The translations under genes and the position numbers were made by a program. The notes below the pieces were generated by a model, which had not been told where the DNA came from, ran no database searches, and saw only the letters and a list, made by a program, of their open reading frames with translations. Of a stretch of DNA of 41,015 nucleotides, positions 1 to 41,015 are shown one piece after another. Numbering within the stretch: the first letter of the stretch is position 1; each line of letters starts with the position of its first letter. Source of the stretch: Shackletoniella antarctica (GTDB lineage Bacteria; Cyanobacteriota; Cyanobacteriia; Phormidesmidales; Phormidesmidaceae); assembly GCA_003241845.1 (NCBI GenBank), contig QBMN01000016.1:1-41015 (forward strand), written 5' to 3'.

Positions 1-177
1 ACTATTCCGCTGCGCTCCATAGCGGCGGGTGAGCTCAATCGTTATGAGAAAATGCATTTTGCCAATAATTTGATAAACAATGCTTCCTGAGCCAACCAGT
101 AATTAATTGAGATTATTTATTGGATAACTTTATTCAGCGGTGCATCATCGCGCGGCGTGACACACCCTACTTTTTGC
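1..177. other. Left-edge intergenic stretch, no gene seen
   Basis: This AT-richer stretch lies downstream of the leftward Uma2 gene. I see no convincing reading frame, RNA gene or T-tailed hairpin in it. Confidence 0.5.
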
Positions 178-801
178 CTAGCCAAACACCTGGTCTACGG
201 TCAGCGACAACCCCGGAAACGTGGGGGAAACGATGGGCTGGCTGCCTCGAAACTGCTGTAGCTCAAACTCCCCATCTACCAGGTGGCAAAGAGTAAAGGT
301 GGGTTGCTTCGGCGAACCAACATAGCGCCGACCACCTAGCCCCAGGTAATCTACAATCCAGTATTCCTGAATGCCGAAGGCTTCATAGTCAGCCAGCTTG
401 AGCAGATAGTCGTCTCGCCAGTTAGTAGACACGACCTCCACCACCAGTTTGATCGACTGGCCCTTGGTAATCACCGATTCTCCCTCCCATCGGGGTTCGT
501 CGGCGATCGCCAGTTCATCTAAAACGACAATATCTGGCTCATAGCCCACGTCGTTCGAGAGTTTAGTCACACAGTCTTTCGGAATGAAATAGGGGGGAAT
601 GAAATGGGGCTGGCTAGCGCTGCGATTGGCTGCACCCAGCTCAAAGGCCAAATTGCCTGCCAGCTTAGAGTGCTTTCCCCTTGGTTTGGGCATCTCGACC
701 ACCATCCCCCGCCGCAGTTCGTAGCGATACTCCGAATTCTCTGGATACCACTCCACGAATTCGTCAAAGGTAATGGGGGCTTTGTCCAGTACGGCAATCA
801 T
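178..801 (-). CDS. Uma2 family (DUF820) endonuclease-like protein
   Basis: A 207-residue protein of the Uma2/DUF820 family, which has a PD-(D/E)XK nuclease-like fold and is greatly expanded in cyanobacteria. The family core is visible: Pro-Asp near residues 89-90, the Val-Glu-Val-Val-Ser strand with Glu122, Lys135, and the Gly-x-x-Glu-Tyr-Trp-x-Val-Asp segment near 144-151. Length is normal for the family. It lies 32 bp downstream of the RemA-like gene on the same strand and may be read through from it. Family membership is clear; the biological substrate of Uma2 proteins is not known and I do not infer one. A paralogue lies at 12882-13472. Confidence 0.9.
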   Translation of the reverse strand: MIAVLDKAPITFDEFVEWYPENSEYRYELRRGMVVEMPKPRGKHSKLAGNLAFELGAANRSASQPHFIPPYFIPKDCVTKLSNDVGYEPDIVVLDELAIADEPRWEGESVITKGQSIKLVVEVVSTNWRDDYLLKLADYEAFGIQEYWIVDYLGLGGRRYVGSPKQPTFTLCHLVDGEFELQQFRGSQPIVSPTFPGLSLTVDQVFG

Positions 802-833
802 GGGGCTTTTGTTTAATTTATCGAAGCTACTAC

Positions 834-1097
834 CTACCCCTTCGCGTCGCCATCCTTGCCGCTGACAAAGCGATGGGCTACGGTTTCAGGCTGAATAGCT
901 GAGAGAATAGTGTGACCCGAGTCGGTGATGATCACAGCGCGGGTGCGGCGACCGTAGGTGGCGTCGACCAGCTGCCCGCGCTCGCGGGCGTCGGAGATAA
1001 TGCGCTTAATGGGGGCAGACTCGGGGCTAACAATGGCAATCACCCGATTGGCCGATACGATGTTGCCAAAGCCGATGTTGATGAGCTTGATGTCCAT
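834..1097 (-). CDS. remA: RemA-like DUF370 regulator
   Basis: An 87-residue protein matching the extracellular matrix regulator RemA / DUF370 family along its whole length. It begins with [12 protein letters not shown] and carries the conserved Pro-x-Ser-Ala-Pro-Ile-Lys-Arg segment and the Arg-Arg-Thr-Arg-Ala-Val basic patch. In Bacillus RemA is a DNA-binding activator of biofilm matrix genes; in cyanobacteria the family is conserved but its role is not settled. The gene often neighbours guanylate kinase elsewhere; here a Uma2 gene follows and no gmk lies in the window. The start is the ATG at 1097. Confidence 0.92.
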
Positions 1098-1458
1098 AAT
1101 ATAGGTAGGGAGCGATAACGGGAGGTTCTGGTAGTGACGCCAGGGCTGCCCCTAACTGGCCAGAAAACCCAAGGCTTTTTTGGCACAATACTCTGTCTTT
1201 GAGCTTAGATCAGGCTTAATTGTCATGTTAACGAATCTATCTGGCTCTGAGGGTTGATATCCGGCAAAACTTCAGTTTTCTGGCGTTTTCGTTCACTGGG
1301 CTACATCTTGCGGCCTCAAGAACTCCCCAGCGATAGTTTTTAGCGCTTCAACCGCTTTAGCGCTAGCTCCACCCCAAAAGACCCCAAAAAAAAGGCCCCA
1401 TAAAAAAAGCAGGGGGTCTGCACCGCTGAGTTTGATATCTTTGTCTGGAGAATTGCCC
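1098..1458. other. Divergent intergenic region between remA and rqcH
   Basis: About 360 bp separating two divergent genes, so it should hold both promoters; I cannot place either with confidence. It contains A/T homopolymer runs near 1385-1408. On the minus strand the interval 1293-1458 is open and would encode a hydrophobic stretch followed by an amphipathic tail, but it lacks a good start codon and is treated as a finding, not a gene. Confidence 0.4.
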
Positions 1459-3234
1459 GTGCAGCCGGTCGACTTTACTACCCTGATGGCCCTGTGCCAG
1501 AGCCTTGAGGCCGACTGGGTGCCTGCCCGGTGCGAAACCGTGGTGCAGAGCGACACCACCACCCTGGCACTGGGGCTAAGAACCCTAGATCGACGCGGCT
1601 GGCTGACGATTTCTTGGCACCCCCAGGCGGCACGGCTGCACCTGGGCGATGCCCCCCCCAAGGGGCAAGACACCTTTACCTTTAGCCAGCAGATCAAGCA
1701 CCAGATCAACCAGCTGGCGCTGGTGGCGATCGCCCCCGTGGCCCCCTGGGAGCGGGCCATCGACCTTCAGTTTGGCCCCCGCCCCGGCGACCCGCCCCAG
1801 TGGCACCTCTACGTCGAGGTCATGGGCAAGTACAGCAACGTGATTTTGGCCAACGCCCAAAACCAGATCGTCACCGCCGCCCACCAGGTCAGCGATCAGC
1901 AGTCGCGGGTGCGGCCCATCCAGACCGGCGACCCCTACGTGCTGCCTCCGGCGATGCTGAATACGCTGCCGAGCCTAACGGAATCTCAAGCGTCCTGGCA
2001 GGAGCGGGTGACCTTGGTGCCGACCACGCTCAAAAAAATGCTGATGCAGAGCTACGGGGGGCTGAGCTCGTCGCTGGTGCGATCGCTCCTCTCCTCTGCC
2101 CATCTAGCCCCCGACCAACCCGCCGACACCATCACCCAGGCCGACTGGGATCGCCTGTTTGGGGTCTGGCAGCGCTGGCTAACCTGTCTAGAAAAGCGGG
2201 ATTTTTATCCCGGCTGGGCCGAGGGGGGCTACACCGTGCTCGACTGGGAGGGGGCGGCTCCGGTGGCGGATGTCCATGGGCTGCTCAACCAGTACTATGG
2301 CCGCGAGATCGCCCTGCAGCAGTTTGAGCGTCTCAAAAACCAGATTCAGCAGCGGCTCAAGGGCGTACTCGACAAGCTGCGGCTCAAGGCCAGCACCTTT
2401 GAGCAGCGCCTTGACCAGTCGGCCCAGGCCGACCAGCACCGCCAGCGGGCCGATTTGCTCATGGCCTACAGCCATCAGTGGCAGCCGGGCATGACCCAAA
2501 TGACCGTGGATGACTTTGAAACTGGCGCACCGATGGCGATCGCCATCGACCCCGACAAAACCGCCATTCAGCAGGCCCAGCGCCTCTACAAACAGCACCA
2601 AAAGCTGAAGCGCGCCAAAGCTGCCGTTTCTCCGCTGCTGGCGGCGGTGCAGGCCGAGCTGGCCTATCTAGAGCAGGTGGAAGCGGCCCTGACCCAAACC
2701 CAAACCTACGAGGAACCGGCGGATCTAGAAGCCCTGATCGACATTCGCCACGAGCTGATTCAGCAGGGCTATATGGCGACCCCCGACCATCGGCCCAGCG
2801 ATCGCAAAGCCAGCGATCGCAAAGCCAGCGACCGCCACCCCAGCGACGAGGGCTTTCGCCAGCGGCGCACCCCCGACGGTCTGCCGGTGCTGGTGGGCCG
2901 CAACAACCGCCAAAACGATCTGCTGATTTCGACGGTGGCCACCGACTACGACCTCTGGTTTCACACCCAAGAAATCCCTGGCAGTCACGTGCTGCTGCGG
3001 CTAGGGGCGGGGGATGTGGCGAGCGATCGCGATCTGGCCTACGTCGCCGATCTGGCGGCCTACTACAGCCGCGCCCGCCAGTCTGACCAGGTGCCCGTGA
3101 TCTACACCCAGCCGCGCCACGTCTACAAGCCCAAGGGCGCCCGCCCCGGCATGGTGATTTACAAGCAGGAGACGGTGATCTGGGGCCAGCCGCGCCGGGT
3201 AGAGCCGCAGCAGGTCGCTAGAGCAGATCGCTAA
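1459..3234 (+). CDS. rqcH: NFACT/RqcH-type ribosome quality-control protein
   Basis: A 591-residue NFACT (fibronectin-binding A-like) protein, the bacterial homologue of Rqc2. Such proteins bind obstructed 50S subunits and recruit Ala-tRNA to add C-terminal alanine tails to stalled chains. The order is NFACT-N at the N-terminus (Asp-Phe-Thr-Thr-Leu start, then Glu-Val-Met-Gly-Lys-Tyr-Ser-Asn near residue 120), a coiled-coil middle, and an NFACT-R domain after about residue 465 (Gly-Arg-Asn-Asn-Arg-Gln-Asn-Asp, Trp-Phe-His). I chose GTG at 1459: it gives the usual start Gln-Pro-Val-Asp-Phe-Thr-Thr and has GGAG eight bases upstream. In-frame TTG codons at 1432, 1441 and 1453 are alternatives. 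A HIP1-based tandem repeat sits in the linker near residue 446. Ribosome rescue is inferred from family knowledge. Confidence 0.88.
   Translation: MQPVDFTTLMALCQSLEADWVPARCETVVQSDTTTLALGLRTLDRRGWLTISWHPQAARLHLGDAPPKGQDTFTFSQQIKHQINQLALVAIAPVAPWERAIDLQFGPRPGDPPQWHLYVEVMGKYSNVILANAQNQIVTAAHQVSDQQSRVRPIQTGDPYVLPPAMLNTLPSLTESQASWQERVTLVPTTLKKMLMQSYGGLSSSLVRSLLSSAHLAPDQPADTITQADWDRLFGVWQRWLTCLEKRDFYPGWAEGGYTVLDWEGAAPVADVHGLLNQYYGREIALQQFERLKNQIQQRLKGVLDKLRLKASTFEQRLDQSAQADQHRQRADLLMAYSHQWQPGMTQMTVDDFETGAPMAIAIDPDKTAIQQAQRLYKQHQKLKRAKAAVSPLLAAVQAELAYLEQVEAALTQTQTYEEPADLEALIDIRHELIQQGYMATPDHRPSDRKASDRKASDRHPSDEGFRQRRTPDGLPVLVGRNNRQNDLLISTVATDYDLWFHTQEIPGSHVLLRLGAGDVASDRDLAYVADLAAYYSRARQSDQVPVIYTQPRHVYKPKGARPGMVIYKQETVIWGQPRRVEPQQVARADR
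2797..2841 (+). repeat. 15-bp HIP1-bearing tandem repeat inside rqcH
   Basis: Two identical 15-bp units (AGCGATCGCAAAGCC) at 2797-2811 and 2812-2826 are followed by a diverged third at 2827-2841. Each unit carries a HIP1 octamer or its degraded form, and together they encode a charged Ser-Asp-Arg-Lys-Ala linker ahead of NFACT-R. Confidence 0.9.
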
Positions 3235-3545
3235 AGACGCAGAGCTGACACAGGTCTAGGCATGCTGCCAGCCGTAGGCAAGCTGAGAACTCCGCAAAAA
3301 TACTGAGTACATTTGCTCATCAGCTTAAGTTATGGAATCAACACACAACCAGCAGGCATTGTGTTAAAGAAAATTTGTACTTGTTGTTACAATGAACAAC
3401 GGAGGAGATGAGAGCCCTCCAGGAAAAGAGTATCAGAGCCCAGCGCTGACATGAGCGCAAAGTTTTTGGTGGTTTCTTCCAGATTGAGAGAACAACGTAG
3501 ATATTAGTATTACCTAATCGGCTGCCTTTGGGGGGTCGATTTTTT
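3235..3545. other. Convergent intergenic region
   Basis: About 310 bp between the converging rqcH and S15 hydrolase genes. A minus-strand open frame of 92 codons (3338-3616) overlaps the hydrolase 3' end but has cysteine/tryptophan-rich shadow composition and no recognisable domain. I see no clear terminator hairpin. Confidence 0.4.
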
Positions 3546-5267
3546 TTATTCTTTACCTTTGCGATCGCCCGCCAGGGGCAGACTGATGGACGAAGGGTAC
3601 AAAGCCCCGTGGGCAAGGGATATGGTGATAATTCTGTGGTCGATTTGAGGGCATTCCCCCGGCCCCGCTCCGGTGCCGCTGTTCACCGCGTAGGCCGGAA
3701 AGCAGGCCGCCGCCACGCTCAGCCGCAGCCGCCCACCGAGGGCCAGCTGGCAGGCGGTGGGCTGTAGGGCCAGGGCGATCGGCTGGGGCTGAGCGTCAGG
3801 GGTAGCGGGATGATCGACGCGGCATTGCCCTTGGGTGAGGTTCAGCACCCGGCCATCGCCATGTACCTCTGAGAGCACCACGCTGAGGTCAAAGCTGGGG
3901 GCATCAGCCCGGCAGTAGAGGGTGACGGTGGGGGTGCCCACCAGGGTTAAGGCCTCGGGCAGCGCAGCGGTGCTGTAGGTCAGCACGTCAGTGCGGCAGT
4001 CGATCGCAGCCCGGTCAAAGGGGCCAGGGGGCAGCCCGCAGTGGCCCCCGAGGGAGGGCACGGGCCTCCAGGGGTCGTGCACCATCACGTCGGGGCAGAA
4101 CGCAGTGCCTGCCTGGGGCTGCGGTATCTCGGCGCTGAGCAGACCGTCATCCTGCCGCATCCCGGCCAGGCCGGTGCTGCTGAGATAGAACGCTTGACCT
4201 GGGGCGGTGGGCCAGCGATCGCACCCCCGCCACTGGTTTAGCCCCATCACAAAGAGCTGGATCGGGGCCTGGGCTGGCTCAAGCGCCGAGGGGGCACCCT
4301 TTAGCAACTGGTCAAACCAGCGAATTTGCAGCCGATCAATGGGGCTGTCGGCCTCGGGGCCAAAGTCTACTGCCCCCACCCGGCGGCCCCAGGGCAGGTG
4401 CCCCCAGGGGCCAATCCACAGGGCTTGGGGCGCGCGACTTTGGGCAACCATCTGCTGATAAAGCCGCAGATCGCCGCGCAGGTAGGGGTCATACCAGCCG
4501 CCGATGTGCAGCATGGGTAGATCTACACCCCTCAAATCTGGCTGCAAGGCCTGCCAGTAATCGTCGGGCCGGGGGTGATCCAGCCACTGGTGAAAGAACG
4601 AATCGGGAGCACAGGTCTTGAGCACCTGGGGGCAAGCCGGAACGGCATCCGCTAGGGGTAGGGCGTGGGCGGCCTGGCGCAGGGCTTGGTAGGCCACCTG
4701 ATCGGCCTTCAGGCGGGCAGTTTCGGCGGCGAGCTGGAGCGCCCAGCCCAGCCCAACTTGCAGGGGCAGGGCACCGTTTTCGTAGGCCCAGTCGGCGTAG
4801 AGGTCGTAGCCCACCATAGCGGGGGCGATCGCCCTTAGGCCCGGCGGTTTTTTAGCCGCCGCATACAGCTGGGTCATGCCCTGGTAAGAGAACCCATACA
4901 TGCCCACCGCACCGCTGCTCTGGGGTAGCCCCGCCGCCCACTGCACCGTGGCATAGCCGTCGTCGGCCTCGTGGCGAAACAGGTCAAACTCGCCGCCAGA
5001 GGTGCCCCGCCCCCGCACGTCTTGAATCACCACAATGTAGCCGTGGCTGGCGTACCAGGTGGGGTGGGCATAGACCACGGTGGAGGCGATCGCCCGTCCG
5101 TAGGGCTGCCGCATCAGCAGCACCGGAAACGGCCCCTCCCCGATGGGATAGTACACATCGGCATCGAGTCGAATACTGGTCTCAGTGGCAGAGACGCTAG
5201 GAACCGCCAGGCTGAGGGTCTGCTTGGGGGCGACGGCATAGGGGCCAGGGGAATGGTTCACAGGCAA
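3546..5267 (-). CDS. CocE/NonD (S15-type) alpha/beta hydrolase
   Basis: About 573 residues, of the CocE/NonD or X-Pro dipeptidyl-peptidase S15 family. The N-terminal hydrolase domain shows Arg-x-Pro-Tyr-Gly near 53-57, the Gln-Asp-Val-Arg-Gly-Arg-Gly-Ser/Thr signature near 82-89, and the nucleophile elbow Gly-Phe-Ser-Tyr-Gln-Gly with Ser127. The C-terminal third is the beta-rich jelly-roll domain typical of the family (Pro-Thr-Val-Thr-Leu-Tyr). Members cleave esters, amides or X-Pro peptides; the substrate cannot be read from sequence. The longest frame begins with TTG at 5267; a GTG two codons in (5261) is an equally plausible start, and neither has a good ribosome-binding site. It stands alone, with a palindromic repeat in the 5' flank. 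Confidence 0.85.
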   Translation of the reverse strand: MPVNHSPGPYAVAPKQTLSLAVPSVSATETSIRLDADVYYPIGEGPFPVLLMRQPYGRAIASTVVYAHPTWYASHGYIVVIQDVRGRGTSGGEFDLFRHEADDGYATVQWAAGLPQSSGAVGMYGFSYQGMTQLYAAAKKPPGLRAIAPAMVGYDLYADWAYENGALPLQVGLGWALQLAAETARLKADQVAYQALRQAAHALPLADAVPACPQVLKTCAPDSFFHQWLDHPRPDDYWQALQPDLRGVDLPMLHIGGWYDPYLRGDLRLYQQMVAQSRAPQALWIGPWGHLPWGRRVGAVDFGPEADSPIDRLQIRWFDQLLKGAPSALEPAQAPIQLFVMGLNQWRGCDRWPTAPGQAFYLSSTGLAGMRQDDGLLSAEIPQPQAGTAFCPDVMVHDPWRPVPSLGGHCGLPPGPFDRAAIDCRTDVLTYSTAALPEALTLVGTPTVTLYCRADAPSFDLSVVLSEVHGDGRVLNLTQGQCRVDHPATPDAQPQPIALALQPTACQLALGGRLRLSVAAACFPAYAVNSGTGAGPGECPQIDHRIITISLAHGALYPSSISLPLAGDRKGKE

Positions 5268-5486
5268 GGATTTTACCGCTTGGGGTCAGGGTAAACGGCC
5301 TTGACTTGGCAATGGTGGGCCTGGCCCACTCAGCCCTGCCAAGGTGAGGCAAATTTATACTGAATCCTGCTTGTTCACCCCCGATTCAACCGGGCGAATA
5401 CCATAGAGCCTCTGGCTCGGCTGCGCCAACGCCCCTACGGTTTGGCCTTTTGGGAATCGGGGTTATGCGATTCGGATTTGGTATTA

Positions 5487-5642
5487 GGGGCGATCCCTTT
5501 CAATTGGCCGCTGAGCCCAGGACTAGAAGTCCAAGGCTCAAAGCAGAAATCCTCTGAAGAGGATTGGCAGCCGAACTCCCCAGTCTGCTTCAGCAGACTT
5601 CCGCTATGAGCCAGGGAGTTCACTCCCTGGTGGTTGTGGCTG
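5487..5642 (+). repeat. Four-hairpin dispersed repeat, copy A
   Basis: Intergenic element of about 156 bp between the cupin gene and the S15 hydrolase gene. It holds four consecutive hairpins: GGACT/AGTCC; ATCCTC-TGAA-GAGGAT; GTCTGC-TTCA-GCAGAC; and CCAGGGAG-TTCA-CTCCCTGG (5611-5630). Nearly the same string occurs at 7882-8031 and, on the other strand and interrupted, at 35018-35286. There is no coding potential. It may be a MITE/REP-like element or a structured RNA. Confidence 0.85.
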
Positions 5643-5684
5643 GAGTCTTGGGTCTCACCCACCCATCTACCCATCCCCCCCGCC

Positions 5685-6182
5685 TCAAGCCAAGGCCACC
5701 GAACGAGGGTCATCGTACCGCCCCAGCACCGCCAAATCTTCGTCGTCTAGCTCCACCGGAGTGCCGCTGCGAATCAGCTCGGCAAAATCTTCGTTGGGCA
5801 CCATGATGCACAGGGTATAGAGCCGCGTTGGGCCAGTATTCTCAACCACGTGGACGCCGTTGGGGGGCACTAAAATGCTGTCTCCAGCGCGAATGGCTAC
5901 GGTTTTGCCGTCGCAGGTGGCCAGCCCTTCACCCTTGAGCACAAAAAACATTTCGACGGCGACCTGGTGGCGGTTGGGGGGCGTTTTGCCGCCGACATCA
6001 AAGATTTCGACGCAGTAGGTCAGCGACATGTTGGCAACGGTGGGGCCAAACACCAGGGCCAGGCGGTTGCTGTCGCCGGGGCTAATGCGGAAGGCCTGGT
6101 AGTCTTTGGGCGACTTATAAACCGCGACAACGCAGCTGGTGGGCAGCGGATAGGTGGTCGTATCCATAACCAAAGTATCCAT
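5685..6182 (-). CDS. Cupin-domain protein
   Basis: A 165-residue single-domain cupin. Motif 1 is seen as Pro-Pro-Asn-Arg-His-Gln-x-Ala-Val-Glu-Met-Phe-Phe-Val-Leu-Lys-Gly-Glu-Gly, and motif 2 as Pro-Pro-Asn-Gly-Val-His-Val-Val-Glu-Asn-Thr-Gly. The metal-binding histidine and glutamate positions appear largely kept. Cupins of this size include dioxygenases, isomerases and small-molecule-binding proteins, so only the fold is called. Two in-frame ATGs (6182 and 6167) lie in a duplicated ATGGATA string, leaving the start uncertain by five codons. No co-directional partner lies close by; the repeat copy A is downstream. Confidence 0.85.
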   Translation of the reverse strand: MDTLVMDTTTYPLPTSCVVAVYKSPKDYQAFRISPGDSNRLALVFGPTVANMSLTYCVEIFDVGGKTPPNRHQVAVEMFFVLKGEGLATCDGKTVAIRAGDSILVPPNGVHVVENTGPTRLYTLCIMVPNEDFAELIRSGTPVELDDEDLAVLGRYDDPRSVALA

Positions 6183-6599
6183 AAGCAGGTCAACCGGGTT
6201 CTCAGGGCTAGATGTCAGGAATTGACGGGGGCTGGCTTAATGTATGGCTAGCCTGGCCAGTTTGACTATGCATAACAGACTGCCACGGAGATCACAGTAG
6301 CTCACTGCACCTTTCATAAAAAGTTGGCTAGTTTGCCGTTGAGCCTGCTGTGAGCTTTTTGGGGGTGGGGGCAAGCTGCATATATCCCTGCCAGCAGACG
6401 CCCCCGGTTAAATCGCGTAGGATCGTGATGAATCTCTCTCGGGGGGGTGGTTTAGGGTTAGGCTAAACCTGAATATGAAATTTTTTGACTACACTGGGGC
6501 TGAACTAGTTACGTTCGTAAACACAGTGCAATCTTAGTCATCTATCCCCAGGCTCTATCTCTCGCCGTTAACGATTAATTCCTCGATCCAAAGCGCAGC
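6183..6599. other. Divergent intergenic region upstream of REC-PP2C gene
   Basis: About 417 bp between divergent genes. It has a GC-rich left part and AT-rich right part, and a perfect 7-bp hairpin GGTTTAG/CTAAACC at 6449-6469 followed at a distance by an A3T6 run. I see no gene in it; promoters for both neighbours should lie here but were not pinned down. Confidence 0.4.
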
Positions 6600-7733
6600 A
6601 TGATCGACATCCTCATCATTGAGCACGATGCCGCCACGGAGCAGTTTCTGGTCAGCGTTCTGAAGCAGCAGGGCTACAGTATGACCGTCGCCCGCAGCGG
6701 GGCCGAGGGGCTGGCAATGGCTGAAAAGCTGCTGCCGGGGGTGATCATTTGCGACTGGAATATTCCGGGCGCTGTCAATGGGTTGGCCATTTGCCACATG
6801 CTGAAGCATCATCCGGTGCTGTCGATTTCGTCACTGCTGCTGCTGACCGCCCGCTACAGCACCGCCGACCGGGTGAAGGGTCTAGAGATGGGGGCCGACG
6901 ACCTACTCTCAAAGCCGGTGGATATCAACGAGCTGAACGCGCGGGTGCGGGCAGGGCTGCGTATCTACCAGCTAACCCAAGACCTGCGCCAGCAAAAGCA
7001 GCGCATGGAGGCCGAAATGGCCGAGGCCGAGGGCTACGTGCGATCGCTGCTGCCTAATGATCGCACTGGCAGGGTGCCGATTCAGGCGCGGTTTTTGCCG
7101 TCTCAGCAACTGGGTGGCGACTGCTACGACCACTACTGGCTTGACCCCGACTACCTGGTGATGTATCTGCTTGACGTGTCGGGCCACGGGCTGGGGTCGG
7201 CGCTGCTGTCAACCTCGGTGCTAAATGTGCTGCGATCGCAGTCGCTGCCCGACGTTAGCTTCTATCGCCCCGAGAAGGTGCTGCGGGCGCTCAACGAAAC
7301 CTTTCAGATGAGCGACCAAAACCAAAAATATTTCACCATCTGGTACGGGGTGCTCAACTGCGCCAATCGCCAACTGCTCTACGCCAGCGCGGGCCACCCC
7401 CCAGCGGTGCTGGTGTCGGTTGATGATCACCAGCAGGTCACCACCACCCGCCTGCGCACCCCCGGTATGCCCGTGGGCATGCTGCCCGACGCCAAATATC
7501 AGTGGCAGCGCTGCCAACTGCCCCCCAACAGCAACCTCTACCTGTTTAGCGACGGCCTCTACGAGGTGCTGCAAGACAACGAGCAGTACATTGGCCTCGA
7601 CGACTTTGTCGATTTGCTGGCCTTGGCCAAACGCGACCAAAGCCTTGACTATATTCTCGATGCCGTCATTCAGCGCCAGTCAGGAGATGTCGCCAGCGAC
7701 GATATGTCGCTGATGATGGTTCACCTAGATTAG
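6600..7733 (+). CDS. Response regulator with PP2C/SpoIIE-type phosphatase
   Basis: A 377-residue two-domain signalling protein. The N-terminal receiver has the phosphoacceptor Asp52 (Ile-Cys-Asp-Trp), Thr83 and Lys105 (Ser-Lys-Pro), although the usual acidic pair at the start is Glu8-His-Asp10. A short coiled linker (about 118-150) leads to a SpoIIE/RsbU-like PP2C phosphatase with Gly-Gly-Asp-Cys-Tyr-Asp, Asp-Val-Ser-Gly-His-Gly, Gly-His-Pro-Pro, Phe-Ser-Asp-Gly and Asp-Asp-Met motifs, so metal ligands look complete. Such proteins dephosphorylate STAS anti-sigma-factor antagonists when their receiver is phosphorylated. A STAS gene converges on it at 8131-8457 and is a natural candidate substrate by proximity. 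The ATG start has no obvious Shine-Dalgarno. Confidence 0.93.
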   Translation: MIDILIIEHDAATEQFLVSVLKQQGYSMTVARSGAEGLAMAEKLLPGVIICDWNIPGAVNGLAICHMLKHHPVLSISSLLLLTARYSTADRVKGLEMGADDLLSKPVDINELNARVRAGLRIYQLTQDLRQQKQRMEAEMAEAEGYVRSLLPNDRTGRVPIQARFLPSQQLGGDCYDHYWLDPDYLVMYLLDVSGHGLGSALLSTSVLNVLRSQSLPDVSFYRPEKVLRALNETFQMSDQNQKYFTIWYGVLNCANRQLLYASAGHPPAVLVSVDDHQQVTTTRLRTPGMPVGMLPDAKYQWQRCQLPPNSNLYLFSDGLYEVLQDNEQYIGLDDFVDLLALAKRDQSLDYILDAVIQRQSGDVASDDMSLMMVHLD

Positions 7734-7814
7734 GCCTGGGTATCGCAGCGGCCCGTTGAGCAATGGCTTGACCCGATACACCCTGGCAATGTTGGCGACG
7801 TATAGGAGCCAAAA

Positions 7815-8112
7815 TTTAGGATTCAAGGCTCGACCCTAAGCCTTGAACCTACCCCTGTTAAGGTGGCCCAGACCGCAGGTCGGGATCGCCAGATTGGCCG
7901 CTGAGCCTAGGACTGAAAGTCCCAGGCTCCAAGCAGAAATCCTCTGAAGAGGATTGGGGGCCGACTACCCCAGTCTGCTTTAGCAGACTTGAGCGATCAG
8001 CCAGGGAGTTCACTCCCTGGTGGTCGTAGCCGAAGACCGGCAAATCATCACCGTTCTGGAGATTTTGCTGTATTCCACAGCCACCTTAACAGGGGTAGCC
8101 TTGAACCCTAAA
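7815..8112. mobile_element. 298-bp inverted-repeat-bounded element enclosing hairpin repeat copy B
   Basis: The interval is bounded by terminal inverted repeats. The right arm (8080-8112, 33 bp) matches the left arm with one mismatch, except that the left arm (7815-7867) is interrupted by 20 extra bases at 7831-7850. The inner 18 bp, TACCCCTGTTAAGGTGGC at 7850-7867 and its complement at 8080-8097, match perfectly. No protein is encoded. The architecture is that of a MITE-like non-autonomous element; no transposase is in the window and target-site duplications are not obvious. Confidence 0.65.
7882..8031 (+). repeat. Four-hairpin dispersed repeat, copy B
   Basis: Second copy of the element at 5487-5642, same orientation. 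The ATCCTC-TGAA-GAGGAT and CCAGGGAG-TTCA-CTCCCTGG hairpins are identical to copy A, while the third has loop TTTA instead of TTCA. It lies between the 3' ends of two converging genes. Confidence 0.88.
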
Positions 8113-8130
8113 CCTCTCTTTTGCCGGCAT

Positions 8131-8457
8131 CTAAGATACCTTCAGCCTGGCGTTTGCGAAGGCCTGACGGTCTTCGTATATCTCAAATACCCGATCCATG
8201 CTGGTGAGTTCAAACAGCATGCGCACCTGATCGTTGATGGAGCAGAGACAGAGGCTGCGGTTTAGCCCGCGAATCTTTTTTAGCAGCACGACCAGGGTAC
8301 CAAGGCCCGAGCTGTCGATGAAGGTAATGTCTTTAAGGTCAACTAATATAGTTTCGGCCCCGTTTTGCAGCAGGTCTTCCACCGACTGGCGAAACTCCTC
8401 GGCCTTGGTGCTGTCTAGAATGCCAATGGGTTCAATAACTTGGATGTCAGAACTCAT
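8131..8457 (-). CDS. STAS-domain anti-sigma factor antagonist
   Basis: A 108-residue single STAS domain of the SpoIIAA/RsbV type. The diagnostic loop Asp48-Ser-Ser-Gly-Leu-Gly contains the serine that partner kinases phosphorylate and PP2C enzymes such as SpoIIE or RsbU dephosphorylate. The N-terminal Ile-Gly-Ile-Leu-Asp strand and length fit the family. In cyanobacteria such proteins act in partner-switching circuits. The REC-PP2C gene converges on it, which suggests but does not prove that they work together. No anti-sigma kinase gene is in the window. Confidence 0.93.
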   Translation of the reverse strand: MSSDIQVIEPIGILDSTKAEEFRQSVEDLLQNGAETILVDLKDITFIDSSGLGTLVVLLKKIRGLNRSLCLCSINDQVRMLFELTSMDRVFEIYEDRQAFANARLKVS

Positions 8458-8528
8458 AGTAAAAATACGATCCTAATTTAACGGCTTACATTTTAAAGAC
8501 TTCCTGAAGTAGCTAGGTAGTGCCCCTG

Positions 8529-9692
8529 CTAGATCATAGCCAATGCTGGGGCATAAATTGCCCTGGGAGTGCGATCGCGGTCGATTTCTACCACAAGATT
8601 AACGTGTTCACCGTCGCTCTTTAGGGGATCAATAAACAGCTCGGGGTGCAGCGCCCGCCAAAAATAGTCCACAAACGCGTCAATGGTGGCGTCGCTCATG
8701 CCGGTTTTGCCCTGGGCTTTCATCTGGTGCTCGGCGTCTTTGCGCCACTGCTTGCTCAGACGATAGTCGGCGGGGCAGAGCACCATCAGCCGGTCTAGGC
8801 AGTCCCAAAGGGGTAGGTAGGTGGCGAGCTGGGCGTTCATATCGCGGGCAAACTGGCGGTCGGCCTCGGTGGTGATCGGCTCTGGAGCCTGGTCAAATCG
8901 GGTGGGGTCTGTGGGCCTTGCCCCTAAAAACCAGCCCTCAAACAGCAGAATATCGACATTTTGCACCCACTCGGGGTCGGCGCGATCGCCCTCTCCCCCG
9001 TGGAGCGATTTGTCAAACCGGGGTAGGGCAATGGCCTCCTCCCTGGGGGCAGAGCGCACCTGGGCCAGGGTCGCCAGCCCCAGATCAATGTCGTGGGTGC
9101 CCGGCGGGCCACGCCAACGCAGCCGGGGGTCGGCCTGCATCAACAGCTGGCGATCGGCGTAGGTTTTATAGATATCGTCGATGGAAAGGCCCACGGCTTT
9201 GTAGCCCATTACCCCTAGCAGGTGGCGCAGAATTAGGGTGAGGGTGGTTTTGCCGGTGCCCTGCCCCCCCAACACTCCCTGGATCAGCGGTGCACTGAGC
9301 TGGTCGCGGGCCTGTTTGAGGGTGAGGGCTAGGGGTAGCCACAGCCGCCAGTACAGCTCTAGGTAGCGCTCCATGGGCGCTGGCGGCAGGGGTAAGCTGC
9401 GGTGGTGGGGCACCAGGGCTTGCAGCCAGTGCAGCCGCTCTTGCAGCTGGGCCTCGCCGTTGGCGGGGGTAATGCCCCAGGCAGCGGCCCGCCGGGGATC
9501 GGCCAGTTCCCAGGCCAAGAGCTGAGCCAGCTGGGCGGCGCTCAGAGGGGTGCCCGACAGGTGGGCGGCGAGCAGGGGCGAGATCGCGGAGTATTGCGCT
9601 TCTGGGACTACTGTTTCTGGGACTACTGTTTCTGGGACTACTGTTTCTGGGGCTGGCGCTTCTGGGCTGAAATCTGCTGGCAGGTCTGTCAT
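8529..9692 (-). CDS. glyK: D-glycerate 3-kinase (plant/cyanobacterial type)
   Basis: A 387-residue P-loop kinase of the GLYK class, which phosphorylates D-glycerate to 3-phosphoglycerate in the last step of photorespiratory glycolate salvage. Visible features are the Walker A loop Gly-Gly-Gln-Gly-Thr-Gly-Lys-Thr-Thr at 142-150, Ser-Ile-Asp-Asp-Ile-Tyr just after it, Arg-Gly-Pro-Pro-Gly-Thr-His-Asp, Pro-Arg-Phe-Asp-Lys-Ser, and Phe-Glu-Gly-Trp-Phe-Leu-Gly. The N-terminus has a Pro-Glu-Thr-Val-Val tandem repeat (residues 15-32) that is not part of the fold. The gene starts 5 bp after the stop of the DUF3352 gene, so the two are probably one transcript. Confidence 0.92.
   Translation of the reverse strand: MTDLPADFSPEAPAPETVVPETVVPETVVPEAQYSAISPLLAAHLSGTPLSAAQLAQLLAWELADPRRAAAWGITPANGEAQLQERLHWLQALVPHHRSLPLPPAPMERYLELYWRLWLPLALTLKQARDQLSAPLIQGVLGGQGTGKTTLTLILRHLLGVMGYKAVGLSIDDIYKTYADRQLLMQADPRLRWRGPPGTHDIDLGLATLAQVRSAPREEAIALPRFDKSLHGGEGDRADPEWVQNVDILLFEGWFLGARPTDPTRFDQAPEPITTEADRQFARDMNAQLATYLPLWDCLDRLMVLCPADYRLSKQWRKDAEHQMKAQGKTGMSDATIDAFVDYFWRALHPELFIDPLKSDGEHVNLVVEIDRDRTPRAIYAPALAMI
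9601..9660 (-). repeat. 15-bp tandem repeat in the glycerate kinase 5' end
   Basis: Three identical 15-bp units (TCTGGGACTACTGTT on the plus strand) span 9601-9645 and a diverged fourth spans 9646-9660. The period is a multiple of three, so it adds Pro-Glu-Thr-Val-Val blocks in frame. Copy number could vary between strains. Confidence 0.92.
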
Positions 9693-9697
9693 AGCTA

Positions 9698-11398
9698 TTA
9701 CTGATTGCTGAGCTGCACCAAAATGCTGCCGGTCTGCATGGCGTCGGTGCGATCGCCGCTAACCAGAGTGATTTGCTGTAGATGATTGAGGGCGGGCTGG
9801 GCGGCGGCGGCCCAAAGCCGCGCCTGGGGCAGCTGGGCCACCAACCTGGTCTGAATTTGCGGCCAATCTATATGAATATAGCCACTGCTGGGGCCGGGTA
9901 GCTCAGACACCTGCTGCCACCAGCTAGGGCGCGCCCCGGCAGCGCCCATGTCCATGACGGCAGCTAGCGTTGTAGGAGCCGCCGCCAGCACTTCGTACTG
10001 ATCGACCTGGGCGTACAGCCCGGCCACCTCGGCCACCACCTGCAAGGGTTGCGCTCCCCGCTGGGGCAGCGATAGGCGCGTCCAGGCGATCGCCGGGGTG
10101 CCCCGCAGGTCGAGGGCACCGACCCCCAACCCCTGGGCCTGGGCCAGCGTCGTGATGGCCTCTAGCGATGCTGAGAGCCGATCGCTGCGGGGAGCTACCA
10201 CCAGCCAGTCAGCCGCACCAACCTCGGTGGTGGCCAGCCCCACGCCGTAGGCGCGATCTACCCCAGCTTGCAATAGCTCGGTGGCCCCTGCCCCCAGGGC
10301 ACCGTCGATCAGACTGCCCAGCGGGCTAGCCCCAGTCTCCCTAGGAACCAGCGCCAGCAGCGGCTTGAGGTTTTGGGAAAGGGTGGCCAGGTCAGACCCC
10401 ACCGCCGCCACCGCCAGCGACTCGGGCAGGTAGGGCGCGATCGCCGCCCAATCGTTTGCCCCGGCCCGCTGGGGATGCAGCCGGTGGCCCTGGGCTGCCA
10501 GCAGCGCCGTGTGGCCCAGCAGACCCTGGCGGGTCAGCTGCCACGACATCAGCCCCCAGCCCACCTCGTCATCGGTGGCCCCCATTTGCCCCAGCGCCAC
10601 GGCGGCATCCTCGTCAGGGTAAAGCCACTGGTTGAGGGCGGGCAGGTTGAGGGCCAGTAGCCCCACACGAGGCGGGGGCAGCTCTCGCAGGGCAGTCTTG
10701 TAGCGGCGATCGCCCTGGAGGTTGAGGTCGTTAGACTGGGCGGCGGTCAGAGCCTGACGCAGCACGTTTGGATCGTTGGCGGCCAGCAGGTAGCGGTTGG
10801 CCACCAGGGCCGTCGCCAGCTGGGCCGTGGCGTCGCCGGGGAACGGTTGCGATCCCCGGCGGGCGTAGATCAGCCGATTGCCTGAGAAATCTTCAAAGGT
10901 GAGGGCGTCGCCGGCGATCGCCCGATTTTGCCAGTACAGCTCTAGGGCCGCCTGGGCTGCCGCGCTGTCGTTGCACACCAGGGCCACCAGGTAGCCGGGG
11001 GTAGTGCCATTGCTAGGGTCGTAGTCGAGGTCGGGGGTGACCAGCGCCGCCGTCACCTCTTCGCCTAGCCAGGGCTGAATATCGCGGCTGTAGCTGAGGC
11101 CGGTGTTGGCCAGCAGCAGTTGTTCAATGCGCTCCTGATCGCGGCGGACCTCCTGGCGCAGGCGGGGGGCGGCCAGATATTCCCACAGGGTGGCGAGGCG
11201 ATCGGGGCGCACCAGCACCGAGGCCACCAGGGTCGCCTGTTTGGGCACAAACTGAAGCGCCAGCGGCTGCGCTTGCCCGCCGCGCTCAATCAGGTACATG
11301 GGGGTGTTGAGGGTCAAGCGCCCCAGCAGGCCCAAACCCAGCACCAGCACCAGCCCGGCAGCAATGGCAAGGGGGCGAATAAACGAGCGAAACTTCAT
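9698..11398 (-). CDS. DUF3352 domain protein, membrane-anchored
   Basis: A 566-residue protein with one N-terminal hydrophobic anchor (about residues 7-30) followed by a long non-cytoplasmic region, matching the cyanobacterial DUF3352 family. Typical features are Pro-Leu-Ala-Leu-Gln-Phe-Val-Pro, repeated Leu-Ala-Ala-Asn-Asp-Pro-type segments and a C-terminal Leu-Val-Ser-Gly-Asp-Arg. Function of the family is unknown. I prefer ATG at 11398 over the upstream GTG at 11407 because Met-Lys-Phe-Arg opens the anchor; GAGGT lies only two bases before that ATG, so the choice is not certain. It is upstream of glycerate kinase with a 5-bp gap, an arrangement implying co-transcription rather than a shared pathway. 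Confidence 0.85.
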   Translation of the reverse strand: MKFRSFIRPLAIAAGLVLVLGLGLLGRLTLNTPMYLIERGGQAQPLALQFVPKQATLVASVLVRPDRLATLWEYLAAPRLRQEVRRDQERIEQLLLANTGLSYSRDIQPWLGEEVTAALVTPDLDYDPSNGTTPGYLVALVCNDSAAAQAALELYWQNRAIAGDALTFEDFSGNRLIYARRGSQPFPGDATAQLATALVANRYLLAANDPNVLRQALTAAQSNDLNLQGDRRYKTALRELPPPRVGLLALNLPALNQWLYPDEDAAVALGQMGATDDEVGWGLMSWQLTRQGLLGHTALLAAQGHRLHPQRAGANDWAAIAPYLPESLAVAAVGSDLATLSQNLKPLLALVPRETGASPLGSLIDGALGAGATELLQAGVDRAYGVGLATTEVGAADWLVVAPRSDRLSASLEAITTLAQAQGLGVGALDLRGTPAIAWTRLSLPQRGAQPLQVVAEVAGLYAQVDQYEVLAAAPTTLAAVMDMGAAGARPSWWQQVSELPGPSSGYIHIDWPQIQTRLVAQLPQARLWAAAAQPALNHLQQITLVSGDRTDAMQTGSILVQLSNQ

Positions 11399-11608
11399 TG
11401 ACCTCACGCCTGAAACCCAGAAAACACCCGCCGCGCGATCGCCCGCGCTAGCTAATGTTTCCTAGTGTATGGCCCTTCGAGACCCGTAACCCCTCGGATG
11501 CCGTCGGGCTGTTTAGAAATTAAACAATGTGAACGCTATGACTCACCCCTTACAAATCACTTATGGCTCAAGGCTATTGTTAGCTTGACGGATAGATTTT
11601 CTTTACCT

Positions 11609-12274
11609 ATGGCGCGATCTTCTGGCTTGCGACAGTTTGCGGCCCTGGCGGCCCTGGTGGGCTGGTTTGCCCTGGCAGCGCAATTTTATCTCTCGGGGGA
11701 GCTGGGCGTTGCCAACGGCAACGGGGTGCTGGGGGGCGTGGTGTCGTTCTTTAGCTATTTCACCATTTTGACCAACGGGCTAGGGGCGATCGCCCTCACC
11801 GCCGCCGCCATGGCCGAGAGAACCACTCCCGCCTGGCTGCGGTACTTTCGTCGACCGGGGGTGGTCACGGCGATTACCGCCAGCATTATTGTGGTGGGCA
11901 GCGTTTACTTTTTGGTCTTGCGCCACATCTGGGCACCCCAGGGCCTGCAATGGCTGGCCGATGTGCTACTGCACTACGCCATGCCGCCGCTGTTTTTTAT
12001 CTACTGGTGGTGGGCGGTGCTCAAGCCAGCCCTGCGCCCCGCCGCCATTCCCCGCTGGACGCTCTACCCCCTGGCCTACGCGGTCTACGCCCTGGTGCTG
12101 GGGGCAATGCGGGGGCGCTATCCCTACCCGTTTATCGATGTCATCGCCCTGGGCTATCCCCGCGTGCTGGTGAATGCGGTGGTAATTTTGGCGGTCTTTG
12201 CCGCTCTTTGCCTAGCCCTGATTTGGCTGGGACGGCTAGACCAGCGCCGCAGTGTATCCTCTCGTCTCGGCTAG
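11609..12274 (+). CDS. Pr6Pr family membrane protein
   Basis: A 221-residue polytopic membrane protein with about six hydrophobic helices, consistent with the Pr6Pr (FAR-17a/AIG1-like) family. Recognisable segments are Phe-Ser-Tyr-Phe-Thr-Ile-Leu-Thr-Asn near the second helix, Leu-Leu-His-Tyr-Ala-Met-Pro-Pro-Leu-Phe, and Gly-Arg-Tyr-Pro-Tyr-Pro-Phe-Ile-Asp. Upstream in-frame codons extend the frame to 11465 but read as non-membrane, poorly conserved sequence; ATG at 11609 gives the normal family length. Function is unknown in bacteria. Confidence 0.85.
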   Translation: MARSSGLRQFAALAALVGWFALAAQFYLSGELGVANGNGVLGGVVSFFSYFTILTNGLGAIALTAAAMAERTTPAWLRYFRRPGVVTAITASIIVVGSVYFLVLRHIWAPQGLQWLADVLLHYAMPPLFFIYWWWAVLKPALRPAAIPRWTLYPLAYAVYALVLGAMRGRYPYPFIDVIALGYPRVLVNAVVILAVFAALCLALIWLGRLDQRRSVSSRLG

Positions 12275-12286
12275 AATTGAGCCATA

Positions 12287-12345
12287 CCAAGTCCAGCTCG
12301 GGATCTGTAGTTTTCCCACAGGCAGAACTTCACTTCTGGACTTGG
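12287..12345 (+). repeat. 59-bp inverted-end repeat, copy 1
   Basis: It begins CCAAGTCCAG and ends CTGGACTTGG, a perfect 10-bp inverted repeat. The interior is shared with 21138-21196 (same strand) and 32083-32142 (opposite strand). It lies 41 bp upstream of the DUF29 start. Confidence 0.88.
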
Positions 12346-12386
12346 ATGAGGTTTAGATAGATTCTGGCTGTTCTCCAGGTTTACCG

Positions 12387-12845
12387 ATGACGCTGGCTCC
12401 AGATGTAAAGACTTCTCTCTATGAGCAAGACTATCTGCTGTGGCTAGAGCAGGTGGCCGAGCAGCTACAGCAAAAAGATTTTGATGGTCTAGATATTGCT
12501 AACCTAATTGAGGAGATCGGCGACTTGGGCAAAAGTGAGAAACATGCCGTTGCCAGCTACCTCATGCACCTGTGCGAACATCTTCTGAAGCTGAAACATT
12601 GGGACTCTGAGCGCGATCGCTGCTTTCGCGGCTGGGCGGTCGAAATTACCAACTTTAGACTTCAGCTGCAGCGACGGCTAAAATCTAGCCCTAGCCTCAG
12701 GGGCTATCTGGAAGAAATTTTTGCTGAAGAATACGGCAATGGCAGACAGCTCTTCTTAACCGCCAGCGGGCTTGAGGCTAATACCGTGCCCGAACAACTC
12801 TGGTTTGATCTCAAAGATGCTTTAGACCAAAACTGGCTGCCTTAG
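12387..12845 (+). CDS. DUF29 family protein
   Basis: A 152-residue DUF29 protein, a family abundant in cyanobacteria and of unknown function. The signature Leu-Tyr-Glu-Gln-Asp-Tyr-x-x-Trp followed by Asp-Ile-Ala-Asn-Leu-Ile-Glu-Glu-Ile and the His-Leu-Leu-Lys-Leu helix is clear. The remainder is predicted helical and charged. A 59-bp inverted-end repeat sits in its 5' flank. A paralogue is at 26072-26506. It faces a Uma2 gene with a 36-bp gap. Confidence 0.92.
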   Translation: MTLAPDVKTSLYEQDYLLWLEQVAEQLQQKDFDGLDIANLIEEIGDLGKSEKHAVASYLMHLCEHLLKLKHWDSERDRCFRGWAVEITNFRLQLQRRLKSSPSLRGYLEEIFAEEYGNGRQLFLTASGLEANTVPEQLWFDLKDALDQNWLP

Positions 12846-12881
12846 CCCGCCTCAGAGCTACTCTGACAATGCATTGATTAA

Positions 12882-13472
12882 CTAGCTGAGCACTCGGGCT
12901 AGATTTAGGGTAAAGCCTGGCAGCACAGATTCTCCGGAGAGCTGCTGAGGTGCCCTGAGAACTTGCCCAGGGCTGCTCTGTCGATAAATCTCAACCTGCT
13001 GATCTTGGGGATTGATCAACCACCCGAGACGAACACCATTAGCCTGGTATTCTTGCATTTTGGCTTGCAGCGGGGGCAGGCTATCGCTGGCTGATCGCAG
13101 CTCAATTACAAAGTCAGGGGCGATCGGCGGAAATTTTTCGCGCTGCTCTGGGCTTAGAGATTCCCAACGGCTGCGCTCGACCCAGGCGGCATCGGGCGAT
13201 CGCTCGGCTCCATTGGGCAGCTTAAAGCAAGTAGACGAGTCGAAGGTGTAGCCCAGCTGAGTTTGGCGATTCCAGAGGCCCAGATCGATGGTGATATCTG
13301 CGTTGCGGCGACCGCTTTCCCCCCCGGTGGGTGACATGATAACGAGTTCTCCCTGGGCTGAACGCTCAAATTTGACGTCAGGATTGGCCCGACACAGCTG
13401 GTAGAACGCTTCGTCCGTGAGCGTTCCAACGGGATCTAGGCTAATGGTAATGGCGGACATGGAATGCTCCAA
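12882..13472 (-). CDS. Uma2 family endonuclease-like protein
   Basis: A 196-residue Uma2/DUF820 member. Key family segments are Met-Ser-Pro-Thr-Gly-Gly-Glu-Ser, Ser-Pro-Asp-Ala-Ala-Trp-Val-Glu, Pro-Asp-Phe-Val-Ile-Glu-Leu-Arg-Ser, and Lys-Met-x-Glu-Tyr followed by Gly-x-x-Leu-Gly-Trp-Leu-Ile-Asn-Pro, giving the PD...ExR/K...K pattern of the nuclease-like fold. It converges on the DUF29 gene. The natural role of Uma2 proteins is unknown. Confidence 0.92.
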   Translation of the reverse strand: MEHSMSAITISLDPVGTLTDEAFYQLCRANPDVKFERSAQGELVIMSPTGGESGRRNADITIDLGLWNRQTQLGYTFDSSTCFKLPNGAERSPDAAWVERSRWESLSPEQREKFPPIAPDFVIELRSASDSLPPLQAKMQEYQANGVRLGWLINPQDQQVEIYRQSSPGQVLRAPQQLSGESVLPGFTLNLARVLS

Positions 13473-13566
13473 GGTGCCAGAGGAATATGTACTGTAACTC
13501 TAGCGAACCCGAAGGAATTTCAGCATACATTTCAGCACATGGGGCCAACACGTAGACAATCGGGCT

Positions 13567-13971
13567 TTACTCCCAGTCTACCGACTGGATGCGCTCGATG
13601 TAGTCAAGGTTAGCCAGCTCTAGCAGAATATCTTGGTGGTTGGCCTGGTGGCTGTTGCCGATCGCCAGCACCTGCCCGTCGCCGCAGCCAATGCGCCCCC
13701 GGCTTTGAGAAAAGAACTGCGCCGAGGGGTCAATGGCGCTAACCGCTTGGGCGTAGGGGTTGCCGGCGGGGAGGCAACACTCGTAGTCGAGCGATCGCCT
13801 TCCGTCCCCTGGGCCATACAGCCCGTTCTCATCTAAAACACTCAGGTCAAAGGCGATTTTATCCATGGCGCTAGAGTTATCAGCCGAGGGCGCAGGCTGG
13901 CAGGCGAGGGCCAGCAAAGCAGTCCCCAACGGCAGGGCAATAGCCAAACGAACTGTAGAGACTTGGGTCAT
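13567..13971 (-). CDS. Conserved lipoprotein, function unknown
   Basis: A 134-residue protein beginning at ATG 13971 with a signal sequence ending in the lipobox Leu-Ala-Leu-Ala-Cys, so it is probably an acylated lipoprotein. The mature part includes Gly-Leu-Tyr-Gly-Pro-x-Asp-Gly, Tyr-Glu-Cys-Cys-Leu-Pro-Ala, Gly-Arg-Ile-Gly-Cys-Gly and the C-terminal Asn-Leu-Asp-Tyr-Ile-Glu-Arg-Ile. From memory this pattern is a conserved cyanobacterial hypothetical family with no assigned function. The frame stays open upstream to 14055, but that part overlaps arsH and lacks a signal peptide. It follows arsH by 22 bp on the same strand and is likely co-transcribed. Three mature-chain cysteines could form disulfides. 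Confidence 0.85.
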   Translation of the reverse strand: MTQVSTVRLAIALPLGTALLALACQPAPSADNSSAMDKIAFDLSVLDENGLYGPGDGRRSLDYECCLPAGNPYAQAVSAIDPSAQFFSQSRGRIGCGDGQVLAIGNSHQANHQDILLELANLDYIERIQSVDWE

Positions 13972-13993
13972 AAAATACTGTAAGCAAAGAGTA

Positions 13994-14671
13994 TCAATTG
14001 TCGTCAGCGTCGCTGGCCTCTGCACCGGTGCCGATGGCTTGGCTGACGATCGCATTCGCCTGCGTTTCGGTGGCGGCCTGGCGTTCGCTGTGGCGATCGG
14101 TAAGGTAGTCTACCTGGTCGCGCAGCAGCAGGGTAAATTTGTAAAGCTCTTCCATCACGTCGACGACGCGATCGCGGTAGGGCGAGTCTTTCATCGTGCC
14201 GTCGTCGTGAAATTCTTGGTAGGCCTTGGCCACCGATGACTGGTTGGGAATGGTAAACATCCGCATCCACCGGCCTAAAATCCGCAGGGTATTGACCGCA
14301 TTAAACGACTGGGAGCCGCCGCTCACCTGCATCACCGCCAGGGTTTTGCCCTGGGTGGGCCGCACCGCCCCAATGCTCAAGGGCACCCAGTCAATCTGGT
14401 GCTTCATCAGACCGCTGACGTTACCGTGCAGCTCGGGGCTAGACCACACCTGCCCCTCTGACCAGGCCACCAGATCGCGCAGCTCTTGCACCTTGGGGTG
14501 GCTGTCGGGCACGCTGCCCAAAATCGGCAAATCGTGGGGGTGAAAGAACCGCACCTCGGCCCCCATGCCCTGAATAATTCTGGCGGCCTCCTCGGCCAAG
14601 AGTCGGCTGTAGGAGCGCTCCCGCAAGGAACCGTAGAGAAACAAAATTCTGGGCTTGTGGTCAAAGCTCAT
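13994..14671 (-). CDS. arsH: ArsH-type NADPH-dependent FMN reductase
   Basis: A 225-residue flavodoxin-like reductase of the ArsH family, which oxidises trivalent organoarsenicals and reduces quinones or metals with NADPH and FMN. The FMN-binding segment [11 protein letters not shown] (residues 14-24) is typical, as are Pro-Glu-x-His-Gly-x-x-Ser-Gly near 79-86 and [10 protein letters not shown]. No arsR, arsB or arsC gene is nearby, so this is an orphan copy. Its probable operon partner is the lipoprotein gene downstream. Confidence 0.92.
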
Positions 14672-14995
14672 GGGTTGCTTCCGAGGTGACTAGCCGGGCG
14701 CTGGTTTTAGGGTCATGACCGTTTCGAATCGCTAGATCGGCTTTGCAGCAGGCTTCTAGCATAAAACTAAGCATTTGGTTGATGCTCTAGCAAATGCCCT
14801 ATTACTCCACGGCATAGGTCGGCCAATTCTGAAACCTGAAACCCAGCGCCTGAAACCCCATCAAGGGCTTCCCTCTTTCTGCCAGCCCATACTAGGACAA
14901 TTCTGGCAACGAAAATACCCAAGGATTCTGCTGCCTCCCAAGGACGCAGGCTCTGCGCCCCTGCCTGGTGGTATATTCTTTCTTGGAGGGCCTCC
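14672..14995. other. Intergenic region holding repeat D copy 1
   Basis: No gene seen. The right third is the dispersed repeat at 14894-14997; the left part should carry the arsH promoter. Confidence 0.5.
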
Positions 14996-14997
14996 CT
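14894..14997 (+). repeat. About 100-bp dispersed repeat, copy 1
   Basis: It shares AGGACAATTCT, CAACGAAAATACCCAA and the palindromic core CGCAGGCTCTGCGCCCC with 30562-30662. It abuts the stop codon of the pentapeptide-repeat gene, which lies at its right edge. Confidence 0.85.
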
Positions 14998-15643
14998 AGG
15001 TGTCTAGGTGGGTGCCAATCAGGCAGGCTCCGGTGAGGCTAACGCCGTCGAGTCGGGTGCTAGAGAGGTCGGCGCAGAGCAGGTTGGCTCCCCCAAGGGA
15101 TGCCCCCGATAGATTGGCATGACGCAGATCGGCTTCTTCGAGGTTGGCATTGTCGAGCCTTGCCCCCTGCAAATCGGTCTGGGAGAGATCGGCCCCCTTG
15201 AGGTTGGTGTCGCTGAGGTTGGCCCCGCGCAGGTCGGCCCCGCGCAGGTCTACCCCCTGGAGGTTGACCCCCATCAGGTTGCAGCCGCTTAAGAACGCTC
15301 CAGCCAGGCTGCCCCCGCCCAGGCGTGCCCCCATCAGGTTCGCGCCGCGCAGATTGGCCCCGCGCAGGTCGGCTCCGGTGAGGTCGCACTGCATCAGGTT
15401 GGCCCCCCACAGGTTGGCCCGCAGATCGCTGCCCACCAGGCTGGCCCCCATCAGGTTGGCCCCCTCTAGGTGGGCCTGGGCCAGAGAGGCGCGGCTGATG
15501 TTAGCTCCCATCAGGTTGGCCCCGGCCAGCTGAACGCCTGCTAGGTCGCTGCCAGACAGGTCTTCGTCTTCTAAATCGGCCCCGGCCAGGTGGCGAAGCT
15601 TGCCCAGGCGCAGGGCGGCGATGTCAATGGAGTCTGTAGGCAC
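14996..15643 (-). CDS. Pentapeptide-repeat protein
   Basis: A 215-residue protein made almost wholly of A(D/N)LxX pentapeptide repeats from about residue 19 to the C-terminus, which fold as a right-handed quadrilateral beta-helix. No other domain, signal peptide or transmembrane helix is apparent. Such proteins are numerous in cyanobacteria; a few mimic DNA and inhibit gyrase, but nothing here points to that. The Gly-Ala-Asn-Leu-Met-Gly variant is overused. The stop codon lies within the edge of a dispersed repeat, so the original C-terminus may have been altered. Confidence 0.93.
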   Translation of the reverse strand: MPTDSIDIAALRLGKLRHLAGADLEDEDLSGSDLAGVQLAGANLMGANISRASLAQAHLEGANLMGASLVGSDLRANLWGANLMQCDLTGADLRGANLRGANLMGARLGGGSLAGAFLSGCNLMGVNLQGVDLRGADLRGANLSDTNLKGADLSQTDLQGARLDNANLEEADLRHANLSGASLGGANLLCADLSSTRLDGVSLTGACLIGTHLDT

Positions 15644-15684
15644 GGGCGACGGTTTTGGGTAAGGATTTGCAGTCAGGCTTTTTA

Positions 15685-17073
15685 TTAGCGCGGCGTCAGC
15701 TGAGACGAGGGCTGATAGACAGTCGGCTGATCGTCAAGATCAGGATTTAGCAGCCCTGACCCCAGAGTAATTTTAGTCGGTATTGTGGGCAGGCTCATGC
15801 CCTGCTGTAGACCCATCACCATCAGGCCCAGAATTTCGACCAGTTTTGGATCCCACCGCTGGCCCGCTTCGGCCTGACAGGTGGCCAAAACTTCGCCTAG
15901 GGCGGCGGTGTTGTTGTCGGTGGGCGGGCCGTGGCGGGCCTCGGCCACCCGGTGTTGAAACTCGGCCACCAGGCTCAGCATGCGCGATTCGAGGGGTACG
16001 GCGTCGCCCTCTAGGCCAGCGGGGTAGCCGCTGCCGTCCCAGCATTCGCCCTGGTGGGCAATGATGGCGGCGATCGCCCGCATGCGGGGCATCAGCCGCA
16101 GAGCCTGCACTTCAGGCATCAGCGGGCAGCTGGGGCCATCGCCCGTAAGGTTGGCCACGACGGGGGCGGGGGCAATGCGGTGCAGCATGCCCGCCAGCCG
16201 CAGCCGCTGCATCTGCCACGCGGGCAGATCGAGCAGCTGGCCCATCATTTCGAGCAGTGACACCACTTCACTGGCGGCTAGAGGGTTGACCGGGTCGCTA
16301 AGATCCACCAGCTGGGCCATGCGCAAAAATGCTTGCAGCTCGTTGGAGAAGAGGTTTTGATCGAGGTCGTCTACCAGGCTGAAGGCCAGGTTGCCCTTGA
16401 GGTCGTTGCGGCTGTTTTGTAGGTAATGCACCACCTGGGCGACGGTGTGGCTGACAGCGCTAGACTCTTCGCCGCGCAGAGCCGGGCTTTGCTGCTTGAG
16501 GGTGCCGAGGTGCTCGGCTAGCTGAGCAGCCAGAGCAGGGTTGTAGCGATTGACGTGGGCGATCGCCAGCTCTACGGTTTCGCTCACCAGGGCCGAGTCA
16601 AAGGTCCAAAAGCCATAGAACTTGCGCTCTAGGTCGTGCTCGGGCACCCCGGCTTTGCCGTAGTCGGCCACCGACAGTTCCTGGCAGAGCACCATGGCGG
16701 TGTAGTCGGGGGAAAGAATCATCAGGTGCCACTCTTCGGCCACCGGGTCGTCGTCAGCCAGGTCAACCAGGGCGACATTCTCGCGCTGGCTGGTGGGATG
16801 ATCGTGAAAACCCGCTTCAGGGGAAGCCATGATCACAACTTGCTCAGCTTTGTCAGCGATCGCGCTGTAGCGATCAGCCTCTTCTAAATACCACTTGCCC
16901 CGCTGAAAGGCCGTGATCACCAAGGGAGCTGAGCCAGAGGTCAAAATGCAGTCTTCGAGGGCGTGGCAGAGGGCGACCAGAGTATTTTTGTAGTAAACGC
17001 CGTAGTTAAGGGGTGTAGTGTCTGGCTCGCCGCGACCGTCTACCAACAGCTTGAGTATTGACCCGTCTAGCAT
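15685..17073 (-). CDS. DICT sensory domain protein with degenerate HD-GYP domain
   Basis: A 462-residue signalling protein. Residues about 25-150 match the DICT sensory domain found with GGDEF, EAL, HD-GYP and HTH modules. Residues about 265-430 look like an HD-GYP domain: the GYP segment Trp-Asp-Gly-Ser-Gly-Tyr-Pro (345-351) and Pro-Leu-Glu-Ser-Arg are kept, but the metal-binding His-Asp is His298-Arg299, and the double His before the GYP loop is Ala-His340. It is therefore probably not an active c-di-GMP phosphodiesterase and may bind a ligand or partner. The next co-directional gene upstream is 80 bp away. The domain reading is confident; loss of catalysis is inference from motifs. Confidence 0.85.
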   Translation of the reverse strand: MLDGSILKLLVDGRGEPDTTPLNYGVYYKNTLVALCHALEDCILTSGSAPLVITAFQRGKWYLEEADRYSAIADKAEQVVIMASPEAGFHDHPTSQRENVALVDLADDDPVAEEWHLMILSPDYTAMVLCQELSVADYGKAGVPEHDLERKFYGFWTFDSALVSETVELAIAHVNRYNPALAAQLAEHLGTLKQQSPALRGEESSAVSHTVAQVVHYLQNSRNDLKGNLAFSLVDDLDQNLFSNELQAFLRMAQLVDLSDPVNPLAASEVVSLLEMMGQLLDLPAWQMQRLRLAGMLHRIAPAPVVANLTGDGPSCPLMPEVQALRLMPRMRAIAAIIAHQGECWDGSGYPAGLEGDAVPLESRMLSLVAEFQHRVAEARHGPPTDNNTAALGEVLATCQAEAGQRWDPKLVEILGLMVMGLQQGMSLPTIPTKITLGSGLLNPDLDDQPTVYQPSSQLTPR

Positions 17074-17153
17074 TTCAGCCCTCTATCTGACCCTTACAAC
17101 CCGCACATTTAGGATGATAACGCAGCTCGGGAACAGAGGGGGGACAGCACTGC

Positions 17154-18185
17154 TTAGCCCAGTAACTCTGCGATCGCCCCCCGGATAAATTCCTCATCCT
17201 CTGGGTTTTGGTAGGGGTTGCCCGCCCGGTGGCCCCAGATCGACGGGATGGGGCGGTACTCGGCGTTGGGCATCAGCGCCGCCTCGGCCTCGCAGTCTTC
17301 TGGGGTGAAATATAGGTCGGTGGTGGCGGGCATAACCAGGGTTTTGGCCGTAATCGACGCCATTGCCCGGTTGTAGTCGCCCTGGTACACCGGGTTATCG
17401 CCCAGGTCGCAGCGCAGCCAGGTGTCGATCATGGCCAGCAGGTTGTGGGGGTCGCGCTGGCGGTAGCCCGCCTCCCAGGCTCGCGAAATGTAGTCTTCGA
17501 GCGAGGCGTAGCCCCAGGCCAGGTAGGGTTTGGCCCGGTAGTAGGCCTGGCTGGCGGCCCAGCTGGCATAGATCTGGGTAAAGGTGTGAAAGCCGCGATC
17601 GGGGGTGGCCTCAAACCGTTCGCCATTCCAGGCTGGGTCGCTGGTGAGGGCCGCCCGCAGGCTGTAGAGAAAGAGTTTGTTGTGGTCGGTGGTTTTGGCG
17701 GTACCGCAGAGGGCGGCTAGGCGCTGCACCCGGTCGGGGTAGAGCGCCCCCCAGTGGTAGCCCTGCTGCGCCCCCATCGACCAGCCGTAGACCAGGGCCA
17801 GTTGCTCAATGCCTAAGGATTCTATCAGCGCCAGCTGGGCGCGCACGTTGTCGTAGTGGGTGAAGTAGACGCCGGGCTTGGCCACCGCCGGGCAGTTGCT
17901 GGGCGAGGCCGAGAGGCCGTTGCCAAACATATTCACCATCACCACACACCAGCGGCTGGGGTCGAGAATGCCGCCGAGGCGCACCAGCCAGTCGACATCG
18001 GTGTGCTGTGCCCCGTAGGAGGTGGGGTAGAGAATGACGTTGGTGCACTTTGCGGAGCGTTCTGCCCCAGAACCGCTATTCAGCTCGCCATAGATCTGGT
18101 AAACCACCTCGACCTCGGGCAGCACAACGCCGCACTGGAGCGGAAATTTTTTGAGCACAAACCGCCCTGGCGTTGCCATACCCAT
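17154..18185 (-). CDS. MetX-like alpha/beta hydrolase
   Basis: A 343-residue alpha/beta-hydrolase resembling homoserine O-acetyltransferase (MetX). The triad is visible: nucleophile Ser136 in Gly-Trp-Ser-Met-Gly, Asp290 in Ala-Thr-Thr-Asp-Leu-Tyr-Phe, His319 in Trp-Gly-His-Arg-Ala-Gly-Asn-Pro. The oxyanion region Tyr-Pro-Thr-Ser-Tyr-Gly-Ala-Gln-His and Asn-Met-Phe-Gly-Asn-Gly-Leu-Ser are typical of this MetX-like side group, which is often annotated only as hydrolase. It lacks methionine-pathway neighbours. Its ATG overlaps the desaturase stop as TAATG, so translation is probably coupled; a second ATG lies two codons in. An acyl-transfer or ester-hydrolysis role on a lipid or desaturase product is conjecture. 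Confidence 0.88.
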   Translation of the reverse strand: MGMATPGRFVLKKFPLQCGVVLPEVEVVYQIYGELNSGSGAERSAKCTNVILYPTSYGAQHTDVDWLVRLGGILDPSRWCVVMVNMFGNGLSASPSNCPAVAKPGVYFTHYDNVRAQLALIESLGIEQLALVYGWSMGAQQGYHWGALYPDRVQRLAALCGTAKTTDHNKLFLYSLRAALTSDPAWNGERFEATPDRGFHTFTQIYASWAASQAYYRAKPYLAWGYASLEDYISRAWEAGYRQRDPHNLLAMIDTWLRCDLGDNPVYQGDYNRAMASITAKTLVMPATTDLYFTPEDCEAEAALMPNAEYRPIPSIWGHRAGNPYQNPEDEEFIRGAIAELLG

Positions 18186-19132
18186 TAGATAAACTCCGCC
18201 ACGATGCCGCGATTGACCCGCACATAGCCCGCATCAACCCGCTCGAAGTAGGGTTTGAGCTGCTCGTGGGCCACGGGCAACTGCTGAAACGGAATTGACG
18301 GGTACAGGTGGTGCTCGGCGTGGAAGGGCATGTTCCACATGATCCAGCGCAGGGGCCAGAGGGTGAGGGTGGTGCGAGTGTTGATCAGGGGGTTGTCGCT
18401 ATGGGGGCAGCCGGTGTGCTCGGCCAGCAGCACAAACCGCAGCACCGGCTGGCCCACCGCCAGGGGCAGCACCCAGTAGGTGAGCAAAAACCACGGATGC
18501 CCCAGCAGGGTAGAGACCGCAATGATCGCCCCGTAGGTGAGCAGCTGGAGGCGCAGCGATCGCACCACCTCAGCCCAACCGCTTTGAGGAATGTAGTAGC
18601 AGTCGTCTAGCTGCCCGAGGGCGACTTTGCTGTGGCCGCGCACCTTGCCCAGCCACCAGGGCATGCCGCTGAGCTGCCAGAGGTAGTCGCCCAGACTCTC
18701 GGGCTTGGGGTCGTCTAGCTCTGGGTCTTTGCCCGGAATTTGGGTGTAGCGGTGGTGCCACTTGTGGTAACGACGGTAAAAGGTGCTGTTGTAGAACGAC
18801 AGCAGCCCCGCCAGCCAGGCCGCGCCGTCATTTAACCGGGGGTTGGCAAAGGCGGTGCGGTGGCAGCACTCGTGCATGGCACAAAACATCAGCGCTAGAC
18901 TGGCACTGCAGACCAGCAAAGCGGGCAGGGCCAGCCCCAGCGGGGCCGTGCCCCACAGGTAGCCACTCAGGGCGATCGCGCCCAAATGGCCCAAAAACCG
19001 CACGGCCCCGGCCCCGTTTGACCGCTGGTTGAGGGAGGCTAATGCCGCTGCCGATAAAACCTGGCGCGGTTGACTGGTCAACGAACCCAGTTTGGCAGCC
19101 GGCTCGGCAGCAGGTGTAGTATTCGTAATCAT
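18185..19132 (-). CDS. Fatty acid desaturase family membrane di-iron enzyme
   Basis: A 315-residue integral membrane desaturase/hydroxylase. The three histidine boxes of the fatty acid desaturase superfamily are intact: His-Glu-Cys-Cys-His (87-91), His-Lys-Trp-His-His (123-127) and His-Ala-Glu-His-His (271-275), with an additional His at 238. Hydrophobic pairs flank them. The first box with two cysteines differs from the His-Asp-x-x-His of the classic DesA/DesB/DesC enzymes, so the substrate may not be an ordinary membrane acyl chain. It overlaps the MetX-like gene by one base. Its 5' region holds a perfect palindrome shared with a divergent GntR gene, suggesting regulation of this pair. Confidence 0.9.
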   Translation of the reverse strand: MITNTTPAAEPAAKLGSLTSQPRQVLSAAALASLNQRSNGAGAVRFLGHLGAIALSGYLWGTAPLGLALPALLVCSASLALMFCAMHECCHRTAFANPRLNDGAAWLAGLLSFYNSTFYRRYHKWHHRYTQIPGKDPELDDPKPESLGDYLWQLSGMPWWLGKVRGHSKVALGQLDDCYYIPQSGWAEVVRSLRLQLLTYGAIIAVSTLLGHPWFLLTYWVLPLAVGQPVLRFVLLAEHTGCPHSDNPLINTRTTLTLWPLRWIMWNMPFHAEHHLYPSIPFQQLPVAHEQLKPYFERVDAGYVRVNRGIVAEFI

Positions 19133-19291
19133 GGTTAACGTTCTGGTAAAAATGCTTGGGCAACATCAGACAATTGAAAAATGGGAAGCAGCCCGATTGG
19201 GCAACGCCCCAGGATCTCAAACCACCTTTCCCCCAACGACCCGTTAGCCAAAAAGGCCAGCAAAACGACCCCCTTTCAACAGCCACTCTTA

Positions 19292-19307
19292 ACTTGTTAT
19301 AACAAGT
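19292..19307. promoter_or_regulatory. Perfect 16-bp palindrome, probable GntR/HutC operator
   Basis: ACTTGTTATAACAAGT is self-complementary over all 16 bases. It lies between the divergent desaturase and GntR genes, about 160 bp from the desaturase start and 76 bp from the regulator start. HutC-subfamily operators are commonly AT-rich palindromes with TTGT/ACAA arms, so the site fits. No binding data. Confidence 0.65.
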
Positions 19308-19382
19308 GAGCTTAGCACATTTGCCAGGGCGTGACCAATCCGCCTCTCACCACGCCCGCCGCCCGTTAATCACTGCCTGACT

Positions 19383-20105
19383 ATGGCTACTCCATTACAC
19401 ATCACCATTTCAGAAAAGCTGCGCCACCAGATTGAACTGGGGCAGTACCAGGCGGGCGATCGCCTGCCCAGCGAGCACCAGCTGATGGAAACCTTTAGCG
19501 TCAGCCGCATTACCGCGCGGCAGGCAGTGGCCAACTTGGTCAGCCAGGGGCTGGTGATCGCCTACCGAGGCAAGGGCGTTTTTGTCACTCCGCAAAAAAA
19601 AGTCACCTATTCTCTCTCTAGCCCGCTGGTGTTTCTAGAGCAAGACATGACCCGCCAGGGGGTGGCCTTTTCCTTTGAGAACCTAGCTTTTGAGGTGGTG
19701 CCGGCCCCCGCCGAGGTGGCGGCTGCCATGCAGATTTCCCAGCCGTCTGAGGTCTATCTGCAAAAAAAACTCCTGCGGATGGATGGGGCGGCGGGCGCTG
19801 TGGATATTTCTTACCTCATGGCTGACCTGGGCCAGCGGTTTGCCCCCCAGCTCAAATACCAAATGACGTTTCCCACCCTGGCCCAAAACGACATCCCGAT
19901 CGACCGCCTAGACGGGTTGATCGAGTGCACCCACGCTGACTACGACCTCAGCGGTTATCTGGAGGTGCCCCTGGGCCATGCCCTGATGGTCTATCGCTAC
20001 ACCGCCTACTCCAGCGACCAGCAGCCCGTGCTCCACGGGGCGACGATTTCGCGGGCCGATCGCTTTTGCTATTCCCTCAGCACCCGCTCTAGCGGGGTGA
20101 CCTGA
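19383..20105 (+). CDS. GntR-family (HutC subfamily) transcription regulator
   Basis: A 240-residue regulator with an N-terminal GntR winged helix (residues 1-75: Gly-Gln-Tyr-Gln-Ala-Gly-Asp-Arg-Leu-Pro-Ser-Glu, Val-Ser-Arg-Ile-Thr-Ala-Arg-Gln-Ala-Val) and a UTRA ligand-binding domain (about 95-235). UTRA domains sense small molecules such as urocanate, amino sugars or fatty acids and release DNA on binding; this ligand is unknown. It diverges from the desaturase gene with a perfect palindrome between them, so autoregulation and control of the desaturase-hydrolase pair are likely. The ATG at 19383 lies two bases after a TGA and has no strong Shine-Dalgarno. Confidence 0.93.
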   Translation: MATPLHITISEKLRHQIELGQYQAGDRLPSEHQLMETFSVSRITARQAVANLVSQGLVIAYRGKGVFVTPQKKVTYSLSSPLVFLEQDMTRQGVAFSFENLAFEVVPAPAEVAAAMQISQPSEVYLQKKLLRMDGAAGAVDISYLMADLGQRFAPQLKYQMTFPTLAQNDIPIDRLDGLIECTHADYDLSGYLEVPLGHALMVYRYTAYSSDQQPVLHGATISRADRFCYSLSTRSSGVT

Positions 20106-20229
20106 GAGAGAATGGCCCATGTCCCCCGTGATAGTCGATCGCCTGGGTATCGTTCATGCTGACTATGTATGGGTGGCAACATTCTCAACAGCCGCCCGTC
20201 GTTACTAACGTCATTGGCCAGAGGTTCCC

Positions 20230-20751
20230 ATGAAGCAGCGTATATTTGCGGCAGTTGCCCTAACTTGCCTGGGGCTAAGCGCCCTGGCCCTCAGCCCTGC
20301 CCATGCTGCCGAGCGGGTGCGCCTCAACTACCGGGGCTTTAGCCGCACAGTGCCGGTGCCTCTGCTGGTCTTGCTGGCTGAAACAGGCGAATCCTCTGGG
20401 GTGCTGGGCGGGTTGCTCAACCAGGCGGGGCAAGATGGGGGCGAACTGCGATCGCTGCTCACCCGCCCGCTCTCCGCCGACCCCGTCGTGCTCGATCTCG
20501 CCATCAACAGCCTCCCCGGCGATTGGGTGCTCGACTACCTAGGGCAATCGATTCATACCGGCACTGGCGAAGCCGACCGTCAGGCGCTGCGATCGGCCCT
20601 GGTGCTCTCCGCCAGCGACGACAAGCAAATCACTCTGCTAGAGGTGCTGCAAAACTACCCCACCGAAGAAGTCGTGCTAGAGGGCGACAATATTCAGGCT
20701 GCATACAGCAGGTTGTCCAGCTTTCTGCAACCCCTCTCGATTTTTCTATGA
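20230..20751 (+). CDS. Secreted stand-alone DUF1400 protein
   Basis: A 173-residue protein with a cleavable signal peptide (cleavage expected after Ala-His-Ala at about 26) and a DUF1400 region: Val-Arg-Leu-Asn-Tyr-Arg-Gly-Phe-Ser-Arg-Thr-Val-Pro-Val, then Leu-Asn-Gln-Ala-Gly, Leu-Thr-Arg-Pro-Leu and a helical C-terminus. In cyanobacteria DUF1400 usually precedes an alpha/beta-hydrolase domain in a much longer protein; here only the N-terminal part is present and ends with its own stop. It may be a natural short form or a split hydrolase. It follows the GntR gene by 124 bp on the same strand. Confidence 0.82.
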   Translation: MKQRIFAAVALTCLGLSALALSPAHAAERVRLNYRGFSRTVPVPLLVLLAETGESSGVLGGLLNQAGQDGGELRSLLTRPLSADPVVLDLAINSLPGDWVLDYLGQSIHTGTGEADRQALRSALVLSASDDKQITLLEVLQNYPTEEVVLEGDNIQAAYSRLSSFLQPLSIFL

Positions 20752-20827
20752 ATATTCCAATTAAATACTTATCCGGGAGCTTAGGGACACGCAAGAAAAT
20801 AAGGTACCAATTGCCATCTTTCCTATT

Positions 20828-20855
20828 GGTGCGTTGCTTCGCGAATGCACCCTAC
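20828..20855. repeat. Short palindrome-rich intergenic remnant
   Basis: The string runs GGTGC ... GCACC followed by CTAC and encloses a TTCGCGAA palindrome. This pattern recurs in many cyanobacterial intergenic regions by my recollection. Only one copy is in the window. Confidence 0.4.
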
Positions 20856-20946
20856 AGTGACCAAAGCTTCCGCTACTTTATTTAGGCGCACGTCCCTTAC
20901 CGCAACCGGCCCAGCGGGCCGAGTTCGCGTCCTTGAAGATCAGCCG

Positions 20947-21120
20947 TCAGCGCAGCAGTGAGACCGCGACCATGCCCACCACAATGGCTACCACCAGCAG
21001 CGTCAGCGGCTCTAGCTTAAACTCCGAATCGCCGCTCGAGCCAGTGGCGTAGAAAAACGCGAAAAACACAATCAGTATTACAACTACGTCAAAGCCAGTA
21101 AACACAGCGCTTTCTCCCAT
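20947..21120 (-). CDS. 57-residue two-helix membrane protein
   Basis: A short frame, ATG at 21120 to TGA at 20947. The protein has a first hydrophobic helix (about residues 11-25, Val-Val-Val-Ile-Leu-Ile-Val-Phe-Phe), a polar loop with Gly-Ser-Ser-Gly-Asp-Ser-Glu-Phe-Lys-Leu-Glu-Pro, and a second helix (about 39-55, Leu-Leu-Val-Val-Ala-Ile-Val-Val-Gly). It ends in Leu-Leu-Arg. The clean hairpin topology and charged loop argue for a real gene rather than chance. I do not recognise a family. A weak GGAG-like string is missing, so the ribosome-binding site is unclear. A 59-bp inverted-end repeat lies just upstream. Confidence 0.6.
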   Translation of the reverse strand: MGESAVFTGFDVVVILIVFFAFFYATGSSGDSEFKLEPLTLLVVAIVVGMVAVSLLR

Positions 21121-21137
21121 GACCGACTAAGACTATG

Positions 21138-21196
21138 CCAAGTCCAGCTCGGAATCTGTAATTTTCCCACAGGTAGAACTCCACGTCTGGACTTGG
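21138..21196 (+). repeat. 59-bp inverted-end repeat, copy 2
   Basis: Same length and ends as copy 1 at 12287-12345, with a few interior substitutions. It lies 17 bp upstream of the 57-residue membrane protein gene. Confidence 0.88.
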
Positions 21197-21251
21197 GTGA
21201 GGTTATTGGTCAAACAGCCGTCTTTTAGCGACGTTTAAACAGTCACCCAAG

Positions 21252-21281
21252 GAATGTTCACCTAAAGAATATTCACCTGAA
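21252..21281 (+). repeat. Imperfect 15-bp tandem repeat
   Basis: Two units, GAATGTTCACCTAAA and GAATATTCACCTGAA, are followed by a partial third starting GAATC. Confidence 0.7.
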
Positions 21282-21454
21282 GAATCTCAGGCCCAGCGGC
21301 AAAGATGCTCCCTAATTGCCTATCCCAGTATTTTAGTACCTAGACAATCAACTCTGAAATATTTGACCCCCGCCCTTTTCTGCGAAACGCTGCGCGAACG
21401 GGCACCCCCCCCAAGGAGTGGAGGTGTGATCCCAACCTGAGGTTCTACTAGGGC

Positions 21455-22447
21455 TCAGCGCAGCCTCACCTGGGCCTGTATCGGCAGGTGATCAGACGCT
21501 TGAGCGGCGGCGGCAACTACCTCGGCATCGACCACCTCCAGGGTAGCGGGGGTATAGAAGATGTAGTCGAGCCGGTACTGAGGCTGATCAGAGGGGAAAG
21601 TAAAACCTTCGGCCTGGGGCGGCGGCGCGGTAGCTAGCACCGGGGAATCGAGCAAAATCTGAATTGAATGACTGTCCTCCGATTCATCTCGGTTGAGGCT
21701 GCTGTTAAAGTCGCCCAGCAGCAGCACCGGAAAGTCTTGGGCGTAGCCTTCGGCTAGGTCGCGCACCACCTGGGTTTGGCGGGTGCGGGTGGGGGCATCA
21801 AAGGCTTCGAGGTGAACGTTGATGACGATGAGAGATTGACCGGATACGTCGATCTCAGACACCTGGGCGATGCGGTCTAGGTATAGGGCATTGTAGTAGA
21901 ACGGATTTGTCGGCACCTGCTCCAGCACCAGCCGCTCGTTGCGGCGAATGGGGTAGCGGCTGAGAATGGCCTGCCCAGAGATGACCTGCCTGTAGTGAGC
22001 GCTGGGCGGCCAGTAGGGAAAGGGCACGTAGCGCTTGTCCCAGTTGAGGGCGATCGCCCCAAAGGCCAAACCCAGGGCCATCGAAACAGCCTCCTGCTGG
22101 TTGACATTGAACGAGCGGTAGGCGTCAAAGTCAATTTCTTGCAGCGCCAGAATATCGGGCGATCGGGCTGCTAGCGCCTCGACTGCCGTGACCTGATTGC
22201 TTTCGTGTAGGGTCTGGTCGCGCTCTACCGCCTGCTGGTTGGTCAACCCCGACAGATAGCCAATATTGTAGCTAACTACGCTGAGCTGCTTTGGGCTGTC
22301 GGGGCCGGGGGGCAGGCTCTCGTAGGTGACCAGGTTATCGTAGTCGGCGACCGGCCAATTGGGGGCGCTGATATAGACAAAGGTGCCCACCAGCGCTGCC
22401 ACCGGCAGCCCCAGCGCTAGCGATACAGCGACAAAGACTGTTTTCAT
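21455..22447 (-). CDS. Endonuclease/exonuclease/phosphatase (EEP) family protein
   Basis: A 330-residue EEP-superfamily phosphodiesterase with an N-terminal hydrophobic anchor (about residues 5-26), so it acts on the outer face of the membrane or in the periplasm. All core motifs are seen: Ser-Tyr-Asn-Ile-Gly, Leu-Gln-Glu-Ile-Asp (metal Glu), Asn-Val-His-Leu-Glu, Leu-Leu-Gly-Asp-Phe-Asn-Ser, Leu-Asp-Tyr-Ile-Phe and the final Ser-Asp-His-Leu-Pro. The family covers nucleases, sphingomyelinases and inositol phosphatases, so substrate is open. The start ATG opens the anchor. The next gene upstream on this strand is the GH15-like gene, 128 bp away. Confidence 0.9.
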   Translation of the reverse strand: MKTVFVAVSLALGLPVAALVGTFVYISAPNWPVADYDNLVTYESLPPGPDSPKQLSVVSYNIGYLSGLTNQQAVERDQTLHESNQVTAVEALAARSPDILALQEIDFDAYRSFNVNQQEAVSMALGLAFGAIALNWDKRYVPFPYWPPSAHYRQVISGQAILSRYPIRRNERLVLEQVPTNPFYYNALYLDRIAQVSEIDVSGQSLIVINVHLEAFDAPTRTRQTQVVRDLAEGYAQDFPVLLLGDFNSSLNRDESEDSHSIQILLDSPVLATAPPPQAEGFTFPSDQPQYRLDYIFYTPATLEVVDAEVVAAAAQASDHLPIQAQVRLR

Positions 22448-22575
22448 CGGTTCATTTGATGGCGTCTACTGCCCCCTCTCGCCTGCCCCTGTGGTTTTTG
22501 GCTGGCCAGGGCTGCCATCAATCTCGGCACCGGCCAAGGGTGAAGGCTAGAATCTCGGTGCTAGGCTGGGCCATT

Positions 22576-25500
22576 CTAAACTACCTCTTCCAGCACCTTG
22601 TTGCCAGACTCGGCCTCGCCCAGCACCGTGAGAAACTGAAGCCCCATGGCCATGTAGGTGGCGCACTGGGTGGGCGGCAGCCGATAGAACGACTGCCAGG
22701 CGGCGGCTTTGTCAGCCTCGTAGGCACTGGCGCGATCGGGCTGCTGGTCGAGCCAGCCCAGGCGCACGGCGTGGCCGATCAGCACATCGAGGTAGATGTG
22801 GTCTTCAAAGTAGAGGTCGGGGTTGACCTTAAAGATCTCGCCCATCTCTCGCAGGGCTTCGAGGTTGAGGTGGCGATACTCTGGGGCCTGGATTTTGTTG
22901 AGCAGGTGGGTGATGCGGCGCTCAAAGTTTTGCTCTCCGGGGGTCATTTCCGAGAGAATGCGATCGCTGTCCAATCTATTCTTGCGGTCAAACTTATTGC
23001 CAATCACAATGCCCTTGGAGTGCTTCAGCACTTCCCACACCTGGGTGTAAAACCCCTCCGAGATGCGGGCAATCTCGCCGTCAATGATGCGCTTACGCCA
23101 CCAGTCAGTGGGCTCGGCCTCGGCAATCTCTGGCTCGACCTCGATGTCGGTGGGCAGCACCTGCCAGTTGATCGAGGTGTGGGGCTTGATGTGCAGCGAC
23201 TCGCGGCGGAACACCGACTGGTTGAGGCCATCGAACCCGGCTAGCACCTGGCGTAGGCGAGTTTTTAGTTCAAAGGGGCTGAGGTCGATCAGCTGGCCGT
23301 AGGCCTCGTCTTGGGTAATGCCCCGCTCGCGGGCCAGCTCGCTGGTGATCAACAGCAGCAGGTAGCCAATGCGCAGGGTCATCAACCCGTCGAACAGGGT
23401 AGGCTCGGCCTTGATCAAAATGCTCAGGTCGATCAAAATCTCCTGGGTGAGCACGTGGTCGCGCACGTCGTCGCCGCAGAAGGTGCGAATCTTGTCGACA
23501 ATTTCGCTGTGGCCCATGGGTTCGGTAATCAGCGATGCTTCGCTGTAGGACTTACCCACCGAAATTTGCTTTTGGCGCACCAGCAGCTCGGTCACCGCGT
23601 CTGACAGGGTGATGTCGGCCTTGCCCAGCAGCCCGGCGGCACGGCGCAGCACGCTCCACTGCTCTAGCTGGCTGGCCTTGGCGTAGACCTCATCCAGCAG
23701 GCTTTCGATGGTGACGGCGTGGCTAGGCCCGCCCAGTCCGGTGTTGAAGTCGCTGCCGTGCAGGTGCTGAAGGGTGGCCAGCAGCTCTAGCTGCTCGTAG
23801 ACGTTGCTAGACTCGCGCAGCTGCGTGAGCAGCCGCTCCAGGTCGGTTTCATTCTCCACGTCGTACTCTTCGAGCTGCGAAAGGGGGCCGTCGTGGCCCG
23901 CCTCGAAGCCCAGGTAGGCGGTCCACAGGGGCGCATAGCCTATGGAGGTGCTGCCCAGCTGGTAGCCGTTGACGTTGTCGATGCGCTCCAGGTTAGTGGT
24001 CATCATCAGCTGGTGCAGGGGGCCAAGCTTGACCGGCACGTGGTCACAGCGATCGCCCTGCAATTCCTGCATGAGCGCCATCAGTGGCGACTCATAGATC
24101 GGCTTGCGCCCCAGCTGAAACATGGCGTGGGTAAGCATCAACGTCACCGTGGGTCGCCCCGGCTCACGCCAGTGGTCGTAGATGTAGGCCAGCTCGCTGC
24201 GCATCTGGGCCACCAAAAAGTGATAGTCGAGAGTGAGGTAAAACCGCTGCTGGTCTAAGAACGACGGCAAAAACACCACCGATGCGCCCTTGATGCGAAA
24301 AATGCGAGAGGTGGTCAGGCTGCGCAGCCGCCGCACCGGGCGACCGCTAAGACTGAGCTTGTCGTTCTTGCCAATTTCAGCGTAGATCGACGACAGCTCC
24401 GCAGCCGGGAACACCTCCACCGGGGCAATCTCTTCTAGGGTTTGGGTGGGCAGGCCGTAGGTGGCCAGCTCCGTTTGCAGGGCTTTGTCTTCGGCTAAGA
24501 GGGCCACCTGCACCACCGGGTAGCGGTGATCGCCCAGGGCGCGGTACCGCCCCAGGGGGTCAATGTCGCTGGGCTTGAGCAGCCCGTCGTTGAGCAGCTG
24601 CCCCAGCAGGTAGAGACTCTGGGCCCACACCAGGGGCAGGTTGTCGTTGGGCAGGCGGATTTGGCTGCCGGGCTTGGCCCGCTCGGCCTCGATTTTCTCT
24701 TCGGGCACATAGTACAGCTCGGGCAGCAGGCCTACCCCGTCGCGATCGATCTCTAGGGCCGCCAACCGCTCTTGGTAAAAGAGAATCTGGTCTTTGTCGC
24801 CCGCAAACAGACTGTCGAGCCACAGGTAGGTAAAAAACAGCGGCCACTCGCACTCAATGTGCTCAAACTGCCGCAGCTCTTCGGGTTCGTAGTGCAGCCG
24901 GGTAGTGTCTTCGATCACCGCCTGGTGGCCGTCGCGCAAAAACCGCTTGCAGCCGTAGCGCCCCTGGAGCTTGTCGACAATCTTTTGGCGAGTTTTGCGG
25001 GCTAGCTCCGGGTCGTCGATCGCAAAGCCGGGATAGCCCACCACGTTGAGCAGCGCCGCATCGATCTCCTTAGAGCCAGATTCTCGCGGCAGCATCGACT
25101 CTAGGGTAATGCGGGCGCGGGCAATCTCGTCGGTGAGCACGTGGATGGTGGAGGCTTGCCCGCCGCGCATGCCAAACAGATTGAACCCCCGCAGCGCCTC
25201 TAGGGCCGCCTTGGCCAAACCCACGGAGCTGGCGTTTAGCTCTGGCTTGCCGTGGTTCATTTTGTTGCCCCGCTCCCAAATGCCATAGTCGGGGGTGCGG
25301 TAGGCCCGGCCAATGTAGTAGACCAGGTTTTGCACAAAATTGACTTCATCCTGGGTGAAGATGATTTGCAGCCCCGAGGCCGTCATCTGAGCCAGCATGA
25401 GCAAAAAGATCGAGGTGGCGTCGATTTGCAGGTGGCCCCACTCGTCATCGCCCACCACCGGCAGCCCGGTGCCCGTATCGTATTTAGCGTGGAGCGCTTG

Positions 25501-25833
25501 CAGCGGGTCCTGCCGTTCTTTAAAGTGCTCCACCTTCTCAGACTGGCGCAGCATGGCCTGCAAGAGGCCGCGCATCAGCTTGACCACGCTCTGCTCTAGC
25601 TCGATGGTGCGGCCCTGGTCGTCGTCGAGGTGGCGGTAGGCCAACGCCACCCCCCACACCGCCAAAATGCTAAACACGTTGTCGCGCACCCAGGCGTCGG
25701 TGTAGTCGCCGTGGATGTTGACCGCCGTGCTGGCCGGCAGGAGGCCGCTCACCGGGTGCTGCCGCGCCAAAATCACGGTTTTGACCTGGCTGTAGTAGCG
25801 ATCAAGCTGCTCTTGAAGGGCGGCTGAAGACAT
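22576..25833 (-). CDS. GH15 / phosphorylase-kinase alpha-beta-like protein
   Basis: A 1,085-residue protein whose N-terminal half matches glycoside hydrolase family 15 / phosphorylase b kinase regulatory-subunit (alpha/alpha)6-barrel sequences: Ile-His-Gly-Asp-Tyr-Thr-Asp-Ala-Trp-Val-Arg-Asp, Gly-Asp-Asp-Glu-Trp-Gly-His-Leu-Gln-Ile-Asp-Ala, Trp-Glu-Arg-Gly-Asn-Lys and Leu-Trp-Ala-Gln-Ser-Leu-Tyr. The C-terminal third is helical and resembles the rest of the kinase-subunit family. Cyanobacteria carry such long proteins without a phosphorylase kinase; glucan binding or hydrolysis is plausible but unproven. ATG at 25833 is preferred to TTG at 25845. The large antisense frames are shadows. Confidence 0.88.
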   Translation of the reverse strand: MSSAALQEQLDRYYSQVKTVILARQHPVSGLLPASTAVNIHGDYTDAWVRDNVFSILAVWGVALAYRHLDDDQGRTIELEQSVVKLMRGLLQAMLRQSEKVEHFKERQDPLQALHAKYDTGTGLPVVGDDEWGHLQIDATSIFLLMLAQMTASGLQIIFTQDEVNFVQNLVYYIGRAYRTPDYGIWERGNKMNHGKPELNASSVGLAKAALEALRGFNLFGMRGGQASTIHVLTDEIARARITLESMLPRESGSKEIDAALLNVVGYPGFAIDDPELARKTRQKIVDKLQGRYGCKRFLRDGHQAVIEDTTRLHYEPEELRQFEHIECEWPLFFTYLWLDSLFAGDKDQILFYQERLAALEIDRDGVGLLPELYYVPEEKIEAERAKPGSQIRLPNDNLPLVWAQSLYLLGQLLNDGLLKPSDIDPLGRYRALGDHRYPVVQVALLAEDKALQTELATYGLPTQTLEEIAPVEVFPAAELSSIYAEIGKNDKLSLSGRPVRRLRSLTTSRIFRIKGASVVFLPSFLDQQRFYLTLDYHFLVAQMRSELAYIYDHWREPGRPTVTLMLTHAMFQLGRKPIYESPLMALMQELQGDRCDHVPVKLGPLHQLMMTTNLERIDNVNGYQLGSTSIGYAPLWTAYLGFEAGHDGPLSQLEEYDVENETDLERLLTQLRESSNVYEQLELLATLQHLHGSDFNTGLGGPSHAVTIESLLDEVYAKASQLEQWSVLRRAAGLLGKADITLSDAVTELLVRQKQISVGKSYSEASLITEPMGHSEIVDKIRTFCGDDVRDHVLTQEILIDLSILIKAEPTLFDGLMTLRIGYLLLLITSELARERGITQDEAYGQLIDLSPFELKTRLRQVLAGFDGLNQSVFRRESLHIKPHTSINWQVLPTDIEVEPEIAEAEPTDWWRKRIIDGEIARISEGFYTQVWEVLKHSKGIVIGNKFDRKNRLDSDRILSEMTPGEQNFERRITHLLNKIQAPEYRHLNLEALREMGEIFKVNPDLYFEDHIYLDVLIGHAVRLGWLDQQPDRASAYEADKAAAWQSFYRLPPTQCATYMAMGLQFLTVLGEAESGNKVLEEVV

Positions 25834-26071
25834 AGGCGATGGCAAGGGGAACGACAGGGGAGGAAATTAATCGGGTTTTAACCTACTCTACGGGCGATCG
25901 GCTAGATAGTAGTCACGGAGATTACAGAATTCTGATAGTTGAGCATGGGGCATTGCTAAGCAGAAGTCTGAACTGCGCCCTCTAACTTTGATTGGGCGCA
26001 AATTCATAGGGCACCGTATATTCCCCCTGTCAGCCCTCTTAAGATGAGAGAAAACCAGCATGGTATTACCA

Positions 26072-26506
26072 ATGCCAACCACCACTCTCTACAAGCAAGA
26101 CTTTTACGCCTGGACTCAGCGTCAAGCTGAACTGCTGCGTGCGGGTCAGCTCAGGGAACTCGACATTGAGAACTTAATTGAGGAGATCGAATCATTGGGG
26201 CGGCAAGAGCGGCAGGAGTTGCGCAATCGATTGGGGGTGCTGGTGGGGCATCTGCTCAAGTGGTACTACCAGCCCGAGGCTCGCTCCAAAAGCTGGGTCT
26301 ACACTATCAAAGAGCAACGCCAAGAGATTCGGCGTCACCTCAAAGAAAACCCTAGCTTGAAGCCCTACTTAAGCGAGGCGATCGCGGTGGGTTACGAGAA
26401 GGGGCTAAACCTGGTGGGCCAAGAAACACCGCTTGACCCTAAAAGTCTGCCTCAGTCCTGCCCGTTCTCTGAGACAGATCTCTTTGCAGCACCCATAGAT
26501 TGGTAG
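26072..26506 (+). CDS. DUF29 family protein
   Basis: A 144-residue DUF29 protein with Leu-Tyr-Lys-Gln-Asp-Phe-Tyr-Ala-Trp near the N-terminus, then Asp-Ile-Glu-Asn-Leu-Ile-Glu-Glu-Ile-Glu-Ser-Leu-Gly and a helical His-Leu-Leu-Lys-Trp segment. I chose ATG 26072 because it puts the conserved Thr-Leu-Tyr-Lys-Gln-Asp close to the start; ATG 26060 would add four residues. It is a diverged paralogue of 12387-12845. A 78-bp inverted-end repeat begins just after its stop. Function of DUF29 is unknown. Confidence 0.9.
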   Translation: MPTTTLYKQDFYAWTQRQAELLRAGQLRELDIENLIEEIESLGRQERQELRNRLGVLVGHLLKWYYQPEARSKSWVYTIKEQRQEIRRHLKENPSLKPYLSEAIAVGYEKGLNLVGQETPLDPKSLPQSCPFSETDLFAAPIDW

Positions 26507-26508
26507 TT

Positions 26509-26586
26509 GTAGATTGGGTGGCGCGCCAGCAGAACCCAACGAAGCCAGATCTGTCGTTGGGTGACACTTCGTTTTACCCAACCTAC
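26509..26586. repeat. 78-bp inverted-end repeat
   Basis: It starts GTAGATTGGGT and ends ACCCAACCTAC, inverted over 11 bp with one mismatch, and has inner CCCAACGA / TCGTTGGG arms. The string resembles widespread bacterial intergenic repeats of the TTGGGT...ACCCAACCTAC type. It sits between converging genes and could also form a terminator-like fold. Confidence 0.7.
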
Positions 26587-26607
26587 GATTTGCTTAATAA
26601 CTAAGCT

Positions 26608-27510
26608 TTAAGACAGCGTGCCTAGCCAGTCTACCAGCAGCGGGTTGACCACCTCGGGGCGCTCGTCGTGGGGGCAGTGGCCGGTATTGGCGATGCTGTG
26701 GAAGGTGACTAGGCCGGGGCGAGCTACTTCTTCGGCCAGCTTGCGGTAGATCTCGGCCCCTTTAATCGGCGTCCAGGGGTCGTCTTCGCCCCAGAGCACC
26801 AGCAGGGGCTGGGTAATGTGGGGCAGCAGGTCGTCGGGCTTTGGCCCCGGCGGCGCGGTGACAATGGAGGCAAACACCTTCTGCGCCGTGGGCTTGCAGG
26901 CGGGGGTGTAGATCATCTCGATCAGCTCGTCGGTGATAGCGGCGCGATCGCTGTAGACCTGCTGAAGCGAGCTGCGAATGCGGCCCTTGCGGCGCACCTG
27001 GTTAAACACCAGTGGCCCCACCCTGGGCGAACTCACCAGCCAGGTAAAAGCCCCCATCACCCAGGTCAGCGGCGGGTAAAGCTCTTCGGGGCGGTGGTTG
27101 AGGCCCCCAGCGCAGTTGAGCACGGCCCCGGCTTTGGCCTTGTCGGGATGGTTGGCCAGCATCATTAGCGTCAGCAGCCCGCCGATGGAGTTGCCCACAA
27201 ACACCGCCGGGGTGTTGATGAACTCGGTCCAGAAGTCGGCCAGCAGGTCTTGCCAGAGGTCGAGGGTGTAGGATAGCTCGGGCTGATCGGAGTCGCCAAA
27301 GCCCAGCAGGTCGATCGCATAGACCCGATGCCCCGCCGCCGCCAGAGCCGGAATATTCTTGCGCCAGTGGCCCAGGGAAGCGCCAAAGCCGTGGATGAGA
27401 ACGATGGGGGTGCCTTCGCCCGCTACGGCGTAGGCGATCGCATGACCGCGCCAAATCCAGGTGTGCTTTTGTAGCGATGCCAGCGACAGAGAAACCAGTT
27501 CAGCGACCAT
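26608..27510 (-). CDS. Alpha/beta-fold hydrolase
   Basis: A 300-residue alpha/beta-hydrolase of the HOTHEAD/epoxide-hydrolase-like shape, close to cyanobacterial and plastid hydrolases that include pheophytinase-like enzymes. Visible are the oxyanion motif His-Gly-Phe-Gly-Ala-Ser-Leu-Gly-His-Trp near 40-49, the nucleophile elbow Val-Gly-Asn-Ser-Ile-Gly-Gly near 105-111, Asp in Gly-Glu-Asp-Asp-Pro-Trp-Thr-Pro and His in Gly-His-Cys-Pro-His-Asp-Glu-Arg-Pro. The triad is complete. A chlorophyll-related substrate is only a guess from resemblance. It is monocistronic, starting at ATG 27510. Confidence 0.9.
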   Translation of the reverse strand: MVAELVSLSLASLQKHTWIWRGHAIAYAVAGEGTPIVLIHGFGASLGHWRKNIPALAAAGHRVYAIDLLGFGDSDQPELSYTLDLWQDLLADFWTEFINTPAVFVGNSIGGLLTLMMLANHPDKAKAGAVLNCAGGLNHRPEELYPPLTWVMGAFTWLVSSPRVGPLVFNQVRRKGRIRSSLQQVYSDRAAITDELIEMIYTPACKPTAQKVFASIVTAPPGPKPDDLLPHITQPLLVLWGEDDPWTPIKGAEIYRKLAEEVARPGLVTFHSIANTGHCPHDERPEVVNPLLVDWLGTLS

Positions 27511-27683
27511 GACCAGAGATGTAACGACATGTAACTTCTCTATGATACAGGGTTAGCCTGAGTCGCTTGAACCATGCAGTCGGCAACCGATACCAGCGGT
27601 GTGCCCCAGCGCGGCCACTCAGCTATTCCAAAACAAGACCCTGAACCGGGCGCTCTGGGGCGCTCTGGAGGCTAATGAATTTT

Positions 27684-27941
27684 CTACAGCTCACTGGGCG
27701 TATCGGGGGCGACCTCAATACCGGGGGCTGGATGCCATGGAGCAGACGGCTCATCGTCTAAATCTGAGAGACCGTCGATGGTCACATTCATCTCGCTACA
27801 GGCCGACTTCAGCGCCGACTGGAATTGGGCTGTGTCGGTGCCGTAGCCGCAGCGCTCGGCGGCGATCGCCACGCCGCCGCTAGCATTTGCCCTTGCACAA
27901 TCCACCAAAATCACACCGGTCAGCGGAGATGAGCTAGCCAT
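27684..27941 (-). CDS. Small conserved cyanobacterial protein
   Basis: An 85-residue protein opening Met-Ala-Ser-Ser-Ser-Pro-Leu-Thr-Gly-Val-x-Leu-Val-Asp-Cys-Ala-x-Ala-Asn-Ala, then Gly-Val-Ala-x-Ala-Ala-x-x-Cys-Gly-Tyr-Gly and Cys-Ser-Glu-Met. From memory this layout, with a Cys near 15 and Cys-Gly-Tyr-Gly near 31-34, occurs in small hypothetical proteins across cyanobacteria. No signal peptide or transmembrane helix. The C-terminal 25 residues are Asp/Pro-rich and look disordered. Function unknown. It is divergent from dps. Confidence 0.72.
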   Translation of the reverse strand: MASSSPLTGVILVDCARANASGGVAIAAERCGYGTDTAQFQSALKSACSEMNVTIDGLSDLDDEPSAPWHPAPGIEVAPDTPSEL

Positions 27942-28140
27942 AGTGCAGACCTCTATAACATCTGGCTGCTAAGTTACCCATCGACGGCCCGTCTGTGCAT
28001 CTAGCTAACGAAAGACCTACAACCCGAAACCAATCTAAAGGCAGAACCTTTCACGCCGCTATTTCACGCAGAAGACAGATGGGTTATTGAATAATTTGCG
28101 GTTAGATGTAACAGAACGCCATGGGAAATAACTGAAGCAT

Positions 28141-28677
28141 ATGAGTATTAACATTGGTCTGTCTGAAAAGGAACGCCAAGGCGTGGTTGACATTCTCAAC
28201 AACGTTTTAGCTGACGCCTACCTGCTGCTGATCAAAACCAAAAAGTATCACTGGGACGTCATTGGGCCTCAGTTTCGCACTCTTCACCAGCTGTGGGAAG
28301 AGCACTACGAGGCTCTTACCATCAGCATTGACGCGATCGCTGAGCGAGTGCGTATGCTCAACGGTTATCCCCTCGGCACCGCCGCCGCTTTTATCAAGCA
28401 CGCCTCTATTAAAGAGCATTCTGGCGATCTGCCCAGCGCCCAAGAGATGGTGCAGCGGCTGGTGGTCGATCACGAGCAGGTGATTCGCAATGTGCGCGGG
28501 TACATTGAACAAACTTCTGAAGAATTTAAGGATGAAGGCACCGCTGACTTTCTAACCGGCCTCATGCAAGAGCATGAAGAAATGGCCTGGATGCTGCGAT
28601 CTTTTCTCGACGGCGAAGCCTTTGAATCTAGCGGCAAGCGCGACAAAGAGCTAGTCTCTAAAGGCTCTAGAAAGTAG
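28141..28677 (+). CDS. dps: Dps-family ferritin-like protein
   Basis: A 178-residue Dps protein: a dodecameric iron-storage and oxidative-stress protein that oxidises ferrous iron with peroxide. The inter-subunit ferroxidase ligands fit exactly by spacing: His37 (Tyr-His-Trp), His49 (Thr-Leu-His), Asp64 and Glu68. The C-terminal tail is rich in Lys/Arg/Ser and might contact DNA, as in some Dps proteins. The FutC iron-type ATPase gene is about 4 kb away and is not in the same operon. It ends before a strong bidirectional terminator shared with the converging radical SAM gene. Confidence 0.95.
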   Translation: MSINIGLSEKERQGVVDILNNVLADAYLLLIKTKKYHWDVIGPQFRTLHQLWEEHYEALTISIDAIAERVRMLNGYPLGTAAAFIKHASIKEHSGDLPSAQEMVQRLVVDHEQVIRNVRGYIEQTSEEFKDEGTADFLTGLMQEHEEMAWMLRSFLDGEAFESSGKRDKELVSKGSRK

Positions 28678-28715
28678 CGCTTAGTGCGGCTTTAGCTGGT
28701 ACGCCAGTTCAGCAT

Positions 28716-28765
28716 AAAAATACCCCACCCACTGCCTTTTGTTAGCCTGTGGGTGGGGTATTTTT
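28716..28765. terminator. Bidirectional intrinsic terminator
   Basis: A perfect 17-bp stem (AAAAATACCCCACCCAC pairing with its complement at 28749-28765) encloses a 16-base loop. The GC core flanked by A and T runs makes it T-tailed on both strands, serving dps from the left and the radical SAM gene from the right. Confidence 0.92.
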
Positions 28766-28798
28766 ATGGCCACCCCGAGAGATAGCTCTGCGGACAGT

Positions 28799-30412
28799 TT
28801 AAGCGGTCACCGCAGCCAAGGGGCGGCGATCGCCCTCCCCAATCGGCGCACTCAGAGCTTCTTCCAGCGGCGCGAGACCCAGGCGTTCCTCAAGAATATC
28901 CATCACCTCGCGGCCAAAGTCATCGGGGTTGCGCTGCCACGCTTCCAGACACACCTCGCCAAAAAACGACCCCAGGGGTTCCGGGTTCCACAGCAGCTTT
29001 TTCGACACCCAGGGCAGGTGAATATCGAGGGGGTTATAGTCGCGCTTGAGCATGTTCTTCTCAAAGGCGTACTCTTCTAGGTGGGTGTGGGGCTGAAGGC
29101 CAATGAAGAAGATCGCAGGCTCTACCTTGTCGCGGCCAAACACCGACTCTAGGGCACGATGGTAGGCCACGGTCTGGCGAATGGTTTCGGGCCGCTCGTC
29201 AATCACATTAAAGGAGTAGTTGACCGACACCAGGTCGTTAAACCCGGCGGCCTTGAGATCTTTGCAATTTTGCAGCACCGTCCGCAGGTTATAGCCCATA
29301 CGCATTTTGCGCACCAGTTCTTGGGAGCCGCTGGTGATGCCGATCTCAAAATAGTTCATGCCGGTGTCGGCCATCAGCTTACAGAGCTGCGGCGTCAGGT
29401 TGTCGGCGCGAATGTAGGCCGCCCAGTGAATGTCGGTCATGCCCGCTTCGAGAATTTTCTCCAGCAGTTCTTCGGCATCCTTCATAAAGCGGCGGGCGGG
29501 AATGAACTGGGCATCGGTAAACCAGAAGTTGCGCACGCCGCGCTTGTAGAGCTGCTGCATTTCGGCCACCACCTCTGCGGCGGGGTTGATGCGCACCTGC
29601 TTGCCCTCAACCACGGTGTAGATGCAGTAGCAGCAGTTGTGGGGGCAGCCCCGCTTGGTCTGCACACCCACATAGAAATCTTGATCTTGCAGGTAGTAGT
29701 CAAATTCGGGCCAGATGGCCTCGATGTAGTCGTAGTTGCAGGCCGTTTTTTCGAGGGGCGCAGGCTCTTCGTGGATCAGGCGATCGCGCGGTGTGGTCTC
29801 CCCGGCGATATAGCAGCGCTGGTCAGAGAAATCTTCTCCCCGCAAAATCCGCTCCAGCAGCATTTCCCCTTCGCCCACAGAAATAATCGTGCCCTGGGGC
29901 AGGCGGTTGTGCATCTGCTCATAGAACACACTCACTGCGCCACCGCCCACTACGGTGGTGACATTTTTGCTGTAGCGCTGGGCGCGCTTAAAACCGCGCT
30001 TGATGAGGCCCTGGTTGCGCCATAGCTCGGCCAGGTAGGTGGTGGCCATGCGTAGACCGCCCAGGGCACCGCGCGCCTTGAGCCACAGGTTGCGGGCGTA
30101 GAAAAACTCAAAGGCATTTTGCAGCGGGTTGCCGCCGCGCCCGCCCACAGGTGCAAAAATCTGAATATCCCGCCAGGAGAACACCAGCAGGGTGGGCTTA
30201 AAGTCGTCAATGCAGCGGTCTAGGGCAGCTCCATAGTCGAGGGGCGGCACCGCCCCCAGGTCAAAAATGCACTGTTCTAGTTCAGGGAACAGCTTGTGCA
30301 CGTGGTCGGCTAAATACACGACCCCAATGGGGAAGATCGGGTTGCAGGGCAGCCGCACGTAGAGCACACGGGCCTGACTGACGGTGGCCTGACCGATGGT
30401 GTTAAGAGGCAT
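28799..30412 (-). CDS. B12-binding-type radical SAM protein
   Basis: A 537-residue radical SAM enzyme. The N-terminal 200 residues look like a cobalamin-binding Rossmann fold (Arg-Val-Leu-Tyr-Val-Arg-Leu-Pro, Val-Val-Gly-Gly-Gly-Ala-Val, Gly-Glu-Gly-Glu). The cluster motif Cys256-x3-Cys260-x2-Cys263 follows in Arg-Gly-Cys-Pro-His-Asn-Cys, then the SAM-binding stretch Phe-Trp-Phe-Thr-Asp-Ala-Gln and Phe-Glu-Ile-Gly-Ile-Thr-Ser-Gly. The family is conserved in cyanobacteria and, from memory, is annotated as linked to photosystem II high-light acclimation; the reaction is not established. The classic cobalamin His motif is not evident. It is monocistronic and converges with dps. Confidence 0.88.
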   Translation of the reverse strand: MPLNTIGQATVSQARVLYVRLPCNPIFPIGVVYLADHVHKLFPELEQCIFDLGAVPPLDYGAALDRCIDDFKPTLLVFSWRDIQIFAPVGGRGGNPLQNAFEFFYARNLWLKARGALGGLRMATTYLAELWRNQGLIKRGFKRAQRYSKNVTTVVGGGAVSVFYEQMHNRLPQGTIISVGEGEMLLERILRGEDFSDQRCYIAGETTPRDRLIHEEPAPLEKTACNYDYIEAIWPEFDYYLQDQDFYVGVQTKRGCPHNCCYCIYTVVEGKQVRINPAAEVVAEMQQLYKRGVRNFWFTDAQFIPARRFMKDAEELLEKILEAGMTDIHWAAYIRADNLTPQLCKLMADTGMNYFEIGITSGSQELVRKMRMGYNLRTVLQNCKDLKAAGFNDLVSVNYSFNVIDERPETIRQTVAYHRALESVFGRDKVEPAIFFIGLQPHTHLEEYAFEKNMLKRDYNPLDIHLPWVSKKLLWNPEPLGSFFGEVCLEAWQRNPDDFGREVMDILEERLGLAPLEEALSAPIGEGDRRPLAAVTA

Positions 30413-31005
30413 TATTCTCAGGCTTGATATGTATGTTTACGATAGCACCGTCCCTCTGCTGGGGCTGGGGGAGACACAAATCTCTCCCCCGTGAGGGCTC
30501 TCTCCGGTCACGTCTTTTCCCCCATGACTACCCCATGACTGTGGGTATGGCTCCAGATTTAAGGACAATTCTAGCAACGAAAATACCCAAGAATTTTGCC
30601 GCCTTCAAAGGGCGCAGGCTCTGCGCCCCTACTGGTGGTACTTTCTTGCCTGGAGACCTCCTAGCGCTGGGGCTATAGACCTCACTCCATCGGCGTGGTG
30701 CCCTGCCTTCAGAGGGTGGAGCATCTGAAACAGTCGGGGGCATCCACAGAAAGCCATAAAACTCTCTAGCCGTGGTATAAAAGCATAGTTAGCAGCCATC
30801 CACATCGGCTATGGAGAGTAGATGGCCTAAGAAATTGCCTCAGGCTGGGGCCAGTGCCAGACCTGATCCAAGCTTGAAGCAATATATCTGAATATTTCGA
30901 ATAGTTAAGGTGTTGTGAGGGTTGGTAGTCGCCTTTACAACAGCTGGGGATCGCGAGGTGTTAGGCTTTGCGCAGTGATTCTTGCAGTATTGCCGTAAAG
31001 CATCA
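30413..31005. other. Divergent intergenic region with repeat D copy 2
   Basis: About 590 bp between divergent genes. It carries the dispersed repeat at 30562-30662 and, near 30795-30826, a short GCCATC/GATGGC inverted pair. I see no gene; promoters for the radical SAM gene and the DUF1830 gene should lie here. Confidence 0.45.
30562..30662 (+). repeat. About 100-bp dispersed repeat, copy 2
   Basis: Homologous to 14894-14997 in the same orientation, with the central GGCGCAGGCTCTGCGCC palindrome intact. It is non-coding. Confidence 0.85.
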
Positions 31006-31368
31006 ATGGCACAAATCCTTGATCCCCTTCCTTTCGACGGGCAGAGCCAGATCCTCTGTTGCTACATCAATGCCACCAGTAAGATTCAGGTTGCCCGCAT
31101 TACCAACGTGTCTGATTGGTACTTTGAGCGGGTGGTCTTTCCGGGGCAGCGACTGCTCTTTGAAACTATTCCAAGGGCAATTTTAGAAATTCACACCGGC
31201 ATGATGGCCAGCTCCATTCTGTCTGACAGCATCCCCTGTGTGCAGCTTGAGGTTGAGGCAGCTGAGCCATCGGTTTTTGAGCCGGCCTCAGGCGCTGAGC
31301 TTGAGGCGAGCAGTGCGACTGAGGCTTTAGACGATGCGGCGGCGATCGCCGTTTCTCCCGCTAGTTAG
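31006..31368 (+). CDS. DUF1830 family protein
   Basis: A 120-residue protein. The first 75 residues match the cyanobacterial DUF1830 family (Gln-Ile-Leu-Cys-Cys-Tyr-Ile-Asn-Ala-Thr, Ile-Thr-Asn-Val, Trp-Tyr-Phe-Glu-Arg-Val-Val-Phe-Pro-Gly-Gln-Arg-Leu-x-Phe-Glu and a C-terminal Ser-Ile-Leu-Ser-Asp-Ser-Ile-Pro-Cys). The remaining tail is acidic and Ala/Ser-rich, probably disordered. ATG 31006 is the start that gives the family N-terminus; the frame extends further upstream without support. DUF1830 function is unknown. Confidence 0.9.
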   Translation: MAQILDPLPFDGQSQILCCYINATSKIQVARITNVSDWYFERVVFPGQRLLFETIPRAILEIHTGMMASSILSDSIPCVQLEVEAAEPSVFEPASGAELEASSATEALDDAAAIAVSPAS

Positions 31369-31515
31369 GCTGCTACATTGGTGGTCTAGCCCCAGGGCAC
31401 CCCGGTCATGGTTGATGCTGGTTACAGCATGGTAAAGGTAGGTAGCCTACCTCCTGTAGGTCATCGGGCCATAGGTCATCGGGGCGCTGCTGGTGATGGA
31501 CATTTAGGAGAGACG

Positions 31516-31953
31516 GTGAACCTACCTTCGTTTTTATGGCTGTGGCGCATAGCCGCTTGGTCCATGGGGCTGACCCTTACGGGCTATAGTCTGCTGGCGG
31601 TGACGGGCGGGGTTTTGGCCTACACCCGCTCTAAGCCCATAGAGCGGTCGGCCTGGCTGCGCCCGCTGCACATCGCCCTGGGTTCAGTGCTGGTGCTCCT
31701 GGTGCTGGGGCTGCTCACCATTGGCATAGTTGGCACCCTAGGGGAGTACGGCACCCTGGGGCACTCGCTGCATTTGCTGTTTGGCCTGTTGGTCGTAGCC
31801 CTGGTGCTGACCTCAGCCTGGAGCGCCAGCCGCATCGATGCAGAGCGCCCCTGGGCCAGACGGCTGCACCTGACCCTCAATGGGGTACTGGGTTTGGGGC
31901 TGACGGCAGTGGGGCTGACGGGCTGGCAGGTGGTGCAAAAGTACCTGCCCTAG
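31516..31953 (+). CDS. Small multi-helix membrane protein, DUF4079-like
   Basis: A 145-residue protein with about four hydrophobic helices (near residues 8-30, 45-66, 80-102 and 118-138). His residues occur at helix edges: Leu-Arg-Pro-Leu-His, Gly-His-Ser-Leu-His and Arg-Arg-Leu-His. The pattern recalls cytochrome b-like or DUF4079 cyanobacterial membrane proteins; I assign DUF4079 with only moderate confidence. GTG at 31516 is chosen because AGGAG lies five bases before it and the longer frame (to 31408) is non-membrane filler. It is followed by repeats before the next gene. Confidence 0.72.
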   Translation: MNLPSFLWLWRIAAWSMGLTLTGYSLLAVTGGVLAYTRSKPIERSAWLRPLHIALGSVLVLLVLGLLTIGIVGTLGEYGTLGHSLHLLFGLLVVALVLTSAWSASRIDAERPWARRLHLTLNGVLGLGLTAVGLTGWQVVQKYLP

Positions 31954-31994
31954 AGCGTTCTAGCTAAGGCGACTTCTGGAAAATAGTTTCCCAA

Positions 31995-32019
31995 TGGTGG
32001 GCAGTGCCCACCCTACGGC
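31995..32019. repeat. 25-bp palindromic repeat, copy 1
   Basis: The core GTGGGCAGTGCCCAC plus flanks is identical over 25 bp to 35129-35153. It lies downstream of the DUF4079-like gene. Confidence 0.88.
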
Positions 32020-32082
32020 GGCTACAGTCGCTGAATTAAAGCTGGTATCTGCTTCCCTGGAAATCTCCTAAATCAACCCCAG

Positions 32083-32142
32083 CCAAGTCCAGAGGTATAG
32101 TTTTGCCGGGGGGGAAACCTACAGATCTCGAGCTGCACTTGG
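32083..32142 (-). repeat. 59-60 bp inverted-end repeat, copy 3
   Basis: Reverse-orientation copy of 12287-12345. The left end CCAAGTCCAG is perfect and the right end has one mismatch (CTGCACTTGG). It lies about 108 bp upstream of the next gene's chosen start. Confidence 0.85.
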
Positions 32143-32249
32143 TAAACCTCCTTTGGGCCTTACCGCGATCGCCCCAACGAGCCGAGCTTGCCTCTGCTGC
32201 TCAGGGCTATGCCCATCGCACCGGTTCTTCTTCTGTCTTTTTATGCTCT

Positions 32250-32864
32250 ATGGCTGAGTCTTCATCCCTAGCCCCGGCTCTCTCAGGTGCGGGCGATGGT
32301 GCAATGGCACCGCAGGTGTTTCATATTTCACCGTTGATTCGCCTGACCCTGCTGCTGCTGTATCTGGCGCTGATGGGGCCGCTGCCCTTTTTAGCCCAGG
32401 CTACCCAGGCGGCTGTAGCCCCAGCCTGGCTAACGACGGGCATTTTGCTGGGGGCCGTGGGCATTTATGGTGCCCTTGCTCAGCGGGTTGCGGTAGATGG
32501 TGAGGGCATTCAAGTCACCTACCCGGCCTGGGTTCGCTGGCTATTTCGCGGCGGCTGGCGGCTGCCCTGGGCCAAGGTGCAGGCGCTGAAGCCCCGATCC
32601 ACCGGTCAGGGCGGCCTTGTCTATTACTTTGTAGGAGCCGAGGGGGCCGAGCAGCGGGCCTACCTGCTGCCCATGCGGGTAGCAGGGTTTGCCAGGTTGG
32701 TGGAGCTGGTTGAGACCTACACCGGCATCGACACCCAAGCTGTAAAGCCCCTGGCCCAGCCCTGGATGTATTTCATTTTGCTGGGGTTTACCCTGCTGCT
32801 GCTCTTGGTCGATGCCTGGACGATCACCACAGCGCTATCCATGGGCCTAGCGAGCGGCGGCTAA
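32250..32864 (+). CDS. Two-part membrane protein with PH-like core, unknown function
   Basis: A 204-residue protein. Two hydrophobic segments lie near residues 38-75, a soluble beta-rich middle follows (Gly-Ile-Gln-Val-Thr-Tyr-Pro, Trp-x-Leu-Pro-Trp-Ala-Lys-Val-Gln-Ala-Leu-Lys-Pro-Arg), and a final helix lies near 175-196. The middle resembles the PH-like domains of small bacterial membrane proteins. I chose ATG 32250 since the sequence before it overlaps a dispersed repeat and shows no conservation; a later Met is possible. It precedes the ABC ATPase gene by 83 bp on the same strand. Confidence 0.72.
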   Translation: MAESSSLAPALSGAGDGAMAPQVFHISPLIRLTLLLLYLALMGPLPFLAQATQAAVAPAWLTTGILLGAVGIYGALAQRVAVDGEGIQVTYPAWVRWLFRGGWRLPWAKVQALKPRSTGQGGLVYYFVGAEGAEQRAYLLPMRVAGFARLVELVETYTGIDTQAVKPLAQPWMYFILLGFTLLLLLVDAWTITTALSMGLASGG

Positions 32865-32947
32865 CTCATCAAGCAGTAGTATTAATGAGGAAGATTTGCA
32901 ATAACAATGCTCACAGCGGCCCCTGCGGCCCCTTACTTGCCTAGACT

Positions 32948-34096
32948 ATGCCCCCAACGGATATTTTGCGTCTCGATGCTGTCACCAAACACTACAGCCC
33001 CCAGCTGCCTCCGGCGGTAGACGGGGTCAGCCTAACCCTGGGCCAGGGAGAGATCTTGGGGCTGTTGGGGCCGTCGGGCTGCGGTAAAACCACGCTGCTG
33101 CGGCTGATTGCCGGGTTTGAGCAGCCCGATGGGGGCGGTATTTATCTATCGGGTCAGGCGGTGGTTGGGGCCACCTGGCTGCCGCCGGAGCGGCGCGATG
33201 TGGGCATTGTGTTCCAAGACTATGCGCTGTTTCCGCACCTGACGGTGGAGAAAAATGTGGCGTTTGGCCTCCAGCGGCGCGGGGCCAAGGCCATTGGCCA
33301 AAAGGCGGGGCGGGGCGGGGCGCTATCAACGGCAGACATCGAGCAGCAGACTGGGGCGGCGATCGCCCTCGTCGGCCTAGAAGGGCTAAAACACCGCTTT
33401 CCCCACGAGCTGTCGGGGGGGCAGCAGCAGCGGGTGGCCCTGGCTCGTGCCCTGGCCCCGCGCCCGGCGATTATTCTGCTCGATGAACCGTTTAGCAACC
33501 TAGATGTGCAGGTGCGCCTCTACCTGCGCCAGGAGGTGCGCGATATTTTGCGCCAGGTGGGGGCCTCGGGGGTGTTTGTCACCCACGACCAGGAAGAAGC
33601 CCTGGCTTTAGCAGACCGAGTGGCGGTGATGCACCGGGGCCACCTGGAGCAGATCGATACCCCAGAGGTGGTCTACGGCCAGCCAGCCTCGCGCTTTGTG
33701 GCCGAGTTTGTCACCCAGGCCAATTTTTTACCCGCCCAGCCCAGCCCCCAGGGCTGGCAAACCGAGGTGGGCTGCTTTGCAACAGAGACCAGTGCCGCCG
33801 ACCATACCCCGATGGATCTCATGGTGCGCCAAGAGGATATTGCCCTGGTGGAGGATGCAGGGGGCGCGGCAGTGGTGCGCGATCGCCAGTTTTTGGGCCG
33901 CGAGTATAAGTACTGCTTGCAAACTCCCTCGGGGCAGTGGCTCTACGCTCGCCTGCCGGTGGGGCAGCCAATTGAGATCGGCAGTCAGGCTCGGGTGACG
34001 GTGCCCTCTGGGCGAGTGCGGCTGTACCCAAGTCAGCGCCCAGAGGCGGCGATCGCCCACCAGACCAATGCGCTGTCGATGCCGTTGGTGAATTAA
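32948..34096 (+). CDS. futC: FutC/FbpC-type ABC transporter ATPase
   Basis: A 382-residue ATPase of the CUT1/Fe(III)-type class. Walker A Gly-Pro-Ser-Gly-Cys-Gly-Lys-Thr (41-48), Q-loop Gln90, signature Leu-Ser-Gly-Gly-Gln-Gln-Gln (155-161), Walker B Ile-Ile-Leu-Leu-Asp-Glu (175-180) and switch His213 are intact. A C-terminal TOBE-like domain (about 235-370) follows. An insertion around residues 110-135 rich in Gly/Arg/Ala precedes the signature. Fe(III) import is the likeliest role by resemblance to FutC, but spermidine or other anions cannot be ruled out; no permease or binding protein lies nearby. Confidence 0.88.
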
Positions 34097-34138
34097 GCGC
34101 TAGATATTAGGCGCTAGATATTAGGCGCTACATATTAG
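34097..34138 (+). repeat. Three tandem 14-bp repeats after the ABC ATPase stop
   Basis: Units GCGCTAGATATTAG at 34097-34110 and 34111-34124, and a one-mismatch third at 34125-34138. They begin directly after the stop codon. Confidence 0.92.
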
Positions 34139-34231
34139 GAGAGCGATCGCCCCAACGCATCGCCGGTTAAGTTTATTATGGGGGCGGCGCGCCTGCCTCT
34201 ATCCGTTGTCATTGTTTCGGGTCACGCTCCT

Positions 34232-34912
34232 ATGAATCGGGTTTCTCAACGAGTTTGCCTATCTCTGGCGGCATTGGCCCTGCTGGCTAGCCCGGCTGTG
34301 GCTGCGCCCCCGGCGATCGCGCCCTTCCCTGGGGCGGTGCCAGACCGTCGGCTGGCCCAGGCTGGCACGGTAGAAACAGTGCTCAACTTTGAAACCGAGT
34401 CGATGGCGGTACGCATTTACCGCAGCGGGTCTGGCCTGTTTATGAACCTCTACAACAAAGCCACCGACGCGGTTGAGGTGCGGGGTGCCCCAGCCCAGCT
34501 GGTGCCCAGCACCCGCGACCAAACCGTCTACACCAACACCCAGGGCGAGGCTCAGCGCTATGCCCGCATCAACGTGCAGGGCGAAACTGAGCTAGAGATT
34601 GTCGCTGCTGACGGCACCGTGGTTCTCCAAGAGCCAGGTTTTAACATCGTAGTAGGGGTGGCCTCTGGCTCTAGCGACTTTCGCGGCAACAACTTTGCCC
34701 CCGGTACCCCAGCCCTGGTGCTCTCGGCAGAATCAGCGCGGCTGCGATCGTCCCCGCGCCTGGGCAGCACTATTCTCGGCACAGCTCGCCGCCGCGCCGT
34801 AGTCGATGTCGTCGACCGAGTCGGCAACCCCGATGACAGCTTTATCTGGTACCAGGTGGTCTACCAGGGCACCACCGGCTGGGTGCGCGGCGACCTGCTT
34901 CAGCCGACATGA
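34232..34912 (+). CDS. Secreted SH3-domain protein
   Basis: A 226-residue exported protein. An N-terminal signal peptide (hydrophobic Leu-Ala-Ala-Leu-Ala-Leu-Leu-Ala-Ser, cleavage after Ala-Val-Ala) is followed by a Thr/Glu-rich beta region. The C-terminal bacterial SH3 domain (about 165-225) shows Ala-Arg-Leu-Arg-Ser-Ser-Pro, Leu-Gly-Thr, Tyr-Gln-Val-Val-Tyr-Gln-Gly-Thr-Thr-Gly-Trp-Val-Arg-Gly-Asp. Such domains bind cell-wall peptides. ATG 34232 is favoured since the frame before it has no signal peptide. It could form an operon with nothing else; the ABC gene ends 135 bp upstream. Confidence 0.88.
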   Translation: MNRVSQRVCLSLAALALLASPAVAAPPAIAPFPGAVPDRRLAQAGTVETVLNFETESMAVRIYRSGSGLFMNLYNKATDAVEVRGAPAQLVPSTRDQTVYTNTQGEAQRYARINVQGETELEIVAADGTVVLQEPGFNIVVGVASGSSDFRGNNFAPGTPALVLSAESARLRSSPRLGSTILGTARRRAVVDVVDRVGNPDDSFIWYQVVYQGTTGWVRGDLLQPT

Positions 34913-35017
34913 TTCTCGGCGACAGCAAAGGGGATGGGAAGGGGATGGGGTTCACGGTTCACGGCCTGCCCTGTCAAGTGACCAAACTATTCCCGAAACT
35001 CTATAGGCTAGGGACTA

Positions 35018-35286
35018 CGGCCACAACCACCAGGGAGTGAACTCCCTGGCTCATTGCAAAAGTCTGCTGAAGCAGCCTGGGGAACTCGGTTCCCAATCCT
35101 CTTCAGAGGAATGTCACTGAATTAAGGCTGGTGGGCAGTGCCCACCCTACGGCAGATCAAGGCTTCTGGCGATCTGCAAGGGCTAATTTTAGCTTATGTC
35201 AGTGCCAATCCTCTTCAGAGGATTTTTGCTTTGAGCCTTGGACTTCTAGCCCTGGGCTCAGCGGCCAATCTCAGGGATCGCCCCTG
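35018..35286 (-). repeat. Four-hairpin dispersed repeat, copy C (interrupted)
   Basis: Reverse-strand copy of 5487-5642. The second hairpin is split: CCAATCCTCTTCAGAGGA occurs at 35093-35110 and again at 35205-35222, with 94 bp between. The insert carries the palindromic 25-bp string seen at 31995-32019. Outside the insert the match to copy A continues. Confidence 0.85.
35129..35153. repeat. 25-bp palindromic repeat, copy 2
   Basis: Identical over 25 bp to 31995-32019. It lies inside the insert that splits repeat copy C. Confidence 0.88.
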
Positions 35287-35393
35287 AATCTGGCCCCACC
35301 TTTACAAGACTGACGGTGCAAGGCCTGCCGTGAACCTTGCACCGTAAACCCTTTAGAAAGCCTGTTAGCCCATTAGCCCCCCTTGATAGGCAG

Positions 35394-36311
35394 CTACAGC
35401 AGATCCAGAGTCATCCCTTCCTTGGCCAGACAGGCATTGGCAAAGCTGGCCTGCACCTGGCACTCCAGCTGATCGAGCTGATCATCGCTGTGGCAAGGGT
35501 TGTGGTGAAACAGCACCAGATGCTTCACCTGGCTAGCTTTAGCAAGTTCAATACCCAGGTGACAGGGTGCTGATGCCCCGTCATTGGAAACGGCGTAATC
35601 TGAATAGGTGGCATCGGCGTAGGTGCCGTCAAAAATTAGCACATCGGCCCCGGTAGCCAGCAGCAGCAGGTTGGGGTCAACGCTGGTTTGGCTAGGGTCG
35701 GTGTCGGTGGCGTAGACCAGCACCCGATCTTGCCAGGTGACTCGATAGCCTAGGGCGCTGGTGTGGCGGTTGAGGCCCCAGGGTTCGACCAGCACCTCCC
35801 CCAAAGTAAGCGGCTCGCCAGCGGCAATGTTGTGGAAGGTCATGGTAGCGGCCATGGTTTGCAGCGGCTTAAAGAAATTGGGCCGCAGCATTTGATCCAT
35901 CAGCCGCTGTTTGATGGAGGCACCGTTGAGGGCCGGGGCACCATAGATGTCGAGCTGGGTCTCTGGAGCAAAGGCCGGGGCAAAAAACGGAAAACCCTGG
36001 ATTCGATCCCACTGGGTGTGGGTAAAGAAAAGGTGGGCGTTGACCGGCTGCCCCTGCTCTACCAGATGGCGACCCAGCACCCGCAGCCCGCTGCCGCCGT
36101 CAAAAATCAGCCGCTGACTGCCCACCAGCACCTCGACACAGGCGGTGTTGCCGCCGTAGCGCACGGTGTCTGCCCCCGGTGCCGGAATATTGCCGCGCAC
36201 GCCCCAAAACCTGAGCCTAAAGGTCTGCGTTGAAACGGGTTGCTCGGCCTGGGCGGCGTCTCCGGCGCAAGCCGGAGACAGGGCATTGGATGGGCTAATG
36301 GTGTTGGCCAT
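35394..36311 (-). CDS. MBL-fold protein with altered metal motif
   Basis: A 305-residue metallo-beta-lactamase-fold protein of a cyanobacterial group. Phe-Trp-Gly-Val-Arg-Gly-Asn-Ile-Pro (35-43), Gly-Gly-Asn-Thr-Ala-Cys-Val, and Phe-Asp-Gly-Gly-Ser-Gly are typical. The canonical His-x-His-x-Asp-His is His98-x-Gln100-x-Asp102-Arg103, so two ligands are replaced. Later positions Arg-His-Thr-Ser-Ala-Leu-Gly-Tyr, Ala-Thr-Asp-Thr and Phe-His-His-Asn-Pro remain. Loss of full zinc binding is inferred, so catalytic activity is doubtful; it may bind one metal or act structurally. It follows the sigma-factor gene by 216 bp. Confidence 0.9.
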   Translation of the reverse strand: MANTISPSNALSPACAGDAAQAEQPVSTQTFRLRFWGVRGNIPAPGADTVRYGGNTACVEVLVGSQRLIFDGGSGLRVLGRHLVEQGQPVNAHLFFTHTQWDRIQGFPFFAPAFAPETQLDIYGAPALNGASIKQRLMDQMLRPNFFKPLQTMAATMTFHNIAAGEPLTLGEVLVEPWGLNRHTSALGYRVTWQDRVLVYATDTDPSQTSVDPNLLLLATGADVLIFDGTYADATYSDYAVSNDGASAPCHLGIELAKASQVKHLVLFHHNPCHSDDQLDQLECQVQASFANACLAKEGMTLDLL

Positions 36312-36527
36312 GGAGTTCTAACGGTTCACCCAGTTCAGACGGTGATTTTAGGCGGTGTTGCGAGACCCTGCTGCCAAACTCAGATGATCTCTAGGCGTAA
36401 ACCCCTAGAGCATCCACACAGAGAGCTTCCGTAAAGTTTACTTCCCAGATCCAATCTATTTTGCCCATTTAGGTATTTCTGACAACCTATCGCCGGAGAG
36501 ATGTGCTCTTCTAAACTTATATGGGGT

Positions 36528-37175
36528 TTAAGACGGATCGTCGGGATGATCGAACAGGTAATGGGCGAGGTCAGGGGAGCCGGGTTCGCCGTTAAAAATA
36601 TGGTAGGCCCGCCGCAGTCTTTCTAGGGCGCGCTGGCCGCGCTTGCGCAGGGTGGCTTGGGATGAACGGTCTTCTCCCTCGGCCACCAGCCGGGTCTGCA
36701 CCTCCTGCCAGGAGAGACCGTCAATCACCTTCCACTGGATCAAGTTGCGATCGCCGACCGACAGCGCCTCAAACACCCGCAGCACCGAATTAATGGCGTT
36801 GGTAATAGCATCATCATCCACGGCGGGCGGTGAGGTCGTATCTGCCCCATGCCCCTGCTCCATCAGTTCGTCAAAGGCTAGGGCTGAGTAGTGGAGGCGA
36901 TCGCGCTTGCACTCGCGAATGATGTTGTAGGCGGTGCTCCGCATCCAGGCCTTGGGCTGGTGAATCTGCTCTTGGCGCTGCTGGGTGTGGCGCACTCCCC
37001 GCAGGTAAGCTTCGACAAAAATATCGATTTCGGTGACGTAGCCCTGTAGCTCAAACTGCCGAATGGTGCGTTTGATAAAGGCCAGCAGCGATCGCGCGTG
37101 GGGGTTGTTGGGCTTGAGGAGAAACTGCACATCGCGATTAAACTGCTGCGTTTCGGCTGGGTGTTGAGAAGGCAT
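36528..37175 (-). CDS. Sigma-70 family RNA polymerase sigma factor
   Basis: A 215-residue alternative sigma factor with only region 2 and region 4. Region 2 is around residues 30-100 (Ile-Phe-Val-Glu-Ala-Tyr-Leu-Arg-Gly, Ala-Trp-Met-Arg-Ser-Thr-Ala-Tyr-Asn-Ile-Ile-Arg-Glu), region 4 around 130-190 (Ile-Gln-Trp-Lys-Val-Ile-Asp-Gly-Leu-Ser-Trp-Gln-Glu-Val, Leu-Arg-Lys-Arg-Gly-Gln-Arg-Ala-Leu). It resembles ECF-like factors of cyanobacteria, but no neighbouring anti-sigma factor is recognisable. ATG 37175 was chosen over GTG 37196. Target promoters are unknown. Confidence 0.85.
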   Translation of the reverse strand: MPSQHPAETQQFNRDVQFLLKPNNPHARSLLAFIKRTIRQFELQGYVTEIDIFVEAYLRGVRHTQQRQEQIHQPKAWMRSTAYNIIRECKRDRLHYSALAFDELMEQGHGADTTSPPAVDDDAITNAINSVLRVFEALSVGDRNLIQWKVIDGLSWQEVQTRLVAEGEDRSSQATLRKRGQRALERLRRAYHIFNGEPGSPDLAHYLFDHPDDPS

Positions 37176-37485
37176 AACTTTGAGGTAGATGACCACCGTT
37201 AAGTTCTAATGTAGCCGCATCAAGTTTCTGTAAAGCGTGAGATCGCGCCTGCTAGCTCCGTGATTCTTCGGAGGTCATATCGTGATGCTAATCACAGCGC
37301 TACGGGTCTACCCTTAGGGAAAACTGACGGAAGCCCTGGCCTTAAGGGAAAAATTTAGGTTTCAGGCTGGTATAAAATTTGGATTTTGCATCAGGACACA
37401 ATCGAGAATTTACCGAGGAAACTAACTTAATGTCAAATCCCTGTGACAATTCCCAGGATTTTGCCCCAGATTTTAACTGGGGTGA
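37176..37485. other. Intergenic region upstream of the sigma-factor gene
   Basis: About 310 bp holding the sigma-factor promoter. It contains a GTGAT-GCTA-ATCAC inverted pair (37282-37295) and a hairpin CCCCAG/CTGGGG (37464-37482). A plus-strand frame from ATG 37430 has GAGG and an AT-rich box before it but runs into the epimerase gene antisense; not called as a gene. Confidence 0.4.
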
Positions 37486-38613
37486 TCAGCCCGCCGCCTG
37501 GCTCAAGAAATATTGCTTGACGATCGCCAAGATGCGATCGGAGGCGTGGCCGTCGCCAAAGGGGTTCACGGCCCGAGCCATGGTGCCGTAGGCCACCGCG
37601 TCGGTGAGCAGCTCAATGGCGTTGCGGCCTATGGCCTCGGCGCTGGTGCCAATCAGTCGAGCCGTCCCCGCCTCTATAGCCTCGGGGCGCTCGGTGGTAT
37701 CGCGCAGCACCAGCACCGGCTTACCCAGGCCCGGAGCTTCTTCTTGCAGGCCCCCCGAGTCGGTGAGCAGCAGGTAGCAGCGGCTCATCGCCCCCACCAG
37801 GCGGTGGTAGTCGAGGGGCTCGGTCAAAAACACCCGAGGATGGTCGCCCAGCAGCTTGGTCAAAGGTTCGCGCACCAGGGGGTTGCGGTGCAGGGGCAGC
37901 AGCAGGGCGGTGTCGGGCTGGTCATTGAGCACGGCTAAGAACCCGGCCGCGATCTCGGCCAGCGGTTCGCCCCAGTTTTCGCGGCGGTGGACCGTGGCCA
38001 ACAGCACCCGATGGCGCTCCCAGTCGAGGCCGTCGATGGGGCAGTCGGGGTTTTGCCCCGCCACTGTCAGCAGCGCGTCGATCACGGTGTTGCCGGTGTG
38101 GTGAATGTCGCCCACCACCCCAGCGGCCTTGAGGTGCCCCACGGCGGTGGTGGTGGGGGCAAAGTGCAGGGTGGTCAGCTGCGAGATCAGTCGCCGATTG
38201 GCCTCTTCGGGGTAGGGGCTGTAGATATTGTCGGTGCGTAGGCCCGCCTCCACATGACCCACCGGAATTTTTTGGTAAAAGGCGGCCAGGGCGGCGGAGA
38301 AGGCGGTTGTGGTGTCGCCCTGGACGATGACCAGATCGGGGCGCTGCGTCTGAAAATAGGCCTCTAGCCCCTGCAAACTGCGGCAGGTGATGTCGGTGAG
38401 GGTCTGCTGGGGCTGCATGATCGCCAGGTCGGCATCGGCCTTGAGGTCAAACAGCGACATCACCTGGTCGACCATTTCGCGGTGCTGCCCCGTCAGCACC
38501 ACCTGGGTGTCAATACCTGGGTCTTGTTGAAAAGCACGAATCACCGGAGCCAGTTTGATGGCCTCGGGCCGGGTGCCCAAGACAATGCACAGGCGCAGGG
38601 AAGAGTCAGACAT
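37486..38613 (-). CDS. wecB: UDP-N-acetylglucosamine 2-epimerase (non-hydrolysing)
   Basis: A 375-residue GT-B-fold epimerase that interconverts UDP-GlcNAc and UDP-ManNAc for surface polysaccharides. Diagnostic segments are Gly-Thr-Arg-Pro-Glu-Ala-Ile-Lys (13-20), Gly-Asp-Thr-Thr-Thr-Ala, Gly-His-Val-Glu-Ala-Gly-Leu-Arg-Thr, His-Arg-Arg-Glu-Asn, and Asp-Ser-Gly-Gly-Leu-Gln-Glu-Glu-Ala with Thr-Glu-Arg-Pro-Glu. ATG 38613 is the family start; the frame continues to 38886 without homology. No ManNAc dehydrogenase or other sugar gene lies in the window, so its pathway partners are elsewhere. Confidence 0.95.
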   Translation of the reverse strand: MSDSSLRLCIVLGTRPEAIKLAPVIRAFQQDPGIDTQVVLTGQHREMVDQVMSLFDLKADADLAIMQPQQTLTDITCRSLQGLEAYFQTQRPDLVIVQGDTTTAFSAALAAFYQKIPVGHVEAGLRTDNIYSPYPEEANRRLISQLTTLHFAPTTTAVGHLKAAGVVGDIHHTGNTVIDALLTVAGQNPDCPIDGLDWERHRVLLATVHRRENWGEPLAEIAAGFLAVLNDQPDTALLLPLHRNPLVREPLTKLLGDHPRVFLTEPLDYHRLVGAMSRCYLLLTDSGGLQEEAPGLGKPVLVLRDTTERPEAIEAGTARLIGTSAEAIGRNAIELLTDAVAYGTMARAVNPFGDGHASDRILAIVKQYFLSQAAG

Positions 38614-38643
38614 AGGGCCGCCGCGATGAAGGTCACAACATAA

Positions 38644-38669
38644 GGTTCTAGATCGGGGTTCTAGATCGG
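38644..38669. repeat. Direct 13-bp tandem repeat
   Basis: GGTTCTAGATCGG at 38644-38656 is repeated exactly at 38657-38669, upstream of wecB. It may be an operator or slippage product. Confidence 0.9.
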
Positions 38670-38847
38670 GCTTTGGGCAGCGCGCCACCGGGCTGAGGCC
38701 CCAAGCCATATCCCCAAGGCGATATCTATAATTGCACGGCCTCCACCCTGTGACTACGCCCTGGCCCGGTTGGGCGAAAATTTGGAGCGCTAGGGGGCCG
38801 GCTCTGCGACAATGGAAGTAACTGTAGTCTCGCCTCGCTGCTGCCCC

Positions 38848-39324
38848 ATGGCCCACACCATTGCCCTGCATGAGTCTCACCTGCAAACGCTGGATTTGAC
38901 CCCGGCCCAGGCGGTGCTGGAGCCGCTGCTCGCAGAAGGTAAGGTGCTCCAGGGCGAGCCAGCCCTGCGCTTTGAAATCAGCATCAGCCGCGACCCCACC
39001 GACCCCAGAGAGCTGTCGGAGCTGCCGGAAGTGCGGCTGTGGTTCATTCGTCTCGATACGGTCTATCCCTGGCTGCCCCTGGTGCTCGACTGGGAAGCGG
39101 GGGAGCTAGGTCGCTACGCCGCCATGCTGGTGCCCCACCAGTTCAGCCCGATCGAGGGCATTCGCTACAACCCCGAGGGGCTGGAGATTTTTATGATGAC
39201 GAAGATTTTTGCGATCGCCGCCTGGCAAAAATCCCAGGGTCTGACCAACTTCACTCGGCTCAAGTTTATGACTCAAATGCTGGGCTACGAAATCGATGAC
39301 GGCCTGTTTGAGCTGCTGGGGTAG
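38848..39324 (+). CDS. crr6: CRR6 family NdhI maturation factor
   Basis: A 158-residue protein matching the CRR6 family, needed to mature the NdhI subunit of the photosynthetic NDH-1 complex. The long conserved stretch Arg-Glu-Leu-Ser-Glu-Leu-Pro-Glu-Val-Arg-Leu-Trp, Tyr-Pro-Trp-Leu-Pro and Glu-Gly-Ile-Arg-Tyr-Asn-Pro-Glu-Gly is clear, ending Gly-Tyr-Glu-Ile-Asp-Asp-Gly-Leu-Phe. ATG 38848 is preferred over the longer frame starting at 38812. It is monocistronic; the next gene converges. Confidence 0.9.
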   Translation: MAHTIALHESHLQTLDLTPAQAVLEPLLAEGKVLQGEPALRFEISISRDPTDPRELSELPEVRLWFIRLDTVYPWLPLVLDWEAGELGRYAAMLVPHQFSPIEGIRYNPEGLEIFMMTKIFAIAAWQKSQGLTNFTRLKFMTQMLGYEIDDGLFELLG

Positions 39325-39337
39325 GGCAATAGAGCCC

Positions 39338-39538
39338 TTAACCGTTTTTAGCTAGCTTCTCTTGCAGAATGACTTCCATGACCTTCAAGTCATTCTCTGT
39401 CTGGGGAAACGGATAGACTGCGCTATTGGAGTTTCCCCTGTGGATCAGCGCCTCAATGGCCTCATCATCATCTCGATGAGCCAAAACATAGGCTCTCAGC
39501 TCCTGTCGTGACAGTTGGCTAAAGTCAGGCTTCGTCAT
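39338..39538 (-). CDS. DUF6887-like small protein
   Basis: A 66-residue protein beginning Met-Thr-Lys-Pro-Asp-Phe-Ser-Gln-Leu-Ser-Arg-Gln-Glu-Leu-Arg-Ala-Tyr-Val-Leu-Ala-His-Arg, then Asp-Asp-Asp-Glu-Ala-Ile. It is the cyanobacterial DUF6887 type, often found beside small partner proteins. It follows the toxin-antitoxin pair by 38 bp on the same strand and may be part of the transcript. Function is unknown. Confidence 0.85.
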   Translation of the reverse strand: MTKPDFSQLSRQELRAYVLAHRDDDEAIEALIHRGNSNSAVYPFPQTENDLKVMEVILQEKLAKNG

Positions 39539-39576
39539 CGTTAAACCTCCACTGACCGCTGGTCAGAGATTGGCCA

Positions 39577-39897
39577 CTAAGGGCCACTGATCGCCCCAAT
39601 CACTCGACCAATCTCCTGGGGGGATGCCCCCGTCGCCAAAATTGCCCTTAGCAGCAGCTCGATAGAGACCGAAGCATCTCCATTCTCGGCCTTAGCAATC
39701 CGAGGTTGGCTAGAGTGCATCTTCTCAGCCAGCTCGGTTTGGGTCATGCGCTGCTGCCTGCGTTCCTTCAGGGCCCGACTTAGGGCTAGCTTGATTTCAA
39801 TCAGGGTCGCTTCTTCTGGGCTGAGGTCTAAAAATTCAGAAACCGTACCTACCTGCCACCCCCGCTTAGCCAACTGCTCACGCGTTGATTGATCCAT
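39577..39897 (-). CDS. XRE-family antitoxin (HigA-like)
   Basis: A 106-residue protein with an N-terminal region (residues 1-35) and a central XRE helix-turn-helix (about 46-100): Gln-Arg-Met-Thr-Gln-Thr-Glu-Leu-Ala-Glu-Lys-Met-His-Ser-Ser-Gln-Pro-Arg-Ile-Ala-Lys, then Asn-Gly-Asp-Ala-Ser-Val-Ser. It follows the RelE/HigB-like toxin by 14 bp on the same strand, toxin first as in higBA systems. It should bind the toxin and the 7-bp inverted repeat at 40255-40272. Confidence 0.9.
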   Translation of the reverse strand: MDQSTREQLAKRGWQVGTVSEFLDLSPEEATLIEIKLALSRALKERRQQRMTQTELAEKMHSSQPRIAKAENGDASVSIELLLRAILATGASPQEIGRVIGAISGP

Positions 39898-39911
39898 CGC
39901 TTCACTCCTGT

Positions 39912-40253
39912 TTACTCCTGTCTATCTCGCTCATATTGCTTGAGACGCTGCTGACAGATTTCAATGACCAACTTTGGCGTAGTTTGAGATTTTTTGTTGA
40001 AGACCTCCAAGATGAGAATGGCATCGCTGTCTATACGGTAGATAATTCGCCAGTTTTGCTCGGCATCACGAACTCGAAGCTCATGGCAACGCGCCCCAAT
40101 GCTAGGCATAGGCCTCGACTGAGGCAACGACAAGGCTTCTCCTTGCTGAAGTCTTCTGAGCAAAAACCCTGCTTCAAGCCGTGCCGATTGGCTAAAGGGC
40201 GGAGTCTTGACCTGGCCATGCAGCCAAACCAAAGGCTTATCGTCAGCGTCCAT
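39912..40253 (-). CDS. RelE/HigB-family toxin (Gp49-like)
   Basis: A 113-residue type II toxin of the Gp49-like/HigB branch of the RelE superfamily, whose members cleave ribosome-bound mRNA. Hallmarks are Lys-Pro-Leu-Val-Trp-Leu-His-Gly-x-Val-Lys-Thr-Pro-Pro-Phe, Ala-Gly-Phe-Leu-Leu-Arg-Arg-Leu-Gln-Gln-Gly, Pro-Ser-Ile-Gly-Ala-Arg-Cys-His-Glu-Leu-Arg-Val and Trp-Arg-Ile-Ile-Tyr-Arg-Ile. It is transcribed before the antitoxin, and its frame is intact. Confidence 0.92.
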   Translation of the reverse strand: MDADDKPLVWLHGQVKTPPFSQSARLEAGFLLRRLQQGEALSLPQSRPMPSIGARCHELRVRDAEQNWRIIYRIDSDAILILEVFNKKSQTTPKLVIEICQQRLKQYERDRQE

Positions 40254-40254
40254 G

Positions 40255-40272
40255 TATATCAGTCTTGATATA
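40255..40272. promoter_or_regulatory. Inverted repeat upstream of the toxin gene
   Basis: TATATCA-GTCT-TGATATA, a perfect 7-bp inverted repeat with a 4-base spacer, lies one base upstream of the toxin start. This is where an autoregulating antitoxin would be expected to bind. No binding data. Confidence 0.6.
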
Positions 40273-40347
40273 TGGCACTATGTTAGCAATGTGTGGGCCG
40301 ATCGCAAAGTGATCGCCCCACACATTGTCCATCTTTCAGCCGTCGCC

Positions 40348-41007
40348 CTAAACCGCGATCTCTGTCGGGGCCGATCGCTTGGTTTCGTAGTAGCGGCAGG
40401 CAAAATAGCCAACGCTGTAGACCAGCGATGTGTCGGTAGCGATGCCCAGCACCGCGCCCAGGCCAGGAATTAACTCAAGGATACTCATCCCCGACTTGAC
40501 CATGCCAGCGGTGGAGGAGGAAAGCAGCCAGATGGCCAGCACCTCGCCCCGGCGGTCGTGGTCGGTGGGCGAATAGCCGTAGATGGTGGCGATGCGGTAG
40601 ATCATATTGGCCTGGAGGGCGGCGATCGCCCCAATATCCACCAGGGTCAGGGCAAAGGCTATGGAGGGTGCCAGGTTGGTGGCCAGACCCACCCCCGCTG
40701 CCCTGAGGGCGGTTTCGGCCATTACCCGCTGGGCCAGGGCGCGTTTATCTTCTTGGGGGTACTGCTGGCGAAGGTCGTCCACCTGCGATCGCACCTCGGC
40801 CACATTCACCTGGCCCAGGGCGGCCAGCAGCCACTTCATGCCCGGCAGCGCGGTAGCAAATCGAATAAACGATAGGTTGGCAATGGGGCCAACCACGCTG
40901 CCAACGGTAGCGGTCACTGGCTCAAACAGCGGCTGAAACCTAGAGACGACAGCATTGCCGGTGTTTGCCGTGGCGTTGTCGAGCACGGCGACCACGGCCT
41001 GCATCAC
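40348..41007 (-). CDS. EcsC-like membrane-associated protein (may continue past edge)
   Basis: At least 219 residues with GTG at 41007 or ATG at 41004; the frame stays open to the window edge, so the true start may lie outside. Alternating hydrophobic segments contain Leu-Ala-Pro-Ser-Ile-Ala-Phe-Ala-Leu-Thr-Leu-Val-Asp-Ile-Gly, Ile-Tyr-Arg-Ile-Ala and Leu-Ile-Pro-Gly-Leu-Gly-Ala-Val-Leu-Gly-Ile-Ala-Thr-Asp-Thr. The pattern suggests the EcsC family; this is a moderate call. Function unknown. It ends 95 bp before the toxin gene's start region. Confidence 0.62.
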   Translation of the reverse strand: MMQAVVAVLDNATANTGNAVVSRFQPLFEPVTATVGSVVGPIANLSFIRFATALPGMKWLLAALGQVNVAEVRSQVDDLRQQYPQEDKRALAQRVMAETALRAAGVGLATNLAPSIAFALTLVDIGAIAALQANMIYRIATIYGYSPTDHDRRGEVLAIWLLSSSTAGMVKSGMSILELIPGLGAVLGIATDTSLVYSVGYFACRYYETKRSAPTEIAV

Positions 41008-41015
41008 CTGGGTGA

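Follow-up and report, generated by a model that had tools for sequence, protein, structure and literature searches.

The window, that is, the whole stretch of 41,015 nucleotides analysed here, comes from a Nodosilinea-type cyanobacterium and carries two consecutive genes on the minus strand, a regulator gene diverging from them, and a perfect palindrome in between. The features are as follows.

17154-18185, minus strand: gene for a MetX-like alpha/beta hydrolase of the PRK07581 subfamily (343 aa)
18185-19132, minus strand: gene for a MocD-like membrane di-iron oxygenase, labelled fatty acid desaturase elsewhere (315 aa)
19292-19307, no strand: perfect 16-bp palindrome ACTTGTTATAACAAGT, the proposed operator of the GntR/UTRA regulator
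19308-19319, minus strand: TGTGCTAAGCTC, a possible (weak) -10 region of the oxygenase promoter, adjoining the operator at its end distal to the oxygenase gene
19383-20105, plus strand: gene for a GntR/UTRA regulator, the proposed ligand-relieved repressor (240 aa)

The initial annotation had described a translational overlap between the first two genes, and this is indeed present: in the minus-strand TAATG at 18187-18183, the oxygenase stop codon (TAA, 18187-18185) and the hydrolase start codon (ATG, 18185-18183) share one base. Overlap or near-overlap has been kept across the 63 loci with both genes (window included), the hydrolase start overlapping the oxygenase stop in at least 34 and the gap being 60 bp or less in 56. 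The palindrome reported between the regulator gene and the pair was located as well. A consensus sigma-70 scan found no promoter in the region 16900-20300; TGTGCTAAGCTC, to which a similar stretch exists in the Nodosilinea-type loci compared, is possibly the -10 region of the oxygenase promoter, albeit a weak candidate.

Results

Conservation of the regulator and its proposed operator

The regulator is a GntR/UTRA (HutC-type) protein, as had been proposed, with Pfam GntR (65.9 bits) and UTRA (65.1 bits) domains both above cut-off. It misses the NCBIfam equivalogs PhnF (107.2 versus 156.8 bits), HutC (89.2 versus 220), TreR and the others listed. A GntR relative (called by tblastn at E <= 1e-20) adjoins the oxygenase gene in the window and in 35 of the 80 named loci, which are the best of 114 and skewed to close kin; on this count, the proposed unit of three genes survived the search for its co-occurrence in relatives. 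The hydrolase gene is absent next door in 6 of the 36 GntR-adjacent loci, one of which (L090) lies at a contig end. Many named loci share contigs with the loci of the genome set described below, and the co-occurrence counts from the two sets are not independent.

ACTTGTTATAACAAGT is the only match with three or fewer mismatches in the window (0.03 expected). With at most two mismatches, the palindrome is found upstream of the oxygenase gene in all 36 GntR-adjacent loci (30 of them exact) versus 3 of 45 others, with 0 of 720 and 1 of 900 in shuffle controls. The palindrome is thus conserved upstream of orthologues, its conservation dropping in the flanking bases; the sites in relatives have common ancestry, and the GntR-flanked loci occupy three places in the oxygenase tree. 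These comparisons support an oxygenase-hydrolase transcriptional unit that has apparently been kept with its GntR/UTRA regulator in relatives.

The exact palindrome core occurs at 43 sites in 57 genomes, versus 1 for the reversed control. Thirty-six of these sites precede the oxygenase/GntR genes (21), a glutamine synthetase (GS)-like gene (14), or a divergent pair for a PhyH-type dioxygenase and a binding-protein-like protein (1). Two more stand at a betaine-type transporter//Rieske pair, and five elsewhere (L198, L207, L212, L214 and L217) have no sensible target gene. The exact operator and a GntR gene are both present in 24 of the 57 genomes, the operator only in 1, GntR only in 5, and neither in 27. 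The 29 GntR-positive genomes include four (G026, G031, G033 and G076) with a 41-42% paralogue only, and a recount without these four gives 22, 3, 3 and 29, respectively. Two exact sites (in G026 and G033) accompany a 42% paralogue, and no exact site was found in three genomes with a 53-55% GntR (G028, G059 and G080). Because the palindrome is linked to GntR, because the exact core so outnumbers its control, and because the sites at an amidotransferase gene (below) track the presence of GntR, the palindrome is, on comparative grounds, most probably the operator of the GntR protein, with a regulon scattered over the genome.

Other promoters behind the operator

Within the genus, the operator precedes the GS-like gene in all 13 cases with upstream DNA (L318, a contig fragment that lacks the gene start, is omitted here, but its stretch is counted in the 700 shuffles below) and the binding-protein gene in 14 of 14 fetched orthologues, leaving out the fragment G014, versus 0 of 16 paralogues. 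Of 20 relatives, 18 have it at the amidotransferase gene; the other two (G002 and G015) are genomes without GntR. A Tdm-like gene (DUF1989-GcvT, scoring 799 bits with the TMAO demethylase model, whose cut-off is 1100) carries a site with two to three mismatches in 11 of 11 cases, overlapping the start and first codons, where coding constraint alone could explain its retention. The acyl-CoA-dehydrogenase-like gene was rejected as a direct target, as it has a site of its own in just 2 of 10 cases (for 3 of the 10, at most 30 bp of upstream sequence was available). In L291, L292 and L294, this gene follows PhyH, which has its operator in common with the binding-protein gene. As judged from their sequences, the other assignable genes behind the operator are amine or nitrogen genes.

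Genes for a type III GS, an iron alcohol dehydrogenase (FeADH), a succinic-semialdehyde-dehydrogenase-like ALDH and a PRK07053-like amidotransferase are found together. In the window's genome, the GS3b-FeADH-ALDH genes are separated from the nearest operator by 1.6 kb and an intervening ORF; they were not taken as direct targets there. A primary-amine oxidase gene is close by in relatives; of four such genes, that in L291 was profile-scanned and those in L292, L294 and L296 were named by a near-identical N-terminus.

The consensus of the NtcA box is GTA-N8-TAC, upstream of a -10 element. All 13 GS-like promoters of the genus have this motif at a distance of two bases from the operator, with varying inner bases; it occurs in 49 of 700 shuffles of these promoters. 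At the other regulon promoters examined, an NtcA-type box was seen in 1 of 18, 0 of 14 and 5 of 19, a survey that covered 19 of the 36 GntR-adjacent oxygenase promoters; the 250-bp intergenic region of the window has none.

The oxygenase

The oxygenase matches Pfam FA_desaturase with 146 bits, and its boxes (H87/H91, H123/H126/H127 and H271/H274/H275) contain eight histidines, all invariant in 40 of 40 aligned orthologues. A three-box di-iron enzyme had been annotated, and rightly so, but its first box, HECCH, had also been called unusual, which the published MocD-group boxes and the alignment rule out. HECCH is an ordinary HX3H, and it is diagnostic because HECXH is the first box given in Table 3 of Chi 2008 (PMC2593844) for the cyanobacterial "hydrocarbon oxygenase (MocD)" group, already so called in that year. 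The first Cys is Cys in 32 of the 40 orthologues and the second in 12. The boxes listed in that source for the group are HECXHRTAFA, F(Y/F)RRYHXWHHRXT and MWNMP(F/Y)HXEHH(L/F); the window oxygenase fits all three, and the full published strings occur in 24, 30 and 32 of the 40 aligned orthologues.

None of the NCBIfam cut-offs is reached: DesA and DesB give 39 and 29 bits versus 500, and the best match, GntB (NF041365), gives 56.3 versus 380. Neither Delta9/Delta12/Delta15-type boxes nor a score above any NCBIfam desaturase cut-off was found. PDB sequence searches yielded no match, and the next match within the same genome has an E value of only 4.9e-4. The predicted fold (pLDDT 87.3) gave Z scores of 13.3 with AlkB and 7.1 with SCD1; among enzymes of known activity, the modelled fold is nearer to AlkB than to stearoyl-CoA desaturase. 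Its top matches by far, 8xks_K and 8xqw_M (Z 24 and 22), belong as subunits to chloroplast motor complexes, not to an amine enzyme, and offered no functional lead. No mocE/mocF or rhizopine genes lie beside the window oxygenase or in two annotated cyanobacterial plasmid regions. The "desaturase" is probably an amine-processing oxygenase of the regulon rather than a lipid enzyme. It may have another, older job, since 9 of the 80 loci, of the Nostoc type, have an oxygenase gene without nearby hydrolase, GS or GntR genes (of these, L127 and L148 break off shortly after the oxygenase gene), and in T. vestitus, just a 95-residue, 40% hydrolase match lies behind it.

The hydrolase and a ligase of other cyanobacteria

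The hydrolase scores 440.5 bits against NCBIfam PRK07581 (NF005757), above the cut-off of 332, and only 99.7 and 96.6 bits against the MetX models TIGR01392 (cut-off 500) and PRK00175 (cut-off 331). Alignment to solved relatives gives the triad Ser136, Asp290 and His319. The earlier description of a MetX-like hydrolase with an intact triad is therefore correct as to likeness and triad, while a MetX function is ruled out by the NCBIfam cut-offs. The best solved match is 5e4y; this entry and 5d6o, with the PDB title homoserine O-acetyltransferase, are presumably MekB and CgHle.

In other cyanobacteria, a type III GS gene lies no more than about 4 kb from the oxygenase gene in 26 of the 80 named loci, directly behind the hydrolase in 23; five also have GntR. 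Among solved structures, the encoded protein matches 7CQL best (612 bits), an entry named as RhGmaS in PMC7948447. According to that paper, Asp177, Glu186 and Arg312 of GmaS are catalytic, and Ala48 and Trp300 replace residues of the GS ammonia site. All five are present in 26 of 26 ligases, as mapped by hand on the alignment (chain numbering minus 20), with seven misses of the strict pattern read individually; the Lys30 region is unmatched in the L114 ligase. The ligase often found behind the oxygenase-hydrolase pair thus appears close to gamma-glutamylmethylamide synthetase.

Discussion

The operator, the target promoters counted above and the gene context are read from the sequence. The best explanation for them, to which we assign a probability of roughly 0.72, is that a ligand-relieved GntR repressor would control a regulon for scavenging nitrogen from organic amines. 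The GntR/UTRA protein would act as a local repressor on ACTTGTYATRACAAGT at the divergent promoter of its own gene and the oxygenase gene, as well as at a number of promoters elsewhere in the genome; an amine-related small molecule would free it from the operator. We infer the repression, the release by ligand, the substrate and the order of the reactions, which might run as follows: the MocD-like oxygenase introduces a hydroxyl group into a small amine-bearing substrate or removes an alkyl group from it, a neighbouring ester or related bond is cut by the PRK07581-type hydrolase, and gamma-glutamyl ligases (GmaS-like and related) capture the released amine by forming a gamma-glutamyl amide, from which the class-I amidotransferase may subsequently take off the glutamyl group in a PuuD-like manner. 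The PhyH-type dioxygenase and the binding-protein-like protein, and the products of the acyl-CoA-dehydrogenase-like and formamidase-like genes behind them, would act on the same or related amines. With a GTA-N8-TAC box next to its operator, the GS-like gene may be expressed only when nitrogen is short (NtcA) and substrate is present (GntR).

Our leading guess for the substrate is an N-methylated amine or another short one. A more specific version, in which cyanobacteria have an undescribed regulon under dual GntR and NtcA control for N-methylated or other short-chain amines, entry is by a new oxygenase-esterase reaction in which the MocD-like enzyme and the MekB-like hydrolase jointly release a primary amine, and a GmaS-like ligase captures it, is put forward tentatively, being rather less than an even bet. 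A regulon for polyamines or ethanolamine rather than methylated amines, comprising a ligase, alcohol and aldehyde dehydrogenases and an amidotransferase in a Puu-like route, seems to us unlikely, if still a serious competitor. It would account for the co-occurrence of type III GS, FeADH, the succinic-semialdehyde-dehydrogenase-like ALDH and the PRK07053-like amidotransferase, and for the primary-amine oxidase gene near them in relatives. However, the regulon ligases score only 217-263 bits, far under the gamma-glutamylputrescine synthetase cut-off of 650, the type III ligases are closest to GmaS, and the betaine and creatininase contexts favour N-methyl compounds.

The initial annotation had instead read the locus as a ligand-induced lipid-modifying unit, with acyl transfer after desaturation as a speculation; in this reading, a true acyl desaturase would act ahead of an acyl-transferring enzyme or a lipase. 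Although the FA_desaturase match, the predicted membrane fold of the oxygenase and the acyltransferases among MetX relatives would suit it, we consider it very improbable: the boxes are those of the MocD group and not of Delta9/Delta12 enzymes, the fold is nearer to AlkB than to SCD, the hydrolase passes PRK07581 and not the MetX equivalogs, and the remaining assignable operator targets are nitrogen/amine genes. Lipid desaturation and acyl transfer were rejected on these points. It is harder still to believe that the palindrome serves autoregulation of GntR and the oxygenase only, the other sites being due to chance or to a paralogous regulator. A 40-43% GntR paralogue does exist in several genomes; in G033, an exact core site at a betaine cluster is 4 kb away from it. 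Of the 14 genomes whose GS-like gene has an exact site, 5 carry this paralogue as well, yet 8 carry the window-type GntR alone at the cut-off used, and one (G003) carries neither. The 43 exact core sites versus 1 in the control, and the amidotransferase gene without a site in both GntR-less genomes, likewise argue against it.

What began as a local oddity thus becomes a regulon open to testing, with a defined operator, four or more target promoters and a possible nitrogen switch, and provides candidate enzymes for a pathway that we have not found described in cyanobacteria. The initial annotation knew of no such pathway for this gene set either; literature searches on the regulon and its oxygenase found no description of one. 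There is also a case for re-labelling the "fatty acid desaturase" protein family throughout the phylum. Should methylated amines be the substrates, the regulon would bear on their uptake in fresh and sea water, and oxygen-evolving phototrophs would be consumers, not just sources, of these compounds.

Several known systems resemble parts of this one. The MocD rhizopine oxygenase group has the same histidine boxes, and its members gll2501, syc2378_c and tlr1254, as listed in PMC2593844, correspond by position to the orthologues in Gloeobacter (G069), S. elongatus 6301 (G087) and Thermosynechococcus (G086). Unlike MocD, the window oxygenase has no neighbouring rhizopine genes, and the hydrolase (elsewhere also the GmaS-like ligase) replaces mocE/mocF. 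MocD in rhizopine catabolism (PMC2593844 and PMC10107442) and GntB, the L-arginine hydroxylase of guanitoxin synthesis (PMC10367076), are precedents for action of this oxygenase family on polar amines, although GntB, the best NCBIfam match, is far from being reached. The hydrolase shares its subfamily and triad with the MekB-type acetylester hydrolases, but no Baeyer-Villiger partner lies beside it. The putative GmaS of other cyanobacteria resembles the solved enzyme in sequence and key residues, but in the window, the ligase gene is not adjacent to the pair. PhnF, HutC and YvoA have the same GntR-UTRA architecture as the regulator (YvoA is its best solved match and PhnF its best NCBIfam match), whereas its targets are unlike those for phosphonate, histidine or GlcNAc use.

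Eight plasmid regions, two cyanobacterial and six proteobacterial, were also compared. The hydrolase-oxygenase genes adjoin an iron alcohol dehydrogenase gene in two of them (L298 and L303). A Ruegeria plasmid region (L300) has a methylated-amine-like setting, and in a Phyllobacterium plasmid region (L297), a GntR gene adjoins biotin genes. All these arrangements are no more than suggestive.

Organization of the oxygenase-hydrolase-GntR locus

The initial annotation had described an overlapped gene pair and a palindrome between the oxygenase gene (its "desaturase") and a divergent GntR gene. Both features are present: one base is common to the oxygenase and hydrolase genes at TAATG (18187-18183), and a single perfect palindrome, the putative operator, lies within the 250-bp oxygenase-GntR gap.

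17154-18185 (-), MetX-like hydrolase gene
18185-19132 (-), MocD-like oxygenase gene
19292-19307, perfect 16-bp palindrome
19383-20105 (+), GntR/UTRA regulator gene, divergent from the oxygenase gene

In the oxygenase tree, the closest relative is that of Nodosilinea nodulosa PCC 7104 (84% identity), and this tree together with the named oxygenase relatives identifies the source as a Nodosilinea-type cyanobacterium. A DUF1400 gene (20230-20751) comes after the GntR gene; among the 80 named loci (the best 80 of 114), DUF1400 adjoins GntR in 10, close relatives only.

Conservation of the operator

Conservation of the palindrome, a check that the initial annotation had proposed, was examined in the 80 named loci (best 80 of 114) plus the window, the palindrome being sought within 320 bp with at most two mismatches. 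It was kept in all 36 loci in which GntR adjoins the oxygenase (30 exact to ACTTGTYATRACAAGT), versus 3 of the 45 loci without an adjacent GntR (L089, L106 and L135), while shuffled controls gave 0/720 and 1/900. Outside the 16 palindrome bases, conservation drops. As GntR-bearing loci occur in three places of the oxygenase tree as printed (some deep forks being weakly supported), and as their regulators fall to about 50% identity to that of the window, the palindrome sequence is probably held by function.

Operator sites beyond the oxygenase locus

A search of the window's own genome for the 14-base core with at most one mismatch yielded six sites, versus one for the reversed control.

Site 1, oxygenase-GntR locus
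Site 2, upstream of a glutamine-synthetase-like (GS-like) gene that is followed by a formamidase-like gene
Site 3, upstream of a glutamine amidotransferase gene
Site 4, between PhyH-type dioxygenase and binding-protein-like genes
Site 5, upstream of an acyl-CoA-dehydrogenase-like gene
Site 6, overlapping the start of a DUF1989-GcvT (Tdm-like) gene at its first codon

Over 57 genomes, 43 exact core sites were found versus one in the control: 21 at oxygenase/GntR loci, 14 at the GS-like gene, one between PhyH and binding-protein genes, two at a betaine-type transporter gene facing a GbcA-like Rieske gene, and five without an assigned target. Within the genus, the operator precedes 13 of 13 GS-like orthologues (10 exact, 3 with one mismatch), all 14 binding-protein orthologues fetched (one mismatch each; paralogues, 0/16) and 18 of 20 amidotransferase orthologues (one or two mismatches). 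Both amidotransferase misses, G002 and G015, are genomes lacking GntR. Exact operator and GntR were concordant in 51 of the 57 genomes (24 both, 27 neither), with the operator alone in one (G003, 86% complete) and GntR alone in five (Fisher p 4e-10, kinship ignored). When only GntR proteins of at least 53% identity were counted, these values became 22 both and 29 neither, with discordant cells of 3 and 3.

The two betaine-type sites (L216 in genome G033, ~3533; L218 in G026, ~3553) lie between the GbcA-like Rieske oxygenase and BCCT transporter genes, and in G033 a GntR paralogue with 42% identity to that of the window is encoded about 4 kb away. A primary-amine (copper) oxidase gene follows the PhyH/acyl-CoA-dehydrogenase-like genes in L291 (5099-7108; gene scanned) and, as called by N-terminal likeness, in L292, L294 and L296. 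In L168, the Tdm-like gene is followed by an ammonium-transporter gene (3727-5121). The regulon's family-3 binding protein (L170, 2249-2998) has no obvious signal peptide when its sequence is read by eye; instead of belonging to a transporter, it may work in the cytosol as an enzyme or a buffer.

In each of the 13 GS-like promoters for which upstream DNA was available (L305-L317, box and operator together lying ~75-122 bp upstream of the gene), a GTA-N8-TAC box, which we take to be the NtcA consensus, ends two bases ahead of the operator; its inner bases vary. The box was also seen ~40 bp ahead of the operator in 5 of 19 oxygenase promoters examined (L097, plus L129, L145, L149 and L151, four promoters of one clade). 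Among 18 amidotransferase promoters, one had such a box. None was found in the 14 binding-protein promoters or in the window's own oxygenase-GntR intergenic region.

The enzymes and their relatives

Chi and colleagues (2008; PMC2593844) set apart a "hydrocarbon oxygenase (MocD)" group. The window's oxygenase is a member of this group: its boxes match those published, and gll2501, syc2378_c and tlr1254 of the paper's table occupy the same positions as the oxygenase orthologues. The predicted oxygenase model (mean pLDDT 87) aligned with AlkB (Z 13.3, rmsd 4.3, 257 residues) and SCD1 (Z 7.1, rmsd 4.7, 190 residues); because middling Z values are common, this fold comparison is support, not proof. 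Its top matches, two chloroplast motor complex chains (Z 24 and 22), gave no functional lead. The hydrolase belongs to the PRK07581 subfamily, with 5e4y as the nearest solved structure.

Beyond the genus, 26 of the 80 named loci (best 80 of 114) carry a type III GS gene within ~4 kb of the oxygenase gene, and in 23 of them it comes immediately after the hydrolase gene; GntR, oxygenase, hydrolase and type III GS occur together in five (L129, L131, L136, L145 and L149). This protein matches RhGmaS (7CQL) at 612 bits and keeps the residues reported (PMC7948447) for GmaS catalysis and the lost ammonia site. GS3b and FeADH genes adjoin the oxygenase unit in L086 and L089, as does an ALDH gene in L089. 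In Pseudanabaena-type genomes (L125, L134, L139, L140, L142 and L143), a creatininase-family gene replaces GntR, divergent from the oxygenase gene; five lie within 1.5 kb of it and the sixth (L142) ~5 kb off.

Possible mechanism and substrate

By eye, the operators coincide with likely start regions or lie a short way downstream of them, which fits repression; in Pleurocapsa loci, for instance, they directly follow TATAAT-like stretches. Small-molecule binding is established for the UTRA family. Based on these two points, we propose that the GntR/UTRA protein would act as a ligand-relieved repressor of an amine-scavenging regulon. Operon order and chemistry suggest that the oxygenase would act before the hydrolase, and the hydrolase before the ligase. 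Five contextual pointers hint at N-methyl compounds as substrates: the GmaS-like ligase; the TMAO-demethylase-like gene (DUF1989-GcvT), a possible operator target only; the G033 betaine cluster, with its exact core site and nearby GntR paralogue; the creatininase-family gene facing the oxygenase gene in Pseudanabaena-type loci; and a methylated-amine-like setting in Ruegeria.

GntR regulons, MocD-like oxygenases, MekB-like hydrolases and GmaS are already known singly. Their cyanobacterial union under one operator, with a possible NtcA partner site, was not found in the literature searched, most subscription journals being outside its reach; within that range, the earlier statement that no cyanobacterial pathway with such a gene set has been described stands.

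In L166 (4363-5895), an ORF joins a pyruvate-formate-lyase-like part, beginning well inside the model, to an acetyltransferase domain. In draft genomes, the reading frame seems to be broken, or interrupted by an in-frame stop, through either decay or sequencing error, in the GntR genes of L060/L088 (Leptolyngbya RL_3_1) and G014 and in the oxygenase gene of L043 (G035).
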